From Noviherbaspirillum massiliense JC206 (lineage in GTDB: Bacteria; Pseudomonadota; Gammaproteobacteria; Burkholderiales; Burkholderiaceae_D), in NCBI RefSeq assembly GCF_000312045.1, contig NZ_HE978635.1:374674-438673 (forward strand): 64,000 nt of DNA, written 5' to 3'. The position numbers were made by a program, and so were the translations under genes. Positions 1 to 64,000 of this stretch are shown here, one piece after another. The first letter of the stretch is position 1. Each line of letters opens with the position of its first letter. The notes under the pieces were generated by a model, which had not been told where the DNA came from, did no database searches, and saw only the letters and a list, made by a program, of their open reading frames with translations.

Positions 1-164
1 AGCAGCCTGTCGATGACCAGCAGCAGATTGTTTGCAGCCATGCCCACGAAACACAGCCCGCTCCATAGCAAAAGCCTGTGCCGGTGCCTGATGTAGCTTC
101 GGAGGATCAGGAAGGCGCAGGCGAATGCGGTCAGTGCGCACAGCGAGTATATGAGGCCAGCCAT
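1..164 (-). CDS. DUF5985-family small membrane protein, 3' end cut by window edge
   Basis: The frame starts at an ATG at 164 and runs off the left edge. It begins MAGLIYSLCALTAFACAFLI and continues with a short basic loop (SYIRHRHR) and a second hydrophobic segment containing GLCFVGMAANNLLLVIDRLL. Two membrane spans separated by a basic loop match my memory of DUF5985 proteins, small membrane proteins of unknown role. The start lies one base after the stop of the upstream regulator gene, so the two are almost certainly co-transcribed and translationally coupled. The C-terminus is not visible, so length and integrity cannot be judged. Confidence 0.6.
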   Translation of the reverse strand, partial: MAGLIYSLCALTAFACAFLILRSYIRHRHRLLLWSGLCFVGMAANNLLLVIDRL

Positions 165-165
165 A

Positions 166-555
166 TCAGGAATCCTTTCGCCAGATGAAAGCGTCAGCGA
201 ACTGCTGGGCCTTCTTGCTGTTCTTGGAATGGATGAGATTGCTTACGTCAATGAGATTCTTGGCATAGACGTCCGCCAGTCGGTCGATCATTTCCCTGAT
301 GCCTTCGGTCCCGGGATGATAACGGTACAAGGGAGGCTCTCCATCCTCTTGCGCGAGGAAGCCTGCCGCATGCAGGTCGGTGAGCAGTCCGTGCGCTGCC
401 TTTTCGCTCATGTAAAGTCGCTGCGCCACCCGCTTGCTATCCCATTGCACGCTATGCTCCCGACGCAGCAGCAGCATCGCTTCCAGGTGCGGCACCGAGG
501 GAATGCTGAGCAGGATGAAGCGGATGATGTCTTCAGGGATCTGCGGGCGCGTCAT
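166..555 (-). CDS. small winged-helix-like regulatory protein
   Basis: The protein is about 129 residues from the ATG at 555, which is preceded by GGGAAG at a good distance. An ATG at 600 in the same frame lacks such a site. Residues about 20-75 look like a helix-turn-helix or winged-helix fold: a helix rich in leucine and arginine, then WDSKRVAQRLYMSEKAAHGL, where the second half resembles a recognition helix, then a wing-like DGEPPLYRYHP. The C-terminal 45 residues are helical and charged. It lies directly upstream of the DUF5985 gene and may regulate it. I do not recognise a named family, and DNA binding is inferred from the pattern only. Confidence 0.6.
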   Translation of the reverse strand: MTRPQIPEDIIRFILLSIPSVPHLEAMLLLRREHSVQWDSKRVAQRLYMSEKAAHGLLTDLHAAGFLAQEDGEPPLYRYHPGTEGIREMIDRLADVYAKNLIDVSNLIHSKNSKKAQQFADAFIWRKDS

Positions 556-658
556 GGTTCTTCCCTGCGCTGACCCGGCTCTGCGGGATGGAAGAAGCAA
601 GGCATGACTCGTGACGACTGATGCATGTGTTCGGTTCGTGGAAAGTCAGGTTGTTCGT

Positions 659-1069
659 TCATGCGCCGGTTCCGGGAGCGAGGCAGCGGCGACTACGGCC
701 GGCGCGGATTTTACCGCATGCGCCCGATAGAGCGAATAGAGCGGCACAGCGGGCGATAATTTTGAAGATGCAGGCTGCCACCACCGGAGCGACGACCAAC
801 GGGTACAGCGCAGGGTGCCAATCCGTCACGCGTCCTAGCCTGAGGCCAGAGAAAGTGCCGTGCCCGTAAAAGGCGTGCAGGGCCGAGACGCCGGTTCGGA
901 CTTTCCGGCCTTCGCGTCCCACGGATGCGCCTATTGACAGAGCGGCGAGCGTTAGCGCAAGCTTGCCGACGACGATGTGCAGGAATGGCAGCTGGTTCAT
1001 CCACATTGCATATGCACTGTCGGTAGCGAAGAAGGCGGCAGTCAGTCCGACCGGCAATGGCCTGGCCAT
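659..1069 (-). CDS. possible small membrane protein divergent from marR
   Basis: The open frame from an ATG at 1069 gives about 136 residues with three or four hydrophobic stretches, including VGLTAAFFATDSAYAMW, VVGKLALTLAALSIGASVG and LYPLVVAPVVAACIFKI. Codon choice looks like that of real genes here. The motif GASVGREG recalls the GREGP loop of ClC channels, but order and length do not fit a channel, so it could be an unrelated membrane protein or a decayed ClC fragment. No start has a convincing ribosome binding site. Its position, divergent from a MarR gene, is typical of a MarR target, which is the main argument for it being real. Confidence 0.35.
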   Translation of the reverse strand: MARPLPVGLTAAFFATDSAYAMWMNQLPFLHIVVGKLALTLAALSIGASVGREGRKVRTGVSALHAFYGHGTFSGLRLGRVTDWHPALYPLVVAPVVAACIFKIIARCAALFALSGACGKIRAGRSRRCLAPGTGA

Positions 1070-1195
1070 CCGCGCCGCCCCGCGGAGACAGAAGCCCGTC
1101 ATGTTCGGCATGGGAGCGACTCGGCTCTTGCGGTCTTGCCTGAATGTTCTGCGCTTTAAGAGGGTCGGCATCTTGCTGTGCTGTTGGAAACACAT

Positions 1196-1238
1196 TTGAG
1201 CAAAACATATTGCACCAAATATAGTTTTGGGGCAATAT
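1196..1238 (+). promoter_or_regulatory. marR promoter embedded in a 13-bp inverted repeat
   Basis: The arms 1207-1219 (ATATTGCACCAAA) and 1226-1238 (TTTGGGGCAATAT) are reverse complements at 12 of 13 positions around a 6-base centre. A -35-like TTGAGC at 1196-1201 and a -10-like TATAGT at 1220-1225 are 18 bases apart, so the -10 box is exactly the centre of the palindrome. A dimeric MarR protein bound here would block its own promoter and probably the divergent one. The structure is seen in the sequence; the identity of the binder is inferred. Confidence 0.65.
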
Positions 1239-1255
1239 AGCGATGGAGTCATTGA

Positions 1256-1762
1256 ATGACAGGAAAGACCCCAGTGGGCAAGAAGAGCAATGCGGAAGAG
1301 CCTGCCCATCTGCATACGCTGAAAAAATTGCGGATCGTGATCCGCGCAGCGCAGCGGCATTCGGCCTGGATTGAAAAGCAGTGCGGCGTCAGCGGCGCAC
1401 AGCTATGGATAATGAGGGAGTTGAGTGAGACACCAGGGTTGCGTGTCGGTGAAATAGCAAAAAAACTAGCAATTCACCAGACCACTACGAGCAATCTTCT
1501 GGATTCCCTGGAAAAGCGAGGCTACATCATCAAAGCCCGCGACCCGAACGACCAGAGAGTCGTCAAATTGGCCCTTTCCGAGCAAGGCGAGGGCTTGCTG
1601 AAAAAAGCCCCGAAACCGGCAAGGGGATTGTTGCCGGAAGCCCTGCGCAAGCTGGACGAACAGGGTTTGCTTCAATTGAATGAAGGATTGCAGGCCTTGC
1701 TGGAAGTGATCGAGCAGGTCGACGAGGCCTACGGCTTGCAGCCGCTGCCCTTCACCATGTAG
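1256..1762 (+). CDS. MarR-family transcriptional regulator
   Basis: This 168-residue protein has the MarR winged-helix domain at about residues 25-150. The recognition region reads LRVGEIAKKLAIHQTTTSNL, followed by the wing with D-x-R (DPNDQRVVKLALSEQG). The N-terminus carries about 20 extra polar residues. The ATG at 1256 is preceded by GGAG seven bases upstream. MarR proteins are dimers that usually repress divergent genes until a small aromatic or phenolic ligand binds. The inverted repeat just upstream supports autoregulation. A Rho-independent terminator follows the gene. The ligand cannot be predicted. Confidence 0.9.
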   Translation: MTGKTPVGKKSNAEEPAHLHTLKKLRIVIRAAQRHSAWIEKQCGVSGAQLWIMRELSETPGLRVGEIAKKLAIHQTTTSNLLDSLEKRGYIIKARDPNDQRVVKLALSEQGEGLLKKAPKPARGLLPEALRKLDEQGLLQLNEGLQALLEVIEQVDEAYGLQPLPFTM

Positions 1763-1811
1763 GCGCTAATTGTAAAGATCAACAGTGAGGCTTTACCGGG
1801 CCTCTTCACAG

Positions 1812-1833
1812 CCCCCAGCACGGGGGTTTTTTT
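1812..1833 (+). terminator. Rho-independent terminator of marR
   Basis: CCCCC at 1812-1816 pairs with GGGGG at 1822-1826 across a 5-base loop and is followed by seven T residues at 1827-1833. It lies 50 bases after the marR stop. Confidence 0.8.
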
Positions 1834-1867
1834 CCAACCGTTGGCAGGTTCTCGCCTGCCAACCCCG

Positions 1868-1889
1868 TCATCCCGCCGGCGCGGGATGA
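1868..1889. repeat. intergenic inverted repeat
   Basis: TCATCCCGC at 1868-1876 and GCGGGATGA at 1881-1889 are perfect reverse complements around CGGC. No T tract follows, so it is not an obvious terminator. It may be a short dispersed palindrome, but no second copy was noticed in this window. Confidence 0.5.
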
Positions 1890-2076
1890 TATCGAGCCGG
1901 AGCATGCGCTCCGAAGCGAATGCCTGCGGCGCTGATGCGCGTCCGCGGCATTCGTCCAGCTTAAGGCGACATCTCGCCGTCGACGCATCCTGCAGGAAGC
2001 CGTACGGAAGGCTTGCTTGACCTGCAGGGCACTCTTGATCAATCAGCCGCAGCGGCGGCATCTTCGGGAGCAGCCA

Positions 2077-3153
2077 TTGATCGAAAAACTATCTTCTTAC
2101 GATGCCATGCTGGCCGGCATGACATTCCTGCTGACGCTGGCCATCCTGCTTGGCTTGAAAGCCTTCGTCTCAGGCCAGTTGCGCCGGTTCATATCGCAAG
2201 GCCGCCTGCGTTTTCTCAGCTATCCGGAACAGATCGTCGATGCCACCCGCGTGCTGTTTCTGCTGGGGGCAGCCATGCTTGCCGGCGTAAGCCAGCTGGA
2301 TCTGTCGCCGCGCCAGGAAAAGTGGCTCCATTACGCATGGATCATCATCCTGGTTTCGCAAATTGCATTGTGGGCAAACCGCATGGTGACGGTGGCAGTG
2401 GCGCGCGCATTTGAACGGCACAGGCAAACCGATCCTTCCGGTGCCACCCACCTGATGCTCGCCAGTCTGGTGGCGCGCGTCGTGCTGTGGTCGGTGGCCG
2501 TGCTTGTCGCGCTCGACAACCTTGGCTTCAATATCTCCACGCTGATGGCCAGCCTTGGGATCGGCGGCATCGCCGTTGCGCTCGCCGTGCAGAACATCCT
2601 TGGCGACATCTTCTCGTCGGTGTCGATCGCGCTCGACAAGCCTTTCGTCATCGGCGATTTCATCGTCGTCGATTCCTACATGGGGACGGTCGAATACGTC
2701 GGCATGAAGACCACGCGCATTCGCAGCCTCGGCGGCGAGCAGATCATATTCTCCAATGCCGAGCTCCTGAAGAATCGCATCCGGAATTACAAGCGCATGC
2801 AGGAGCGGCGCGTCCTGTTCGAATTCGGCGTGGCGTATGAAACCACGGCGGAACAGTTGGAGCGCATTCCCCGGATGATCAAGGAAATCATCTCCTCCGG
2901 CCGCTTCGAAACCCGCTTCGACCGCGCACATTTCAAGTCTTATGGGGAAAGCGCGCTGCAGTTCGAGGTGGTGTATTACGTCCTCGATCCCGACTACAAC
3001 AAGTACATGGATATCCAGCAGGCGATCAATCTCGCCTTGTTCCGCGGCTTCGAGGAACAGGGAATCGCGTTTGCCCATCCGCTGCGCAAGCTGTACATGG
3101 CGCCCGCCGCCAACCAGACCGCGTTGCCGCAGGCGCTGCACGCCAGCCGCTGA
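2077..3153 (+). CDS. MscS-family mechanosensitive channel
   Basis: The product has about three N-terminal membrane helices followed by the MscS pore helix and cytoplasmic beta domain. The pore segment reads NISTLMASLGIGGIAVALAV followed by QNILGDIFSS, matching the Gly/Ala-packed TM3 of MscS. The downstream KPFVIGDFI and NAELLKNRIRNYKR segments match the beta domain. Channels of this family open on membrane tension and release solutes during hypo-osmotic shock. I prefer the TTG at 2077, which has GGGAG six bases upstream; an in-frame TTG at 2017 would add 20 residues. The next gene, a trehalose phosphate synthase, starts 18 bases after the stop, so both are likely one osmotic-stress operon. 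Confidence 0.88.
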   Translation: MIEKLSSYDAMLAGMTFLLTLAILLGLKAFVSGQLRRFISQGRLRFLSYPEQIVDATRVLFLLGAAMLAGVSQLDLSPRQEKWLHYAWIIILVSQIALWANRMVTVAVARAFERHRQTDPSGATHLMLASLVARVVLWSVAVLVALDNLGFNISTLMASLGIGGIAVALAVQNILGDIFSSVSIALDKPFVIGDFIVVDSYMGTVEYVGMKTTRIRSLGGEQIIFSNAELLKNRIRNYKRMQERRVLFEFGVAYETTAEQLERIPRMIKEIISSGRFETRFDRAHFKSYGESALQFEVVYYVLDPDYNKYMDIQQAINLALFRGFEEQGIAFAHPLRKLYMAPAANQTALPQALHASR

Positions 3154-3171
3154 AGCAAAAGGGAGGACACC

Positions 3172-5424
3172 ATGCAATTGCGCTCATTCCGCCTCTCCCT
3201 GCGTTTCATCCTGCCGCTCGCATTCGTGCTGAGCGCATTCGCGTATGCGGTCGTGCCGCTCATGGATAACCTGACCCTGCACTGGTTCATCCGGGACCTG
3301 GATATCCGTTCCCAGCTGCTTGCCAACACGCTGCAGGAGCCGCTGCTGGACTACGTGCCGCAAAAGGCGCGGAAAAAGATTACCCAACTGTTCGACCGGG
3401 CCATCCAGGATGAGCGGCTGTACGGCCTGGCCTTTTGCGAACCGGGCGGCGCACTGCTGTACAAGACCGGCAACTACCCGGAATCGATCGGCTGCTGGAT
3501 GCCCCAGTCTAGCGATGAGAAACGTGCTTCCCTGGTGAACCTGCCCACGGGACCGGTGCATGTGGCGGAAAGCCTGCTCAATCAGGATGGCCAGTACCTC
3601 GGCAAGCTGATCCTGGTGCATGACATGAGCTTCATCGAGCGCCGCAGCGCCGATACCCGGAAATACGTGATTACCCTGTTCGCACTGCTTGCGATCGTGA
3701 TTTCCCTGATTACCGTCTTCATCGCTCACCTGAGCTGGCGCGGCTGGATGAGCGGTGTGAAAGGCCTCCTGCGCGGCGACTTCCTGCTGCGGCCGGAATC
3801 GCGCACCCCGCCGGAAATGCGGCCTTTGCTCGGCGATCTTCGCGCCCTGTTCAATGAAATGAATCGGGAACTGGAAGCGCGCGGCGATGCATCGCAGCTG
3901 TGGACGCCGGACAAGCTGCGCGCCCTGCTGCAGGGAGAACTGGCAGGCGACCAGGTGCTGGTGGTATCCAATCGCGAGCCGTATATCCATGTCTCCACGC
4001 CGAAGGGCATCGAAGCGCGCCGTCCTGCGAGCGGCCTGGTGACCGCGGTGGAAGCCGTGATGCGCGCCTGCTCCGGCACCTGGATTGCGCATGGCAGCGG
4101 TTCTGCGGACCGGCAGGTGGTGGACCGCAATGATTGTGTCAGGGTCCCGCCCGACAATCCGAGCTATTCATTGCGCCGGGTGTGGCTTTCGAAGGAAGAA
4201 GAGCAGGGCTACTACTACGGATTCGCCAATGAGGGCTTGTGGCCGCTGTGCCATATTGCGCATGTGCGTCCGGTGTTCCGCTCTTCCGACTGGGAGCAGT
4301 ACGTCAGTGTCAACCGGCGCTTCGCAGACGCGGTCATCAGGGAGGCGCGAACCGACGATCCGGTGGTGCTGGTGCAGGATTACCATTTCGCGCTCTTGCC
4401 GCGCATGGTGCGCGAAGCCTTGCCCAAGGCCACCATCATCACGTTCTGGCACATTCCCTGGCCCAACCCGGAATCCTTCGGCATCTGCCCCTGGCGTGAA
4501 GAAATCCTGGAAGGCTTGCTCGGCAGTACCATCCTCGGCTTCCACACGCCTTTCCATCGGAAGAATTTCCTCGAAACCGTCGATCGTTATCTGGAAACCC
4601 GGATCGAGTCGGAGGCGTCGACAATTTCCTATGGCGGCGAGCTCACGCGCGTCGAGCATTATCCGATTTCGATCGCCTGGCCGCCGGAACCGGCGTCCGC
4701 GGAAAGCATTGCCGAAAACCGCGCCGACATTCGCAGGGAGCTCGCCTTGCCTGCCGATCACCTGCTCGGCATCGGCGTCGACCGCCTCGATTACACCAAG
4801 GGCATCATCGAACGCTTCCAGGCAGTGGAGCGCATGCTGGAGCTGCACCCGGAATTCATCGGCAAATTCAGTTTCGTCCAGATCGCCGCGCCCAGCCGCT
4901 CCTCCCTGGACGAATACCAGAACTTCGAAGCCCGGGTGCGCAATCTCGCCCAGCGCATCAACCGGCGCTTTGCAAGCGGCAGCTATCAGCCGATCATCCT
5001 CAAGGCAGAGCATCATGAGCAGGAAGAGCTCACCCGCTATTACCGCGCCGCCGATGTCTGCCTCGTCACCAGCCTGCACGATGGCATGAACCTGGTATCG
5101 AAGGAGTTCATCGCTGCGCGCGACGACGAACGCGGCGTTCTGATCCTGAGCCAGTTCACCGGTGCGGCGCGCGAACTGCACGAAGCCCTGATCGTGAATC
5201 CCTACCATATCGAACAGGGTGCCGATGCGCTGCATCGCGCGCTGACCATGCCGGAAGTCGAACAGCGGGAACGCATGCGCAGCATGCGCACCCTGGTGCG
5301 GGATTTCAATGTTTATCGCTGGGCCGGCCGCATGCTGCTCGATGCCGCCCAGTTGCGGCGGCGCGAACGGGTGATGTCGAAAATACGGCTGCACAGCCGG
5401 CGGTCGCTGCGCCGGGTGTCATGA
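3172..5424 (+). CDS. otsA: membrane-anchored trehalose-6-phosphate synthase with N-terminal sensor-like region
   Basis: The 750-residue protein joins an N-terminal membrane module to a GT20 catalytic domain. Hydrophobic segments at about residues 9-30 and 165-188 flank a 130-residue, probably periplasmic, region; a HAMP-like linker follows. The GT20 part starts near residue 260 with LVVSNREP, and carries [19 protein letters not shown] (about 535) and [13 protein letters not shown] (about 634), which match the nucleotide-sugar and glucose-6-phosphate sites of OtsA. The enzyme would make trehalose-6-phosphate from UDP-glucose and glucose-6-phosphate. Standard OtsA is about 470 residues and soluble, so the fusion is unusual. 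No OtsB phosphatase lies nearby. It follows the MscS gene by 18 bases with GGGAGG before its ATG. Confidence 0.88.
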
Positions 5425-5510
5425 CGCGGAAATGGAATCGGCATAGCAGGCTCTAGTAGAATATGCCGTCGCGCCGGCCCGGTAGCCTCGGCGCTCCAGC
5501 CCGAACGGAT

Positions 5511-6590
5511 ATGACCCGATACCATTTCGCCAAAACCCTCGGACGAAGCGCGCTGCTGCTGACCTTCCTGTGCGCGCTCCCGGGATGGATGTACGCGAAA
5601 GACAGCCTGACCAGGCTCAAGCGGATCACGCAATCGCTGCCCGATCTGGCGGAACCGGGCAGCGGGCAGGCGGGCTATTTCAGTCTCGACGACCGCGAGC
5701 TGACCGTCGGTTATGACACCAGCCTCAAAAAGTGGTCGGCGAGCGCGTACTACAGTCCCGGGGAAAGCCCGGTGTTCAACGCCAATTACGGACTGGCATT
5801 CAACAAGCGCCTCGCCAGCGGGGCGAGCTTCGCGTATGGAAAGGACTACCAGGAAGTATTCCTGAGCGAAGTCTTTTCGCCGCAAAGAGACATCCGCCTG
5901 CGCTTTGCCGGCGGCCAGCTGTTGCAGAACAATTTCCAGCTGACCGATTACGACGAGATCGGGACTGTTTCGCAAAACAGTTATCTGGTCGAACTCCGGA
6001 AATCCTGGGACAGGACCTCGATGCTGTCCGGCGTCGGCCTGAGCCTGTTCGATGTGCGCGCCAACGTGCGCCCGCGGGATGTCACGGTGCAGGACGAGGC
6101 CGATTCCGCTTCGGCCTGGCCCGGATATTCGCGGGGATGGATGCAGGGCTACGCCTTCAATCTCCGGCTCGAGCCTTCCACCCGATCGCGAATCGAGCTC
6201 GACCTTGGCGCGCATCGCCGCACCTCCTTCTTCGGGGAACTGTCCCAGCGACAGCAGACCGACGGGTCCTATCGCGTCCATCTCACCCACTACCTGAACA
6301 ACTGCAGCCGCCTGCAAACGGAATACAGTGCGAGTTCGAGCGAGGAATCGGTCAATGTGATGATGGGAAAGGGCGCATGGCGCATCGGCTTTTCCAGCGC
6401 CCTGGCCGCGACCGAGAGCACACGCGATTATGCTTTCAGCCTGAGCTATGCGATTCCGCTCGATGGCTGGGGTAGTACCCGCAGTTCGTGCGGCTTCGGT
6501 TCGCAGACCGCCTATGCCTTCAGTCCAATGGTCGATGATGCGATTTCACGCCCCGCCCTGATTCCGACGCAGCCGCTGCCTCTGGAGTGA
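5511..6590 (+). CDS. predicted outer-membrane beta-barrel protein of unknown role
   Basis: From the ATG at 5511 the product is about 359 residues. It begins with a signal peptide (TLGRSALLLTFLCALPGWMYA, cleavage predicted after MYA). The rest is made of alternating hydrophobic and polar strands rich in Tyr, Ser, Arg and Phe, such as ASAYYSPGESPVF and YLVELRKSW, typical of outer-membrane barrels. The in-frame ATG at 5463 would bury the signal peptide behind 16 extra residues, so the later start is chosen although its ribosome binding site is weak. I do not recognise a named family. It follows the trehalose synthase in the same direction and could share its transcript. Confidence 0.6.
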   Translation: MTRYHFAKTLGRSALLLTFLCALPGWMYAKDSLTRLKRITQSLPDLAEPGSGQAGYFSLDDRELTVGYDTSLKKWSASAYYSPGESPVFNANYGLAFNKRLASGASFAYGKDYQEVFLSEVFSPQRDIRLRFAGGQLLQNNFQLTDYDEIGTVSQNSYLVELRKSWDRTSMLSGVGLSLFDVRANVRPRDVTVQDEADSASAWPGYSRGWMQGYAFNLRLEPSTRSRIELDLGAHRRTSFFGELSQRQQTDGSYRVHLTHYLNNCSRLQTEYSASSSEESVNVMMGKGAWRIGFSSALAATESTRDYAFSLSYAIPLDGWGSTRSSCGFGSQTAYAFSPMVDDAISRPALIPTQPLPLE

Positions 6591-6772
6591 GCAGCGGGCG
6601 CGATCAAACCGCCAGTTGTTGCAACCGGTGTCGCCCTTCTGCCGGCGCTTTTATAATCTCAGCTTTCCGTAGCCCTGCGATCCAGGGTATTGCCCCTTGC
6701 CAGCACCCGGTCCGGAGAATCGCATCCTGCGGGTATTGCTGACATGGCCCCGAATTTCATGGAGTCCCGAGC

Positions 6773-8509
6773 ATGCTGACCGCGCTTCTCAAGGCAAGAA
6801 TCCGATTCGCGCGCCTGTTCGGCTTTTTCGACACCAATTCAATCTTCCTGTGGGCGGGCGCCGTCGGCGTAGCCGCGGCCTTCACGACCATTGCATTTCG
6901 CGACAGCATCAGCTTCATTCAGCAGATTCTGACCGGACATAGCGGATCCCTGGTTGCCATGGCCAAAAGCCTGCCGTGGCATATGCGCCTGATTCTGCCG
7001 GCCGCCGGCGGCCTCGTCGCCGGCCTGTTGCTCAGCCTTGCGCGCCGGTACTCCTCCGGTGCGGCGTCGGATTACATGGAAGCGATCGGCATCGGCGATG
7101 GCCGCATTCCCGTGCGCCAGACCCTGCTGCGCAGCGCTTCCTCATTGGGCACGATTGCCACGGGCGGATCAATCGGCCGCGAAGGCTCGATGGTGCAGCT
7201 GGCTGCGCTGTGTGCTTCGGCGCTGGGCCGCTTCATGCGCTTCGACACCCAGCGCCTGCGCCTGCTGGTCGCCTGCGGCGCTGCCGCCGGGATCACTTCC
7301 GCCTACAACACGCCGCTGGCGGGCGCCTTCTTCATCACCGAGATCGTGCTCGGCTCGATTTCCATGGTCAGCTTCGGCCCGGTGGTGGTTGCCTCGGTGG
7401 TCGCCAACATGACGATGCGGGCGTTCCCCGACTACCGCCCGGCCTACGAGATGCCCGAATTCCCCCTGATTTCGGGCTCGGAGACCCTGCTCTTCGCCTT
7501 GATGGGCGCGATCGCCGGCCTCGTCGCGCCGCAGTTCCTCGGCTTGCTCGACTTTAGCAAGCGCCAGTTCCAGAAACTGCCACTGCCCCTGCCGTTGCGG
7601 CTGGCCCTCGGGGGCCTGCTGGTCGGGGCCGTGTCGATCTGGGTGCCCCAAGTCTGGGGCAACGGTTACAGCGTGGTGAATTCCATGCTGCATGAACCGC
7701 AGATGTGGTCGGCCGTGCTGATCGTATTGCTCGCCAAGATCGTTGCGACGGCGCTGACCACCGGTTCCGGCGCGGTAGGCGGCGTGTTCACGCCCACGCT
7801 CTTCGTCGGCGCCGCGCTCGGCTGGCTGTTCGGCTCCGGGGTCGACATCCTGTTCCCGGGTTCGGCATCGGCGCCCTTCGCCTATGCCGCCATCGGGATG
7901 GGCGCCTTTCTCTCCGCCACCGCCTATGCGCCGCTGATGGCGATCCTGATGATTTTCGAGATGACTCTGAATTACCAGGCCGTGCTGCCGCTCATGCTGG
8001 CCTGCGTGGTGTCTTACCTGGTGGCGCGCTCGATTTCGGATCGCTCGATGTATGAAATCACCCGCAAGCGCAATCGCGACGAACAGGAGTGGCTGCGCCT
8101 GCGCGGGCTGCAGATGCGTGACCTGATCCGGCCGCCGGAAACGGTCTTGCCGCTGACGGCTTCCTTCGCCGAGCTGACGCGGATGTTCTTCGAGCATCCG
8201 GTGAAGTACATCTATATCGTCGACGAGGCGCAGCGCTTTCAGGGCGTGGTGGCCCTGCAGGACCTGGCCTCGGTCCTGTCGGGCAAGGATGAGACGGGAT
8301 CCCGCCGCGCGGCCGACTTCCTGCGCCGCGGTCACCTGCATGTATTGACACCCGGTATGTCGCTCGGCGAGGGCTTGCAATTGTTCATGCAGCACCAGGG
8401 CGAGCGCCTGCCGGTGGTCGAGAGCATGGAAGATCCGGTGTTGCTGGGCGTGGTGTACAAGACGGCCTTGCTGGATGCCTGCTTCCAGTTGAGTCGCCCG
8501 AATCAATAG
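6773..8509 (+). CDS. clcB: ClC-family chloride channel/transporter with C-terminal CBS pair
   Basis: This 578-residue membrane protein has the ClC fold: the loop GGSIGREGSMVQLAA near residue 130 holds the gating glutamate, and GSGAVGGVFTPTLFVGA near 335 matches the second anion-site helix. The usual GREGP proline is Ser here. About 130 C-terminal residues (from about 446) form two CBS domains, which bind adenine nucleotides in related proteins. Family members exchange chloride for protons or conduct chloride, often in acid or osmotic stress. GGAG lies before the ATG, and a TATAAT at 6652-6657 may be the -10 box, though its -35 is poor. Channel versus antiporter cannot be decided from sequence. 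Confidence 0.88.
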   Translation: MLTALLKARIRFARLFGFFDTNSIFLWAGAVGVAAAFTTIAFRDSISFIQQILTGHSGSLVAMAKSLPWHMRLILPAAGGLVAGLLLSLARRYSSGAASDYMEAIGIGDGRIPVRQTLLRSASSLGTIATGGSIGREGSMVQLAALCASALGRFMRFDTQRLRLLVACGAAAGITSAYNTPLAGAFFITEIVLGSISMVSFGPVVVASVVANMTMRAFPDYRPAYEMPEFPLISGSETLLFALMGAIAGLVAPQFLGLLDFSKRQFQKLPLPLPLRLALGGLLVGAVSIWVPQVWGNGYSVVNSMLHEPQMWSAVLIVLLAKIVATALTTGSGAVGGVFTPTLFVGAALGWLFGSGVDILFPGSASAPFAYAAIGMGAFLSATAYAPLMAILMIFEMTLNYQAVLPLMLACVVSYLVARSISDRSMYEITRKRNRDEQEWLRLRGLQMRDLIRPPETVLPLTASFAELTRMFFEHPVKYIYIVDEAQRFQGVVALQDLASVLSGKDETGSRRAADFLRRGHLHVLTPGMSLGEGLQLFMQHQGERLPVVESMEDPVLLGVVYKTALLDACFQLSRPNQ

Positions 8510-8664
8510 AAATCAATAAGGGAAGGCGCGGGCTGCAAGCCCGCAATTGATCTGCCGCATGGCTGCCGAGCACGCGGATTGACATAGGCCGCTGCCATGA
8601 GCGCATCAATGTCCGGGGAACATTCTTTCGGCACCGCCATTGAGCGTTCACAAAACTTCTTCAT
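8503..8664 (-). CDS. 53-residue hypothetical protein with a strong ribosome binding site
   Basis: A complete small frame runs from ATG 8662-8664 to TGA 8503-8505. It starts MKKFCERSMAVPKECSPD and ends SLIDFY. The start is preceded by AGGAGG at ideal spacing, the best Shine-Dalgarno in this neighbourhood, which is the main support. It has three cysteines and no membrane segment or known domain. Its 3' end overlaps the last seven bases of clcB on the other strand. It is divergent from the adenylation-carrier-thioesterase gene. No function is proposed. Confidence 0.4.
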   Translation of the reverse strand: MKKFCERSMAVPKECSPDIDALMAAAYVNPRARQPCGRSIAGLQPAPSLIDFY

Positions 8665-8882
8665 CTGCTGCCTCCTATCCTTGAACGCCCTAGCTTCCTG
8701 GCCGCTCTATGCACCAGAGCATATCGATGTGAGGTCCCATGTCGTCCACGCCTGAAATACTGTCGCACACACTCCTTCGCCTGCAGGCATCGCGCCTGTA
8801 ACAGTCACAGTGTCCCAGCAAACCGTCACGGCCACCTTGCATTCGCCGGGGACGGTCCAGGGAGTTCTTCCGGAGGCAAACA

Positions 8883-11573
8883 ATGACATCATGGTTTAGT
8901 GCGAGCAGCATGGTTCCGCTGGATTTCCACGGACCAACCGACATTCCCTTCGAGCCGTTCGAAGACAAGTGGATTGAACGTCCCATCGTGGAGCGCTTCG
9001 AACAAACCGCCCTGCGCCATGCAGAGCGAATCGCTGTTACTGACAGTAAAAGAAAACTGAGTTACCGGGAGTTGCGAAGCCGCGCCTGGGCGCTCGCGCG
9101 GAACATCGATGCCATGGCGGCACCGGCGCGTCCGGTCGGCATCCTGCTGCCGCATAACGCCCTGTTTCCGCTGGCTGCCTTGGCCTGTCTCGCGGCCGGC
9201 CGGCCTTATGTGCCGATCGACCTGAAATACCCGGCGGCGCGCATCGATGCCATCATCCGCGAAGCGGGGCTGGATGCCGTGATCGTGGAAACTTCCGCCG
9301 CATCCCTCCCGCTGCCCGCACAGGTCAAGCGCATCGGCCTCGATACGGTCGAACCGGGCGACGATGCGCTTCCTGCGGTGACTGCATCGGTGGATGATCT
9401 GGCTCTCATCCTCTACACCTCGGGCAGCACCGGCAAGCCGAAAGGCATCTGCAACAACCAGCGTGCCATCCTGCAGCGGGTATCGGAAGCGACCAATTCC
9501 TGCCACGTCCATGCCGACGACCGCTTCATGCTCCTGAGTTCGCCCGGCACCATCGCCGGCGAGCGTGAAATGTTCGCGGCGCTTCTGAACGGTGCCATGC
9601 TGCATGTCACCGATCCGCAGCAGGATGGCTTGCACAGCGTCCTGGCCGCGATGGGCGAGCGGCGCATCACCATCTGCTATGCCGTGCCGTCGCTGCTGCG
9701 CATGCTATTGCGCCTGCCCGGCGCCAACCAGTCCTTCGCCCACCTGCGCGTGTTGCGCATCGGCGGCGATATCACGCTTTCCAGCGACCTCGAACTGTTC
9801 CGCCGCGTCGCGCCCGCATCCTGTCATTTCTTTGCAAGCTTCAGTTCCACCGAGACGCCGGCCGTCTTCCAGTGGTTCGTGCCGCAGGACTGGCGCACGG
9901 AGGGCGCCCGCGTACCGATCGGCTACCCGCGCCCCGGCATCGAGTTCAAGGTGCTGGGCGAGGATGGGCAGCCGGTGCCGGACGGCGAGATCGGCGAACT
10001 GGTGGTGCGCAGCCGCTACCTCGCGGTCGGCCAATGGCAGGATGGACGCCTGTCGCCAGGGCCGTTCATCACCGATCCCGAGGATCCGGCGCTGCGCATC
10101 CTGCACACCGGCGACATGGTCCGGCAGAGTGCCGGCGGCTTGTGGGAATTGTTCGGACGCAAGGACCGGCAGGTCAAGATCAGGGGCCAGCGCATCGACG
10201 CCGGCGAAGTCGAGGCCGCGCTGCGCAGCTGCAGCGAAGTGAGCGATGCCGCAGTGATTGCACGGCGCAGCGGAGAAGAAGTGACGGCGCTGGCGGCCTT
10301 CGTCGTCGCCCCGGAGCGTCCGGGATTGATGGACGAACTGAAGCGCGCCCTGGCGGCGCGCGTGCCGCAATACATGCACCCGGCCGATATCCGCGTGGTG
10401 GAAGCTATCCCGCAGCTGCCTGGCTTCAAGCCCGACATGCGCGCGCTGGAAAAGATCGACCGGGAAATGCTGGAACGCGATGCCTCCAGAGTCCCTGCAG
10501 ACAAACAGGCTAAAGTGATCGATGCCAGCAGAGGCGAGCGCAGCTTCGGCATCGATGTGCGCGTCCGCGACGCCGTCAAGCATGCCTGGTCCGCGGTGCT
10601 CGGCGTTAGATCCTATGAAGCCGACCAGCCGTGGAACGAAGCCGATGGCGATTCCCTCAAGGCCATGGAACTCTGGTTCTACATCGAGGACCGGCTGGGC
10701 TTCAAGCTTCCGCTCGATGCGCTCGATGAAGACACCACGCCCAGCGGCCTGGCCGCGGCCATCAGTGAACATCTCGGCCATGGCGGCGCGCGTCGCGAGA
10801 AGGAAGATTCCGGTGCGCCGGTGGTGTTCCTGCTGCCCGGTATCCAGGGCGACGATCCGGCGCTGGCGCGCTTTCGCGGCGCGTTCGGAAAAAGCGTGCG
10901 TTTCAAGATGGTCGACTACCCCAGCTGGCGCCAGACTGTCGCGGCAGGCTGCGGATTTGACAGCATCGTCGACGATGTGTTCGCAAAGATCTGTGCCGAG
11001 CCCGCCTGCGAGGTTTACCGGCTCGCGGGTTATTCCTACGGCGGCATTGTCGCCTTCGAAGTGGTGCGCCGGCTCGTGGCGTCCGGCCGCCGCGTCGGTT
11101 TCCTCGGCCTGCTCGATACGCGGCGCTGGGACCTGACGCCGCCGAATCCGGCGCTCGGCTTTCATACTTTCCTCGATGAGCTGCCCAACTGGAAGGCGGA
11201 CTGGGCCAAGTGGTCGATTGCCACGCTGATCCGCAAGCGTCGCTTCGGCGTGCTCGGCATGCTCGAACGGATGCTGATGGCAGCGCCGACCAAGCTTGCC
11301 TTCTGGTACAAGCGACGGGTTACCCGGGAATTGCGCTACCAGGCTTTCCTCGGATGGAAGCCGGCTCCGCTCGCCGTGCCCACTGCCTTGTATCTGTCGG
11401 ACGACCGCTGGCCGGGCGAACCGGAGGATTATGGCTGGGGTGAAATCTGCACGCCCCTGACCAGGGTGCATATCGGCGGCGACCATGCCACCGTCATCCA
11501 GCCGCCTCAGCGCGACCTGCTGTGCGCGCGCTTCCTGCAGGCGGTGCAGCAGGATTACTCAAGGGCAGCATGA
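8883..11573 (+). CDS. single-module NRPS-like enzyme: adenylation - carrier - thioesterase
   Basis: The 896-residue protein has an AMP-binding domain at about 30-520, with the P-loop YTSGSTGKPKG near 178, GGDI, STET, GELVVRSRYLAVG, HTGDM and KIRGQRIDAGEVEAAL motifs. A carrier domain follows (about 555-630) with the phosphopantetheine serine in ADGDSLKAMEL near 590. A thioesterase (about 640-890) has GYSYGG near 715 and GGDHATV near 868. There is no condensation domain. Such A-T-TE enzymes activate one acid and release or dimerise it. The ATG has GGAGG upstream. No phosphopantetheinyl transferase, transporter or tailoring gene adjoins it, so the product is unknown. The carrier motif DGDSL departs from the usual GGxSL. 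Confidence 0.85.
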   Translation: MTSWFSASSMVPLDFHGPTDIPFEPFEDKWIERPIVERFEQTALRHAERIAVTDSKRKLSYRELRSRAWALARNIDAMAAPARPVGILLPHNALFPLAALACLAAGRPYVPIDLKYPAARIDAIIREAGLDAVIVETSAASLPLPAQVKRIGLDTVEPGDDALPAVTASVDDLALILYTSGSTGKPKGICNNQRAILQRVSEATNSCHVHADDRFMLLSSPGTIAGEREMFAALLNGAMLHVTDPQQDGLHSVLAAMGERRITICYAVPSLLRMLLRLPGANQSFAHLRVLRIGGDITLSSDLELFRRVAPASCHFFASFSSTETPAVFQWFVPQDWRTEGARVPIGYPRPGIEFKVLGEDGQPVPDGEIGELVVRSRYLAVGQWQDGRLSPGPFITDPEDPALRILHTGDMVRQSAGGLWELFGRKDRQVKIRGQRIDAGEVEAALRSCSEVSDAAVIARRSGEEVTALAAFVVAPERPGLMDELKRALAARVPQYMHPADIRVVEAIPQLPGFKPDMRALEKIDREMLERDASRVPADKQAKVIDASRGERSFGIDVRVRDAVKHAWSAVLGVRSYEADQPWNEADGDSLKAMELWFYIEDRLGFKLPLDALDEDTTPSGLAAAISEHLGHGGARREKEDSGAPVVFLLPGIQGDDPALARFRGAFGKSVRFKMVDYPSWRQTVAAGCGFDSIVDDVFAKICAEPACEVYRLAGYSYGGIVAFEVVRRLVASGRRVGFLGLLDTRRWDLTPPNPALGFHTFLDELPNWKADWAKWSIATLIRKRRFGVLGMLERMLMAAPTKLAFWYKRRVTRELRYQAFLGWKPAPLAVPTALYLSDDRWPGEPEDYGWGEICTPLTRVHIGGDHATVIQPPQRDLLCARFLQAVQQDYSRAA

Positions 11574-11720
11574 TACAAGCCGGGCGGAGCCCCGCTATCC
11601 CCCGATCGGCCCGGAAAGGCGCTGTGGAACAACGGCGTCTTTCCGCTATCCAATAACCCCGTCCCAAGCGCATCTGACCGCAGGCACGCTTATGCGCGAC
11701 AATGCGGAATGACCGCGTAT

Positions 11721-11742
11721 TGAAATACCATTGCGTATTTCA
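11721..11742. promoter_or_regulatory. operator-like inverted repeat before the M16 protease
   Basis: TGAAATAC at 11721-11728 and GTATTTCA at 11735-11742 are perfect reverse complements separated by six bases. The site ends 28 bases before the protease ATG at 11771, a position suited to a repressor operator. No matching regulator is apparent. Confidence 0.45.
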
Positions 11743-11770
11743 CTGCCTTATTGCCCGAATTTAATCATCG

Positions 11771-14623
11771 ATGACTTTCACGAAATTGCGCAGCCGGGAT
11801 ATTCCTGCGATGCAGGCCCAGGTGCAGGAATATGAAGAGACCGCGTCCGGCGCGCGCCACATCCATCTTGCCACCGACAATCCGGAACGGGTTTTCCTGG
11901 TGGCGTTCCCCACCGTGCCGGGAGCCAGCGACGGCCGCGCCCATATCCTGGAACACCTGGCCCTGTGCGGGAGCGCGCGCTATCCGGTGCGTGATCCCTT
12001 CTTCGCCATGCTCAGGAGGTCGACCGCGCATTTCATGAATGCGATGACCTATCCGGACAAGACCGTCTATCCCTTCGCCAGCACCGACCGGACCGATTTC
12101 TTCAACCTGCTCGATGTGTACCTCGATGCGGTATTCTTCCCGCGCCTCGATTACCTCGACTTCCTGCAGGAAGGCTGGCGCCTGGAACTGGATGGCAACA
12201 GGCTCGCCTACCAGGGCATCGTATTCAATGAAATGAAGGGTGCATTCGCGGATCCGCTGCGCGCGCTCGACAGCGGCATCGCTGCCATCCTGCTGGCCGG
12301 CACCACTTATGCGGTGGAGTCCGGTGGCGACCCGATCGAGATCCCGTCGCTGACGCATGCGGCACTGAAGGATTTCCATGCGCAGCATTACCATCCCTCG
12401 CAGGCAGTCTTCATGACGGCAGGATGCCTCGACCCGCGCGAAGTGCAGGACGTCATCGAGCAGCGGGTGCTGGCAACCCTGTCCGGCCGCATGCCGCGCA
12501 AGATGCCGCAACTCGCGCCGCAGTGGACAGTGCCGCAGGCGGCCACGATACCGGTGCCCACCAGCGAGCATGGCGTGCAGATGTCCTGGCTGCTGGGCGA
12601 ATCGGCAGACCCGCATGCGTATTACCATGCCGAGCTGCTGGAGGCGGGCTTGCTGGGCAACGCTTCCGCGCCGCTGATGCGCGCAATGGAATCGGCCGGC
12701 TTCGGCCGGCCTTCCTCGCTCAATGGCACCGATGCAGGCGGGCGCCAGATCGTGTTCCATCTCGGCATGGAAGGTTTGACCCGGGGGCAGGTGGACGATG
12801 CGCGCCGGCGCATCCGTTCCGCCCTGGAACAGGCCGCGCGCGAGGGCGTGCCGCAACCGCTCCTGCAGGCAGCCCTGCGCGACATGCGCTTTGGCCAGCG
12901 GGAAATCGGCGGCGGCGACATGCCGGATGCGCTGGACCGGCTGCTGCATGCGCTGCCGCTGGCCATGCATGGCGGCGACATCATGGACGGCTTCGATGCC
13001 GACGCAATCCTCGAAGACTTGCAGGACAGGATTGCCGACCCGCGCTTCTTCAAGGAACTGGTGCAGCAACTCCTCGATACGCCGACCCGGCTCGACGTCA
13101 TGGTCGTCCCGGACCCGGCCTATCTGCAAAAGCGCCAGCAGATCGAAGACGAACGCCTGGCTGCCTTGCAAGCGGCGCTGGAGGACGCCGAGAGGCAGAG
13201 ACTGCGCGCCGAGTCCGCCGCTCTGCTCGCGCGCCAGCGCCAGCCGGTGAACAATGATGCCCTGCCACGCATCCGGCCTGCCGATGTCAGCCCTCTGCCA
13301 CAACCCTCGCTGCCGCTGCAGGCATCCGACGACGGCGTCATCGCGGTTTCGATCCCCTCCAACGGCATATCCTACGCACACGTGCTGTACGAGGTTTCCG
13401 GCATGGACGCTGCGACATGGCCCTGGCTGCGGCTGTATGCCGACCTGTTGCCGGACCTCGGGCTGGGCGACAAGTCCTATGAAGAAGCGGACGCCTGGCG
13501 CCACGACCGCGTGCCGCATTTCGATGTCGACCTGCACGTCCTGCAGACCCAGGAAGCCGAGCCTTCCCTGCGCATCCATGTCGACTTCCACGCCCGGGGC
13601 TTGCGCGAAGAAAACAAGGCAATCGCCGAAGTCCTGTCTGCATCGATCCGGGCTCCCCGCTTCGACGAGCATGAGCGCCTCGCCTTCCTGATCGACAGCA
13701 TGGTGCAGGACATGCGCAACAATCTTGCGGACGAGGGCGACGACTATGCCCGCCTGGCGGTTACGGCGCCCTTGTCTGCGCTGCGCAATTTCGAAAACCG
13801 GGTAGAGGGCCTGGCGGCAATCACGTTCTACCGCGAGCTGCATGCAAAGGCACAGACGGAAGAGGGAATAAAGGAGATTGCGCAGCGCCTGGCCGAACTG
13901 CACCGGCGCATCATCGGCTGTCCGGCCTCCATCATTGCCGCCGGCGTGGACGATGATGCGCAGGCGCTTGCCGCGGCCCTCGATGTGCCACGCGGCGGCG
14001 AGCGCGCACCAGGCACGGCACAGCTCGCACCGGACGGGCGCTGGGGCAATGCCGCCCTGCACGCACCGGCCCAGGTCAATCATTGTTACGCTGCATGGCA
14101 GGTGCCGGGTCTTGCGCATCCGGACGCGCCGGTTCTGGCCGTGCTCGGCGAAATCCTGACGAACCTGGTATTGCACCAGGCCTTGCGGGAAGAGGGCGGC
14201 GCCTATGGCGGGCATGCCAGCTATTCCGCGAGCGCAGGCATCTTCGCCATGATGTCCTATCGCGACCCGCGCCTTGCCGCCACTTACGCCGATTTCGGGC
14301 GCGCGCTTGAATGGCTGAAGACGGCGGAACTGACCCGGGAACAGGTCGAGGAAGCGATCATCTGCGTGATCCAGCACCTCGACCGGCCGCGCACGCCCTA
14401 TGAGGAAGTGATGCAGAGCTGGGAGCGGCAGCAGCAGGGCATCAGCGAAGACATGCGCCGGCGCTTCCGCCAGGGCGTGCTGCGCTGTAGCGCGCGGGAC
14501 ATCAAGGCCGTCGCTGCGAGATGGCTGGACGGCAATCCGCAGAGCCGCGCGGCTTTCGTGGGCAGCACGGAGCAGGACCTGGCGGGGCTGGAAGTCGTCG
14601 ATCTGGTAAAGCTGGCGAATTGA
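11771..14623 (+). CDS. M16C-family zinc metalloprotease (PreP-like)
   Basis: This 950-residue protein matches presequence-protease-like peptidases. The inverted zinc motif HILEH is near residue 58 and the third ligand lies in FNEMKGAF near 153. The downstream domains include the conserved QALREEGGAYGG segment near 805. Such enzymes form a two-half chamber that degrades short unfolded peptides, not folded proteins. Full length is close to PreP homologues (about 970-1000). No secretion signal is visible, so it is probably cytoplasmic. It stands alone; the 5' region carries a 22-base palindrome. Start choice rests on alignment of the N-terminus; no strong Shine-Dalgarno is seen. Confidence 0.88.
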   Translation: MTFTKLRSRDIPAMQAQVQEYEETASGARHIHLATDNPERVFLVAFPTVPGASDGRAHILEHLALCGSARYPVRDPFFAMLRRSTAHFMNAMTYPDKTVYPFASTDRTDFFNLLDVYLDAVFFPRLDYLDFLQEGWRLELDGNRLAYQGIVFNEMKGAFADPLRALDSGIAAILLAGTTYAVESGGDPIEIPSLTHAALKDFHAQHYHPSQAVFMTAGCLDPREVQDVIEQRVLATLSGRMPRKMPQLAPQWTVPQAATIPVPTSEHGVQMSWLLGESADPHAYYHAELLEAGLLGNASAPLMRAMESAGFGRPSSLNGTDAGGRQIVFHLGMEGLTRGQVDDARRRIRSALEQAAREGVPQPLLQAALRDMRFGQREIGGGDMPDALDRLLHALPLAMHGGDIMDGFDADAILEDLQDRIADPRFFKELVQQLLDTPTRLDVMVVPDPAYLQKRQQIEDERLAALQAALEDAERQRLRAESAALLARQRQPVNNDALPRIRPADVSPLPQPSLPLQASDDGVIAVSIPSNGISYAHVLYEVSGMDAATWPWLRLYADLLPDLGLGDKSYEEADAWRHDRVPHFDVDLHVLQTQEAEPSLRIHVDFHARGLREENKAIAEVLSASIRAPRFDEHERLAFLIDSMVQDMRNNLADEGDDYARLAVTAPLSALRNFENRVEGLAAITFYRELHAKAQTEEGIKEIAQRLAELHRRIIGCPASIIAAGVDDDAQALAAALDVPRGGERAPGTAQLAPDGRWGNAALHAPAQVNHCYAAWQVPGLAHPDAPVLAVLGEILTNLVLHQALREEGGAYGGHASYSASAGIFAMMSYRDPRLAATYADFGRALEWLKTAELTREQVEEAIICVIQHLDRPRTPYEEVMQSWERQQQGISEDMRRRFRQGVLRCSARDIKAVAARWLDGNPQSRAAFVGSTEQDLAGLEVVDLVKLAN

Positions 14624-15020
14624 TGGCGCGCATGACACGGGCGCGCACCGCTGACAATGCTGATGTTCTCTGCGCCGGGGAAAAGTCAAAGGTCGTCAGG
14701 ATTCCCGAAGCCGGTTCCGCCTTTGCCAGCTAGACGCGATCTGACAAGCCGGTAAGGCCGGATACCGGGGCGCCCAGTTCCACGGGCGGAGTGACATGCG
14801 GAATGAGGGGGAATGGTGACGGCTGGCCACCGAGGACGTGAGGCGGCGCCGGATCAGCTTGCCATTACTGCTCGAACGGTTGGTTGAAAGCGCGACTTTC
14901 GCGAGGTGCGATGCATGCGCGGCACGGCATCGCGCGATGCCTGCATTCCCTCGGCACCGGGCCGGACGCAAAGCTGTGTTCGCATCCGGCTCCGTTACGT
15001 AAGGCAGCTTACTTGCGGAT
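14624..15020. other. intergenic region without recognisable gene
   Basis: This 397-base stretch lies between convergently transcribed genes. Open frames in it have no ribosome binding sites, no recognisable domains and arginine-rich composition typical of off-frame reading. A small hairpin (GTAAG/CTTAC, 14999-15012) lies just past the puuD stop but lacks a T tract. Confidence 0.5.
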
Positions 15021-16208
15021 TTACTTCGCCCCCGCCTCGAACCACTTCCCGATCACGCTGCGTTCTTCATCGGTCATGTGGGTGAGGTTACCGAGCGGCA
15101 TGGCCTTTTGCACGACCACTTGCTGGTAGATCAGCTGGGCGCTGGCCTTGATGGCATCCGGCTGGTCGTACATCAAGCCTTTGGGCGCCGATGGCATCAG
15201 GGTCGGCTGCGCCGAATGGCACTGGACGCAACGCGCCTGCACGATCTGCTGCACCTGGCCGAATTCCACGCCCTTGGCGGCTTGCGCGTCCGTCTTTGCT
15301 GGCGACGCCGGCGCGATCCAGGCTGCTACGCCGGCGAGAATGGCGATGGCCACCGCCGGATAGGCGAAATTGACCACGCCCTTGTGGCGCAGGATGAAGA
15401 ACTGGCGAACCAATACGCCAGCCACCATGATCATTACCAGCACCAGCCAGTTGTGCGGATGGCTGTAGGTCATGTTGTAGTGGTTCGACAGCATGGCAAA
15501 CAGCACCGGCAGGGTGAAGTAGGTGTTGTGCACGCTGCGCTGCTTGCCGCGCTTGCCATGAATGGGGTCGACCGGCTGGCCGGCCTTCATCGCGGCGACG
15601 ACCTTGCGCTGCCCCGGGATGATCCAGAAGAACACGTTGGCGCTCATGATGGTCGCGATCATCGCGCCGATGATCAGGAAGGCGGCGCGGCCGGCAAACA
15701 GGTGGCAGGCAGCCCAGGAAGCGGCGACCACATAGAGAACGACCAGCACCGCCAGCAGCTTCTCGCGGTTTTGCAGCAGGCGGCACAGGCTGTCGTAGAC
15801 CAGCCAGCCGACCGCGAGGAAGGCGAGGGCGGCGATCACCGCGACCGCCGGGGAAATGTTGGCGACGCTCGGGTCGATCAGGAAGACTTTCGGATTGAAC
15901 AGATACAGCACCGAAAACAGGCCGAATCCCGACAGCCAGGTGCTGTAGGACTCCCAGTAGAACCAGTGCAGGTCTTCCGGCAGCTTGGGCGGCGCGCCCA
16001 GGTATTTCTGCGGGTTGTAGAAGCCACCGCCATGCACGGCCCACAGTTCGCCGCCGACGCCCATCTTTTTCAGCTCTTCCGATACCGGCGCCCTGAGGCT
16101 GTTGTCCAGCCAGACGAAATAAAACGAGGACCCGATCCAGGCGATGGCGACGATTACATGCGTCCAGCGCAGCAGCAGGTTGACCCAGTCAAGCAAATAA
16201 GCTTCCAT
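15021..16208 (-). CDS. puuD: urate hydroxylase, membrane-bound cytochrome c type
   Basis: The 395-residue product has about seven or eight membrane helices followed by a cytochrome c domain with the heme motif CVQCH near residue 328 and a methionine-bearing tail. The segments LLLRWTHVIVAIAWIGSSFY and HGGGFYNPQKY are characteristic of PuuD (DUF989 plus cytochrome c). The enzyme oxidises urate to 5-hydroxyisourate and passes electrons to the respiratory chain, replacing uricase. I choose the ATG at 16208 (MEAYLLDW), since the longer frame from 16244 adds 12 unlikely residues. It is followed on the chromosome by uraH upstream, in the same direction, 69 bases apart, so the two act in sequence and are likely co-transcribed. 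Confidence 0.92.
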   Translation of the reverse strand: MEAYLLDWVNLLLRWTHVIVAIAWIGSSFYFVWLDNSLRAPVSEELKKMGVGGELWAVHGGGFYNPQKYLGAPPKLPEDLHWFYWESYSTWLSGFGLFSVLYLFNPKVFLIDPSVANISPAVAVIAALAFLAVGWLVYDSLCRLLQNREKLLAVLVVLYVVAASWAACHLFAGRAAFLIIGAMIATIMSANVFFWIIPGQRKVVAAMKAGQPVDPIHGKRGKQRSVHNTYFTLPVLFAMLSNHYNMTYSHPHNWLVLVMIMVAGVLVRQFFILRHKGVVNFAYPAVAIAILAGVAAWIAPASPAKTDAQAAKGVEFGQVQQIVQARCVQCHSAQPTLMPSAPKGLMYDQPDAIKASAQLIYQQVVVQKAMPLGNLTHMTDEERSVIGKWFEAGAK

Positions 16209-16277
16209 AACTGTATGTCTCTTCCTTGAATATGGTGGCGGCAAAGGCGCCGATCTTTTATATAGAGCGGTTCCTGA

Positions 16278-16631
16278 TCAGCTGCCGCGATAGGTGGAGT
16301 AACTCCACGGGCTGACGGTGAGCGGCACATGGTAGTGCTGGGCCGGGTCGGCCACGCCGAAGCGCAGGGTCACCACATCGAGAAAGCTCGGCTTGGGAAG
16401 CGCGACATTCATCCGTTCGAAATAGTTGCCCACGTGAAAATCCAGTTCATAGACGCCGGCCTGGAATGCCTCTCCTTCAAGCAGCGGGTGATCGCAGCGT
16501 CCATCCTGGTTGGTTGTCGTCGACAACAAAAGCTTTCTCTGATTGTCGACAATCTTGTAGAGAAAAACTTGAATTCCGCTTCCGGGCTTGCCATGCGCGG
16601 TATCGAGTACGTGGGTAGTCAGCCGGCTCAT
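16278..16631 (-). CDS. uraH: 5-hydroxyisourate hydrolase (transthyretin-like)
   Basis: The 117-residue protein has the N-terminal LTTHVLDTAHGKPG motif and the C-terminal YRGS tetrapeptide that define HIU hydrolases. These form tetramers and convert 5-hydroxyisourate to OHCU, the step after PuuD. There is no signal peptide, so it is cytoplasmic. The coding sequence contains two unusual palindromes near its 5' end (16513-16527 and 16541-16554) that resemble the putative GntR operators upstream. The gene is divergent from the GntR regulator. Confidence 0.93.
   Translation of the reverse strand: MSRLTTHVLDTAHGKPGSGIQVFLYKIVDNQRKLLLSTTTNQDGRCDHPLLEGEAFQAGVYELDFHVGNYFERMNVALPKPSFLDVVTLRFGVADPAQHYHVPLTVSPWSYSTYRGS
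16513..16554. promoter_or_regulatory. two palindromes inside uraH, operator-like
   Basis: GATTGTCGACAATC at 16541-16554 is a perfect 14-base palindrome containing TTGTCGACAA. GTTGTCGTCGACAAC at 16513-16527 has perfect 7-base arms around one base. Both share the TTGT/ACAA half-sites present in the intergenic region. They lie 77-118 bases inside uraH, where a bound regulator could block elongation or loop to the upstream sites. Coding constraint alone would not produce two such palindromes 14 bases apart. Confidence 0.45.
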
Positions 16632-16748
16632 GATGTCTCCATTTCAGGTGGGGCTGCAGTGGGCCATAGAGGGATGCGGGTACAGGAAGTCGGTCGCTGT
16701 CCTGCAAGCGCAAGGGTGATTGAAATGTTCGGCAAAGTGAAAACAAAA

Positions 16749-16789
16749 CTGTTGACAATGCTATGGGCGCTAGGCATGCTTGTCAACAA
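16749..16789. promoter_or_regulatory. putative GntR operator pair between uraH and gntR
   Basis: GTTGACAA at 16751-16758 and TTGTCAAC at 16780-16787 are a perfect inverted pair 21 bases apart. Each is also part of a TTGTnnACAA-like site: CTGTTGACAA (16749-16758, one mismatch) and TTGTCAACAA (16780-16789). This resembles operators of FadR-type GntR regulators, and a gntR gene of that type begins at 16873. Confidence 0.5.
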
Positions 16790-16872
16790 TCACGCATGAA
16801 TGTTTTGATCGGAAATATCTAATTGCTGTCGACGTTCCGGATGCCGTCCCCCGACTTTGCAATGGAGTAGGA

Positions 16873-17595
16873 ATGAGTACGCGCCCCAAGCTGACCGTTG
16901 CCGCGCCTGCTTCGCAAGAAGCCCGGATGGGCGCGGAAGAGCGGATGTACTTCGAGATTTACGACGCGATCATGGAGCATCGGTTGCCGGCCGGCACCAA
17001 GCTGACCGAGCAGGCCCTCGGAGAAATCTATGACCTCGCGCGGCACAAGGTCAGGAAGGTGTTGATCAGGCTTGCCGCCGACGGCCTGGTCGATCTGGAA
17101 CCGAATCGCGGCGCCTACATCGCCAGCCCGTCGGAGCAGGAAGCGCATGACATGTTCGAGCTGCGCCAGATCCTCGAACAGGCGGTGACGCAGAAAGTGG
17201 CGCAGCACGCCAAGGCGGCGGATTTCGCGAAGCTGCGTCACATGATCGAACGCGAGCGCGATGCCTACATGCAGGGCGACCGCCCGTTATGGGTGCGCCT
17301 GTCGGCCGACTTCCACATCGAGCTCGCCAGACTGAGCGGCAATGCGTTGCTGGTCGACATGCTGCGCCGGCTGGTATCCCGCACCACCCTCCTGATATCG
17401 ACCGCCGAAACCTCGGGTCAGCAGCCATGCTCCTTCGACGAGCATCTGCGGGTGGTCCAGGCGCTGGAACAAAAAAATCCGCAGAAAGCATTGAAGGAGA
17501 TGAACCACCACCTGGAACAGTGCGTATGCCGCATGTTGCGGCGGCCGGAGAAGAAATTCGATTTGCGCGCGGCCCTGGGCAAGCCGAGCGAGTAA
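16873..17595 (+). CDS. GntR-family (FadR subfamily) regulator of the urate cluster
   Basis: The 240-residue protein has an N-terminal GntR winged helix (about 15-85; KLTEQALGEIYDLARHKVRK is the recognition region) and an all-helical FCD ligand domain (about 95-220) with the metal-site pattern D-x3-H and later H residues (SADFHIEL, FDEHLRVV, MNHHLEQC). The ATG at 16873 has GGAG five bases upstream; the frame from 16780 would add 31 unrelated residues. It lies between the puuD-uraH and permease-puuE-uraD arms, so it most likely represses both. TTGTnnACAA sites on its upstream side support this. The ligand may be urate or a breakdown product, an inference from position only. Confidence 0.88.
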   Translation: MSTRPKLTVAAPASQEARMGAEERMYFEIYDAIMEHRLPAGTKLTEQALGEIYDLARHKVRKVLIRLAADGLVDLEPNRGAYIASPSEQEAHDMFELRQILEQAVTQKVAQHAKAADFAKLRHMIERERDAYMQGDRPLWVRLSADFHIELARLSGNALLVDMLRRLVSRTTLLISTAETSGQQPCSFDEHLRVVQALEQKNPQKALKEMNHHLEQCVCRMLRRPEKKFDLRAALGKPSE

Positions 17596-17650
17596 TGCAG
17601 ACCGCCTGACAAAAACATTTAAAAAATACAAATTCCAATTGGAGACAAAC

Positions 17651-19174
17651 ATGTCGAGTACCGATCTCGCCGCTTCCCCCGCCGCAGGCGGCACAAGCTC
17701 CGCCGCCACCACCGCCAGTCCCGACCCATCCTTGCCCTGCGCCGTGGACGAACGGCTCCCGCTCGGGAAGCTGACGACGCTCGGGCTGCAGCATGTGCTG
17801 GTCATGTATGCCGGAGCGATTGCGGTACCGCTGATCGTCGGCCGCGCATTGAAACTGGACCCGGAACAGGTCGCCGCCCTCATCAGCGCCGACCTGTTTT
17901 GCTGTGGACTCGTGACGCTGATCCAGTCACTCGGCTTCGGAAAGCTGTTCGGCATCCGCCTGCCGGTAATGATGGGCGTCACCTTCGCCTCGGTCAGCCC
18001 GATGCTGGCAATGGCGAACAATCCCTCGCTCGGCATCACCGGCATCTTTGGTGCGGTGATCGGCGCCGGCATCATTGCAATCCTGATCGCGCCTTTCGTC
18101 AGCCGCGTGCTGGCGCTGTTCCCGCCGGTGGTCACCGGTTCCGTCATTGCCATCATCGGCATCTCGCTGATGAAGGTCGGCGTGGGCTGGGCGATGGGCG
18201 GCCAGCCGTTCATGGCGAAGATCGCCGATCCGGCGTTTGCGAAGGCAGTCGAAGCGGCCAAGGCAGCCGGCACCGCGCTGCCTGCCGGCCCGGCGCCGAT
18301 GATCCCGAACCCCGCGTATGCGGCACTGGACAACCTCGGACTCGCGATGTTCGTGCTGGTGGTGATCCTGCTGATCGCCAAGTACGGCAAGGGCTTCTTC
18401 TCCAATATCACGGTCTTGTGCGGCATCGTGATCGGCACCACGGTCGCCTTTTTCCTCGGCAAGGTCAGCTTTGCCAAGGTGGCAGCCGCTAAAGCCTTTG
18501 CGATTGTCACGCCTTTCCATTTCGGCATGCCGACTTTCGATCCGATTGCCATCCTGACGATGGTGCTGGTGATGATCGTGGTGATGATCGAATCGACCGG
18601 CATGTTCCTCGCCCTGGGCGAGATGACCGGCAAGAAGATCGACCAGACGGATATCGCCCGCGGCCTGCGCGTGGACGGTCTCGGCACCCTGATCGGCGGC
18701 ATCTTCAACACCTTCCCGTACACCTCGTTCTCGCAGAACGTCGGCCTGGTCGGCGTGACCGGCGTCAAGAGCCGCTGGGTCTGCGTCGCCGCCGGCCTCA
18801 TCCTGGTGATCATGGGCGTGATTCCCAAGATCGGCGCGGCAGCCGAAGCCATCCCGCAGTTCGTGCTGGGCGGTGCCGGCCTCGTCATGTTCGGCATGGT
18901 GGCGGCAACCGGTGTGCGCATCCTGTCCGGCGTCGATTACACGAGCAACCGCAACAACCTGTTCATCGTCGCCATTTCGATCGGCTTCGGCATGGTGCCG
19001 CTGGTCGCCGAGAACTTCACCCAGCACATGCCGAAATCGCTGTCGACCCTGCTGCACAGCGGCATCCTGCTGACGGCGATTTCCGCGGTGCTGCTGAACC
19101 TGTATTTCAACGGCCTTGCATCCCGAGCGGATGCCGAGGCAGCTGCCAAGGCGAACACCCACGGCAGTGAATAA
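17651..19174 (+). CDS. NCS2-family urate/xanthine permease
   Basis: The 507-residue protein has about 14 membrane helices and the NAT signature SQNVGLVGVTG near residue 365, as well as IRLPVMMGVTFASVSPM in the central part. NCS2 members are proton symporters for xanthine or urate. Placement between the regulator and puuE points to urate as substrate. The ATG at 17651 follows GGAGAC; a TTG at 17639 is in frame but sits on that site. The N-terminal 30 residues are a low-complexity Ser/Ala/Thr tail. A 30-residue Ala/Pro-rich loop near 195-225 is longer than in most relatives as I remember them. Confidence 0.9.
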   Translation: MSSTDLAASPAAGGTSSAATTASPDPSLPCAVDERLPLGKLTTLGLQHVLVMYAGAIAVPLIVGRALKLDPEQVAALISADLFCCGLVTLIQSLGFGKLFGIRLPVMMGVTFASVSPMLAMANNPSLGITGIFGAVIGAGIIAILIAPFVSRVLALFPPVVTGSVIAIIGISLMKVGVGWAMGGQPFMAKIADPAFAKAVEAAKAAGTALPAGPAPMIPNPAYAALDNLGLAMFVLVVILLIAKYGKGFFSNITVLCGIVIGTTVAFFLGKVSFAKVAAAKAFAIVTPFHFGMPTFDPIAILTMVLVMIVVMIESTGMFLALGEMTGKKIDQTDIARGLRVDGLGTLIGGIFNTFPYTSFSQNVGLVGVTGVKSRWVCVAAGLILVIMGVIPKIGAAAEAIPQFVLGGAGLVMFGMVAATGVRILSGVDYTSNRNNLFIVAISIGFGMVPLVAENFTQHMPKSLSTLLHSGILLTAISAVLLNLYFNGLASRADAEAAAKANTHGSE

Positions 19175-19193
19175 CCCAAGCAAACCCAAGGAA

Positions 19194-20138
19194 ATGCAAA
19201 AAGAAAAATTGTATCCACGCGACCTGGTCGGCTACGGCCGCCAGGTCCCCCATGCGCAATGGCCCAACCAGGCACGGATTGCCGTCCAGTTCGTCCTCAA
19301 CTACGAAGAGGGCGGCGAAAACTGTGTGCTGCACGGGGACAAGGCGTCCGAGCAGTTTTTGTCGGAAATCGTCGGTGCCGCCGCCTATGAGGCGCGGCAC
19401 ATGTCGATGGAATCCATCTACGAGTATGGATCGCGCGCCGGCGTCTGGCGCATCCTGCGCGAGTTTGAACAGCGCAAGCTGCCGCTGACGGTATTCGGCG
19501 TGGCAATGGCCCTGCAGCGCCATCACGAGGTCACGCAAGCTTTCGTCGACCTCGGTCATGAAATCGCCTGCCACGGCTGGCGCTGGATCCACTACCAGAA
19601 CATGGACGAGGCCACTGAGCGCGAACACATGCGCATCGCGATCGAGATCCAGCGCGAGCTGACCGGCGCCGCGCCGCTGGGCTGGTATACCGGGCGCGAT
19701 TCTCCCAATACCCGCAAGCTCGTGGTGGAGCAGGGCGGTTTCACTTACGACGCCGACTATTACGGCGACGACCTGCCGTTCTGGACCGAGGTCGAGCTTT
19801 CCAACGGCAGCAGCAAGCCACACCTGGTGGTGCCGTACACGCTCGATTCCAACGACATGCGCTTTGCCACGCCGCAGGGCTTCAACACCGCCGAGCATTT
19901 CTACCAGTACCTGAAGGACAGCTTCGACGTGCTGTATGCCGAAGGCGACCCGAACGGACTGAACCAGCCGAAGATGCTGTCGATCGGCATGCACTGCCGC
20001 CTGCTTGGCCGCCCGGGACGCTTCCGCGCCCTGCAGCGCTTCCTCGACTACGTGCAGTCGCACGACAAGGTCTGGATCTGCCGCCGCATCGATATCGCCA
20101 ATCACTGGATCAACACCCATCCCTATCAGCCGAAATAA
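19194..20138 (+). CDS. puuE: allantoinase, polysaccharide-deacetylase type
   Basis: The 314-residue product is a metal-independent allantoinase of the PuuE type: YPRDLVGYGR and VQFVLNYEEGGENCVLHGD at the N-terminus, IACHGWRWIHYQ in the middle, and GWYTGRDSPNTR downstream are typical. It hydrolyses allantoin to allantoate. The ATG at 19194 gives the expected MQKEKLYPRD start; an in-frame GTG at 19167 overlapping the permease stop would add nine residues. The 3' end overlaps the uraD start by one base (TAATG), so the two are translationally coupled. Confidence 0.92.
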   Translation: MQKEKLYPRDLVGYGRQVPHAQWPNQARIAVQFVLNYEEGGENCVLHGDKASEQFLSEIVGAAAYEARHMSMESIYEYGSRAGVWRILREFEQRKLPLTVFGVAMALQRHHEVTQAFVDLGHEIACHGWRWIHYQNMDEATEREHMRIAIEIQRELTGAAPLGWYTGRDSPNTRKLVVEQGGFTYDADYYGDDLPFWTEVELSNGSSKPHLVVPYTLDSNDMRFATPQGFNTAEHFYQYLKDSFDVLYAEGDPNGLNQPKMLSIGMHCRLLGRPGRFRALQRFLDYVQSHDKVWICRRIDIANHWINTHPYQPK

Positions 20139-20653
20139 TGAGCAAGCAATTCTCGATCGACGCATTGAATGCGATGAGCGCGGAAGAATTCACGGCCGCG
20201 CTCGGCGCCATCTTCGAACACTCGCCCTGGGTGGCGCAGCGCGCCGCCGCGAAGCGGCCTTTCCGCAATCTGCAGCAGCTGCATGAGGCCATGGCGCAAG
20301 CCGTGCGCAGCGCCAGCCAGGAAGAACAGCTGGCGCTGATCCGCGCCCACCCCGAGCTGGCGGGAAAGGCCGCGGTGCGCGGCGAACTCACGGAAGAATC
20401 CACCCGCGAGCAGAAGGGCGCGGGACTCGACCAGTGCAGCCCGGAAGAGTTCGCGCGCATGCAGGACCTGAACCGACGCTACAACGACAAGTTCGGCTTC
20501 CCCTTCGTGATCGCGGTGAAGGGGCACAACCGGCAAAGCATCCTGGACAACTTTGCGAAGCGGCTGGAAAACGACCGCGCTACCGAAGCGAAGGAATGCA
20601 TCGAGCAAATCATCAGGATCGGTGGCTTCCGGCTGGCGGACGCGATCCGGTAG
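20138..20653 (+). CDS. uraD: OHCU decarboxylase
   Basis: The 171-residue protein carries the HPE motif (RAHPELAGKAAV, about residue 69) and LNRRYNDKFGFPFVIAVKG, both typical of 2-oxo-4-hydroxy-4-carboxy-5-ureidoimidazoline decarboxylase. It makes S-allantoin stereospecifically, completing the route PuuD-UraH-UraD-PuuE encoded here. Its ATG overlaps the puuE stop. No allantoate amidohydrolase is adjacent, so the pathway in this cluster stops at allantoate. Confidence 0.93.
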   Translation: MSKQFSIDALNAMSAEEFTAALGAIFEHSPWVAQRAAAKRPFRNLQQLHEAMAQAVRSASQEEQLALIRAHPELAGKAAVRGELTEESTREQKGAGLDQCSPEEFARMQDLNRRYNDKFGFPFVIAVKGHNRQSILDNFAKRLENDRATEAKECIEQIIRIGGFRLADAIR

Positions 20654-20752
20654 TTTGGAGAGCGCCATGCTGAATTCAAACAAGAAAGGCATGGCGACCT
20701 TTAAGGAGTGCTTGAGACAAGCACGATGATTGAAGTACAGCAGGGAGACATA

Positions 20753-21862
20753 ATGAAAAAAGCAACAGCCGTCCTGGGGACGCTGGCATTCCTCGGTGCA
20801 GGCAGCGCGCTGGCACAAACCAACGTGCAGGTCATGGGGGCGGTGGACATCTTCGCCGGTTCCATGCAGAACAGCGGCGACAAGGACCACCAGGCCGTGA
20901 TCAACAGCGGCGGGATGACCACATCCTGGTTCGGCTTCAAGGGTAGCGAGGACCTGGGCGGCGGCCTCAGGGCGGAGTTCGCACTGACCGGCTTCTTCCG
21001 CGGCGACACCGGTGAATCCGGCCGCTTCGGTGGCGACAACCTGTTCTCGCGCGACGCCAATGTCGCCATCGCCGGCGACTTCGGCCGGCTCCAGCTGGGC
21101 CGCGCGCTTGCCCCGAGCTTCCTGCCCACCATCCTGTTCAATCCCTTCGGCGATTCCTTCACCTTCTCGCCGCTGGTGCTGCATGCCTATGTGCCGAGCG
21201 GCCGCAGCTTCGGCGCGCGCAGCTGGGCGGCATCGAATGCGGGCGACAGTGGCTGGAGCAACCAGATCATCTATACGACGCCGACCTTCGGCGGGCTGAA
21301 GGCGAACGTGCACTACCAGTTCGGCGAAGTGGCAGGCGAGACAGGCAAGAACAATATCGCGGTGAACGCGCTGTACAACAATGGCCCGCTGGCCCTGGCT
21401 GCGTTCTACCACGACGTCGAGATCGGCAATCCGAATTCGACGAACAGCGTTCTTGATGCAACCAAACCGACCGCCTCCCTGCCTGGCCTGATCAATTACG
21501 CATCCATCGATCGCCAGAAGGGATACTTCCTCGGCGCCAGCTATAACCTCAACGTCGTGAAGCTGTTCGCGACCTTCCAGCGCAACAACGACGATACGGC
21601 GACAGCCCTGAGCATGACGGACAAGACCTACAGCGTCGGCCTGAGCGCGCCGCTCGGCCAGGGCGCGGTGCTGGCCGACTTTGCAAGCACTCGTCGCGAC
21701 GGCAGCCTGGTGGGCGACGACCTCAAGCGCGACACCCTGTCGGTCGGCTACGACTACAACCTGTCCAAGCGCACCGATGTCTATGCTGTCTACATGACGG
21801 ACAAGGTAACGGATCTCGACCGCGGCAACAGCTTTGGCGTCGGCATCCGGCATCGCTTCTGA
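20753..21862 (+). CDS. Gram-negative trimeric porin (porin_4 type)
   Basis: The 369-residue product has a signal peptide (MKKATAVLGTLAFLGAGSALA) and the barrel pattern of Burkholderiales porins: WFGFKGSEDLGGGLRAEF near the start, SRDANVAIAGDFGRLQLGR, and a C-terminal phenylalanine (GVGIRHRF) that signals outer-membrane insertion. GGGAG precedes the ATG at 20753. It follows uraD by about 100 bases and is closed by a terminator, so it may serve urate or allantoin entry, although general porins are often independently expressed. Confidence 0.92.
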   Translation: MKKATAVLGTLAFLGAGSALAQTNVQVMGAVDIFAGSMQNSGDKDHQAVINSGGMTTSWFGFKGSEDLGGGLRAEFALTGFFRGDTGESGRFGGDNLFSRDANVAIAGDFGRLQLGRALAPSFLPTILFNPFGDSFTFSPLVLHAYVPSGRSFGARSWAASNAGDSGWSNQIIYTTPTFGGLKANVHYQFGEVAGETGKNNIAVNALYNNGPLALAAFYHDVEIGNPNSTNSVLDATKPTASLPGLINYASIDRQKGYFLGASYNLNVVKLFATFQRNNDDTATALSMTDKTYSVGLSAPLGQGAVLADFASTRRDGSLVGDDLKRDTLSVGYDYNLSKRTDVYAVYMTDKVTDLDRGNSFGVGIRHRF

Positions 21863-21885
21863 GCTGATCCGGATTTGCATGAGCC

Positions 21886-21921
21886 AGCCGGTGACGGGAA
21901 CTCCCGCCGCCGGCTTTTTTT
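21886..21921 (+). terminator. Rho-independent terminator of the porin
   Basis: AGCCGG at 21886-21891 pairs with CCGGCT at 21910-21915, with an inner GGGA/TCCC pairing, followed by seven T residues. It lies 24 bases after the porin stop. Confidence 0.75.
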
Positions 21922-22035
21922 ATCTGTTGTCGCGAGGCCGACGGTTAAAGTGCTGGCGCAACTTGTCGTTAATCATTTATTCATGCAGGCAGCAGACCTG
22001 CACCTGATAGAGAACCCCGGAATGAAGAGGAAAAT

Positions 22036-23634
22036 ATGTTTCGCAATACAAGCGTAGGCATGCGGCTTGTCTACCTGATGGCCTTCAACAGCGTCTTGCT
22101 GATCCTGGCCGGCATCGCAGCTCTCGTGTCTCTTGAGCGGAGCAATGAAGTTGCACGTCATATCTATGAAGATCAGCTTGGCGCCAGTGTCCTGCTGGCC
22201 GACACCCGGTCCAACCAGGTCCTGGTGCGGGTCCTGCTGGACCAGGCGGCGTTCGCCCCGGAATCGGCGGAAGCGGGGAAACGGATCGCCGGCGCCGAAA
22301 GCTTCATGCAAAAGTCGCACGACGCCTGGAATGCCTACCTGAAGCTGATGCGCGGGGCAGAACAGCAGCGCCTCGCACAAGAAGTGGCAGTCAAGCGTGA
22401 TGCGTTCTTCAATAACGGGGTTGCTCCCCTGATCAAGGCGCTGCAGGGCGGCGACAAGGAAGCGATCCGGCGCTATGTCATGGAAACCGTTCCCGCGCTC
22501 GACCGCGAGCTGAATACGAGCAATACCGAGTTGAACAAGCTCCAGCTATCGATTGCGAAAAACCAGTACGACGCGTCCCAGCAGGATTTCAGCCGCTTCC
22601 TTACAGGCACCATCGGCTTCATACTGTTCGGCCTTCTGTCGGGCTTCTGGGCTGCATGGCTGATCCGCAAATCCATCGTGCGGCCGTTGGGAACGATGAT
22701 GGCGCAGCTCGAGCAAATCGCTGCCGGCGACCTGAGCGCCGATCTTGCCGCGCTGGGCCGCAATGAAATCGGTCGCCTGATGGAAGGCTTGCGCCGGATG
22801 CAGCACAGCCTGGCGGCGATCGTGAGCGACTTGCGCTCCGGTTCGAGCCAGATTGCCAGCGCAAGCCGCCAGATCGCCACCGGGAATGCCGATCTCTCGC
22901 AGCGCACCGAGGAGCAGGCATCCTCTCTGGAAGAAACTGCAGCCAGCATGGAAAGGCTGACCAGTACCGTTAAACAGAATACGGACAATGCCGTGCGGGC
23001 AAGCCGGCTCGCCATGGACGCTTCGAGCGTTGCCCTTGAAGGCGGGGACGCGGTGAACCGGGTGGTCTCGACCATGGATGAGATCAATGCCGCATCTGCC
23101 CGCATCGCCGACATCATCGGTGTCATCGAAGGCATCGCTTTCCAGACTAACCTGCTCGCGCTCAACGCGGCGGTGGAAGCGGCGCGTGCCGGCGAACAGG
23201 GGCGCGGATTCGCGGTGGTCGCCGGCGAGGTGCGCAATCTTGCCCACCGATCGTCCGCCGCAGCCAAGGAGATCAAGGAACTGATCAACAGTTCGGTGGA
23301 CCAGGTCCGCAGCGGCGCGGCACTGGCGGCGCAGGCCGGCAAGACCATGGAAAGAGCCGTCGAGGCAGTCGAGCGAGTCAACACCATCATGGCGGAGATC
23401 AGTGCGGCATCGACCGAACAAAGCGAAGGCCTGGGCGAGGTGAACCAGGCTGTGTCGCAGATGGATGCCGTAACCCAGCAAAACGCCGCGCTGGTCGAGC
23501 AAGCCGCTGCGGCGGCGGAGTCACTGGAAGATCAGGCGCGCAAGCTGAACGATGCCGTGGCCGAGTTCCGGCTGGCTTCCCACAATACGGGGAAGGAAGC
23601 GGCACGGGCAACGCATCTGGCGCTTCGCGGCTAA
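22036..23634 (+). CDS. methyl-accepting chemotaxis protein
   Basis: The 532-residue chemoreceptor has two membrane helices (about 11-33 and 190-212) that bracket a 155-residue periplasmic four-helix-bundle sensor of the TarH kind, then HAMP, then the signalling hairpin with [20 protein letters not shown] and [19 protein letters not shown] precedes the ATG. It lacks the C-terminal CheR-tethering pentapeptide, unlike the second receptor in this window. The gene stands alone. Ligand unknown. Confidence 0.93.
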   Translation: MFRNTSVGMRLVYLMAFNSVLLILAGIAALVSLERSNEVARHIYEDQLGASVLLADTRSNQVLVRVLLDQAAFAPESAEAGKRIAGAESFMQKSHDAWNAYLKLMRGAEQQRLAQEVAVKRDAFFNNGVAPLIKALQGGDKEAIRRYVMETVPALDRELNTSNTELNKLQLSIAKNQYDASQQDFSRFLTGTIGFILFGLLSGFWAAWLIRKSIVRPLGTMMAQLEQIAAGDLSADLAALGRNEIGRLMEGLRRMQHSLAAIVSDLRSGSSQIASASRQIATGNADLSQRTEEQASSLEETAASMERLTSTVKQNTDNAVRASRLAMDASSVALEGGDAVNRVVSTMDEINAASARIADIIGVIEGIAFQTNLLALNAAVEAARAGEQGRGFAVVAGEVRNLAHRSSAAAKEIKELINSSVDQVRSGAALAAQAGKTMERAVEAVERVNTIMAEISAASTEQSEGLGEVNQAVSQMDAVTQQNAALVEQAAAAAESLEDQARKLNDAVAEFRLASHNTGKEAARATHLALRG

Positions 23635-23676
23635 CGGTGCACCGACGGGCGCAGCGCCTGGCAGGGCCAGACGACT

Positions 23677-25860
23677 TCACCGCCCGTCTTCCACCAGCCG
23701 CAGCCGCCCGTCAAAATCCCAGACGCGCCGAATCTCGATGACGTCATAGCGGCGTCTGAGGTCGGGCGGGAAAGCCGGATAGCGCTTGCGCTGCCCGAGA
23801 ATGTTGCGCACTGCTGCATCCAGCTCGGGCGACCCTGAGCGGTGGATGGAAATGCTTTCGGTGCGGCCGTCGCTGCGCAGCGCGACAGTGACCAGCGCCA
23901 TGCCGCGCAGGCCTTCCATGCCAGCATGCATGTCATCTGCGCTGCGCTCGACAGCCTGGCGCCAGTCGTCGATATACATCTTGAGAACGATATCGTCATC
24001 GGCGCCGCCGAAGATCGTCCGGCGTCTCGATTCGGGCGCGGCCTCGGCCAGTTCGCGCGCGACCTGTGGGGCGGCGCGTGTCAGGTCGATCTTGCGCTCC
24101 TGCCGGATCGTCACCGATTCCATCTGGCTCTCGGAAAGAAGGAAGGCGCCGTCGTCGCTCTCCGTGTGCGCAGGCGCATTTTCCCTTGGTGCGGCAGGCG
24201 GCGCCGGCTCGCGCACCGAATCCGGCTCGCGCGTGTTTCCCGGAGCAGGCCTGTCCCCGGAACGATTTCCGCCGGCCGCTTCCTGACTGCCGCCGCTGCT
24301 GGCGAGTTCGCGGGGCACGCCGTCGCTTGCCGGCAAGGCCGCCTGTGCTTGCGCCTGCCCGCGCGCTTCGCGCTCCTGCGCCTCGGCTTGCGCACGGACT
24401 TCCCCCTGTCTCTTCGTTTCGGCCAGGCGTGCCTGTTCCTGCTGTTCTTCGGCCAGCCTTTGGGCAGCCTGCTGCCGCGCAAGCTCTTCGGCTTGCCGGC
24501 GCGCCTCCAACTCGGCGGCTTCGCGCCGCGCATTGTCTTCCGCCAGCCGGCGCTCTTCCAGTTGCTGCGCCCGAAGCCGCTCCTCTTCTTCGCGCAGTTG
24601 CGCCACGCGCTGTTGCTCGGCTTCCTCCACCTGAAGCCGCTGTTCCAGTTCGGCAGCTTCGCGCCTGGCGTTTTCTTCCGCTTGTCTGCTTGCTTCCAGT
24701 TGTTGCGCTCGTTGCAGTTCTTCTTCCGCACGCCGTTGTTCAGCCAGTTGTCGGGCAGCTTCCTCGGCTTGCCGGCGCGCCTGCAGCTCGGCTGCTGCCC
24801 GTTGCGCATTTTCTTCTTCCGGCCATCTTGCTTGCAGTTGCGCCTGGCGCAGCTCTTCTGCCGCGCGCTGTGCTTCCAGCCTCTGCTGGGCGGCCAGCTG
24901 TTGTGCCGCTTCTTCTGCCTGGCGCTGCGCCTCGCGCTCTGCCGCGGCACGTTGCGCGCTTTCTTCCGCAAGCCTGCGCGCTCCCATTTCCTGCGCCTGC
25001 TGCCGTGCAATTTCTTCCGCCTGCCGCACCTGTTCCGCGGCCTTGAGGCGCGCAAATTCTTCCTCGAGGCGCATCGATTCCGCCTGTATGGCCTGGCGCA
25101 GCCGTTCTTCCCTTTCTTCATTCTCTACCTGTTGCTGTGCCGGCTCGGGTGGCGCAGGAAGTGAACGGGACAGCTCTTTGGCCGGTTCGGCAGCGAGGGG
25201 TGGTGTCTCCGGGACCGGCGGTTCAGGCCTTTTCGCTGCGGGCGCCACTTCCGGTTCCGGTTCGGAGGGCGGGACGACGAATTGCTCCTGCGGGGTCGGA
25301 GCTCTGGCGATAATGGGCGGACGTGGTTTTGCCTTGGCCAGCTTGCGGCGCCTGGGGGCGCGCGCCCGGGCTTGGCGAGGGGGTTTTGTGCTTGCCGCGG
25401 CAGCATCAACGGATTTTGACGGTGGACTGATTGCTTGCGGTGGCTGCACCAGCTTCATGCCCGGGCTGGCTGGCGGCGGCTCGGCGGTGGAATGCGCAGG
25501 GACTTCGGGCAAGGCAGGGCGAGGCGGGTCCGCCGTGATTGCTTCCGGTGCAGGTGCTGCGGGCGCGACAGGGGCAGACGGTGCGGAAGCGCCTGGTGGA
25601 GAAGCGGGCTCGGCTTGCGCTGGAAGTGCCGGGGTGGACGGCATGGGTCTGGTGTCGGCATTTGCGATGCGCACGTTCAGTTGCGGCACATGCGCGCGAC
25701 GTTCCTCCCATGGCAGCTGCAGCCCGGGCAGGCCCAAGCCGCGCAGGCCGAATTGCAGCGACAGCAGCAGTCCGTGGATCAGGAGTGACAGCGTCAGGGC
25801 GATGGTGAGGCGTGCCTGGTCGCGCTTAATGGTGGCGGCTGGGCGAGGGCGCACGCTCAT
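23677..25860 (-). CDS. TonB-like protein with long repetitive coiled coil
   Basis: The 727-residue protein starts with a cytoplasmic tail and one membrane helix (about 18-38), as in TonB. A Pro/Ala-rich region (about 65-245) follows, then a 230-residue Glu/Arg/Gln/Ala coiled coil, then a polar linker and a C-terminal domain of about 100 residues (MALVTVALRSDGRTESISIH, LGQRKRYPAFPPDLRRRYDV) that resembles the TonB C-terminal fold. The coil contains four degenerate repeats of about 46 residues at about 294-481, each beginning near AEENARREAAELEARRQAEE. Ordinary TonB is near 240 residues. No exbB/exbD lies beside it. It may span the periplasm like TolA or a long TonB. Confidence 0.7.
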   Translation of the reverse strand: MSVRPRPAATIKRDQARLTIALTLSLLIHGLLLSLQFGLRGLGLPGLQLPWEERRAHVPQLNVRIANADTRPMPSTPALPAQAEPASPPGASAPSAPVAPAAPAPEAITADPPRPALPEVPAHSTAEPPPASPGMKLVQPPQAISPPSKSVDAAAASTKPPRQARARAPRRRKLAKAKPRPPIIARAPTPQEQFVVPPSEPEPEVAPAAKRPEPPVPETPPLAAEPAKELSRSLPAPPEPAQQQVENEEREERLRQAIQAESMRLEEEFARLKAAEQVRQAEEIARQQAQEMGARRLAEESAQRAAAEREAQRQAEEAAQQLAAQQRLEAQRAAEELRQAQLQARWPEEENAQRAAAELQARRQAEEAARQLAEQRRAEEELQRAQQLEASRQAEENARREAAELEQRLQVEEAEQQRVAQLREEEERLRAQQLEERRLAEDNARREAAELEARRQAEELARQQAAQRLAEEQQEQARLAETKRQGEVRAQAEAQEREARGQAQAQAALPASDGVPRELASSGGSQEAAGGNRSGDRPAPGNTREPDSVREPAPPAAPRENAPAHTESDDGAFLLSESQMESVTIRQERKIDLTRAAPQVARELAEAAPESRRRTIFGGADDDIVLKMYIDDWRQAVERSADDMHAGMEGLRGMALVTVALRSDGRTESISIHRSGSPELDAAVRNILGQRKRYPAFPPDLRRRYDVIEIRRVWDFDGRLRLVEDGR

Positions 25861-26106
25861 CTGGACTCTGGGATCTCGGGCGGTGGAATGGAGGAAGCTG
25901 TTCCAAAACTAACCCAGCGGCACGTTGCGGTCTTGTGAAAGCGCAAAACGGCGCAGCCGTGCCTGCAGTGCCGAGCGGCATGGCGCGTTGCGGACGTTCA
26001 GCGCAGCCGGGCAATATGACCTGAATCAATGACTTCTGGCAGTTCCGGCATATCGTTGATTTCGCCGTCCGGCGCACAGCGGCAAAACCAACAAGAAGGA
26101 GCCATC

Positions 26107-27282
26107 ATGTCACGTCACCAGCTTTACAGCAGCCTCATCCTGATTTCCGGCGCAATTTTCATCTCGGCATGCACCTCGGTCGCGCAAGCGCCGCAGTCCA
26201 GTCAGCAGGCAACGACCCAGCCGGCGCCAGTCCAGGCTGCACCCGCCGCTCCCGCGGCCCCGGCAGCGCCGGCAGCCGCGCCGCAAGCCGGTCTGCCGAA
26301 CGTGATGATCCTCGCCACCGGCGGAACGATCGCCGGCTCGGGTGCCACCAGCACTACCACGGTCGGCTACACCGCCGCCACGGTCGGCGTGGATGCCTTG
26401 ATTGCTGCCGTGCCAGAACTCAAGAAAGTCGCGAATGTGAGGGGCGAGCAGGTGTTCCAGATCGCCAGCGAGAACATGAACAATGATTACTGGCTGAAGC
26501 TGGCCAAGCGCGTCAATACCCTGCTGGCACAGAGCGATGTGGATGGCATCGTGATCACGCACGGCACCGATACCATTGAGGAAACCGCCTATTTCCTCGA
26601 CCTCGTGGTCAAGAGCAGAAAGCCGGTCGTGGTGGTGGGCGCGATGCGTCCTTCCACTGCATTGTCCGCCGACGGTCCGCTGAATCTGTACAACGCCGTC
26701 ATCCTTGCGGGAAGCAAGGAAGCGGTCGGCAAGGGTGTGCTGGTTGCAATGAATGACCAGATCAATGCCGCGCGTGAAGTGACCAAGACCAATACTTTCA
26801 CAACAGACACGTTCAAGGCGCCGGAACTCGGGATGCTGGGCTATATTCAGGGTGGCAAGGTATTCTTTTATCGCTTACCGACCCGCAGGCATACGGCTGA
26901 TACCGAATTTGACGTATCGAATCTCAACGCGTTGCCGCAAGTCGATATCGTCTACGGTTATGCAAACATGAACCCGATTGGCCTGAATGCATTCGTGGCA
27001 AATGGCGCCAAGGGAATTGTCCACGCCGGTGTCGGCGACGGCAGTCTTGCCAATGCCGTCAAGCCCGCCCTGATCGAGGCGCGCAAGAAAGGCGTGATCA
27101 TCGTGCGTTCCAGCCGCGTTGGTCAGGGCATCGTGGCGCGCAATGGGGAAGCCAACGATGACCAGCTCGATTTCGTGGTATCCGACACGCTCAATCCGCA
27201 AAAAGCGCGCATCCTGCTGATGCTGGCCTTGACCAGGACCAATGACACGCGGGCGATACAGCGGATGTTTTACACTTACTGA
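26107..27282 (+). CDS. ansB: type II L-asparaginase, predicted lipoprotein
   Basis: The 391-residue product begins with a lipoprotein signal (ILISGAIFISAC, lipobox ISAC, Cys22). A 35-residue Ala/Pro/Gln linker follows, then the asparaginase fold with the catalytic threonine in ATGGTIAGSG (about 72) and the second motif THGTDT (about 152). It would hydrolyse asparagine to aspartate and ammonia in the periplasm. AAGGAG precedes the ATG at 26107; the longer frame from 26029 would hide the signal. Classical periplasmic AnsB uses a cleaved signal, so lipid anchoring plus a Pro/Ala spacer is a variation. Confidence 0.88.
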   Translation: MSRHQLYSSLILISGAIFISACTSVAQAPQSSQQATTQPAPVQAAPAAPAAPAAPAAAPQAGLPNVMILATGGTIAGSGATSTTTVGYTAATVGVDALIAAVPELKKVANVRGEQVFQIASENMNNDYWLKLAKRVNTLLAQSDVDGIVITHGTDTIEETAYFLDLVVKSRKPVVVVGAMRPSTALSADGPLNLYNAVILAGSKEAVGKGVLVAMNDQINAAREVTKTNTFTTDTFKAPELGMLGYIQGGKVFFYRLPTRRHTADTEFDVSNLNALPQVDIVYGYANMNPIGLNAFVANGAKGIVHAGVGDGSLANAVKPALIEARKKGVIIVRSSRVGQGIVARNGEANDDQLDFVVSDTLNPQKARILLMLALTRTNDTRAIQRMFYTY

Positions 27283-27672
27283 ATTGATACACCCTTGTGC
27301 CATTCCGTTGCCGGTCTGGCATATCTGAATGCAACGTTAAATCCGCCAGCATCGGGGCATGCGCTGCATCGACGCGCATGCCCGCTTGCCACTTCATTAT
27401 CTGTTTCCGGTTGCCAGGCTTTTAATCGGCAGCAAGACACTCCGATACAATTCCCTGCAGGCCCGACACTTGCGTGATACATTTCGCGCTCAAAATACGG
27501 TTGATGCGAGGACATAGCACTTCGCCAACCCGTCCCAATTCTTGCTCGCCGCAACAGCCTTGATACAGGTGCAGCGGATGCCGCCAACCGGCGACTGATG
27601 CCCGTTTCGCGAACCAATTGCCATCGACTGTTGCCCAAACGCCAAAACCTTTTACACTCAAGGGAGAAATGA
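27283..27672. other. intergenic region before the RND operon
   Basis: The 390 bases hold no frame with a ribosome binding site and no recognisable protein. No clear terminator for ansB was found. The efflux operon promoter presumably lies in the last 150 bases, but no convincing -35/-10 pair can be named. Confidence 0.4.
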
Positions 27673-29037
27673 ATGGATATGCAAGCCGAAGAGCCGCGCA
27701 TCCGCACTGCTTCCGAATCTAGCCGTACTAGCCGGCAGGTTTCCCGCCGCAAGTCGCTGATCGGCATCGTGCTTGCCCTGCTCGGGCTGGCAGCACTGGG
27801 CTGGCTTGCCTGGTATCTGACCCACCAGTCGGCCGGGAAGGGCGGACCCGGTGCCGGACGAGGCGGCCCGCCAGCAACGACCGTCGGGGTGGCGATGGTC
27901 GAGCGCGCGAACATTCCGGTGGAACTGGAAGCCCTGGGCACCGTCAGCGCGGCTGCCACGGCAACCGTGCGCCCACAGGTATCGGGCGTGCTGAAGCAGG
28001 TCCTGTTCGAGGAAGGCCAGGTGGTCAAGGCTGGCCAATTGCTGGCTACGATCGATCCGCGCCCGTTCGAGATCGCTCTCATGCAGGCTACGGGCCAGCG
28101 CCAGCGGGATGAAGCGCAACTGCAAAATGCGCGCCTCGTGCTGGAACGCTACCGCACCTTGCTGTCCCAGGATTCGATCGCGCGCCAGGATGTGGATACC
28201 CAGGCGGCGCTGGTCAAGCAACTGGAAGGCACGGTGATGACCGATCGCGCCGCCGAAGGCACGGCGCGCCTGAACCTGAACTACAGCCGCGTCACGGCAC
28301 CGATAGCCGGCCGGGTCGGCTTGCGTACAGTCGATGTCGGCAATGTGGTCAGCACCGGCGATACCAACGGGATTGCCGTCATCACGCAAGTCACGCCCAT
28401 CGATGTGCAATTTGCCATTCCGCAGGAAAGGATTCCGGAACTGCAGGCGCGCATCAGGGAAGGCGCCGCCCTGCAAGTCATTGCGCTCGACCAGTCGCGC
28501 CAGAACGTGCTGGCAACCGGCCAGTTCCTGGCGCTCGACAACCAGGTCGATACCCAGACCGGCACGGTGCGCGCCAAGGCGCGCTTCAGCAATGAAAAGC
28601 TGTCCTTGTTCCCCAGCCAGTTCGTCAACGTGCGGCTGCTGCTGCGGACCATACAGGATGCATTGGTCGTGCCGGTATCCGCGCTGCGTCACGGCAACAA
28701 CGGCGACTACGTCTATGTATTGAACCCTGCCGAGCGCACCGTCGCCTTGCGCACCGTGAAGCGCGGGCAGGGCTCGGTGGACAGGATCGAGATCCTCTCC
28801 GGCGTCTCGGCCGGAGAACAGGTGATCACCGAAGGCGCCGACCGCCTGAAGGATGGCGCACGCGTCACCTTGCCGGGCGACAGGCCAGGCATGCAGGATG
28901 CAGGCAAGCGCCAGGGCGGACGCACCGGTGCGGCAGCGGCCGCCAACGCGACCGGCACACAGCCTGCCGCAAGCGGCGAACGCGCTGCACGCAAAGGCCA
29001 GGGCCAAGGTCGCCGCACGGAGGCAAGCCAGCAATGA
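27673..29037 (+). CDS. mdtA: RND efflux periplasmic adaptor (MdtA-like)
   Basis: The 454-residue protein has an N-terminal membrane anchor (about 30-50) and the membrane-fusion arrangement: lipoyl half-motifs around GTVSAAATATVRPQVSG and SRVTAPIAGRVGLR, an alpha-hairpin between them, and beta-barrel domains. The C-terminal 45 residues are a Lys/Arg/Gly/Ala tail. AGGGAG precedes the ATG. It would link the inner-membrane pumps encoded next with the outer-membrane channel. It starts an operon of four genes with short or overlapping joints. Confidence 0.9.
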   Translation: MDMQAEEPRIRTASESSRTSRQVSRRKSLIGIVLALLGLAALGWLAWYLTHQSAGKGGPGAGRGGPPATTVGVAMVERANIPVELEALGTVSAAATATVRPQVSGVLKQVLFEEGQVVKAGQLLATIDPRPFEIALMQATGQRQRDEAQLQNARLVLERYRTLLSQDSIARQDVDTQAALVKQLEGTVMTDRAAEGTARLNLNYSRVTAPIAGRVGLRTVDVGNVVSTGDTNGIAVITQVTPIDVQFAIPQERIPELQARIREGAALQVIALDQSRQNVLATGQFLALDNQVDTQTGTVRAKARFSNEKLSLFPSQFVNVRLLLRTIQDALVVPVSALRHGNNGDYVYVLNPAERTVALRTVKRGQGSVDRIEILSGVSAGEQVITEGADRLKDGARVTLPGDRPGMQDAGKRQGGRTGAAAAANATGTQPAASGERAARKGQGQGRRTEASQQ

Positions 29038-29068
29038 GAATCCGGCAGCCTGAAGCGGGAGGCAAGTC

Positions 29069-32000
29069 ATGAGCCCGTCCCGTCCCTTCATCATGCGCCC
29101 GGTGGCGACCTCGCTCCTGATGCTGGCGATCGTGCTGGCCGGCGCCATTGCCTTCCGCTTCCTGCCGCTGTCGGCATTGCCGCAGGTCGACTTCCCGACG
29201 ATCCAGGTACAGACCCTGTATCCCGGCGCCAGCCCGGAAGTGATGGCCCAGACCGTCACCGCGCCGCTGGAGCGCCAGTTCGGCCAGATGTCGGGCCTGC
29301 AGCGCATGAGTTCGACCAGCGCCGCCGGCGTATCCATCGTCACCCTGCAGTTCGCGCTCGGCGAAACGCTCGATGTCGCCGAGCAGGAAGTGCAGGCGGC
29401 GATCAATGCCGGCAGTTCGCTGCTGCCGGCCGACCTGCCGGCGCCGCCGGTTTATGCGAAGGTCAATCCCGCCGACGCGCCGGTGCTGACTCTCGCCATC
29501 ACTTCCGACACCCTGCCTTTGACCGAGGTGCAGAACCTCGTCAACACCCGCCTGGCGCTGAAGATCAGCCAGGTGTCCGGCGTCGGCCTGGTCACCCTCT
29601 CGGGCGGGCAGCGCCCGGCGGTACGGATCCAGGCCAATACCCAGGCGCTCGCTTCCTACGGGCTCGGGCTCGACACCCTGCGCACCGCGATCACCGCCGC
29701 CAATGCCAACAGCGCCAAGGGCAGCTTCGATGGTCCGACCCGTTCCTATTCCATCAATGCCAATGACCAGCTGCTCACCGCGGACGATTACAAAAACCTG
29801 ATCGTTGCCTACCGCAATGGTGCGCCCGTGCGCATGACGGACGTGGCGCAGGTGGTCGACAGCGCGGAAAACGTCCGGCTCGGCGCCTGGTCGGGACTGA
29901 AGCCGGCGATCATCCTGAACGTGCAGCGCCAGCCGGGCGCCAACGTGATCCAGACGGTCGACGCGATCAAGGCGCGCCTGCCGGAACTCCAGGCCGGGCT
30001 GCCGGCGAGCGTGCGGGTTGATGTGCTGAGCGACCGAACTAACGGCATCCGCGCCTCGGTCGAGCACGTGGAGCTGGAGCTGGTGCTGGCAGTGGTACTG
30101 GTGGTGCTCGTGATCTTTGCTTTCCTGCATGACCTGCGGGCGACGGTGATTGCGAGCCTGGCCGTGCCGATTTCGCTGATCGGTACCTGCGGCGTGATGT
30201 ACCTGCTCGGCTACAGCCTGAACAATCTCAGCCTGATGGCTCTGACGATCGCCACCGGCTTCGTGGTCGACGATGCGATCGTGATGATCGAAAACATCGC
30301 GCGCTACATCGAGGAAGGCGAAAAGCCGATGGCCGCCGCGCTGAAAGGCTCGAAGCAGATCGGCTTCACCATCATTTCGCTCACGGTGTCGCTGATCGCG
30401 GTGCTGATTCCCCTGCTGTTCATGGGCGACGTGGTGGGACGGCTGTTCCGCGAATTCGCCGTGACCCTGTCCATCACCATCCTGATTTCGGCCGTGGTGT
30501 CGCTGACGCTGGTGCCGATGATGTCGGGCCGCTGGCTGCGCGGCCCGGGCGAGCATGGCAAGAAGGAAAGCAGGCTGCAGCGTGCGTTCGACCGCGTGAT
30601 CGCGCGCTACGACACTGCGTTGCAGACGGTGCTGGCGCACCAGGGGGTGACGCTGGTGGTGGCCGTTGCCACGCTGGTACTGACCGCGCTGATGTACGTG
30701 ATGATTCCCAAGGGCCTGTTCCCGGTGCAGGACACCGGCCAGCTGCAGGCCCGCATCGAAACCGCGACTTCGGTTTCCTATGCGCGCATGGCCGAGCTGC
30801 AGCAGGAAGCCGCGCGCGCCATCCTCGAGGACCCGGACGTCGATACCCTGAGTTCGGTGGTCGGTGTGGATGCGGCCAACAACACCATGCTGCATACCGG
30901 CAGCATGCTGATCAACCTCAAGCGCGAGCGTACCGGCTCGCAGCAGGAAACCATGGACCGGCTGCGCGAGCGCGTCGGCCACATCCCGGGCCTGACGATG
31001 TATCTCCAGCCGACCCAGGACCTCACCATCGATGCCGAATCCGGTCCGACCCAGTACCGGGTCTCGCTCGAAGGTGCCGACAATGCGACTGTGGTGCAAT
31101 GGGCCGACAAGCTGGCGCAGCACCTGCGCGCCGTCCCGCAGTTGCGCAACGTGGTGTCGGATGCCGGCGCGACCGGGCTGGCTGCCTATGTCAACATCGA
31201 CCGCGATACCGCTTCGAGGCTATCGGTCACTGCAGCCTCGATCGACGATGCGCTCTACAGCGCCTTCGGCCAGCGCATCGTGTCCACCATCTTTACCGAA
31301 ACCAACCAGTACCGCGTGATCCTCGAAGCCCGCCCGGATCTGCTGACCACTCCGGAATCGCTCGGGCTGCTGCCGCTGCGCACCGGCTCCGGCAAGGCGA
31401 CGCCGCTGTCGGCGCTGGCCAACATCAGCGAACGCCCGGCGCCGCTGCAGATCACGCACGTGGCGCAGTATCCGGCGACCACGCTCGGCTTCGACACCGC
31501 ACCCGGCGTGTCGCTTGGCAATGCCGTCGATGCGATCCGCCAGGCGGCGAAAGACATCGGCATGCCCTCCAGCGTGTCCCTGACCTTCCTCGGCGCCGCC
31601 GGTGCCTACCAGGCGTCGCTGACCAACCAGCTGTGGCTGATCCTCGCCGCTGTGGTATGCGTGTATATCGTGCTCGGCGTGCTGTACGAAAGCTACATCC
31701 ACCCGGTGACGATCCTGTCGACCCTGCCGTCGGCCGGCGTCGGCGCCTTGCTGGCGCTGATGGTCAGCGGGCAGGGCCTGGGCGTGATCGGCATCATCGG
31801 CATCATCCTGCTGATCGGCATTGTGAAAAAGAATGCCATCATGATGATCGACTTCGCCATCGATGCCGAGCGCAATGAAGGCAAGTCGCCGCGCGAAGCC
31901 ATCCACCAGGCGGCGCTGCTGCGCTTCCGGCCGATCCTGATGACCACCTTCGCCGCCCTGTTCGCCGCGGTGCCGCTGATGCTGGGCTGGGGCGAGGGCG

Positions 32001-32152
32001 CGGAACTGCGGCGGCCGCTTGGCCTGGCCATCTTCGGCGGACTGATCGTCAGCCAGATGCTGACCCTGTTCACCACGCCGGTGATCTATCTCGCCTTCGA
32101 CCGCCTGACGCGGCGCCGGGCGGGCAGGCTGGAAAGCGGAGTGGCACAGTGA
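29069..32152 (+). CDS. mdtB: RND efflux pump subunit (MdtB-like)
   Basis: The 1027-residue HAE1-family transporter has twelve membrane helices and two large periplasmic loops. The TM4 relay reads [18 protein letters not shown] with paired aspartates, and the second half contains [31 protein letters not shown] at the N-terminus and two-pump organisation with the next gene identify the MdtBC type, which works as a heteromultimer exporting amphipathic compounds such as bile-salt-like or novobiocin-like molecules. Its stop overlaps the GTG of the next gene. Confidence 0.92.
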
Positions 32153-35100
32153 ACCTGTCCGGACCCTTCATCCGACGGCCGGTGGCCACGGTGCTGCTGA
32201 CCATCGGCCTCGCGCTGGCCGGCATTGCCGGCTTCTTCGTGCTGCCGGTATCGCCGCTGCCCCAGGTCGATTTCCCCGTCATCTCGGTCAGCGCATCGCT
32301 GCCCGGCGCCAGCCCGGAAACCATGGCGACCAGCGTGGCCACGCCGCTGGAGCGGCGGCTGGGGGTGATTGCGGGCGTGAATGAAATGACGTCGAGCAGC
32401 GGCACCGGTTCGACCCGCATCAGCCTACAATTCGACTTCAGCCGCCAGATCGATGCCGCCGCGCGCGAGGTGCAGGCAGCCATCAACGCCAGCCGCGCCG
32501 ACCTGCCGGCCACCCTGAAAAGCAATCCGACTTACCGTAAGGTGAATCCCGCCGCTGCGCCCGTGATCATTCTTGCGCTCACGTCGAAGACGCGCTCGCC
32601 CGGGCAGGTGTACGAGGAAGTGTCGAATCTGGTGCAGCAGAAACTTGCACAGGTGCCGGGCGTGGGCGATGTCGAGATCGGTGGCGGCTCGCTGCCGGCG
32701 GTGCGGGTGGAAATGATTCCCTTTGCACTCAACAGCTATGGCCTGAGCATGGAAGACGTGCGCGCCGCGATCCAGGCAAGCACTGCGAACCGGCCCAAGG
32801 GCGCGCTCGAAGGCAACGGGCGCCGGCTGCAGATCTATACCCAGGCGGGCGCCGGTAGCGGCCGCCCGCGCGCCGCGGATTACCGCGGGCTGGTGGTGGC
32901 ATGGCGCAACGGCGCGCCGGTCCGTCTGGCCGATGTGGCGGAAGTGGTCGACGGGGTGGAAGACACGCATACCCTCGGCTTGTTCAATGGCGAGCCGGCG
33001 GTGATCGTGCTGGTCACCCAGCAGCCGGGTGCGAACGTGATCGAGACTGTGGATGGCGTGCGCGCGCTGCTGCCGGAACTGCAGGCGCAGCTGCCGCAGG
33101 ATGTGCAGCTGCGCGTGGCGTCCGACCGCACCAATTCGATTCGTGCTTCCCTGCATGAAATCGAAGTCACCCTGCTGATCTCGGTGGCGCTGGTGGTGCT
33201 GGTGGTGAGCGTATTCCTGCGCAGCCTGCGCGCGACCATCGTGCCGGCGGTGGCGACGGTGGTATCGCTGCTGGCCACCTTCGGCGTGATGTACCTGCTC
33301 GGCTTCAGCCTCAATAATTTCAGCCTGATGGCGCTGACGGTGGCGACCGGCTTCGTGGTCGACGACGCAATCGTGGTGCTGGAGAACACCAGCCGCCACA
33401 TCGAGCAGGGCATGGATCGCTTCCGCGCCGCTCTGCTCGGCGCGCGCGAGGTCGGCTTCACCGTGCTGTCGATCAGCCTGTCGCTGGTGGCGGTCTTCAT
33501 TCCGCTGCTGTTCATGGGCGGGCAGGTCGGCCGGCTGTTCCGCGAATTCGCGGTGACCCTGTCGGCGGCGGTCCTGATCTCGATGGTGATTTCACTCACC
33601 ACCACGCCGATGATGTGCGCCTGGCTGCTCAAGCGCGGCGGCGAGGGCAACGAGGCACGCCGGCCCGGCCGCGTGGCGCGCTTCTTCGAGCGCAGCTTCG
33701 GCCGGGTGCAGCGCAGCTACGAGCACAGCCTGGACTGGGCCTTGCATCATCGCTGGCTGGTGCTGTTCATCCTCGTCGCGGTGGTCGGCCTGAACGTCTA
33801 TCTCTTCATTGCCGCGCCCAAGGGTTTCTTCCCGCAACAGGATACCGGCCAGCTGAGCGGCGGCCTGCGTGCCGACCGCAGCATTTCCTTCCAGGCGATG
33901 CAGGGCAAGTTGCGCCAGATGGTCGACATCATTCATCGCGATCCGGCGGTCGACACCGTCGTGGGCTTCACCGGCGGCAGCCGCGCCGGCGGCGGCTTCC
34001 TGTTCATCAACCTGAAGCCGCTTGACCAGCGCAAGGAGAGCGGACAGGCGGTGATCGCGCGCCTGCGGCCGCAACTTGCCCGCATATCGGGCGTGAGCCT
34101 GTTCCTGAACCCGGTGCAGGGTGTGCGCATGGGTTCACGCCAGAGCAATTCCACCTACCAGTACACGCTCAAGAGCGACAGCAGCGCGGACCTCAAGACC
34201 TGGGCGCTGAAGCTGGCCGATGCGATGAAGCAGCAGAGTGCGCTGGTCGATGTCGACACCGACCAGGAAGACAGCGGCGTCGAAACCTTCGTCACCGTCG
34301 ACCGCAATGCGGCGGCGCGGCTGGGCCTGAGCGCGCGCGACGTCGACAATGCGCTCTACAACAGCTTCGGACAGCGCCAGGTGGCGACGATTTACGACGA
34401 GCTCAACCAGTACCACGTGATCATGGAAGTCGCGCCGAAGTATGCGCGCAGCCCGGAATCCCTGAACGATGTGTATGTCCCGGCCAAGGGCACTGCCGCC
34501 ACCGGCCCGACGGGAAGCGGCACGGCCGGCGCGGCCACTGGAGCGGCAGCCAACTCTGCAACCGGCACCGGCTCCAGCGCGGTGGTGTCCAGCACCACTG
34601 GCGCGAACAGCACCGGCAGCACCAGCGGTACCGCGGCCGCGAGCGGCAATGCCGTCATCAATCCCGGCCTGCGCGACCAGTCGAGCGGGCAGGCCCTGAG
34701 CACCGCGCCGACTACCATGGTGCCGCTGTCCGCCTTCGCCCGCTTCGCCGAGAGTTCCACCTCGAGTTCGATCAGCCATGAGGACGGCGAGCTGTCCACC
34801 ACCATCTCCTTCAACCTGGCCGAAGGCGCGACGCTGAGCGATGCCCAGGCGGCAGTGCGCGAAGCGGAAGCTGCGATCGCCATGCCGACCAATGTGCGCG
34901 GCAGCTTTGCCGGCACGGCGCGCAGCTACCAGGAATCGCAGGGCCAGCAGCCGCTGCTGATCGCCGCCGCCCTGGTGGTGATCTACATCGTGCTCGGCGT
35001 GCTGTACGAAAGCCTGGTGCACCCGGTGACAGTGCTGTCGACCTTGCCGTCGGCCGGCGTCGGTGCGGTGCTTGCGCTGCTGCTGTTCAAGATGGAATTC

Positions 35101-35493
35101 TCGATCATTGCCCTGATCGGCGTATTCCTGCTGATCGGCATCGTGAAAAAGAATGCGATCCTGATCATCGATTTCGCGCTGCAGGCGGAGCGCGCGCGCG
35201 GCCTGTCTCCCTTTGAAGCCGTGCGCGAAGCCTGCCTGCTGCGTTTTCGCCCCATTCTCATGACCACGCTGGCGGCCGCCCTCGGCGCGCTGCCGCTGGC
35301 GATCGGCTTCGGCGAGGGTTCCGAGCTGCGCCGGCCGCTCGGCATCGCCATCATCGGCGGCCTGATCGCCAGCCAGGTCCTGACACTGCTCACCACGCCG
35401 GTCGTCTATCTCCTGCTCGACAAGCTGCGCCGGCGCAGCCCGAGCGAACAACAATTGAGCCGCAACGCGGCCGAAGGCTTACAGACTCCATGA
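32149..35493 (+). CDS. mdtC: RND efflux pump subunit (MdtC-like) with low-complexity insertion
   Basis: The 1114-residue protein is a second HAE1 pump, starting at a GTG that overlaps the previous TGA. It retains [16 protein letters not shown] and [20 protein letters not shown]. It is about 80 residues longer than typical MdtC because of a Gly/Ala/Ser/Thr insertion at about residues 781-834 in the second periplasmic loop, after the segment YVPAKGTAA and before [10 protein letters not shown]. The insert has no charged residues and looks like a flexible linker. It forms the MdtBC complex with the preceding protein. The 3' end overlaps the next gene (ATGA). Confidence 0.92.
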
Positions 35494-36932
35494 ATCGATC
35501 CCTGCGCTTGCCTGCATCCCTGTCCCTGCGTCCACGGTCCCTGGTGCTGGCCCTCTGCCTGTGCGGCATGGCCGGTTGTGCCGTTGGCCCGCAATACCAG
35601 CAGCCCGCAGCTGCCGTGCCGGCCGCCTTCAAGGAAGCCCAGGGATGGGTGCAGGCTGCGCCCGCGGATGCATTCGACCGCGGCGAATGGTGGACGCTGT
35701 TTGGCGACCCGGCATTGAACGAGCTGGCGGCTGCCGTCGAAGTCTCCAACCAGAATGTCGCCGCCGCCGCCGCCGCGTATGCGCAGGCGCGCGCGCTGGT
35801 CGGACAGCAGCGCGCGGCGCTGTTCCCGGAAGTGTCGCTGAATGCGGATGCCAGCCGCTCGGGCACCCGTGGCGGCACCGGCACGGCAACGGCGAGCAGC
35901 CGCAGCGGCACCAGTTACCAGGCGAGCATAGGCGGCAGTTGGGAACCCGACGTCTGGGGCCGGCTGCATCGCGCCGTTGCGAGCGCCGGCGCCAGCGCCC
36001 AGGCAAGCGAAGCCGATCTCGCGTCAGCCCGCCTGTCGGCGCAGGGAGAACTCGCACTGAATTATTTTTCGCTGCGTGCGGCTGATGCACAACTGACCCT
36101 CCTGCGCGACACCATCGCCGGCTACCAGCGGGTATTGCAGATCACGCGGAATCGCTACAACGCCGGCATTGCGCCGAAGACCGATCTGTTGCAGTCGCAG
36201 ACCCAGCTGGCGAGTGCGCAGGCCGACTATGAAGACGTATCCCGCCAGCGCGCCCAGCTCGAGCATGCCATCGCGGTATTGGTCGGGAAGGCGCCGGGCG
36301 ATTTCACGCTCGCGCCTGCCGCATGGAATATTTCGGTGCCGCAGGTGCCGGTCGGCCTGCCTTCCGCGCTGTTGCAGCGGCGGCCCGATATCGCGGCCGC
36401 CGAGCGCCGCGTGGCCGTGGCCAACGAGAACATCGGCATTGCCCAGGCCGCGTATTACCCGAGTTTCCTCCTGAGCGCTTCCTACGGCAGCACGGCCAGC
36501 CGCGTCGCCGACCTGTTCTCGGCGCCGACCAGCCTGTGGTCGCTGGGGCTGTCCGCGGCGCAGACGCTGTTCGATGCCGGCGCCACTCGGGCGCGGGTGG
36601 CAGGCGCGCGGGCTGCGCACGAGCAGGCCGTCGCTATCTACCGGCAGACCGTGCTCACCGCATTCCAGGGTGTGGAAGACCAGCTGGCTGCCATCCAGAC
36701 GCTGGCACGGCAGGAGGAATTGCGGCGCGAGGCGTCGCGCGCAGCCGACGAGGCGGAAGCGCAGATGCTGAACCGCTATAGCGCCGGCCAGGTGGTGTAC
36801 ACCGATGTCGTCACCGCCCAAGTGACGGCGCTGTCCGCACGGCGCGCCCTGGTGCAGGTCCAGGCCAACCGCCAGGCAGCCGCGATTGCCCTGATCCAGG
36901 CGCTGGGCGGCGGCTGGCAGGTGGCGCAGTAG
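35490..36932 (+). CDS. outer-membrane efflux lipoprotein (NodT/OprM family)
   Basis: The 480-residue product has a lipoprotein signal ending in CGMAGC (Cys30) and two OEP repeats of long helices. EWWTLFGDPALNELAAAVE at the start, LLQRRPDIAAAERRVAVAN in the middle and YSAGQVVYTDVVTAQ near the end are family signatures. It forms the trimeric exit duct for the MdtABC pump. Its ATG overlaps the mdtC stop, confirming a single operon. A decayed copy of its 3' end lies at 39656-39750. Confidence 0.92.
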   Translation: MNRSLRLPASLSLRPRSLVLALCLCGMAGCAVGPQYQQPAAAVPAAFKEAQGWVQAAPADAFDRGEWWTLFGDPALNELAAAVEVSNQNVAAAAAAYAQARALVGQQRAALFPEVSLNADASRSGTRGGTGTATASSRSGTSYQASIGGSWEPDVWGRLHRAVASAGASAQASEADLASARLSAQGELALNYFSLRAADAQLTLLRDTIAGYQRVLQITRNRYNAGIAPKTDLLQSQTQLASAQADYEDVSRQRAQLEHAIAVLVGKAPGDFTLAPAAWNISVPQVPVGLPSALLQRRPDIAAAERRVAVANENIGIAQAAYYPSFLLSASYGSTASRVADLFSAPTSLWSLGLSAAQTLFDAGATRARVAGARAAHEQAVAIYRQTVLTAFQGVEDQLAAIQTLARQEELRREASRAADEAEAQMLNRYSAGQVVYTDVVTAQVTALSARRALVQVQANRQAAAIALIQALGGGWQVAQ

Positions 36933-37054
36933 CCGTTGCCGGACCGCGCATTGTCCGACATGGCGACAAACGCAAGGCCGTGTGCCGATGGCATGTGGTG
37001 AAGTCGAAATCGCATCAGCGGCCACCGTGCGGCGAGCCTGCTGCGATATCCGCT

Positions 37055-37888
37055 TTACATCAGTCCCAGGTCGTGCAGGATGGCCTTCGTGATCGAAAGG
37101 CGTGCAGCAGCATCTTCGTTATTCCTGATCTCCACATTGGTGGCAAAGAAATGCACCTGTCCCTCCCGCTCCAGATAGCCGACAAGCCATCCGACCTGCG
37201 GTGCGGAAGGATCACCTAATCCGGCCCATCCGGTCTTGCCGCTGAGTCGGTACGAAGGGGTTTCTTCCAGCACCAGCATGTCCTTGACGATGCGGGTTGT
37301 GCGTTCGGACACGCCCAGTTTCCCGAAATAGAAGCGCCGTAAGAAATCGACTTGCTCATCGGCGGAAATGCGCAGGGCGCCGGTGAGCCAGAACCGGTCA
37401 ATGCCGCCGGATATGTTGCGGTTGCCATATCCGAACTGGTCGACATATGACTGCATGCGCTCCGGTCCGATGCGTCGTGCAAGTTCCTGGTAGTACCAGA
37501 CGACCGAGTCCTTCAGCGCCGTCCGTAGGGTGTGGTCCCGGTTCCAGGCGGCCGGCCACCACGGCTGGCGAGGAGCGACCGCCTCGTTTCGGCTGAGCGC
37601 GAACTCCGGCCCGGTGGCGACTCCGGATTCCAGTGCGATCAGGGAATTCGGGATCTTGTAGGTGGACGCGGGCAGAAACCTCGTCCTCGCCCGTTCCCGG
37701 TTATGACGCAGGTAGTGTCCTGTCTGCGCGTCCAAGAGGACAAAGGTGCCTTGCACATGCGCCTTGTCGAATATGGCTGCGATATCAACACGATGTTTCG
37801 CCGCTACGCCGTCCGCATTGGCGGTCGAGGCAAACAGTGTGATGCCAGTGGCAGCCATTGCAAGCAAGAGCCGAATTATTCGTTGCAT
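37055..37888 (-). CDS. class D (OXA-type) beta-lactamase
   Basis: The 277-residue product has a signal peptide (LLLAMAATGITLFASTANA) and the class D motifs in order: STYK (about 74-77, nucleophile serine and carbamylatable lysine), SVV in ALKDSVVWYYQELARR, YGN in FGYGN, and KTG in LSGKTGWAG (about 218). WPAAWNRDHTLRTALKDS and FWLTGALRISADEQ fit the OXA fold. It hydrolyses penicillins; the spectrum cannot be read from sequence. The ATG at 37888 follows AAGGGA; the frame upstream of it is unlikely. It is convergent with the efflux operon and lies in a segment flanked by similar OprM-family sequences, which suggests insertion. Confidence 0.92.
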   Translation of the reverse strand: MQRIIRLLLAMAATGITLFASTANADGVAAKHRVDIAAIFDKAHVQGTFVLLDAQTGHYLRHNRERARTRFLPASTYKIPNSLIALESGVATGPEFALSRNEAVAPRQPWWPAAWNRDHTLRTALKDSVVWYYQELARRIGPERMQSYVDQFGYGNRNISGGIDRFWLTGALRISADEQVDFLRRFYFGKLGVSERTTRIVKDMLVLEETPSYRLSGKTGWAGLGDPSAPQVGWLVGYLEREGQVHFFATNVEIRNNEDAAARLSITKAILHDLGLM

Positions 37889-38040
37889 GTCATTCCCTTT
37901 CAAAAATGCTGTTCCATAGGACGAAGCGCTTGAGCTTAATGCGACGGAAAGGATAGAACGCGAACCGCAACCGGCCAACCACCGAAGCGTAACCACTGTA
38001 ACATCACAAGCTGCTCGAATTCGGACTTGCCATTGCCATA

Positions 38041-39660
38041 GTGATGATGTCTTCCATCAAGATCGACCTCTTGCCCCCATGCCGGGTGAACGGCAGACCT
38101 GCTCGATACCAGTCGCTCTGGCTGCTTCTCGCCGTCTTTTATGCACAGCGAACTGACAATTCCAGCGTGCCGGCATCGGCGGTACTGGCGCGCTTTCCGG
38201 GTAATGCCAATCTGCGCATGCTGGTCTCCCGGGCCTTTGCGGATTTTGCAGCATGGGGAGTCGCGATCGGGTGGGGCCATGACCGTACGCGTACGCCTGC
38301 GCTGCTCTCTCCAATGCGGCGCAGTCAAGGCCCATTCTGGATGGACGCAGCCAGTGCGGGACGGTTGCGAATCCAGGTCAGCGGCAAGGATGCAGACTTG
38401 TCCGCTATAGCCAGGTTTCTGGGTCGCGACCCGGCAGAACGGAGGAGGCCCGACCCGGTCAGCTATGCGATGCAGGATGTCACTTATTGGAACCATCTGA
38501 CCCACGCGATGCGGGTGGCACGGGATGGCTTCCCGATTGTGTCGGAAGCCAATGTGGCGGACAGCTTCCGCGCAGCGCAGCAGTCCGCGCAAGACGATTT
38601 CCAGGCAGCGCTGTCGGTATTGAAGGAAAGCCTTGCATGGCGCAAGCAAGGTGTCCTGGAGCGTAGCGAGCAGGCCCTTGATCGCCTCGGCCGGCATCTC
38701 GGGAGGTCCGAAGTGTCCGCGTCGATGCCAACTCTTGCCGCGATGGCGCACATCGCGCGCGGATGGAATTCGTATAACCGCGGCAAGCTGGTTGCTGCCC
38801 ATGCCGAACTGGACCGTCTCACGGCAGATTCGGAGCTGTGCCTAGTCATTCGCTATAACCCTCGAGTACGCTTCGAGTATCTCAATCTTCGAGCGCTGCT
38901 GCATAAAGCCACGGCCTTGAATCAGCGGCGCGCCGATCGGGATGAGCGGGTACAGTCCGCGGCCCAGGCGATATCCGGTTTTTCGGAAGCGCTCCAGGCA
39001 GCTTATGAGGCTGATTCGATCGAGGCCGCGCAGGATGTCGCCGCCAACATCGGCCTGACGCTATGGCTATGCTGGCAGAACGGATTGATCGAAATGCCGC
39101 AAGGGCAGAGTGCAGAGGCAGTCCAGACGCAGGCATTGCGCTGGCTAGGCCTGTCGGAGTGGATCTGCGATCGATTTGGTGTCGGCGGGGATTCGGCTTG
39201 GAATACGATTTTCCTGTTGCGGATCGTGCGCGGCTGTTGTCGGATCGGAAAGCAGAAAATCGCCGTGGAAGACTTTCGCGCACAGTCGCCGCTGACAGTG
39301 AGGCAGGTCCTGGATGCGACACGCCCTTTCCATGCACCATTCTCTCCGGCGAAGGGCTATGTCGATTGGTCTCGTGTCGCAGCTTTTGCTCTGGAAGAGC
39401 ATGAGGCTGGCCGTGCCATTTATGGTCCGCTGCAGCTTGCCAATCTGCTGCTGGAATTCGCCTGGTATTCAGTGCATGAGCAAGGCTTGTGCAAGGAAGC
39501 TTATTTCGCTGTGGAACAGCTCGCAAGGCTGTTGACGACGCTGCAGCCGACGGAGCGGCGCTTCTTCAGCGAAAACCTGAAGACCTTCCCGGACGTTTTG
39601 CAGATGGCTGCGAAGGAAGCAATGAAGTCCGTGACGGAAAGTGGCAGCGACAAGCGCTGA
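38041..39660 (+). CDS. unknown 539-residue helical protein
   Basis: I do not recognise this protein. The start is taken as GTG 38041 with ATGs at 38044 and 38047; none has a good ribosome binding site. The first 110 residues include a possible winged-helix-like part (RYQSLWLLLAVFYA, LVSRAFADFAAWG) followed by a short linker. The remaining 400 residues are mostly amphipathic helices (AALSVLKESLAWRKQG, YNRGKLVAAHAELDRL, AAFALEEHEAGRAIYG) with TPR-like spacing, as in regulatory ATPase-less sensor arms. No signal peptide or membrane span is seen. It is divergent from the beta-lactamase by about 150 bases, so it could be its regulator; this is only positional. Confidence 0.55.
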   Translation: MMMSSIKIDLLPPCRVNGRPARYQSLWLLLAVFYAQRTDNSSVPASAVLARFPGNANLRMLVSRAFADFAAWGVAIGWGHDRTRTPALLSPMRRSQGPFWMDAASAGRLRIQVSGKDADLSAIARFLGRDPAERRRPDPVSYAMQDVTYWNHLTHAMRVARDGFPIVSEANVADSFRAAQQSAQDDFQAALSVLKESLAWRKQGVLERSEQALDRLGRHLGRSEVSASMPTLAAMAHIARGWNSYNRGKLVAAHAELDRLTADSELCLVIRYNPRVRFEYLNLRALLHKATALNQRRADRDERVQSAAQAISGFSEALQAAYEADSIEAAQDVAANIGLTLWLCWQNGLIEMPQGQSAEAVQTQALRWLGLSEWICDRFGVGGDSAWNTIFLLRIVRGCCRIGKQKIAVEDFRAQSPLTVRQVLDATRPFHAPFSPAKGYVDWSRVAAFALEEHEAGRAIYGPLQLANLLLEFAWYSVHEQGLCKEAYFAVEQLARLLTTLQPTERRFFSENLKTFPDVLQMAAKEAMKSVTESGSDKR

Positions 39661-39750
39661 TCTATAGCCTTGGCCACGTGGTGTACACCGGTGTCGCGAC
39701 TGCCCAAGTATTGGCACAGTCCGTATGGCGTGCCCCGGTTCCTGCCGTTT
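39656..39750 (+). pseudogene. decayed 3' fragment of an OprM-family gene
   Basis: One frame reads YSLGHVVYTGVATAQVLAQ, then SVWRAPVPAV and a stop. The OprM-family gene at 35490-36932 reads YSAGQVVYTDVVTAQVTAL at residues about 429-447. Nucleotide similarity is strong over about 80 bases, including a 13-base identical run (GTGGTGTACACCG). It begins right at the stop of the unknown gene. It is best read as the remnant of a second outer-membrane efflux gene or of a duplication made when the beta-lactamase segment arrived. Confidence 0.65.
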
Positions 39751-39769
39751 AACAAGGTGCCTGAATGAA

Positions 39770-39806
39770 AAAGCGGGTGCAGGGACCCGATCCCCGCACC
39801 CGCTTT
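39770..39806 (-). terminator. terminator of the lyase operon
   Basis: AAAGCGGGTGC at 39770-39780 and GCACCCGCTTT at 39796-39806 form a perfect 11-bp stem. Read on the minus strand it ends in TTTTTC, 40 bases after the lyase stop. The strand-symmetric stem could also stop transcripts from the unknown gene. Confidence 0.8.
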
Positions 39807-39845
39807 GCTCTTCCGTGCCGGAACTAATGGTCCTGCAGGGATCGA

Positions 39846-41471
39846 TCAGGCGAACTTGCCGATCTTCTTCTCCACCGCAGCGCGCACCGAGCCGCTGGTG
39901 ACGAAGGATCGTGCCACCTGGATGTCGTTGTGGAACCAGCGGTCGCCGTCGAGGCAGGCCGGGATCTGGCGCCGTACTTCATCGTAGGCGGCCTGCGTGC
40001 CTTCCCCGAGCACGAAGCCCGGCAGCAGGGACTCGGTCATGGTCAGGGCCTGTGCGGCGAACAGCATCTCGACGCCGATGATGTACTGGGTGTTGGCAAC
40101 GATGGTCGCTGCCTTGCGCGAGCACCAGGTCGAGTTCGAGATGTGGTCTTCGCTGTTACCCTTGGCCGGGATGCTGTCGACGCTGCCCGGCATGCAGAGG
40201 GTGCGGTTTTCCATCACCAGCGCGCTCATCGAGCATTGCACCACGGGATAGCCGGTGTTGACGCCGCGGATGCCGCTCATCAGGTTGCGCGGCAGGCCCC
40301 AGGACAGGGTCGGGTCGATCAGGCGGGCAATGCGTCGCTCGCAGATGCTACCGAGGTCGGTAACGGCCATTGCCAGCAAGTCCATCGCCTGCGCCAGGTA
40401 CTGGCCGTGGAAATTGCCGCCGGAGATGATCTCGAAGCCGCCGCCTTCCTTGGAAAAGATCAGCGGGTTGTCAGTGGCGGAATTGATTTCCCGGCCGACG
40501 ATGGTATCGATGTAATCGAGCGCGTCGAACACCGGGCCGTACACCTGCGGCGAGCAGCGCAGCGAATAGACGTCCTGGATGCGCGGCGTGTAGGGGATGT
40601 CGGTGCGGCGCAGTTCTTCCGGGAATTGCACGGCACGCGCTTCATGCGTGGTGCGGGTCGAACCCTTCAACAGCTTGCGGATGATCGCCGCGGTCTTGAT
40701 CTGGCCGGCATGGGGACGCGCCTGCTGGATGCGGTCGTCGAAGGCCGACATTTCCGCGCGCATCGCTTCCAGCGTCAGGCCGAGCGACAGGCAGGCATCC
40801 GACAGCAGGTTGCGCGCATCATGTGCGGCGAGCACCGCGACCGCGAGCGACACGGTGCAGCCATTGATGATGGCCGAGGCATCCTTGGCCTTGAGCTCGA
40901 ACTTGACCGGGCCGATCCTGGCTTCGGTGATCGCCTGCGGCGCGCTCATGCGCTTGCCCTTGTACATCACCTCGGCTTCTTCGAAGCCAGCCAGCGCCGC
41001 GCCCAGGTAAGCCAGCGGCGCCAGGTCGCCGGACGCGCCGACCGAACCCTTCTGCGGCATGATCGGATGGATGCCGGCATTCAGGAAGGCGAGCAGGCGA
41101 TCCACTACTTCCGCGCGTGGCGCGGAATAGTTGGAAGCGAAGGCGTTGGCGCGCAGGAGCATGGTGGCGCGGCTGACTTCTTCCGGGAACGGCTCGCCCA
41201 TGCCGGCGGCGTGGGCCTTGATCATCTGAGTCTGGAACAGTTCGATGTTCTCGACCTTGATGCGGGTGTCCTTGAGCAGGCCGACGCCGGTGTTGAAGCT
41301 GTACATCATCGGCGCTTCGTCATGCATCCAGGTCGCTTCGATGTAGTCGCGGCTTTGCTTGAGCGCATCGCGCGAGGATTGCGCCAGCCCGACTTTCACG
41401 CTTGGGTCGCGGGCGATCTGGATCACTTGTTCCGCAGTGAGGGTGAAGCCGTCGATGAGGATGGTGGTCAT
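39846..41471 (-). CDS. MIO-type aromatic amino acid / histidine ammonia-lyase
   Basis: The 541-residue protein has the Ala-Ser-Gly triad that cyclises to the MIO cofactor (GSVGASGDLAPLAYLG, about 147-149), the NTGVG loop (YSFNTGVGLLKD), and GGNFHGQYLA, all of the HutH/PAL family. The substrate-selectivity pair is Ala-His (MIKAHAAGMGEP) where histidine lyases usually have Ser-His and tyrosine or phenylalanine lyases His-Leu or Phe-Leu, so it is closer to histidine lyases but not identical. No other hut genes adjoin. It follows an M20 amidohydrolase by 51 bases in the same operon, suggesting that an N-substituted amino acid is first deacylated and then deaminated. Confidence 0.85.
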   Translation of the reverse strand: MTTILIDGFTLTAEQVIQIARDPSVKVGLAQSSRDALKQSRDYIEATWMHDEAPMMYSFNTGVGLLKDTRIKVENIELFQTQMIKAHAAGMGEPFPEEVSRATMLLRANAFASNYSAPRAEVVDRLLAFLNAGIHPIMPQKGSVGASGDLAPLAYLGAALAGFEEAEVMYKGKRMSAPQAITEARIGPVKFELKAKDASAIINGCTVSLAVAVLAAHDARNLLSDACLSLGLTLEAMRAEMSAFDDRIQQARPHAGQIKTAAIIRKLLKGSTRTTHEARAVQFPEELRRTDIPYTPRIQDVYSLRCSPQVYGPVFDALDYIDTIVGREINSATDNPLIFSKEGGGFEIISGGNFHGQYLAQAMDLLAMAVTDLGSICERRIARLIDPTLSWGLPRNLMSGIRGVNTGYPVVQCSMSALVMENRTLCMPGSVDSIPAKGNSEDHISNSTWCSRKAATIVANTQYIIGVEMLFAAQALTMTESLLPGFVLGEGTQAAYDEVRRQIPACLDGDRWFHNDIQVARSFVTSGSVRAAVEKKIGKFA

Positions 41472-41522
41472 TGTTGTTCCCGAGTGTCTGGTTGATATTG
41501 ATGGTTTGGTACGGTTGCGGCT

Positions 41523-42764
41523 TTAACGCTTCGCCGCAAAATGCTCGACAAAGCGGCTGAACACATTCGCAGCGATCTGCGCGTCTTCCGCCGTCATGGT
41601 CTCGTCCGGATGGTGGCTGATGCCGCCGTTGCCGCAGCGTACGAACAGCATCGCGACATCGGTGATGGACGCGATCGCCATCGCATCGTGCCCGGCACCG
41701 GAAGGCAGGTGCCGCACTGGCAGGCCGAAGCTGCCGATCGCCTTGCCCAGCTGCTCCTGCAGCCAGGGTGCGCAAGGCACACTCTTCGCTTCGTGGGTGG
41801 GATTGATGTCGAGTGCGACCTTGCGGCGCGCGGCGATGTTCTGCATTTCCGCCAGCACGTCGCGCACCGCAGCCAGGCGAACGTTGTCGGTTTCGGCCCG
41901 GACGTCGATGGTGAATACGGCCTTGCCCGGCACCACGTTGGCAGCGCCGTTCGGCACATCGAATTGGCCGACGGTGCCGACCAGCCCGGGAATGCCGGAA
42001 CAGCGCTTTTCGATGTAGAGGCCGATTTCGGCGGCCGTCATCGCCGCGTCGCGCCGCAATCCCATCGGCACCGTGCCCGCGTGGCCGGCGAGGCCGGTCG
42101 CGGTGACCAGGAAGCGCGAAGCGCCGGAAATTGCGGTGACCACGCCGACCGGCAGGTTTTCGTCGAGCAGCACCGGTCCCTGTTCGATATGCACTTCCAT
42201 GAAGGCCAGCACGTTTTCCGGCTTGTGCGCAGCTTGCGGCAACCCGGCCGGATCGAAACCGGCTTCGCGCATCACTTCGCGCATCGTCTTGCCCTGATCG
42301 TCGCGCTTGTCCAGCACGGTGTTATCGAAGGTGCCGGCGATCGCGCGGCTGCCGAGCAGGGTGGCCTTGAAGCGCACGCCTTCTTCCTCGGCGAAGCCGA
42401 TGACTTCGATGGCGAACGGAAAGCGCTTGCCCTGGCGGTGCCAGTCGCGGATGCAGGCGATCGGCAGGAGGATGCCGAGATTGCCGTCGTATTTGCCGGC
42501 GTTGCGCACGGTGTCGAAATGGGAGCCGGTCAGGAGCGCGGGCGCATCCGGCGTCAGGCCTTCGTAGCGGCCGATGACATTGCCTGCGGCATCGCGCCGC
42601 ACGATCATCCCTGCTTCCTGCATCCAGGCAGTGAGCGTGGCGGCGGCGCCGTGATGGGCATTGGTGAGATAGGTTCGGGTGAGCCAGTCCGGGGATTCGC
42701 TGTGGCGGGCGAGTTCGTCCGCCCATTGCATGATCAGTGTGCCGCGCGAGTTGTCGCCATCCAT
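41523..42764 (-). CDS. M20-family Zn-dependent amidohydrolase (N-carbamoylase/allantoate amidohydrolase type)
   Basis: The 413-residue protein belongs to the hydantoinase/carbamoylase branch of M20. Metal ligands are visible in GSHFDTVRNAGKYDGNLG (His about 81, Asp about 92), FAEEEGVRFK (Glu about 126) and FMEVHIEQGPVL (His about 192), with a C-terminal HHPDE. Such enzymes remove carbamoyl, ureido or formyl groups from amino acids or allantoate. The ATG at 42764 has GGAG upstream; the frame from 42818 runs through the promoter. It is the first gene of the operon with the lyase and divergent from a GntR regulator. Allantoate as substrate is possible because the urate cluster lacks this step, but the lyase partner argues for an N-substituted amino acid. 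Confidence 0.85.
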   Translation of the reverse strand: MDGDNSRGTLIMQWADELARHSESPDWLTRTYLTNAHHGAAATLTAWMQEAGMIVRRDAAGNVIGRYEGLTPDAPALLTGSHFDTVRNAGKYDGNLGILLPIACIRDWHRQGKRFPFAIEVIGFAEEEGVRFKATLLGSRAIAGTFDNTVLDKRDDQGKTMREVMREAGFDPAGLPQAAHKPENVLAFMEVHIEQGPVLLDENLPVGVVTAISGASRFLVTATGLAGHAGTVPMGLRRDAAMTAAEIGLYIEKRCSGIPGLVGTVGQFDVPNGAANVVPGKAVFTIDVRAETDNVRLAAVRDVLAEMQNIAARRKVALDINPTHEAKSVPCAPWLQEQLGKAIGSFGLPVRHLPSGAGHDAMAIASITDVAMLFVRCGNGGISHHPDETMTAEDAQIAANVFSRFVEHFAAKR

Positions 42765-42793
42765 ATGCGCTCCGTCAAGAGAGTGATTCGGTA

Positions 42794-42834
42794 AATTGGA
42801 TTCTAATATCGTATCCAATTATTGTATACAATAA
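42794..42834. promoter_or_regulatory. divergent operator/promoter: perfect 16-bp palindrome plus second inverted repeat
   Basis: TTATTGTATACAATAA at 42819-42834 is a perfect palindrome with the TTGTATACAA core typical of FadR/VanR-type GntR operators. AATTGGAT (42794-42801) and ATCCAATT (42813-42820) form a second perfect repeat abutting it. For the minus-strand operon a -35 TTGTAT (42831-42826) and -10 TATTAG (42808-42803) are 17 bases apart and lie inside the two repeats, so binding would block the M20-lyase promoter. The GntR gene starting at 42939 is the likely binder. Confidence 0.7.
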
Positions 42835-42938
42835 CGACCGTGTGCGCGTCGAAAAGTGGCTTCGACAGGCATCATGGCGGAGTATGATGACTGCCTTTGC
42901 CGTCATGCTGCGGAAAGTTTGAAAGGAATTTTGCTGGT

Positions 42939-43634
42939 ATGGCTAAGCCGGATTCAGAAGACAAGCCGGGGAGCTCGAAAGAGATCGCGGAGGATATCGC
43001 CGCCGCCATCGCGGCGCGCAAGCTGCCGCCCGGAACGAAGTTGCGCGAAGAAGCGCTGAGTCGCCTGTATTCCGTGAGCCGCACCAAGATCCGCGCCGCC
43101 CTGCTGATCTTGTCCAAGGACAAGCTGATCGACATCATTCCGGACAAGGGCGCCTTCGTGAGCCAGCCGGGCGAAGCCGAGGCGCGCGAGATCTTTGCCG
43201 TGCGCCGCATCATCGAAGCGGCGCTGGCGCGCGAGTTCGTTGCCACGGCCCGCCCCGCGGACTACCGCAAGCTGGAAGCCCATCTGAAGGCCGAGCATGC
43301 CGCGCTCTCGGGCGACGACTCGCAAGTGCGTTCCCGCCTGCTCGGCGATTTCCACCTGTTGCTGGCCGACGTGGTCGGCAACCAGGTATTGAAGGATATC
43401 CTGAGCGAACTGGTCGGCCGCAGTTCCCTGATCACCATGCTGTACCAGTCGGAGCGGGACGCGGCTTGCTCTTCCGACGAGCATGTGCGTTTCCTGAAGG
43501 CGGCGAAGACGGGCGATGCCGACGCCGCAGTGCAAGTGATGCTGGAACACCTGAACCATGTCGAGGCGGCGCTGCAATTCGACGGGCCCGTCGAAGACAG
43601 GAAGAAGGATCTGGTGGCCGCTCTGCTGGCCTGA
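42939..43634 (+). CDS. GntR-family (FadR subfamily) regulator
   Basis: The 231-residue product has a GntR winged helix (about 12-80; KLREEALSRLYSVSRTKIRA) and an FCD domain (about 90-215) with GDFHLLLADVVGN and SSDEHVRFLKAAKTG, holding the usual metal-binding histidines. The ATG at 42939 has AAAGGA upstream at a slightly long distance; the frame from 42897 begins in the leader. It is divergent from the M20-lyase operon and followed in the same direction by ABC transporter genes, so it probably controls both. A perfect palindromic operator lies in the divergent space. Confidence 0.88.
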   Translation: MAKPDSEDKPGSSKEIAEDIAAAIAARKLPPGTKLREEALSRLYSVSRTKIRAALLILSKDKLIDIIPDKGAFVSQPGEAEAREIFAVRRIIEAALAREFVATARPADYRKLEAHLKAEHAALSGDDSQVRSRLLGDFHLLLADVVGNQVLKDILSELVGRSSLITMLYQSERDAACSSDEHVRFLKAAKTGDADAAVQVMLEHLNHVEAALQFDGPVEDRKKDLVAALLA

Positions 43635-43789
43635 CGGCCTGATGCAGAAGCACGCGATGCGCAAGCGTTCATGTTGACGAGGCAAGATGCACCGTTCACC
43701 GCAGATTTTTTCGTACTTGTCGTCTCGATCCCTGTTTCGGGCGACACCCCGGGTGTAGAATCCGCAGCTTATTTCAACGGAGTTTTTTG

Positions 43790-43840
43790 ATGGACGGTTC
43801 CAGTTGTCGATCTTGTATCGGCGGAACGCGAACAAGGTAA
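43790..43840 (+). CDS. 16-residue leader ORF candidate before the ABC permease
   Basis: ATG 43790 is preceded by CGGAG at good spacing and encodes MDGSSCRSCIGGTRTR before TAA. A TAGAAT at 43756-43761 could be the -10 box of the same transcript, though no good -35 is seen. The leader to the permease ATG is more than 240 bases long with no other gene. It could be a regulatory leader peptide or a chance frame; no riboswitch consensus was recognised in the rest of the leader. Confidence 0.3.
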   Translation: MDGSSCRSCIGGTRTR

Positions 43841-44083
43841 TCAGCAGGTTCCTTCCTGCCGCTGCCTTGCCGCAATGGCAGGTGGTGGCATCGGGCTCGG
43901 CCGGATCGCGCCCGTTCTTTCCCCCACTTCCTTATTCGATCGGGCCACACACCGCCGCCACGGCGCAGGCTTGCCGACGGCTGCATGCGCAAGCTCCCGG
44001 CACAAAGCGTCCGTGCCTGCGAGACTGAGCGTCCGACAACGGTTCCCGCGAAGAACCGGATCGTCCCCGAAAGGGATATGCAG

Positions 44084-45817
44084 ATGTCCGAAGTGACGAT
44101 GCCCCGGCAGCCGGGTCATTCCCTGCTGCGCACCGCCCCCAACCGCTGGGACTGGATACTGCTGCCGCTGGTGCTTGGCGTGCTGGTCGCGCTCGCCTAT
44201 GGCGCAATGCAGATGAGCCGGCCTTTCGTGATCGGCGTGCCGACGCCGATCTCTCTCGCTCCGGAGAACCTGCCTTACTATCTGCTGCGCACCATCCTGC
44301 GCATGTTCACGGCGCTCGGCTTCGCGCTCCTGTTCAGCTTCATCTTCGCTGCCGTTGCGGCGAAATACCGGGCTGCGGAAAAAGCGCTGATCCCGCTGCT
44401 GGACATTCTGCAGTCGGTGCCCATCCTCGGCTTTCAGGCGATCGCGATCGCGCCTTTCATCGCGCTGTTTCCCGGCAACGTGCTGGGCGTGGAATGCGCG
44501 GCGATCTTCGCTATCTTTACTTCCCAGGCCTGGAACATGGCCTTCAGCCTGTACCAGTCGATCCGCACCGTGCCGCCGGAACTCAGCGAAGCGGCCCGCA
44601 TCTTCCGCCTCTCGGCCTGGCAGCGCTTCTGGCGGCTGGAACTGCCGTTCGCCATGCCGGGGCTGCTGTGGAACATGATGATGTCGATGTCCGGCGGCTG
44701 GTTCTTCCTGGTCGCGGCCGAAGCGATTTCGGTGGCCGGGCAGGACATCAAGCTGCCGGGCATCGGCGCCTATATCGCGGTGGCGATCGAGGACAGGAAT
44801 GGCACCGCGATCGCCTGGGCGATCGGCGCCATGCTTGCCGGGATCCTGCTGTATGACCAGCTGTTCTTCCGGCCCTTGCTCGCCTGGGCGGACAAGTTCC
44901 GCTTTGAGGAAACCCAGGGTGATACGGCGCAGCGCTCCTGGCTGCTGGACTGGGGCCACCGCAGCCGCTGGTTCCGTGCGCTCGCCGACCGCTTCTGGGC
45001 CATGCTGCGCGGCGCCCTCGGCTGGTTCGGCCGCCGCACCGACGGCACCGCGCCCGGGACGGCGCCACGCGCGCCGCATCCATTCTGGGCGCGCGCCTGG
45101 GATGGGCTGCTGGCAGCCGCCGCCGTGCTGGCGCTGTACCGGCTGGCGATCTTCGTGCATGCCGATGTCGGCTGGGCTGAAGTGGTGCACGTGATCGTAC
45201 TCGGCATGATCACGCTGCTGCGGGTGCTGCTGCTGATCGCCCTGGCGTCGGTGGTGTGGGTGCCGATTGCCGTCTGGCTCGGCCTGCGTCCGCAATATTC
45301 GCAGCGGGTGCAGGCGGTGGCGCAATTCCTCGCCGCCTTTCCGGTCAACCTGTTGTTCCCGCTGGTGGTGTACGCGCTGGCGCGCCTGAAGCTCAATCCC
45401 GATATCTGGCTCAGTCCGCTCATGGTGTTCGGCACCCAGTGGTACATCCTGTTCAACGTGGTGGCTGGCGCATCGACCATCCCGAGCGAGCTGCGGCTGG
45501 CGGCCGACAATCTCGGCCTGAAAGGCTGGCTGAAATGGAAGCGGGTCTACCTGCCGGCGGTGTTTCCGAGCTATGTCACCGGGGCGATCACCGCCAGCGG
45601 CGGCTCGTGGAATGCCAGCATCGTGGCTGAGTACGTAACCTGGGGCAAGACGACGCTGGTTGCCGCCGGCCTGGGCAGCTACATCCGGGAAATGACCGAT
45701 GCCGGCGATTTCCACCGCATCGCGCTCGGCATCGGCGTGATGTGCATCTTCGTCATGTTGTTGAACCGGTTTTTCTGGCGCAAGCTTTATCTGCTGGCAG
45801 AAGACCGCAGCCGTTGA
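44084..45817 (+). CDS. ABC transporter permease with two fused permease domains (NitT/TauT type)
   Basis: The 577-residue protein has two BPD-type permease domains in one chain. The EAA-loop equivalents are ELSEAARIFRLSAWQRFWRL (first half) and ELRLAADNLGLKGWLKWKRV (second half), each followed by a Pro-rich coupling segment. Single-chain double permeases of this type pair with ATPases bearing a C-terminal extension, as found next. I favour the ATG at 44084, with AGGG eight bases upstream, over ATG 44078, where spacing is too short. No substrate-binding protein gene is present in the cluster, so the imported compound is unknown; context suggests a nitrogenous amino acid derivative. Confidence 0.85.
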   Translation: MSEVTMPRQPGHSLLRTAPNRWDWILLPLVLGVLVALAYGAMQMSRPFVIGVPTPISLAPENLPYYLLRTILRMFTALGFALLFSFIFAAVAAKYRAAEKALIPLLDILQSVPILGFQAIAIAPFIALFPGNVLGVECAAIFAIFTSQAWNMAFSLYQSIRTVPPELSEAARIFRLSAWQRFWRLELPFAMPGLLWNMMMSMSGGWFFLVAAEAISVAGQDIKLPGIGAYIAVAIEDRNGTAIAWAIGAMLAGILLYDQLFFRPLLAWADKFRFEETQGDTAQRSWLLDWGHRSRWFRALADRFWAMLRGALGWFGRRTDGTAPGTAPRAPHPFWARAWDGLLAAAAVLALYRLAIFVHADVGWAEVVHVIVLGMITLLRVLLLIALASVVWVPIAVWLGLRPQYSQRVQAVAQFLAAFPVNLLFPLVVYALARLKLNPDIWLSPLMVFGTQWYILFNVVAGASTIPSELRLAADNLGLKGWLKWKRVYLPAVFPSYVTGAITASGGSWNASIVAEYVTWGKTTLVAAGLGSYIREMTDAGDFHRIALGIGVMCIFVMLLNRFFWRKLYLLAEDRSR

Positions 45818-45826
45818 GGAGGCATC

Positions 45827-47128
45827 GTGACCCCCAAGGTCCTGATTGAATTGAAAGGCGTGTCGAAATCCTTCCGTGCCGCCGACGGCGCGCCGCGCAC
45901 GGTGCTCGACCATGTCGACTTTTCCCTCGCCGAAGGCGAGATCGTTGCGCTGCTCGGCAAGTCGGGTTCGGGCAAGTCCACGCTCTTGCGCATCATGGCC
46001 GGCCTGATCCCGGCCGATGCGGGCCGCGCGGTCTATCGCGGCCAGGCCATCTACGGGCCGGCAGCCGGAATTGCGATGGTGTTCCAGTCCTTTGCCCTGT
46101 TTCCCTGGCTGACCGTGCAGCAGAACGTGGAACTCGGGCTGGAAGCGCAAGGCGTGCCACCGGAAGAGCGCGCCAGGCGTGCCGATGCGATGCTGGAACT
46201 GATGGGCCTGGCCGGGTTCGGCGGCGCCTTGCCGCGCGAGCTGTCGGGGGGCATGCGGCAGCGGGTGGGCATTGCGCGCGCGCTGGTGACCGATCCCGAC
46301 GTGCTCTTGATGGATGAAGCCTTTTCCGCGCTGGATGTGCTGACCGGCGAGACCCTGCGCGACGACATCCTGGAATTATGGGAGAGCAAGCGGATGCCGA
46401 CCCGGGGCATGCTGATCGTCTCCCACAATATCGAAGAAGCGGTCATGATGGCGGACCGCATCATCATCCTCTCCAGCAGTCCGGGCCGGGTGCACAACGA
46501 AGTCAGGGTCGAGTTGCCGCGGCCGCGCGACGTCGATTCGATCGAGGTCCGGGCCCTGGTCGACGAGGTCTACGGTCTGATGACGATGCGTCCCGTGGTG
46601 GAAGCCGCCGGCAGCGCCGTCCCGGAGACGCACCTGGGCTACCGCCTGCCGGAGACGGATATCAGCCGCCTCGAAGGCGTGCTCGAATTGCTGGCCGACG
46701 AGCCCTTCGGTGGCCACGCCGACCTGCCGCGGCTGGCGGAGGAAGCGGAGCTGTCGGACGAGGAATTGTTCCCGGCATGCGAAGCGCTGGCCCTGCTCGG
46801 GCTGGCGCAGGTGGAAAAAGGGGATATCACGCTGACTCCGCTCGGCCAGCGGTATGCGGAAGCGCATCAGGCGCTCAAGCAGGAAATCTTCGGCCAGCAA
46901 TTGCTGACCCATGTGCCGCTGGCAGCGCACATCCGCCAGGCCCTGGAACAGGATCCAGCCGGCAGCCTGCCCGAAGAGCCGTTCCTGCAATTGCTGGAAG
47001 AATTCATGAAGGCGGATGAAGCCAAGCGCGTGCTGGAAGTCGCCATCGAATGGGGGCGCTATGGAGAAGCGTACGAATACGATTTCCACACTGGCCGCCT
47101 GAAGCTGCCGGACGAGGAGGAGGAGTAG
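45827..47128 (+). CDS. ABC transporter ATPase with C-terminal AAA-associated domain
   Basis: The 433-residue protein has a nitrate/taurine-type ATPase domain (about 5-240): Walker A GKSGSGKST, Q-loop VFQSFALFPWLTV, signature LSGGMRQR, Walker B VLLMDEAFSALD and H-loop IVSHN. The C-terminal 150 residues (about 285-425) match the AAA-associated domain seen in this family, with a winged-helix-like start (LPRLAEEAELSDEELFPACE). GTG is the start, nine bases after the permease stop, with GAGGAGG upstream. It energises the double permease. Confidence 0.9.
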   Translation: MTPKVLIELKGVSKSFRAADGAPRTVLDHVDFSLAEGEIVALLGKSGSGKSTLLRIMAGLIPADAGRAVYRGQAIYGPAAGIAMVFQSFALFPWLTVQQNVELGLEAQGVPPEERARRADAMLELMGLAGFGGALPRELSGGMRQRVGIARALVTDPDVLLMDEAFSALDVLTGETLRDDILELWESKRMPTRGMLIVSHNIEEAVMMADRIIILSSSPGRVHNEVRVELPRPRDVDSIEVRALVDEVYGLMTMRPVVEAAGSAVPETHLGYRLPETDISRLEGVLELLADEPFGGHADLPRLAEEAELSDEELFPACEALALLGLAQVEKGDITLTPLGQRYAEAHQALKQEIFGQQLLTHVPLAAHIRQALEQDPAGSLPEEPFLQLLEEFMKADEAKRVLEVAIEWGRYGEAYEYDFHTGRLKLPDEEEE

Positions 47129-47312
47129 CCCTTGCCGCTCTCCCGAGGCAAGCGGTTTCCCGATCAGGACCGGCCGGCATGCCGCGAAAACAAGAACCTC
47201 GCGAATCAGCCAGATCTCGCGCAGGCAGTAAAAAAACTTGCGCGCTCAGCGGAACTCTTGCGAGGCAGATCCTACCAAGCAAAACAGAGATGAGTTTCCC
47301 AACAGGGCAAAA

Positions 47313-47525
47313 ATGGCGCGTGTCGATGTCAGGGTTCAACAACTCGAACTATTGGTTGAAGCTGCATGTCGATACGGCGTCGTCATGGAGCTGCTTCTGA
47401 CTATCCGCGAGATGTACAACGGAAATGAACTGGAAGCGGATGCCAGCGAGCTCATCGAGTCGGCATCGGTTGCTGCTCTGCTGGCCAAGGCCGAGCGGCT
47501 GAACCAGGGAATCGACGCGCAATAG
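47313..47525 (+). CDS. hypothetical 70-residue helical protein
   Basis: From ATG 47313 (AGGGC upstream) the product is a short acidic all-helix protein: RVQQLELLVEAACRYGVVME, then LLLTIREMYNGNELEADASE and a helical C-terminus. No signal, membrane span or known domain. The frame extends 25 codons upstream without a better start. It is convergent with the 110-residue gene. Function unknown. Confidence 0.5.
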   Translation: MARVDVRVQQLELLVEAACRYGVVMELLLTIREMYNGNELEADASELIESASVAALLAKAERLNQGIDAQ

Positions 47526-47578
47526 GGACGGCGGCAGCCTGACCGCGATTGAGGGTTTTGTTCCATCAACTGACACCG

Positions 47579-47911
47579 CTAACTCAGTCGCGATACGGTC
47601 ATCGAAGGCAGCGAGCGGACGCAGTCCAGCTCATTGCCTTCGGGATCCTTGGCCGCGACCAGGTGCACCCAGGCCAGGACTTCATCGATGCTGGCGATTC
47701 CGCTTAACAAGGTCGTTCGCGCCCTCTGGTAAACCTCTAGAGGTTTTTCCCCTTCCATTTCTTCGCCTTCAGCCTCCGCGCCATTCCCCGGAATTTGCAG
47801 AGTCCGGCGCAGCAGGCGCTCCACATCCTCCAGGTCGGACGTCAGGATCCCGCGCAGCGCCATCATGCTGGAGACGGCATCATCGGTATCCTGCACACTC
47901 AGTATCCCCAT
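47579..47911 (-). CDS. hypothetical 110-residue acidic protein
   Basis: The product starts MGILSVQDTDDAVSSMMALR and is mostly helical and acidic, with a Glu/Gly-rich stretch (NGAEAEGEEMEGEKP, about 43-57). AAGGGATC precedes the ATG. No family recognised. Its 5' leader, upstream on the minus strand, contains two overlapping stem-loops and, further up, an sRNA-like unit with its own terminator. Confidence 0.5.
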   Translation of the reverse strand: MGILSVQDTDDAVSSMMALRGILTSDLEDVERLLRRTLQIPGNGAEAEGEEMEGEKPLEVYQRARTTLLSGIASIDEVLAWVHLVAAKDPEGNELDCVRSLPSMTVSRLS

Positions 47912-47982
47912 TTTCTTGATCCCTTTTCAATTCTCGGTAAAGACAACAGGCTAGAAATCAAAATACCGGATTTGCTCCCCGA

Positions 47983-48034
47983 TTCAAGCGATAGCTTGAG
48001 CGTGCTCAAGCGAACGACGAGGCCTTCGCTTGAA
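47983..48034 (-). promoter_or_regulatory. nested, competing stem-loops in the leader of the 110-residue gene
   Basis: TTCAAGCGA (47983-47991) and TCGCTTGAA (48026-48034) are perfect reverse complements. Between them GCTTGAG (47994-48000) pairs with CTCAAGC (48005-48011) across CGTG. The inner CTCAAGCGA can alternatively pair with TCGCTTGA, giving two exclusive folds. The element lies 72-123 bases before the minus-strand ATG at 47911. It may be a regulatory leader; no known riboswitch was recognised. Confidence 0.4.
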
Positions 48035-48169
48035 CGCAATTTCCCTCCGTCGAACCGCTTGCGAGATCGCAATTCCACAAGAGCGGATCCGCAAAAAGAA
48101 GGGGGGAACGTGTACGGAAACGAGGGTGGAAAGAGAGCCGGTTGCGGCTGCTGTTTCCGGGGGGCAGGC

Positions 48170-48244
48170 AAAAAAAAGCCCGCTGTCCATGTGGCAGCGG
48201 GCTGAACCCACTTCTTGGAGATAGTGGAGGAGACAGGGCGTATA
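48170..48244 (-). ncRNA. candidate small RNA with CU-rich anti-Shine-Dalgarno segments
   Basis: On the minus strand AGCCCGCTG (48203-48195) pairs with CAGCGGGCT (48185-48177) and is followed by eight T residues ending near 48170, a strong terminator with no gene before it. A -10-like TATACG lies at 48244-48239, giving a transcript of about 62 bases. Its 5' half is single-stranded and reads CTCCTCCACTATCTCC, two anti-Shine-Dalgarno blocks as in CU-rich regulatory RNAs. No -35 is convincing. The terminator is clear; the rest is inferred. Confidence 0.4.
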
Positions 48245-48556
48245 GTGACAGTTCCGCCGGGAAGGAAAAACCGTGCCAGCGGCAATGCTTTATCTCCGAA
48301 ACGGCAACAATTGCCTTTCGACACGTTTCTGCCATCCGTTTGCTTCCCCTCATCCTCGGCAAAGTTTGATAATTATCTAGCCAGGCTGCCCGATTCGGCG
48401 AATCATTGACGACTATACTGAGTTTGCATTTGTCGCGGTCGGTCGAGCGAGATGGCCAGGTATTTTCCGGAGATAAAGCAGTTCTTGGCCCGGAAGCCGG
48501 CATCGTGAATGAAGGAAAGTCCCGGCCTGCGCATGCTGTCCCGAGGAGCGGGTGAA

Positions 48557-49309
48557 ATGACGGCAATTGTTCGAATCGACGATGAAGTCATCGGCACCGA
48601 AGATTTCGTCCGGCTGCTGAAATTGTCAGGCCAGTTCGACAGCCTGATCGAGCAACTCGTCCGGGACAAGCTGACGGTGCGTGTGGCCAAGAAGCAGGGG
48701 ATCAGTGTTTCGCCGCAGGAAATACAGGACCGTGCCGACCAGTTCCGCAGGGTGCAGGGACTGCATCGGGCGGCCGACATGAACCAGTACCTCGATGCGC
48801 TCGGTGTCAGCCTCGATGAATTCGAGGCATTCATCACCGACAACCTGTACCAGGAAAAAATGATGGCGCAGGTCTGCAGCGACCAGGCCGTGGAAGACTA
48901 CTTCAAGCTGCATTCCCCCAGGTTCGACAGCATCGAGGTGAGCCATATCGTCCTCGATGCCGAAAACAAGGCGAAGGAAATGATCGCCGTGCTGCAGGAT
49001 GACCCTGACAGCTTTGCCGAGATGGCCCGGGAACATTCCATGGCCGATACCCGCGAACAGGGAGGCGTCATCGGCAAGGTGTTGCGCGGCTCCCTCAAGC
49101 CCGATATCGAAGCCAGGATCTTCAACGCCGAGCCCGGCGACCTGCTCGGCCCGTTTCCTTCTCCCGACCGGTCTTTCTATGAAATCTTTGCGGTGAATGG
49201 CAAACATCCGGCCAGTCTGGATGAGGAAACCGCTACCGAAGTGCGGCGCCTGCTGCGCGAGGATTGGCTGATGGCGCGGGCGCAGGAACACATCATCGAG
49301 GCGAAGTAG
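48557..49309 (+). CDS. PpiC-type (parvulin) peptidyl-prolyl isomerase, no signal peptide
   Basis: From ATG 48557 (GAGGAG upstream) the product is 250 residues. Residues about 10-120 are a helical SurA/PpiC-like N-domain (LIEQLVRDKLTVRVAKKQGI), and about 128-225 a parvulin domain with VSHIVLDAENKAKEMI, SFAEMAREHS, QGGVIGKV and PGDLLGPFPS. Parvulins of this layout usually carry signal peptides; this one does not. A TATACT at 48414-48419 may be the promoter -10. It lies 219 bases before a C39 peptide exporter, and PpiC-related proteins occur in peptide-maturation clusters, so it may hold or fold the exported peptide before secretion. That role is inferred. Confidence 0.82.
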   Translation: MTAIVRIDDEVIGTEDFVRLLKLSGQFDSLIEQLVRDKLTVRVAKKQGISVSPQEIQDRADQFRRVQGLHRAADMNQYLDALGVSLDEFEAFITDNLYQEKMMAQVCSDQAVEDYFKLHSPRFDSIEVSHIVLDAENKAKEMIAVLQDDPDSFAEMAREHSMADTREQGGVIGKVLRGSLKPDIEARIFNAEPGDLLGPFPSPDRSFYEIFAVNGKHPASLDEETATEVRRLLREDWLMARAQEHIIEAK

Positions 49310-49315
49310 TGATGC

Positions 49316-49331
49316 TGGCACCGTTCTTGTT
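49316..49331 (+). promoter_or_regulatory. sigma-54-like promoter before the C39 exporter
   Basis: TGGCACCGTTCTTGTT has a perfect -24 block (TGGCAC) and TTGT at the -12 position with correct 10-base separation; the consensus -12 is TTGC. It lies between the PpiC gene and the exporter, which begins at 49529, so the leader would be about 185 bases and contain the long stem at 49413-49491. Confidence 0.35.
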
Positions 49332-49412
49332 CCCACCCCTTCAAGGGGCGCAGCGGCTTTTTCGCAACGAAAGCCTTGTACCCGCGGGGTCCGAGCGGCT
49401 TGCAAGCTGCGA

Positions 49413-49491
49413 GGTGGAGGCTAGCCCAGGGATGGGTTGAACATTGGCGATGCTGAAACCGCCAAAACCCATTTCCAGCCTAAGCTCCACC
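49413..49491 (+). promoter_or_regulatory. long stem-loop in the leader of the C39 exporter gene
   Basis: Pairings in order are GGTGGAG with CTCCACC (49413-49419/49485-49491), AGGCT-type with AGCCT (49418-49422/49477-49481), ATGGGTT with AACCCAT (49432-49438/49466-49472) and TGGCG with CGCCA (49445-49449/49460-49464). This gives one extended hairpin ending 38 bases before the ATG at 49529. It could affect translation, since no strong Shine-Dalgarno precedes that ATG. Confidence 0.4.
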
Positions 49492-49528
49492 GTGAAGTGG
49501 AAGAGGCGAACATCCAGCCGACAAGTAC

Positions 49529-52500
49529 ATGGACGCATCACCCAAACCGCAGTCCCTTGCCGATTTCCTGGCGTCCGTGGAAATCCTGTCGCCCTTCACG
49601 CGCGAACAGATCGAGGCGCTGGCCGCGCATGCCCAATCCAAGTCTTATGCATTCGGCGATACGGTGTGCAATGCCGGCGAACCCGCCGGCGGACTGTACG
49701 TCATCAAGTCCGGTTCGGTCCGCATCTTCACCGAAGAGCAGGGCAAGGAAATCAGCATGGGCGTGCGCAAGGCGGGCGAGGTATTCGCCGAGCTCGCCAT
49801 GCTGCGCGAGCACTGGCATGAATCCTCGGTGCGCGCCTCGGTCAAGACCGAGCTGCTGTTCATCGCGCGCGAAGCAATCGCGCCGGTGATCGCCCAGAAC
49901 CGCGCCGCCCTGGATTTCATCACCAGCTATGTCGCAATCAGCTCGGCCGGCGGCTTCGTCACCCGGCTGTTCGACCTGCGCGGCAAGGTGAACAAGGGCG
50001 AGCTGGAGGAAGTCATCCGCAGTGTCGGCGTCAAGCGCGTGCAGGCCGGCAAGGAAATCCTGCAGCAGGATGCGCGCGACGATCGCCGGCTGTATGTGAT
50101 CCGCCAGGGAGAAGTGCGGGTGGTGCGCCGCGAGGATGGTACGGAATATCCGCTGGCGACCTTGCGCCAGGGCGAGATTTTCGGCGAGAAGGCGTGCCTG
50201 ATGCGCCAGGAACAGATGGCGACCGTAATCGCCAGCACCGATACCACGCTGCTGGTCATCCCGGAAAAGACGGTGCACCAGGTCCTAGAGCGCAATCCGA
50301 AGCTGCGCGAAGTGCTGGAAGACCGCATCCGCTTCATCGAGCGGGAATTGCAGCGGCAAAAGAAACTCGCGGAACGGCGCAAGCGGCCGGTCACGCTCGA
50401 CCTGAAGTCCAACCCCGAGTTCGGCGAAAGGCTGATCAAGCGCTTTGCCTGGGTCGAGCAGGCCGAGGAAATGGATTGCGGCGCGGCCTGTCTCGCCATG
50501 CTGTGCCGGCACTACGGCATTTCCATGACCCTCGGCAAGCTGCGCGAACTGGCGAACGTCACCACCCAGGGCGCGACCCTCGACAGCCTCGCGCGCGCCG
50601 GCGAAGCGCTCGGCTTCATCACGCGCGGTGTCCAGTGCACCTATGAAGCATTGCTCGGCTTCGAGCTGCCCTTCATCGTGCACTGGGAGGGCTATCACTA
50701 TGTCGTGGTGTATGGCATTTCGAAGCAGCAGGTGTGGGTGGCGGACCCGGCGGTCGGGTTCAGGAAGATGAGCGTGGAAGAATTCGAGCGCGGCTGGAAC
50801 GGCACCTGCCTCGTGTTCACGCCCGGCCAGAACCTGGTGCAGCTGGCGGCGTCGCGCTCGCCCTGGATCCGCTTCGCGGCTTACCTCAAGCCTTACAAGA
50901 AAATCCTGGCGCACCTGTTCCTCGCCACCTTCGTGATCCAGATGCTCGGCATCGTGCCGCCGCTGATCATCCAGAACATCCTCGACGGCGTCATCGTGCA
51001 CCAGAACGTCGGCCTGCTGCACCTGCTGATCGCCGGCCTCATCATTTCCAACCTGTTCACCCAGCTGATGACGGCAATCCGCGCCTTCCTCGCCAACTTC
51101 ATGGTGCGCAACATGGACTTCGCGATGATGTCGCAGTTCTTCAAGCACACCATGTCCCTGCCGTTTTCCTTCTTCGCCAAGCGCAAGGCGGGCGATGTGC
51201 TGGCCCGCTTCGAGGAAAACCTGACGATCCGCGCCTTCCTCACGGAATCGACCGTCACCACGCTGCTGAACCTGCTGATGGTGTTCATCTATTTCACCAT
51301 CATGTTTCTGTACAACGTGAAGATGACCCTGGTGCTGATCGCCTTCGTGCTGCCGATCCTGGCACTCACCGTGCTCGCGACGCCGCGAGTGAAGAACTAT
51401 GCGCGCGAAACCTTCACGTCCGGCACCGATGCCAAAGCCTTTCTGATGGAAACCCTGGGCGGCGTGGAAACGGTCAAGGGCATGGGCATCGAACGGCCGG
51501 TGCGCCTGAAATGGGAAAAGAAATATGCGAAGGCGCTGGACGTGCAGTACCGGGCGCAAGTCTTCAATATTCTTGTCACCTTCGCCGGCCAGCTGCTCAA
51601 TGCCGCCACCACGGTGGCCATCCTGTGGGTCGGCGCCAGTCTGGTGCTGGCGCATGAATTGACCATCGGCCAGCTGGTCGCCTTCAACGCCCTGATGGGC
51701 AGCGTGCTGGCGCCGCTGATGGGGCTGGTGAGTCTATGGAGCCGCCTGAACGATGCCATCGTCGCCATGGAGCGCCTGGGCGATGTGCTCGAAATGGAGC
51801 CGGAGCAGAAACCGGAAGACTTGCCGTCACGCGTGCTGCTGCCCGACCTGCAGGGCGAGATCCGGCTCGAGAACATCTATTTCCGCTATGGCGGCAATGA
51901 AACGCCGTATGTGCTGGAAAACATCAGCCTCGATATCAAGCCGGGTGAGCTGGTCGCCATCGTCGGCCGCAGCGGTTCCGGCAAGACCACGCTGGCGAAA
52001 ATGCTGGTCGGCTTTTATCCGCCCACCGAGGGCAGGGTGATCGTGGACGGCTATGACATGAGCGTGATCGACAAGGATTACTACCGCGCCCAGGTCGGCT
52101 ATGTCATGCAAAGCAACCTGCTGTTCTCCGGGACGATTGCGGAAAATATCGCCAGCGGCGACGAGAGCCCGGATCGGCGCCGTATCGAGGAAGTGGCGAA
52201 GATGGCGGATGCGCATGCCTTCATCAGCAAGATGCCGCTCGGTTACGAACAGGTGGTGGGGGAGCGCGGCATGGGCTTGTCCGGCGGGCAGATCCAGCGC
52301 CTGTGCATCGCCCGCGCGCTCTACCACGATCCACGCCTGCTGGTGTTCGACGAAGCTACGTCCGCCCTCGATACCCAATCCGAGAGCAACATCATCGGCA
52401 ACATGAGCGAGATCCTGCGCGGGCGCACCGCCGTCATTATCGCGCACCGCCTGTCCACCATCATGCGCGCCGACAAGATCCTCGTGCTGTACGAAGGCGC

Positions 52501-52588
52501 GGTGGTCGAGCAGGGCCGGCACGAGGAACTGGTGGGCAGGCGCGGCATGTATTACCAGCTGGTCCAGAAACAATTGAGCGCAGCATGA
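49529..52588 (+). CDS. C39-peptidase ABC exporter with two N-terminal cyclic-nucleotide-binding domains
   Basis: The 1019-residue protein has, in order, two cNMP-binding domains (about 10-130 and 145-275), a C39 peptidase (about 305-430), a six-helix exporter domain (about 440-730) and an ATPase (about 770-1015). In the peptidase, Gln (WVEQAEE), Cys (MDCGAACLAM), His (EGYHYVVVYG) and Asp (VADPA) are all present, so it should be active and cut after double-glycine leaders during export. The ATPase has GRSGSGKTT, LSGGQIQR and LLVFDEATSALD. Ordinary PCATs lack cNMP domains. No HlyD adaptor is adjacent. The last codons overlap the sigma-54 activator gene. A matching double-glycine peptide lies at 62617-62820. 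Confidence 0.9.
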   Translation: MDASPKPQSLADFLASVEILSPFTREQIEALAAHAQSKSYAFGDTVCNAGEPAGGLYVIKSGSVRIFTEEQGKEISMGVRKAGEVFAELAMLREHWHESSVRASVKTELLFIAREAIAPVIAQNRAALDFITSYVAISSAGGFVTRLFDLRGKVNKGELEEVIRSVGVKRVQAGKEILQQDARDDRRLYVIRQGEVRVVRREDGTEYPLATLRQGEIFGEKACLMRQEQMATVIASTDTTLLVIPEKTVHQVLERNPKLREVLEDRIRFIERELQRQKKLAERRKRPVTLDLKSNPEFGERLIKRFAWVEQAEEMDCGAACLAMLCRHYGISMTLGKLRELANVTTQGATLDSLARAGEALGFITRGVQCTYEALLGFELPFIVHWEGYHYVVVYGISKQQVWVADPAVGFRKMSVEEFERGWNGTCLVFTPGQNLVQLAASRSPWIRFAAYLKPYKKILAHLFLATFVIQMLGIVPPLIIQNILDGVIVHQNVGLLHLLIAGLIISNLFTQLMTAIRAFLANFMVRNMDFAMMSQFFKHTMSLPFSFFAKRKAGDVLARFEENLTIRAFLTESTVTTLLNLLMVFIYFTIMFLYNVKMTLVLIAFVLPILALTVLATPRVKNYARETFTSGTDAKAFLMETLGGVETVKGMGIERPVRLKWEKKYAKALDVQYRAQVFNILVTFAGQLLNAATTVAILWVGASLVLAHELTIGQLVAFNALMGSVLAPLMGLVSLWSRLNDAIVAMERLGDVLEMEPEQKPEDLPSRVLLPDLQGEIRLENIYFRYGGNETPYVLENISLDIKPGELVAIVGRSGSGKTTLAKMLVGFYPPTEGRVIVDGYDMSVIDKDYYRAQVGYVMQSNLLFSGTIAENIASGDESPDRRRIEEVAKMADAHAFISKMPLGYEQVVGERGMGLSGGQIQRLCIARALYHDPRLLVFDEATSALDTQSESNIIGNMSEILRGRTAVIIAHRLSTIMRADKILVLYEGAVVEQGRHEELVGRRGMYYQLVQKQLSAA

Positions 52589-53883
52589 AACTCTACAATC
52601 CCGGCATCAAGAGCGGCTCCGCCATGTCCTATGCGGGCCTGATCGAAAAGATCGAAATCCTGCGCTCGACCCTGCGCTGGGCATCGCGCCTGGAGCGGCC
52701 GGAAATCGAAAAGCTGCTGCGGCAAACCGGCGCGCTGCGCGACGAAGTGATGCAGCTGTCGCACAAGGAGCGCTTCGTGCAGGCGGCGACCGCCGAACCG
52801 ATTGAGATCGAACTATCGGCAAGCGCGCGCCGCCAGGCTCTGCTGGAGCGCAGCTTCGCGTTCGAGGGGACCTTCGGCGACAACCCGAAACTGCTCGATG
52901 CCCTCGAGATCGCGGAAAAGGCCGCACCCACCGACCTGCCGGTCCTGATCGACGGCGAAAGCGGCACCGGCAAGGAACTGATGGCCAAAGTCATCCATGC
53001 CAACGGTGCGCGCGCCGACATGCCCTACATCTCCGTCAACTGTGGCGCGATTCCCGACAGCCTGATTGAATCCGAACTCTTCGGCCACAAGAAGGGCGCT
53101 TTCACCGGCGCGGCCAATGACCGCAAGGGCAAGTTCGAAAGCGCGCACAAGGGCACCATCTTCCTCGACGAGATCGGCGAGTTGCCGCTGACCGGGCAGG
53201 TGAAGCTGCTGCGCGTGCTGCAATCCCATGAAATCCAGCGGGTCGGATCGGATGAGGCCATTTCCGTCGATGCCCGCATCGTTGCCGCCACCAACAAGAA
53301 CTTGCGCCGCCTGAGCGAAGAGGGCAGGTTCCGGGAAGACCTGTTCTACCGGCTCAGCGTCATCCACGTGACGCTGCCGCCGCTGCGCGAGCGCCGCGAC
53401 GAGATTCCACTGCTGGTCCAGTACTTCGGCGACGAAGCGGCCGAGGCGCTCAAGCGCCGCCCGATCAAGATGACGCCGCGGCTGCGTGACTTTCTGTTGA
53501 ATTATGCCTACCCGGGCAACATCCGTGAACTGCGCAACCTCATCTACCGGATCTCCTGCCTCGCCGGGGAAGTGGCGGATCTGGGGCATCTGCCGGAAGA
53601 CATCCGGCCGCGGCCAACTCTCCCTGCGACACCCGATGGCGCGGCAGTCGGAAACGGCATGACGATTCCCGTTTCGCTGAGCGATGCCAAGCGCGCCGCC
53701 AGCGACGAGGCGGAACGCGCCTTCCTCGAGCGCGGCTTGCAGGAAGTCGGCGGCACGGTGGCGGAACTGGCAAGGCGTTGTGACATGAACCGGTCCCACT
53801 TGCAGATGCTGTTGAAGAAGCACGGCATCCATTCCAAGGACTTTCGCAAGCAGGCGGCGACGCAGGGCGGGAAGGGCGGCTGA
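52585..53883 (+). CDS. sigma-54-dependent transcriptional activator without receiver domain
   Basis: The 432-residue protein starts at an ATG overlapping the exporter stop (ATGA). About 90 N-terminal residues are helical and match no known sensor. The AAA+ domain (about 95-335) has Walker A GESGTGKE, GAFTGA (about 171, the sigma-54 contact loop), Walker B GTIFLDEIGELP and the arginine finger region. The C-terminal Fis-type helix-turn-helix reads GTVAELARRCDMNRSHLQ. It activates sigma-54 promoters from upstream sites. Coupling to the exporter suggests it controls export genes, and a sigma-54 promoter with an upstream palindrome precedes the peptide gene at 62820. What signal it senses is unknown. 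Confidence 0.9.
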   Translation: MKLYNPGIKSGSAMSYAGLIEKIEILRSTLRWASRLERPEIEKLLRQTGALRDEVMQLSHKERFVQAATAEPIEIELSASARRQALLERSFAFEGTFGDNPKLLDALEIAEKAAPTDLPVLIDGESGTGKELMAKVIHANGARADMPYISVNCGAIPDSLIESELFGHKKGAFTGAANDRKGKFESAHKGTIFLDEIGELPLTGQVKLLRVLQSHEIQRVGSDEAISVDARIVAATNKNLRRLSEEGRFREDLFYRLSVIHVTLPPLRERRDEIPLLVQYFGDEAAEALKRRPIKMTPRLRDFLLNYAYPGNIRELRNLIYRISCLAGEVADLGHLPEDIRPRPTLPATPDGAAVGNGMTIPVSLSDAKRAASDEAERAFLERGLQEVGGTVAELARRCDMNRSHLQMLLKKHGIHSKDFRKQAATQGGKGG

Positions 53884-53918
53884 TTGCGACGGTTTTCACG
53901 AGCGTGAAAGCGAAACAG

Positions 53919-53978
53919 GGAGGTAGGGTGCGCCGTGCGCACCGGAATTGCATGGTGCGCACGGCGCACCCTACCTCC
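53919..53978. repeat. 25-bp perfect inverted repeat after the activator gene
   Basis: The left arm 53919-53943 (key part GGTAGGGTGCGCCGTGCGCA) and right arm 53954-53978 are perfect reverse complements around GGAATTGCAT. It lies 36 bases after the activator stop and has no T tract. GC-rich palindromes of this GTAGGGTGCGC type are, as I recall, common intergenic repeats in proteobacteria. It can form a strong hairpin protecting the 3' end of the exporter-activator transcript. Confidence 0.75.
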
Positions 53979-54153
53979 GGACAAAACCGGGATATTTGGC
54001 CGTGAAGATCTGCGCAGCCTGTTCAGCAAGGGCGTATCTAGTGGCGTTTGAGCGATGGGAATGACTCTAGGCGCTCCTGGATGCAGCCGGCCTTTTTCCG
54101 CAGCGCCGATTGCGAGCAAGAATGTCCCCTAAGCCATCCTCAAGGAAGTCGCG

Positions 54154-54972
54154 ATGAACAGCACCGACACCGACAAAGCCTTCAGCGGCTCCATCCCGAA
54201 GCTGTATGAAACCCATCTCGTTCCGCTGATCTTCCAGCCTTACGCCGACGACATGGCGCGCCGGCTGGCGTCAAGACCTCTCGCGCGCGTGCTGGAGATC
54301 GCCGCCGGCACGGGTGTCGTGACCCGCGCCCTGGCGTCCGTGTTGCCCGAGCAGGCCGCGATCATCGCCACCGACCTGAACCAGCCGATGCTCGACATGG
54401 CGTCTTCCATTGGGACCAGCCGCCCAGTGGAATGGTGTCTCGCGGATGCGATGCAACTGCCCTTCCCGGACGAAGCATTCGATGCCGTCGTATGCCAGTT
54501 CGGCGCCATGTTCTTCCCGGACAAGCCGAAGGCGTTTTCCGAGGCGCGCCGCGTGCTTAAACCGGGCGGAACCTTCATTTTCAGCGTCTGGGACAAGATC
54601 GAAGAAAATGAATTTGCCGACATCGTGACGGCAGCCCTCGCAACCCTGTTCCCCGACGACCCGCCGCGTTTCATGGCGCGCACACCGCACGGCTATCACG
54701 ACCTGGCAGCCGTCGCCCGTGATCTCGCGGGCGGCAGCTTCACCCGAACGCCCGCATTCACCACGCTCGCGGCCCGCAGCCGGGCCGACTCGCCCAGGAT
54801 GCCCGCGTTCGCCTATTGCCAGGGGACGCCGTTGCGTAACGAGATCGAGGCACGCGATGCCTCGCGGCTGGACGAAGCGACCGACGTCGCGGCAAATGCC
54901 ATTGCCGCTCGGTTCGGAAACGGTATTGTGAACGGAAAGATACAGGCGCACGTCATCACTGTCGAAAAATGA
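54154..54972 (+). CDS. class I SAM-dependent methyltransferase (UbiE-like)
   Basis: The 272-residue protein has the SAM-binding motif I VLEIAAGTGVVTRALA (about 46), motif II around ATDLNQPMLDMA, and the downstream CLADAMQLPFPDEAFDAVVC and PGGTFIFSVWD segments. This is the UbiE/Methyltransf_11 type acting on a small molecule. AAGGAAG precedes the ATG. No neighbours suggest a substrate. It reads away from the activator gene across 270 bases holding the palindrome. Confidence 0.85.
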   Translation: MNSTDTDKAFSGSIPKLYETHLVPLIFQPYADDMARRLASRPLARVLEIAAGTGVVTRALASVLPEQAAIIATDLNQPMLDMASSIGTSRPVEWCLADAMQLPFPDEAFDAVVCQFGAMFFPDKPKAFSEARRVLKPGGTFIFSVWDKIEENEFADIVTAALATLFPDDPPRFMARTPHGYHDLAAVARDLAGGSFTRTPAFTTLAARSRADSPRMPAFAYCQGTPLRNEIEARDASRLDEATDVAANAIAARFGNGIVNGKIQAHVITVEK

Positions 54973-55420
54973 TGGCTCGGCAGGGCAGGCCATGACAGCG
55001 GACATAACATCTGCAATGTTCGCGGCCCCCTGGTGTCAGTCGAATATTGACGACGGCGGGTTCGATCCGTGTTTCTCAAACAGCATCGGAGTACCGGCGC
55101 CGCGGAGCGAAGAAGCTTTTTGCGTAATTGGCATGCCGCAGACCGCAACGCTGAGCGAAAGCGCCATGGCAGTTTTTTGCGGATCGTAGCCGCGTGACCA
55201 TGGCGACTGAAAAATAGCGTTGGAGTCCGGCAGGGAAGCAAGTGAAGTCGACGGGACCGGCCCGTTCAAAGATCTGAATAAGTCGTTGTTCGCATTCGTA
55301 GAATCAGAAGATGATGGGTTCGTTGCAGCAGCGGACAGCTATGCAGCGTCAATCAGCTGACAATTCGCCGCGGCAACGCCGCTCCACGGAAAGACTATCA
55401 CCCTTATAAAGACGATCCAT
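54973..55420. other. intergenic region without a supportable gene
   Basis: The roughly 450 bases lie between convergent genes. The frames found have no ribosome binding sites or known domains. A minus-strand frame near 55036-55269 has plausible composition (MALSLSVAVCGMPITQKASS) and could be an unrecognised remnant. The region ends in a bidirectional terminator. Confidence 0.4.
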
Positions 55421-55453
55421 AAAAAAACCGCCCTATGCGGGCGGCCTTTTTTT
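55421..55453. terminator. bidirectional Rho-independent terminator
   Basis: CCGCCC (55428-55433) pairs with GGGCGG (55439-55444) across TATGC, with seven A residues before and seven T residues after. It serves the chemoreceptor operon on the minus strand, whose last stop is at 55513, and can stop plus-strand transcripts too. Confidence 0.85.
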
Positions 55454-55512
55454 AACGCTTTCCTATCCAAAGACGGTTTAGTATTTGGCGTTCGCAAATT
55501 GAGATAGGCAAG

Positions 55513-57225
55513 TCAAAACTGCTCCCACTCTTCATTAGTGGCGGGATCAACCCTGTTCGGACGATGGGGCGGCAAAGCAGCCAATACAGTAGAACTTGAC
55601 TTCTGATTCAACGGCGTCGCCGATGTGACAGAAAATTGTGTCTTCTTCGGCGCTTCTGCAACGGCAGCAGCTTGCGTGGCATGAAGCTTAAACACGCTGA
55701 CAACTTCAGCGAGTTTTCCGGCTTGATCTTGCATGGCTTCCGAAGCCGCAGCCGCTTCTTCGACCAATGCAGCATTCTGCTGTGTTACCTGATCCATCTG
55801 GCTGATAGCCTGATTGACCTGTTCGATACCCGCGGTCTGTTCCTGACTTGCGGCGGCAATCTCGCTCATGATGTCTGTCACGCGCTTGATACTGTCCACG
55901 ATCTCTTCCATCGTGGTTCCTGCCTGATCCACCAGCTTCGCGCCGATATCGACTTTGTCCACGGAGTCGCTAATGAGAGCTTTGATTTCCTTGGCTGCCG
56001 CAGCCGAGCGCTGGGCAAGATTACGCACTTCACTCGCCACAACTGCAAAGCCGCGCCCTTGTTCGCCAGCTCGTGCCGCTTCGACAGCAGCATTCAAGGC
56101 CAATATATTGGTTTGAAATGCAATACCATCGATCACGCCAATGATGTCCACGATCTTCTTCGATGCCTCATTGATAGAGGCCATGGTGCCGACTACCTGA
56201 CCTACGACTGTTCCGCCCTTGGCGGCAATGTCAGACGCAGAGGCAGCCAGCTGATTGGCTTGACGCGCATTGTCGGCATTTTGCTTCACGGTCGAAGTCA
56301 GCTCTTCCATTGAGGAGGCAGTCTCTTCCAGCGAGCTGGCTTGTTCTTCGGTACGCGACGACAAATCTTGGTTGCCGGCTGCAATCTGGCTCGACGCCGT
56401 CGCGATGGTATCTGTGCCAGACCGAACCTGCGCAACAATCTTATTCAGGTTCTCATTCATCGTCTTGAGCGCCTGCATGAGTTCGCCAGTCTCGTCTTTG
56501 GACGCGACGACAACATTGCGGCTGAGATCGCCGTCGGCAACGGTGCGAGCGACTTCCACCGCTTCACGCAATGGCACGGTAATACTGCGCGTCAGCAGCC
56601 ACGCCAGCAAGGCACCAAGGGCAAGCGCTACGCCACCGCACACCATCAGAAATGCTTTACCCGAATCGACCGCCTCATCCACTGCCGCTTTTGCGTCTTC
56701 GAAAATGCCATCTTGGAGTTTAACCAAGTCCTGAACCGATTTGTCATACGCGGCCATAGCGGGGCTCATCTTGCCCTCAATGAGCGCTTTGAAGGCTGCC
56801 GGATCCTTGCCTGGATTGTCTCGCATGGCAAAGACCTGGGTTCGAATGTCTATATATTCTTTGCGGCGCTCCCCAATGGTGGCGAGAATCTTCTTGCCTT
56901 CCTCACTTTGAATCATGGGTTTCAGCTCTTCCTGGATCTTAGTGATCTCGGCGCTTCTCGCCTTCATTCTGGCAGCGATTTCTTCATCGTCCTTGGCATC
57001 GGTGGCTCTCAGTCTGGCTTCAGTCAGACCATCATTCCCGATATTCCCGGCATACCACCTCTCGCTGAGCCGCGCTTTATGGATAGCGATATCCATTTCA
57101 TTCTTGGCTTTTGCAACATCCTGAAGCCGCATTATTCCGATCAAGGTTAGAAACAAAGTCAGTACGAGTACGGCTGCAAAGGCCATGCTAAGGCGCATGC
57201 CGATTTTCATATTGGTGAAAAACAT
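55513..57225 (-). CDS. methyl-accepting chemotaxis protein with CheR-docking tail
   Basis: The 570-residue receptor has membrane helices at about 9-30 and 186-210, a four-helix periplasmic sensor between, then HAMP and the signalling domain ([37 protein letters not shown]). It ends NEEWEQF, resembling the NWETF-type pentapeptide that tethers CheR/CheB. The ATG at 57225 has GGA upstream; a TTG at 57237 is less likely. It lies 76 bases after the cheW gene in the same direction, so the two probably form one operon. The region from here to about 61 kb is visibly more AT-rich than the rest. Confidence 0.94.
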
Positions 57226-57301
57226 TATTGATTCCAAAACTAAGGTGTTGATGAATAGGCTTTAGGGTTTCCCCGTCAACTAATTTGCGTACAGTGACAA
57301 A

Positions 57302-57778
57302 TCAAGCTGCCAGTTTCTCGATGAGCCCCATTTCTGCAGAGGACATGAGCTGGTCGATATCCAGCAAGATGACCATGCGCTCATCGATAGTGCCCAGACC
57401 GGTGATGTAATTGGTGTTGAGTGCGGTCCCCATTTCCGGTGCCGGCTTGATCTGTTCGCTGGTCAATGTAATGACATCCGACACGCTGTCGACCACCATA
57501 CCGATGACCCGATCGCCGATGTTAAGGATGATGACGACCGTGAACTGGTCGTAGCTGGGCGTGCCCAGCTGAAACTTGATGCGCATGTCGATGATCGGCA
57601 CGATCACCCCGCGCAGGTTGATCACGCCCTTGATGAAATCCGGGGCATTGGCAATCCGCGTCACCGCTTCATAACCGCGGATCTCCTGCACTTTCAAAAT
57701 ATTGATGCCATATTCTTCTCCGCCGAGTCGGAAGGCGAGAGATTCGACGGCAGAACTGCCTTGTTGCTCATTTTGCAT
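57302..57778 (-). CDS. cheW: chemotaxis coupling protein CheW
   Basis: The 158-residue product from ATG 57778 (GGAAG upstream) matches CheW length and sequence: [39 protein letters not shown] and [19 protein letters not shown]. The longer frame to 57955 would add 59 unrelated residues. CheW links receptors to CheA. It precedes the chemoreceptor, suggesting a dedicated receptor-coupler pair, while CheA is not in this window. Confidence 0.93.
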
Positions 57779-58142
57779 GACACAGCTTCCATTCTGAAAA
57801 TCGTAAAGTCGTAGCGAAGGCGTTCCGCTTGATTGCAAAGAACTCGATCCCACTGCAGCCGTTAACGACGGCGCGCGCATGGACTTTAGGTCCTTCTTCA
57901 GATTAATTGGGGGAAACAGAAATAGGATAGTCGCTTCAACACAGTGGCGATCCAATGAGAAGTTGGGAGAAAGCGGTGTTGTCTGGTGCTATGAGTGAGT
58001 ACGAGCGAGCGACCTGCGCCTATCACACTGACAATTGGGAGAGTATTTCAGCGAGCTCATCCCGATTCGTAAGCGACAGAGTTGTTACCGTTTGTTTCAA
58101 ATACATGTCAGCGAGACATTACTAATTGACCTGTTTGTAATG

Positions 58143-58195
58143 AATAAAGCGTAATATTGCCGCGCGGCATCATTTGTCTTGATGCGCGCTTTATT
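58143..58195 (+). promoter_or_regulatory. stem-loop in the leader of the gamma-glutamyltransferase gene
   Basis: AATAAAGCG (58143-58151) and CGCTTTATT (58187-58195) are perfect reverse complements; inside, GCATCA and TGATGC also pair. The structure ends five bases before the AAGGAG ribosome binding site, so it could influence translation. A TTGACC at 58126-58131 may be a -35, but no well-spaced -10 is evident. Confidence 0.4.
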
Positions 58196-58214
58196 TATTA
58201 AGGAGAAGTAGTCA

Positions 58215-59954
58215 ATGTTGCACCCGAAGTCAGCCCCATTCCCCGCACTGCTGGCGCTAACACTAGCGGCGGCCAGTGCACAGGCAGTCGAGCAAACCGG
58301 TAAATATTGCGATACGCCGTCGCGCTGCATGAATCCGGCCACGACGCAAGCCATGGTTACCACTTCCAACTACCAGGCGACTCAGGCAGCTGTCCAAGTG
58401 TTGAAGGAAGGCGGCACGGCAGTTGACGCCGCCATCGCGGCAGCCTCGACCCTGGCAGTGGTCTATCCGCAAATGAATACCATTGGCGGCGACAATTTCT
58501 GGCTGATCTACAACGCAAAAACGGGCGAGCTGCGCGCGCTGAATGCAAGCGGTCGCGCTGGCGAAAAGGCCACCATCGCTTTCTACAAGAACCAGGGATT
58601 TTCCAAGATTCCGTCGCGAGGCTATCTGGCAGCCAATACGGTGCCCGGCGCCGTATCCGGCTGGGACGCGGCCTATCGCTACTCGCAAGCGAGCATGGGA
58701 AGCAAGATGAAATGGCGCCGCCTGCTCGATTCCGCTATTGGCTACGCCGAAAATGGGTTCGTGGTGACACCCTCCCTGGAAATGTGGGGCAAGATCAACG
58801 TGGATCCGAAGGACTCGGAGTTCCGCAACCTGCAGCGCTTCGAAGGATTTAAAAAGACTTACCTCAAAGCCGATGGCTCGCCCTACAATGCTGGCGAAAT
58901 CATGAAGCTGCCAGAATTGGCTGCGTCACTGCGACTGATCGCCAAGGATGGCGCGAAGGCGTTTTACCAAGGACCGATTGCCGACAAGATCGTGCAAGAC
59001 CTGCAGGCGCATGGCGGTGTACTGACCAAGAAAGATTTCGCGCAGCATACCGCTAACTGGGTGCAACCGCTGCATGTGAATTATCGTGACACCGTCGCCT
59101 ATAACTTCCCGCCCAACACGCAAGGATTTGCATCCTTGGAAATCCTCAACATCCTCAACAACTTGGATGTCAAGGCTGCTGGCGAAGGCAGTGCTGATTA
59201 TTACCACATGCTGATCGAAGCGACCAAGGAAGCTTTTGCCGACCGCGATCAGTACCTGTCCGACCCGGATTTCGTCAAGATTCCGTTGGACTACCTGCTG
59301 TCACCGAAGCATGGTCAGGAACAGGCTGCCCGCATCAAAATGGCCCAAGCCGCTGCCACAGTCAAGCCGCTCGAACCCAAAGGCGATACAGTTTGGTTCG
59401 GCATTGTGGATAGCCAGGGCAACGCCGTGTCCCTGATCCAGAGCATTTACCATGACTTCGGTTCGGCCATCGTTCCGGCTGGTACGGGCGTGTTGCTGCA
59501 AAACCGCGGCAGCTTTTTTTCACTCGACCCGCAGCACGTGAATCATTTAGAGCCAGGCAAGCGCACATTCCATACGCTTAACCCAGCCATGCTGATGAAA
59601 GGTGGAAAGCCTTACCTGGTGTACGGCACCATGGGTGGTGAAGGGCAACCGCAGACGCAAGCGGCAATTGTCACTCGTATCGTCGACTTTGGCATGAGCC
59701 CGCAAGACGCGATCAATGGTCCACGCTGGCTGCATGGCCGCACCTGGGGCGTTTCCACCAACGACTTGAAGATCGAAGGCAGGGTGCCGGCAGCAGTGAC
59801 CGAGGAATTGAAAAAGCGCGGCCATCCGGTCAAAGTCGTCGACAACTTTACGGATGCGATGGGGCATGCAGGCGCCATTCTGATTGACCCAGTCACCGGC
59901 GTGCGCTACGGCGCGACCGATCCGCGCGGCGACGGCTTGGCTGCCGGCTTCTAA
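58215..59954 (+). CDS. gamma-glutamyltransferase-family Ntn hydrolase
   Basis: The 579-residue precursor has a signal peptide (ALLALTLAAASAQA). The autocleavage site is in PKGDTVWFGIVDSQGNAVSL, with Thr about 392 as new N-terminal nucleophile; downstream LLQNRGSFFSL and GTMGGEGQPQ match the oxyanion and substrate residues of the family. DTVWFG replaces the TTHFS of classical GGT and fits the YwrD/acylase-like branch, so the substrate may be a gamma-glutamyl compound or another amide. AAGGAG precedes the ATG. It acts in the periplasm. No operon partner. Confidence 0.88.
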   Translation: MLHPKSAPFPALLALTLAAASAQAVEQTGKYCDTPSRCMNPATTQAMVTTSNYQATQAAVQVLKEGGTAVDAAIAAASTLAVVYPQMNTIGGDNFWLIYNAKTGELRALNASGRAGEKATIAFYKNQGFSKIPSRGYLAANTVPGAVSGWDAAYRYSQASMGSKMKWRRLLDSAIGYAENGFVVTPSLEMWGKINVDPKDSEFRNLQRFEGFKKTYLKADGSPYNAGEIMKLPELAASLRLIAKDGAKAFYQGPIADKIVQDLQAHGGVLTKKDFAQHTANWVQPLHVNYRDTVAYNFPPNTQGFASLEILNILNNLDVKAAGEGSADYYHMLIEATKEAFADRDQYLSDPDFVKIPLDYLLSPKHGQEQAARIKMAQAAATVKPLEPKGDTVWFGIVDSQGNAVSLIQSIYHDFGSAIVPAGTGVLLQNRGSFFSLDPQHVNHLEPGKRTFHTLNPAMLMKGGKPYLVYGTMGGEGQPQTQAAIVTRIVDFGMSPQDAINGPRWLHGRTWGVSTNDLKIEGRVPAAVTEELKKRGHPVKVVDNFTDAMGHAGAILIDPVTGVRYGATDPRGDGLAAGF

Positions 59955-60259
59955 GGCCTCCGAGCTACCGCAAGGGTACTCGGTGGCCGGATCACCGGGT
60001 ACCCAGCAATGTTGCTTGAAACGTCGCGCAATGTAGCGACAAAAGTTGACCCTGCATTTGAACAACTTCGGCAAATGCAACCTGCGATCCTCAACTGCAC
60101 AGTTGAGCAGTTGGGGCTCGCTGGAATACCTGCAGCAAAATTTCGGTGTCGCGACCGGATTCTGGCAATGTAGCCGAGTCCTGTCCTGGCTATCTGGCGC
60201 GCCAATCCGGCGGCCGTGCCCATCTTCCCAATTACGTCGAATGCCGCTGTTCGCAAAAT
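59955..60259. other. degraded intergenic DNA after the gamma-glutamyltransferase
   Basis: No supportable gene. A plus-strand 54-codon frame at 60009-60173 reads VDPAFEQLRQMQPAIL and might be a scrap of a solute-binding protein, but it has no ribosome binding site and the match is from memory only. Together with the following recombinase remnant this looks like a gene graveyard. Confidence 0.35.
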
Positions 60260-60696
60260 TCACTCATCGATAAATCGATTGAGTGCGCTTCCGGTTTCAA
60301 GGAATAGACTGATGAAATACTGGACCAAGCGAAGACTATCCATTGACTGAGGGCGCATGCCAGCGCGATATAGCAGACGGGCAATTAGCAGGTCCACATC
60401 TTCCAATTGAGCAAAGCTACGCTTTAGCTCTCCTATGGCGCCAGTACAGTGGGTCGCCCCAGCAGCTTGGAGCTGGCGCAGGTTGGCAAGTCGAGGCAAG
60501 GCCACCCGCAACACATTCTCGTAAAAAAAGGCAGCGCGCAAAGTGCCTGACGACGCGTCGTGACCGATACCTGCTGCTCATCGGCCAGATACGTAAGATC
60601 AGCGTGCACTGCGAACGGACCCACGATGGCCGGATGGCGCAGGGGTGAAACCGGATATAGCATTTTTTGGTGTCCACGTTCTGGCAATCGCGTCAA
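60260..60696 (-). pseudogene. frameshifted, truncated tyrosine recombinase (integron-integrase-like)
   Basis: Two minus-strand frames add up to part of a tyrosine recombinase. The first (60696 to about 60525) reads HPAIVGPFAVHADLTYLADE and QQVSVTTRRQALCALPFF, matching the N-terminal SAM-like core-binding domain. The second (60541 down to about 60322) reads AAFFYENVLRVALPRLANL and AQLEDVDLLIARLLYRAGMR, matching the inter-domain region and the first catalytic arginine block (LLYGTGMRL in integrases). The shift lies near 60530. The rest of the catalytic domain (H-x-x-R and Tyr) is absent. It marks a former mobile element or integron in this AT-richer stretch. Confidence 0.65.
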
Positions 60697-60962
60697 AGGG
60701 CATTGAATTCGCTTGAGGGTAATTTCGCCGGCACATTGGTTTCGTATCCCGGAGCTCGCACGTTACAGTTGTTATCAAGAATGGCGAGCGCATCGGCGAG
60801 ATTGGTGCGCATGACAGAGATCTGAGCAATGCCGATGCGATGTATACGAACGACGATGCTAGTCTAGAACACGTTCTCTACCAAATGTAGACGCGGTATT
60901 TCGAATCGTGCGGACCTGCACCTATCTTAGAAAACCAATGCACCGCTTAAAAGGAGACAATC

Positions 60963-61394
60963 TTGGCGGAAGTCCCATCCATCTTTTCGCTTGCAGGCGA
61001 AGACCGGGCACAGCTGGACAAGCAAAGAGCCGTTGTCGAGCACTACCTTGCCGATGAAGAATCAAGGAAGAGGTACCAGACGGCAGCAGGAAAGCTAGGG
61101 ACCCTGCGAGCCCTGCTGGAGGCCAGGGTATTCAAGCCGGAGCAGAGCTATGAACTGCAGTGCATGGGCGTGGTGCCGGGCGATGCATTCGTGCAGGACA
61201 TGGTTTTTGAATGGGTGATTGTCGAAGATGAGCAGGGCCGGGACCCGGCCATCCGATATCGGGACACGAGCATCATTCTGTACCCGTTTACGATGATTTC
61301 CAAGCGGATCGAGCGTGGGGACGAGGTCGACATTTTCGATCTCTACAACGGCATTGCCGGCAGGGTAGAGGAGATGGCCGCAAACGGATTTTGA
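60963..61394 (+). CDS. DUF3806-like protein of unknown function
   Basis: The 143-residue protein starts at TTG 60963 with AAAGGAGA upstream. It contains an N-terminal helical part (DRAQLDKQRAVVEHYLADEE) and a beta-rich part with FEWVIVEDEQGRDPAIRYRD and LYPFTMISKRIERGDEVDIF, which fits my recollection of DUF3806. No signal or membrane segment. It is convergent with the PP2C phosphatase. Function unknown. Confidence 0.6.
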   Translation: MAEVPSIFSLAGEDRAQLDKQRAVVEHYLADEESRKRYQTAAGKLGTLRALLEARVFKPEQSYELQCMGVVPGDAFVQDMVFEWVIVEDEQGRDPAIRYRDTSIILYPFTMISKRIERGDEVDIFDLYNGIAGRVEEMAANGF

Positions 61395-61484
61395 AGAGCG
61401 ATAAGCCACTTCGTGCAATACAGGCGGCAGGCTGGCGCATGAACGATGCAGCGAAAGCACGCTGAGCGTATCTTGCGCATCCGT

Positions 61485-62243
61485 TCACAGCGCCGGATTC
61501 AGCACCGTCCTCTCGCCATGGTCCGCATCTTCCGCACGCACCACCACCGCTGAAATATTGTCGCGCCCGCCATGCCGGAGCGCCAGGTCGACCAGTGCCG
61601 AGGCGGCCTGATCGCAGTCGCCGGCCGCCAGCACATCGCGCATTTCCTGCTCGCTCACTTCATTGCTCAGGCCGTCGCTGCACAGCAGGAACATGTCGCC
61701 ATCCTTGGCCTGAGTCGTTTCTTCTTCCAGCTCCAGCAGGTCATCGGCGCCGATGGCCCGCGTGATCAGGTTGCGGGCAGGGTGCTGCAGGGCTTCTTCG
61801 GGAGTGATCCTGCCGCTGGCCATCAGTTCTTCGACCTGGCTGTGGTCGCGCGTCAACTGCTTCAGCCGGCCATTGCGCAAGCGATAGATGCGGCTGTCGC
61901 CCACCCACAGGTAGCCGCAATGGTGGCCACATGCAAGCAGCACGACGACGGTGCTGCCGATGATCGGCACGTTCCGGTTGACTGCTTCGGTGCGAAGCTG
62001 ATGGTTTACGGCCTGCAGGCCGTTGCGTGCAGCAGCAAGGAATTCCAGCAGGTCATTCGGGGGAGGAAGCGCGTTCAGGGTATCGACAATCATGCGGCTT
62101 GCGAGATCGCCGGACGCATGCCCGCCCATGCCGTCGGCCACAGCCCATATGCCACGGTCCGGCTGGTCGAGGCACGCATCCTCGTTGCGCTGGCGGACCC
62201 GGCCTGTGTGGGAAAGGGAAGCTGATGTCCAGCGAAATTGCAT
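61485..62243 (-). CDS. PP2C-family serine/threonine phosphatase
   Basis: The 252-residue enzyme has the PP2C metal-site motifs in order: RQRNEDACL, VADGMGGHASGDLAS, GSTVVVLL, WVGDSRIYRL, LLCSDGLSNEVS and GGRDNISAVVV. It removes phosphate from Ser/Thr proteins and normally opposes a Hanks-type kinase, which is not in this window. The ATG at 62243 lacks a clear ribosome binding site but gives the expected N-terminus (SASLSHTGRVRQRNED). It lies downstream of the double-glycine peptide gene in the same direction, about 370 bases away, beyond a terminator. The space 62244-62549 shows nothing else recognisable. Confidence 0.92.
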   Translation of the reverse strand: MQFRWTSASLSHTGRVRQRNEDACLDQPDRGIWAVADGMGGHASGDLASRMIVDTLNALPPPNDLLEFLAAARNGLQAVNHQLRTEAVNRNVPIIGSTVVVLLACGHHCGYLWVGDSRIYRLRNGRLKQLTRDHSQVEELMASGRITPEEALQHPARNLITRAIGADDLLELEEETTQAKDGDMFLLCSDGLSNEVSEQEMRDVLAAGDCDQAASALVDLALRHGGRDNISAVVVRAEDADHGERTVLNPAL

Positions 62244-62549
62244 TCGTTGAAGGCGCTGCTTGGAGTTCGTTCAATAACAGGGGACCACCTCAGTCGGCGC
62301 AAGGCCAATGCATGGCGACGTGAACATGGTTGACGGATACCAGGAGCTGCATGGGCAGCCTGTCGTATTGTAGGAAATTCCAGCCTCTGCGGAGAGGGGA
62401 TCGTGTGCGGAGTGTGACCTGGCTCACGCCTTGCAGCGTCTCAAGATGGAATGCTGACAATGCGCGATTGTTGAGCGGCATGGCAGCGTTCATTGAGCTG
62501 TTGAGACAGGGAGAAGCAGGTGGTGCCGACATCGTCACGGCCGGTACGC

Positions 62550-62590
62550 AAAAGCCGCGCCGCAGCGGGGAATGTTTCTCCCGCTGCGGC
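62550..62590 (-). terminator. terminator of the double-glycine peptide gene
   Basis: GCCGCAGCGGG (62559-62569) and CCCGCTGCGGC (62580-62590) form a perfect 11-bp stem with a 10-base loop. On the minus strand it is followed by GCGGCTTTT, a short T tract. It begins 27 bases after the peptide stop. Confidence 0.7.
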
Positions 62591-62616
62591 ACGCTTGCAG
62601 GCTTATGAGGGCCTGA

Positions 62617-62820
62617 TCAGAACGCCCACATCGGAACCTTGGGGAAGTAGCCGTTGTTGACGGTAACCACGCTGGACAGATCGACCTGGGTCACGGAAGC
62701 GACATTGCCGATGCCGTTCTGGCCGATGACGGACACGTTGGTGCCGCCACGTACGGCGCGCATGGCTTTGCGGTCGAGGTCCTGGCTGAGGGGCAGGTCT
62801 TTGATCATGAGTGCGGACAT
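62617..62820 (-). CDS. double-glycine leader peptide, candidate substrate of the C39 exporter
   Basis: The 67-residue product starts at ATG 62820 with AAGGAG at ideal distance. Leader residues 1-26 read MSALMIKDLPLSQDLDRKAM then RAVRGG; hydrophobic residues at -4 (Val23), -7 (Met20) and -12 (Leu15) are exactly those C39 peptidases recognise. The 41-residue core begins TNVSVIGQNGIGNVASVTQ and contains Q34-x4-N39-x5-Q45, the core spacing of a curlin repeat, and ends YFPKVPMWAF. No cysteine, so no disulfides or lanthionines. A sigma-54 promoter lies 66-81 bases upstream. It could be a microcin, a signal or a small amyloid former; function unknown. Confidence 0.8.
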   Translation of the reverse strand: MSALMIKDLPLSQDLDRKAMRAVRGGTNVSVIGQNGIGNVASVTQVDLSSVVTVNNGYFPKVPMWAF

Positions 62821-62885
62821 GGTGATTCTCCTTGAGTAAGTTGGGTTGAGAGTTGTGAGCATTTGATTGCACACGCCAGACATAC

Positions 62886-62901
62886 AGCAGGGACTGTGCC
62901 A
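62886..62901 (-). promoter_or_regulatory. sigma-54 promoter of the double-glycine peptide gene
   Basis: On the minus strand TGGCACAGTCCCTGCT (62901 to 62886) matches the -24/-12 consensus TGGCAC-N5-TTGCW except for the first T of TTGC, with GG and GC ten bases apart as required. Transcription would start near 62874, about 54 bases before the ATG. Confidence 0.65.
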
Positions 62902-63037
62902 GTCGCGGCCCTGCCTTCGCTGGCATGACCCAAGTCTTTGAATAAAAAGGGAAATAGAAGAACGTCAAGCGCGCGAAGTGGCGTCGTTGCTTGGCGAGGC
63001 GCCATGGAGATGATGGGCGGTGGCCAACAGCTTGCAG

Positions 63038-63058
63038 CGCACTGTCTGGCACAGTGCG
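63038..63058. promoter_or_regulatory. 21-bp palindrome, putative activator binding site
   Basis: CGCACTGT (63038-63045) and ACAGTGCG (63051-63058) are perfect reverse complements around CTGGC. The centre is about 175 bases upstream of the predicted peptide-gene transcription start, a standard place for a sigma-54 activator site. It could instead serve the divergent chrA gene, which starts at 63214. Confidence 0.5.
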
Positions 63059-63213
63059 ACATCTCGGTGCCTGTGGCGCTGCGGGCCACGGTAACGTGCA
63101 TTCATGCTTAAGTGAAGCAGGAAATTTGCTAAATCGTTCCGGATGGAGGTGACTGTCCTCATTCTTTTCATTACCCTTAGTGCGTTCGATAACAATCCCG
63201 CAAGTGATACCTG

Positions 63214-64000
63214 ATGAGCCAATTGAAGCAGACCGAACAACACCGCGACACGGGACCCGCCGTTAACGATATCCGGTCAGAGGCCGGAAGCGGTTCGGTC
63301 GGCGAAGTCTTTCTCGCCTTCCTGAAACTGGGCCTGACTTCGTTTGGCGGGCCGGTCGCCCATCTGGGTTACTTTCGGGCCGAATTCGTGCAGCGCCGCA
63401 AATGGCTCGACGACAAAAGCTTCTCCGATCTGATTGCGCTCTGCCAGTTTCTGCCGGGCCCGGCAAGCAGCCAGGTCAGCATCGCGCTCGGCCTCGGACG
63501 GGCGGGATGGCTCGGCGCATTCGCAGCCTGGGTGGCATTCACCTTGCCATCCGCCATCGCCCTCATCTTGTTTGCCTCCGGCGTGACACATTGGGCAGGC
63601 CTTTCGCAGTCGGGCGCTGTTCATGGGCTCAAGGTGGTCGCGGTGGCGGTGGTGGCGCAGGCGGTATGGGGCATGGCGAAATCGCTTTGCCCCGACCGCC
63701 CCCGGGCGGGAGTCGCCATCGGCGCTGCCTTGCTGGTGCTGGCCGTGCCTTCCGCGGCAGGGCAAATCGCCGCTATTGCAGCGGGCGGCGTGATCGGCCG
63801 CTGGGTATCGAAGGTTAATCATCTGCCTGCCGCCACGCACCGTGACTACGGCGTCAGCAAGATCACCGGAGCTGTTTTGCTGCTGGTCTTCGTAGCATTG
63901 CTGGGCATCCTGCCAGTCGTTGCCGCAACCTCGCACTCAACTGTGCTTTCCGCCATCTCCGTGTTCTACAAAGCCGGTGGGCTGGTATTCGGCGGCGGGC
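63214..64000 (+). CDS. chrA: chromate transporter ChrA, N-terminal part, cut by window edge
   Basis: The frame opens at ATG 63214 and runs off the right edge after about 262 residues. It has the CHR-family signatures LTSFGGPVAHLGYFRAEFV and ALCQFLPGPASSQVSIALG, then hydrophobic helices, and the beginning of the second repeat (FYKAGGLVFGGG). ChrA proteins export chromate by antiport. About 35 polar residues precede the first helix. The ribosome binding site is weak. It is divergent from the peptide gene. Confidence 0.9.
   Translation, partial: MSQLKQTEQHRDTGPAVNDIRSEAGSGSVGEVFLAFLKLGLTSFGGPVAHLGYFRAEFVQRRKWLDDKSFSDLIALCQFLPGPASSQVSIALGLGRAGWLGAFAAWVAFTLPSAIALILFASGVTHWAGLSQSGAVHGLKVVAVAVVAQAVWGMAKSLCPDRPRAGVAIGAALLVLAVPSAAGQIAAIAAGGVIGRWVSKVNHLPAATHRDYGVSKITGAVLLLVFVALLGILPVVAATSHSTVLSAISVFYKAGGLVFGGG

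What the first reader, a model, noticed from the sequence alone, without database searches (positions are those of the whole stretch)
62617..63058. Sigma-54-controlled double-glycine peptide gene that matches the C39 exporter and activator at 49.5-53.9 kb
Three signals line up in 440 bases: a strong -24/-12 promoter, a perfect palindrome about 175 bp upstream of the start, and a peptide with a textbook C39 leader. The window also encodes an active-looking C39 exporter overlapping a sigma-54 activator. A trans-acting link would make a complete regulated peptide secretion system: activator, exporter, isomerase, peptide. The distance of 9-14 kb explains why it could be missed by neighbourhood-based mining.
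Basis: partly seen in the sequence, partly recalled or inferred. Interest (0 to 1): 0.88.

Follow-up and report, generated by a model that had tools for sequence, protein, structure and literature searches.

The report
Sigma-54-linked family of double-glycine peptide precursors
The short gene encodes one member of a large, apparently undescribed family of small proteins of betaproteobacteria that look as if they are switched on together by one dedicated activator and cut and exported by one dedicated transporter, perhaps to build the material around the cells.

Summary
A 67-aa precursor (62617-62820, minus) has a 26-aa double-glycine leader and a 41-aa core. The proposed link to the C39 exporter and activator at 49.5-53.9 kb is strongly supported by comparison. 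All three occur together in 16 of 60 relatives (own genome included); one good precursor without the exporter was seen, in an 86%-complete genome. In 399 genomes of the order the same 3 carry precursors and exporter. In 75 of 80 named exporter loci a precursor lies within 10 kb; the activator is next to the exporter in 80 of 80. Promoter and element recur before precursor operons of other genera, and the element led to further precursor genes here. Channel, FHA and HlyD genes lie 13-18 kb past the window end. So this is a multi-precursor secretion regulon (up to 29 leader matches per genome), not a one-peptide system. Closest known: cyanobacterial PteB/EbfG and HlyD/SurA/long-C39 clusters. Matrix or amyloid function is inferred only; no experiment was done.

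The parts
62617..62820 (-). precursor peptide gene (67 aa; GG leader 26 aa, core 41 aa)
   Evidence: translation; near copies at G000:C2:440579-440779 (94%) and 440861-441043 (75%)
62828..62833 (-). ribosome-binding site AAGGAG
   Evidence: direct reading
62886..62901 (-). -24/-12 (sigma-54) promoter TGGCACAGTCCCTGCT
   Evidence: a site scoring at least 9 of 12 precedes 67 of 77 first genes of precursor operons
62931..62941 (-). IHF-like site TCAAAGACTTG, 40 bp upstream of the -24 element
   Evidence: the IHF consensus is recalled, binding not tested
63024..63061 (-). upstream activating element TGTCG-N9-AGACAG-N12-TGTTGG, starting 160 bp upstream of -24
   Evidence: within 2 mismatches in 43 of 66 promoters against 0.3 in shuffles
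62560..62589 (-). 10-bp inverted repeat, possible terminator hairpin
   Evidence: direct reading; the terminator scan listed only a weaker stem at 62566-62554
61485..62243 (-). PP2C-type protein phosphatase, next to the peptide gene
   Evidence: homologue in 71 of 80 named exporter loci
48557..49309 (+). PpiC-type rotamase (listed frame opens at 48509; start set by its LB400 relative)
   Evidence: homologue in 79 of 80 named loci
49529..52588 (+). exporter: two cNMP-binding domains, C39 peptidase, ABC membrane and ATPase domains
52585..53883 (+). sigma-54 activator (AAA+, GAFTGA, weak Fis-type HTH match), start codon overlapping the exporter's stop

Best explanation
The gene is one precursor of a multi-gene secretion regulon. 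The activator encoded behind the exporter binds the three-half-site element about 160 bp upstream of the -24 box. DNA bending at the IHF-like site brings it to sigma-54 polymerase, and precursors are transcribed together from several loci. The C39 domain of the exporter removes the 26-residue leader after GG, and the ABC transporter with its HlyD and outer-membrane channel (encoded 13-18 kb past the window end) sends the 41-residue core outside. Shown here by sequence: precursor family, promoter geometry, conserved catalytic residues, co-occurrence, gene linkage, presence of HlyD and channel genes. Inferred: binding of this activator to this element, cleavage, export. Inferred more weakly: the cores (about 20% N+Q, few charges, many paralogues, a faint curlin-like match) are structural matrix components, as EbfG proteins are proposed to be in Synechococcus, rather than antibacterial peptides.
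For: Exporter orthologue and activator orthologue in the same 16 of 60 genomes (own included), precursors in all 16. In 399 genomes of the order (own included) precursors in 3 and exporter in the same 3. Named loci: precursor (leader E < 1e-3) within 10 kb in 75 of 80; activator starting 0-113 bp behind the exporter in 80 of 80; rotamase 79, PP2C 71, HlyD 66, FHA 66, OMF 65 of 80. Promoter score at least 9 in 67 of 77 operon heads and 123 of 129 heads from other genera against 6.6 in shuffles. Element within 2 mismatches in 43 of 66 (0.3 in shuffles) and 72 of 123 (1.6 in shuffles); it starts 156-162 bp upstream of -24 in 39 of 48 cases with up to 3 mismatches and 157-162 bp in 42 of 72 in other genera. 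Recognition helix nearly invariant in 92 aligned activators. In this genome all 3 exact element matches precede precursor genes. The only one of this genome's 3 C39 domains on an ABC transporter is this exporter.
Against: No experiment. G035 carries a precursor with all three promoter elements and no exporter was found at E up to 1e-20 (86% complete). Of 68 composite IHF-like + -24/-12 matches in 17 genomes, 11 precede other genes. 10 of 77 heads lack a -24/-12 site of score 9. The IHF-like site at 36-44 bp is found in only 35 of 123 promoters of other genera. 5 of 80 exporter loci have no precursor within 10 kb. rpoN was not searched for. One element-linked frame in this genome has no GG. Genomes are related, so the counts are not independent. 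The matrix role rests on composition and analogy: the curlin match is below Pfam's cut-off and seen in 3 of 76 members.
Confidence: 0.87

Rival explanations
1. The secreted cores are class II microcin-like antibacterial peptides, sharing leader and exporter logic with MccV/CvaB.
For: GG leader, C39 exporter, HlyD and OMF genes present; weak Bacteriocin_IIc hits in 3 of 76 members, best E 0.012.
Against: Many tandem paralogues (up to 29 leader matches per genome at E up to 0.1) with few charged residues (median 7.3%). In 45 type A precursors, chosen by the motif NNGNN.AF, further core positions outside that motif are invariant too (Q58, Q62, Q64, P86, Q88, N92), which is unlike diversifying toxins. 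No immunity-like gene recognised beside the window peptide, whose downstream neighbour is a PP2C phosphatase; not searched systematically.
Confidence: 0.2
2. The secreted peptides are signals (pheromones) sensed by the strain itself, with the activator or the kinase, phosphatase and FHA proteins in the response.
For: Activator co-encoded; kinase, PP2C and FHA genes in the locus. HetC, of similar domain order, is proposed to export a signalling peptide (PMC10986499, passages).
Against: Many different cores per genome with low charge fit structure better than signalling; the activator has no recognised sensor domain.
Confidence: 0.15
3. The promoter is sigma-54 dependent but driven by another activator; the activator next to the exporter controls something else.
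For: Binding was not tested; the exporter operon itself has no copy of the element in the window.
Against: Activator orthologue in the same 16 of 60 genomes as the exporter, all with precursors; next to the exporter in 80 of 80 named loci with a near-invariant recognition helix, while the element is conserved across genera.
Confidence: 0.08
4. Chance: a small frame with a leader-like start beside a chance -24/-12 match.
For: A -24/-12 site of score 10 alone is common (10 in the window).
Against: Near copies in the genome, family in many genera, shared three-element geometry.
Confidence: 0.01

Closest known systems
PteB / EbfG1-4 of Synechococcus elongatus (PMC4997328, PMC9981879; passages seen)
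   Same: Several GG-motif small proteins from one operon whose efficient secretion needs the C39 cysteine of a peptidase transporter; EbfG1-3 gave amyloid signals when expressed in an E. coli test system; needed for biofilm
   Different: The passages seen name no sigma-54 activator, upstream element or FHA/kinase/PP2C genes; core homology not tested; function here untested
Cyanobacterial bacteriocin clusters of groups I and II (PMC3140520; passages seen)
   Same: HlyD, SurA-type rotamase protein and a 'long type' C39 ABC transporter, with precursor arrays
   Different: Here betaproteobacterial, with a dedicated sigma-54 activator and OMF, FHA and PP2C genes in the cluster; precursors scattered as a regulon
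HetC of Nostoc PCC 7120 (PMC10986499; passages seen)
   Same: N-terminal cNMP domain + C39 + ABC; there ppGpp binding in vitro and need for the cNMP domain were reported
   Different: HetC's substrate is not identified and no membrane fusion protein gene lies near it, as that paper says; here candidate substrates and HlyD are visible
Class II microcins (CvaB/MccV type; recalled)
   Same: GG leader, C39 ABC exporter, HlyD, outer-membrane channel
   Different: Large gene families, regulation, core composition; no immunity gene recognised
Curli subunits, PF07012
   Same: Faint match of the window core (17.9 bits, cut-off 20.7)
   Different: One weak repeat below the cut-off, GG leader, different exporter
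PpiC-type protein TIGR04500 with a PCAT in a graspetide cluster (PMC13097080; passages seen)
   Same: PpiC-type protein encoded with a PCAT; the window rotamase scores 91 bits
   Different: Curated cut-off is 180 bits; no ATP-grasp ligase among the cluster proteins scanned

Membership tests
C39-processed double-glycine precursor | N-terminal leader ending in GG with conserved hydrophobic positions, followed by a short core | tested here: met
   L9, M20, G25, G26 invariant in 24 diverse leaders
C39-processed double-glycine precursor | cognate exporter with intact C39 Cys/His/Asp and ABC domains | tested here: met
C39-processed double-glycine precursor | cleavage after GG and secretion | not testable with these tools
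   needs mass spectrometry
Sigma-54 / enhancer-binding-protein regulon | -24/-12 promoter at a conserved position | tested here: met
Sigma-54 / enhancer-binding-protein regulon | upstream activator element at a preferred distance | tested here: met
Sigma-54 / enhancer-binding-protein regulon | activator with AAA+ domain and GAFTGA loop | tested here: met
   GAFTGA read in the translation
Sigma-54 / enhancer-binding-protein regulon | rpoN in the genome and dependence on it | not tested
   no search made
Class II microcin | antibacterial activity and immunity gene | not testable with these tools
   activity needs a bench test; no immunity-like gene recognised beside the window peptide, not searched systematically
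Curli subunit (PF07012) | curlin repeats over the family cut-off | tested here: not met
   window peptide 17.9 bits against 20.7; 3 of 76 members match at E up to 0.1
PteB/EbfG biofilm system | GG proteins with a C39 ABC exporter carrying an N-terminal cNMP-type domain | tested here: met
   PteB's domain order taken from a PMC4997328 passage that calls HetC's organisation similar
PteB/EbfG biofilm system | sequence homology of the cores to EbfG | not tested
   EbfG sequences were not fetched
PteB/EbfG biofilm system | role in biofilm matrix | not testable with these tools
   needs mutants
TIGR04500 PpiC-type maturation protein | score over the curated cut-off | tested here: not met
   91 bits against 180

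The most novel reading that the evidence does not exclude
A type 1 secretion system dedicated to a multigene family of amyloid-like matrix proteins, widespread in Betaproteobacteria, controlled at two levels: sigma-54 and a dedicated activator switch all precursor operons on at once, and a phosphorylation switch (Ser/Thr kinase, PP2C phosphatase, FHA protein encoded with the HlyD and channel genes) together with the exporter's nucleotide-binding-type domains gates export, as a kinase/phosphatase/FHA set gates type VI secretion (that comparison recalled).
Probability: 0.35. Interest if true: 0.88.

Novelty: new variant of a known kind. Interest (0 to 1): 0.78.

Why it matters
GG peptides of Gram-negative bacteria are mostly sought as antibiotics next to an exporter. 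Here one exporter, one activator and one DNA element tie together a precursor family with up to 29 leader matches per genome, at loci named Noviherbaspirillum, Paraburkholderia (including strain LB400), Caballeronia, Cupriavidus, Aromatoleum, Massilia and others. None of 76 representative precursors has a convincing match in Pfam, NCBIfam or PHROGs (best E-values 0.0008 to 0.007). The element gives a practical way to find precursors far from the exporter, and makes it testable whether Betaproteobacteria have a counterpart of the cyanobacterial EbfG biofilm system.

Tried and rejected
Considered and rejected: the 88-aa frame from ATG 62883 (starts before the expected transcript); the palindrome as the conserved operator (the larger element is what is conserved); a general link to any C39 exporter (G015, G029, G049, G056 have a distant C39 match and no precursor); the two other C39 domains of this genome as exporters (frames of about 250 aa without ABC domains); curli membership; viral origin (PHROGs: 1 of 76 members, E 0.0072). 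NCBIfam hits were weak and mostly leader-like (GRASP_targ_2 and GG_sam_targ_CFB in 9 of 76 each, CsgB in 2, CsgA in 1). An A5 profile found no solved structure at E up to 1. I first thought a cyclase might feed the exporter's cNMP domains; the candidate is an FHA-GAF-HD protein instead.

Led nowhere: structure prediction (switched off), so no fold search. Literature: the listings showed no paper on this family in Betaproteobacteria; only open-licence PMC papers are held, so absence there is weak. No paper was read whole; passages of five were seen.

Full report
What is there. The window belongs to a 4.19-Mb genome in three contigs (window = G000:C2:374674-438673). Genomes of the same genus coincide with named ones (the G014 contig of 5,132,512 bases is Noviherbaspirillum autotrophicum, the G006 contig of 4,847,656 bases N. 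denitrificans), so I infer Noviherbaspirillum. The gene at 62617-62820 minus encodes MSALMIKDLPLSQDLDRKAMRAVRGG followed by 41 residues, with AAGGAG 7 nt before the ATG. Two near copies (94% and 75% identity) lie about 3 kb further on, with three weaker leader relatives: one beside those copies and two on contig C1. A leader profile gave eight matches in this genome, adding C1:3068993 and C2:677420. The element search added a leader-like frame without GG near C1:813156.

A family, not a single gene. A profile of six own precursors matched 18 of 60 genomes (own included) at E up to 0.1, with up to 29 matches in one genome. One of the 18 (G038, E 0.09) I read as chance. From 60 fetched loci I collected 162 precursors. 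Their cores fall into several types: A (...NNGNN.AF...NPTQ.G.NNI), B (ANVNVGVNQNITQLQNVQVNALNNVGVIG), C (GAPWV.GW...ADQMINQ), D (ARTRGRQ), and single ones such as the window's. Median N+Q content of the cores is 20.6% and median charged residues 7.3%.

Promoter architecture. In the first genes of precursor operons the -24/-12 site scores at least 9 of 12 in 67 of 77; in genes inside operons in 3 of 83. Over all 160 precursors with enough upstream DNA, 70 reach 9 against 6.35 in shuffles. An IHF-like TCAANNNNTTR lies 39-41 bp upstream of the -24 T in 50 of 67 heads. Further up is TGTYG-N9-VRACAS-N12-TGTYGG (gaps allowed to vary by one): within two mismatches in 43 of 66 promoters against 0.3 in dinucleotide shuffles, starting 156-162 bp upstream of -24 in 39 of 48 cases with up to three mismatches. 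The window copy matches without mismatch at 160 bp. In 70 named loci outside the Noviherbaspirillum-like ones, 123 of 129 heads have the -24/-12 site (6.6 expected) and 72 of 123 the element (1.6 expected), but only 35 of 123 the IHF-like site at 36-44 bp.

Specificity. In this genome the looser composite pattern occurs 3 times, each before a precursor (control 1). With tighter spacing, over 17 genomes there are 68 matches against 2 in the reversed control: 53 with a precursor downstream (50, 3), 1 beside a leader match, 2 running into assembly gaps, 1 at a contig end (with the element), and 11 before other genes, none of these with the element by my pattern. The element alone, searched in this genome with up to 2 mismatches, gave 30 matches against 13 in the control, so weak matches are mostly noise. 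All 3 exact ones precede precursors. Of two one-mismatch matches, one precedes the leader-like frame without GG, with a -24/-12-like site 89 bp before it; the other was not examined. Of 25 two-mismatch matches, four are the same sites read on the other strand, one lies upstream of the precursor at C2:677420, and the other 20 were not examined.

Link to exporter and activator. The exporter orthologue (73-100% identity) is in 16 of 60 genomes: 15 of the genus (own included) and G017. The activator orthologue is in the same 16. All 16 have precursors; of the other 44, G035 has one good match and G038 a weak one. The G035 precursor lies beside a kinase gene 57% identical to the one in this locus. 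Of 399 genomes drawn from the order (own included), 3 have precursors at E up to 1e-4 and the same 3 the exporter at E up to 1e-60; the tool scored at most 20 candidates per genome in the rows shown, so misses are possible. Fisher tests give 1e-13 and 1e-7, too optimistic because genomes are related. A scan of one genome for each of 84,980 species found 267 relatives of the exporter, of which the best 80 were kept. 75 of 80 have a precursor within 10 kb; of the five without, two are on contigs under 11 kb. The activator starts 0-113 bp behind the exporter in 80 of 80. Within 10 kb, rotamase is in 79, PP2C 71, HlyD 66, FHA 66, OMF 65, the kinase in only 2 of 80. The activator's recognition helix is nearly invariant among 92 aligned copies, some from the same genomes.

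The whole machine. In Paraburkholderia xenovorans LB400 the order is OMF, FHA protein, HlyD, rotamase, exporter, activator, PP2C. In this genome the set is stretched over about 34 kb: rotamase, exporter and activator at 48.6-53.9 kb of the window; PP2C and the peptide at 61.5-62.8 kb; then, beyond the window, two more copies and a type D precursor, a Ser/Thr kinase (C2:441587), an FHA-GAF-HD protein, OMF (C2:451447), FHA protein (C2:453001) and HlyD (C2:455501). HlyD is 74% identical to the LB400 one, and an orthologue is in 16 of 16 genomes searched. The two other C39 domains of this genome are in frames of about 250 aa without ABC domains.

How it most likely works. See Best explanation. The step that rests least on evidence is the role outside the cell. 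The nearest studied parallel is Synechococcus: efficient secretion of EbfG1-4 and biofilm need the C39 cysteine of PteB, and EbfG1-3 gave amyloid signals in an E. coli test system (passages of PMC4997328 and PMC9981879). HetC, with a cNMP domain as here, binds ppGpp in vitro and needs that domain (passages of PMC10986499). The curlin match of the window core is below Pfam's cut-off and rare in the family, so amyloid is a hypothesis.

Known or new. The building blocks are known: cyanobacterial clusters with HlyD, a SurA-type rotamase protein and a long C39 ABC transporter were described in 2011 (passages of PMC3140520). The searches named in Tried and rejected showed no description of the betaproteobacterial precursor family, its activator or its element. 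I rate it a new variant of a known kind.

Noticed in passing
L002:1324-2088 (G000:C2:845116) and L003:1393-2145 minus (G000:C1:2903607): Two C39-like peptidase genes without ABC domains, the first followed by a gene for a likely outer-membrane beta protein; they resemble FapD of the Pseudomonas Fap amyloid operon (recalled, not tested).
   Followed up: partly
L277:2642-4645 minus and L277:8464-10500 (beyond the window end): A caspase (C14) + FGE-sulfatase protein and an FHA-GAF-HD-HD_5 protein lie between the kinase and the channel gene of the secretion locus; the FHA-GAF-HD protein has a relative in 7 of 80 named loci.
   Followed up: partly
L218:1726-1914 plus (near G000:C1:813156): The upstream element (1 mismatch) and a -24/-12-like site precede a leader-like frame (MQTIIIQDLHRTVINQHELTG...) that has no GG.
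   Followed up: partly
L324:721-942 plus (G000:C2:677420), L119:1927 minus, L100:1372 minus: A precursor subtype with core ending like YYDDG...TSDPS.SNVGYDSPFTPIP, unlike the N/Q-rich types and conserved between genomes.
   Followed up: no
L009 around 1180-1920: Repeated GGTGCGCATGGCGCACCCTAC-like palindromic units around the precursor at C1:802416.
   Followed up: no
L090:4262 plus (G035): Precursor with full promoter architecture beside a kinase gene 57% identical to the one in this locus, in an 86% complete genome where no exporter was found.
   Followed up: partly
L307, L314, L317 (G009, G008, G010): Three non-precursor matches of the composite promoter precede the same gene (MENTPS...), a possible sigma-54 target without the upstream element.
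   Followed up: no
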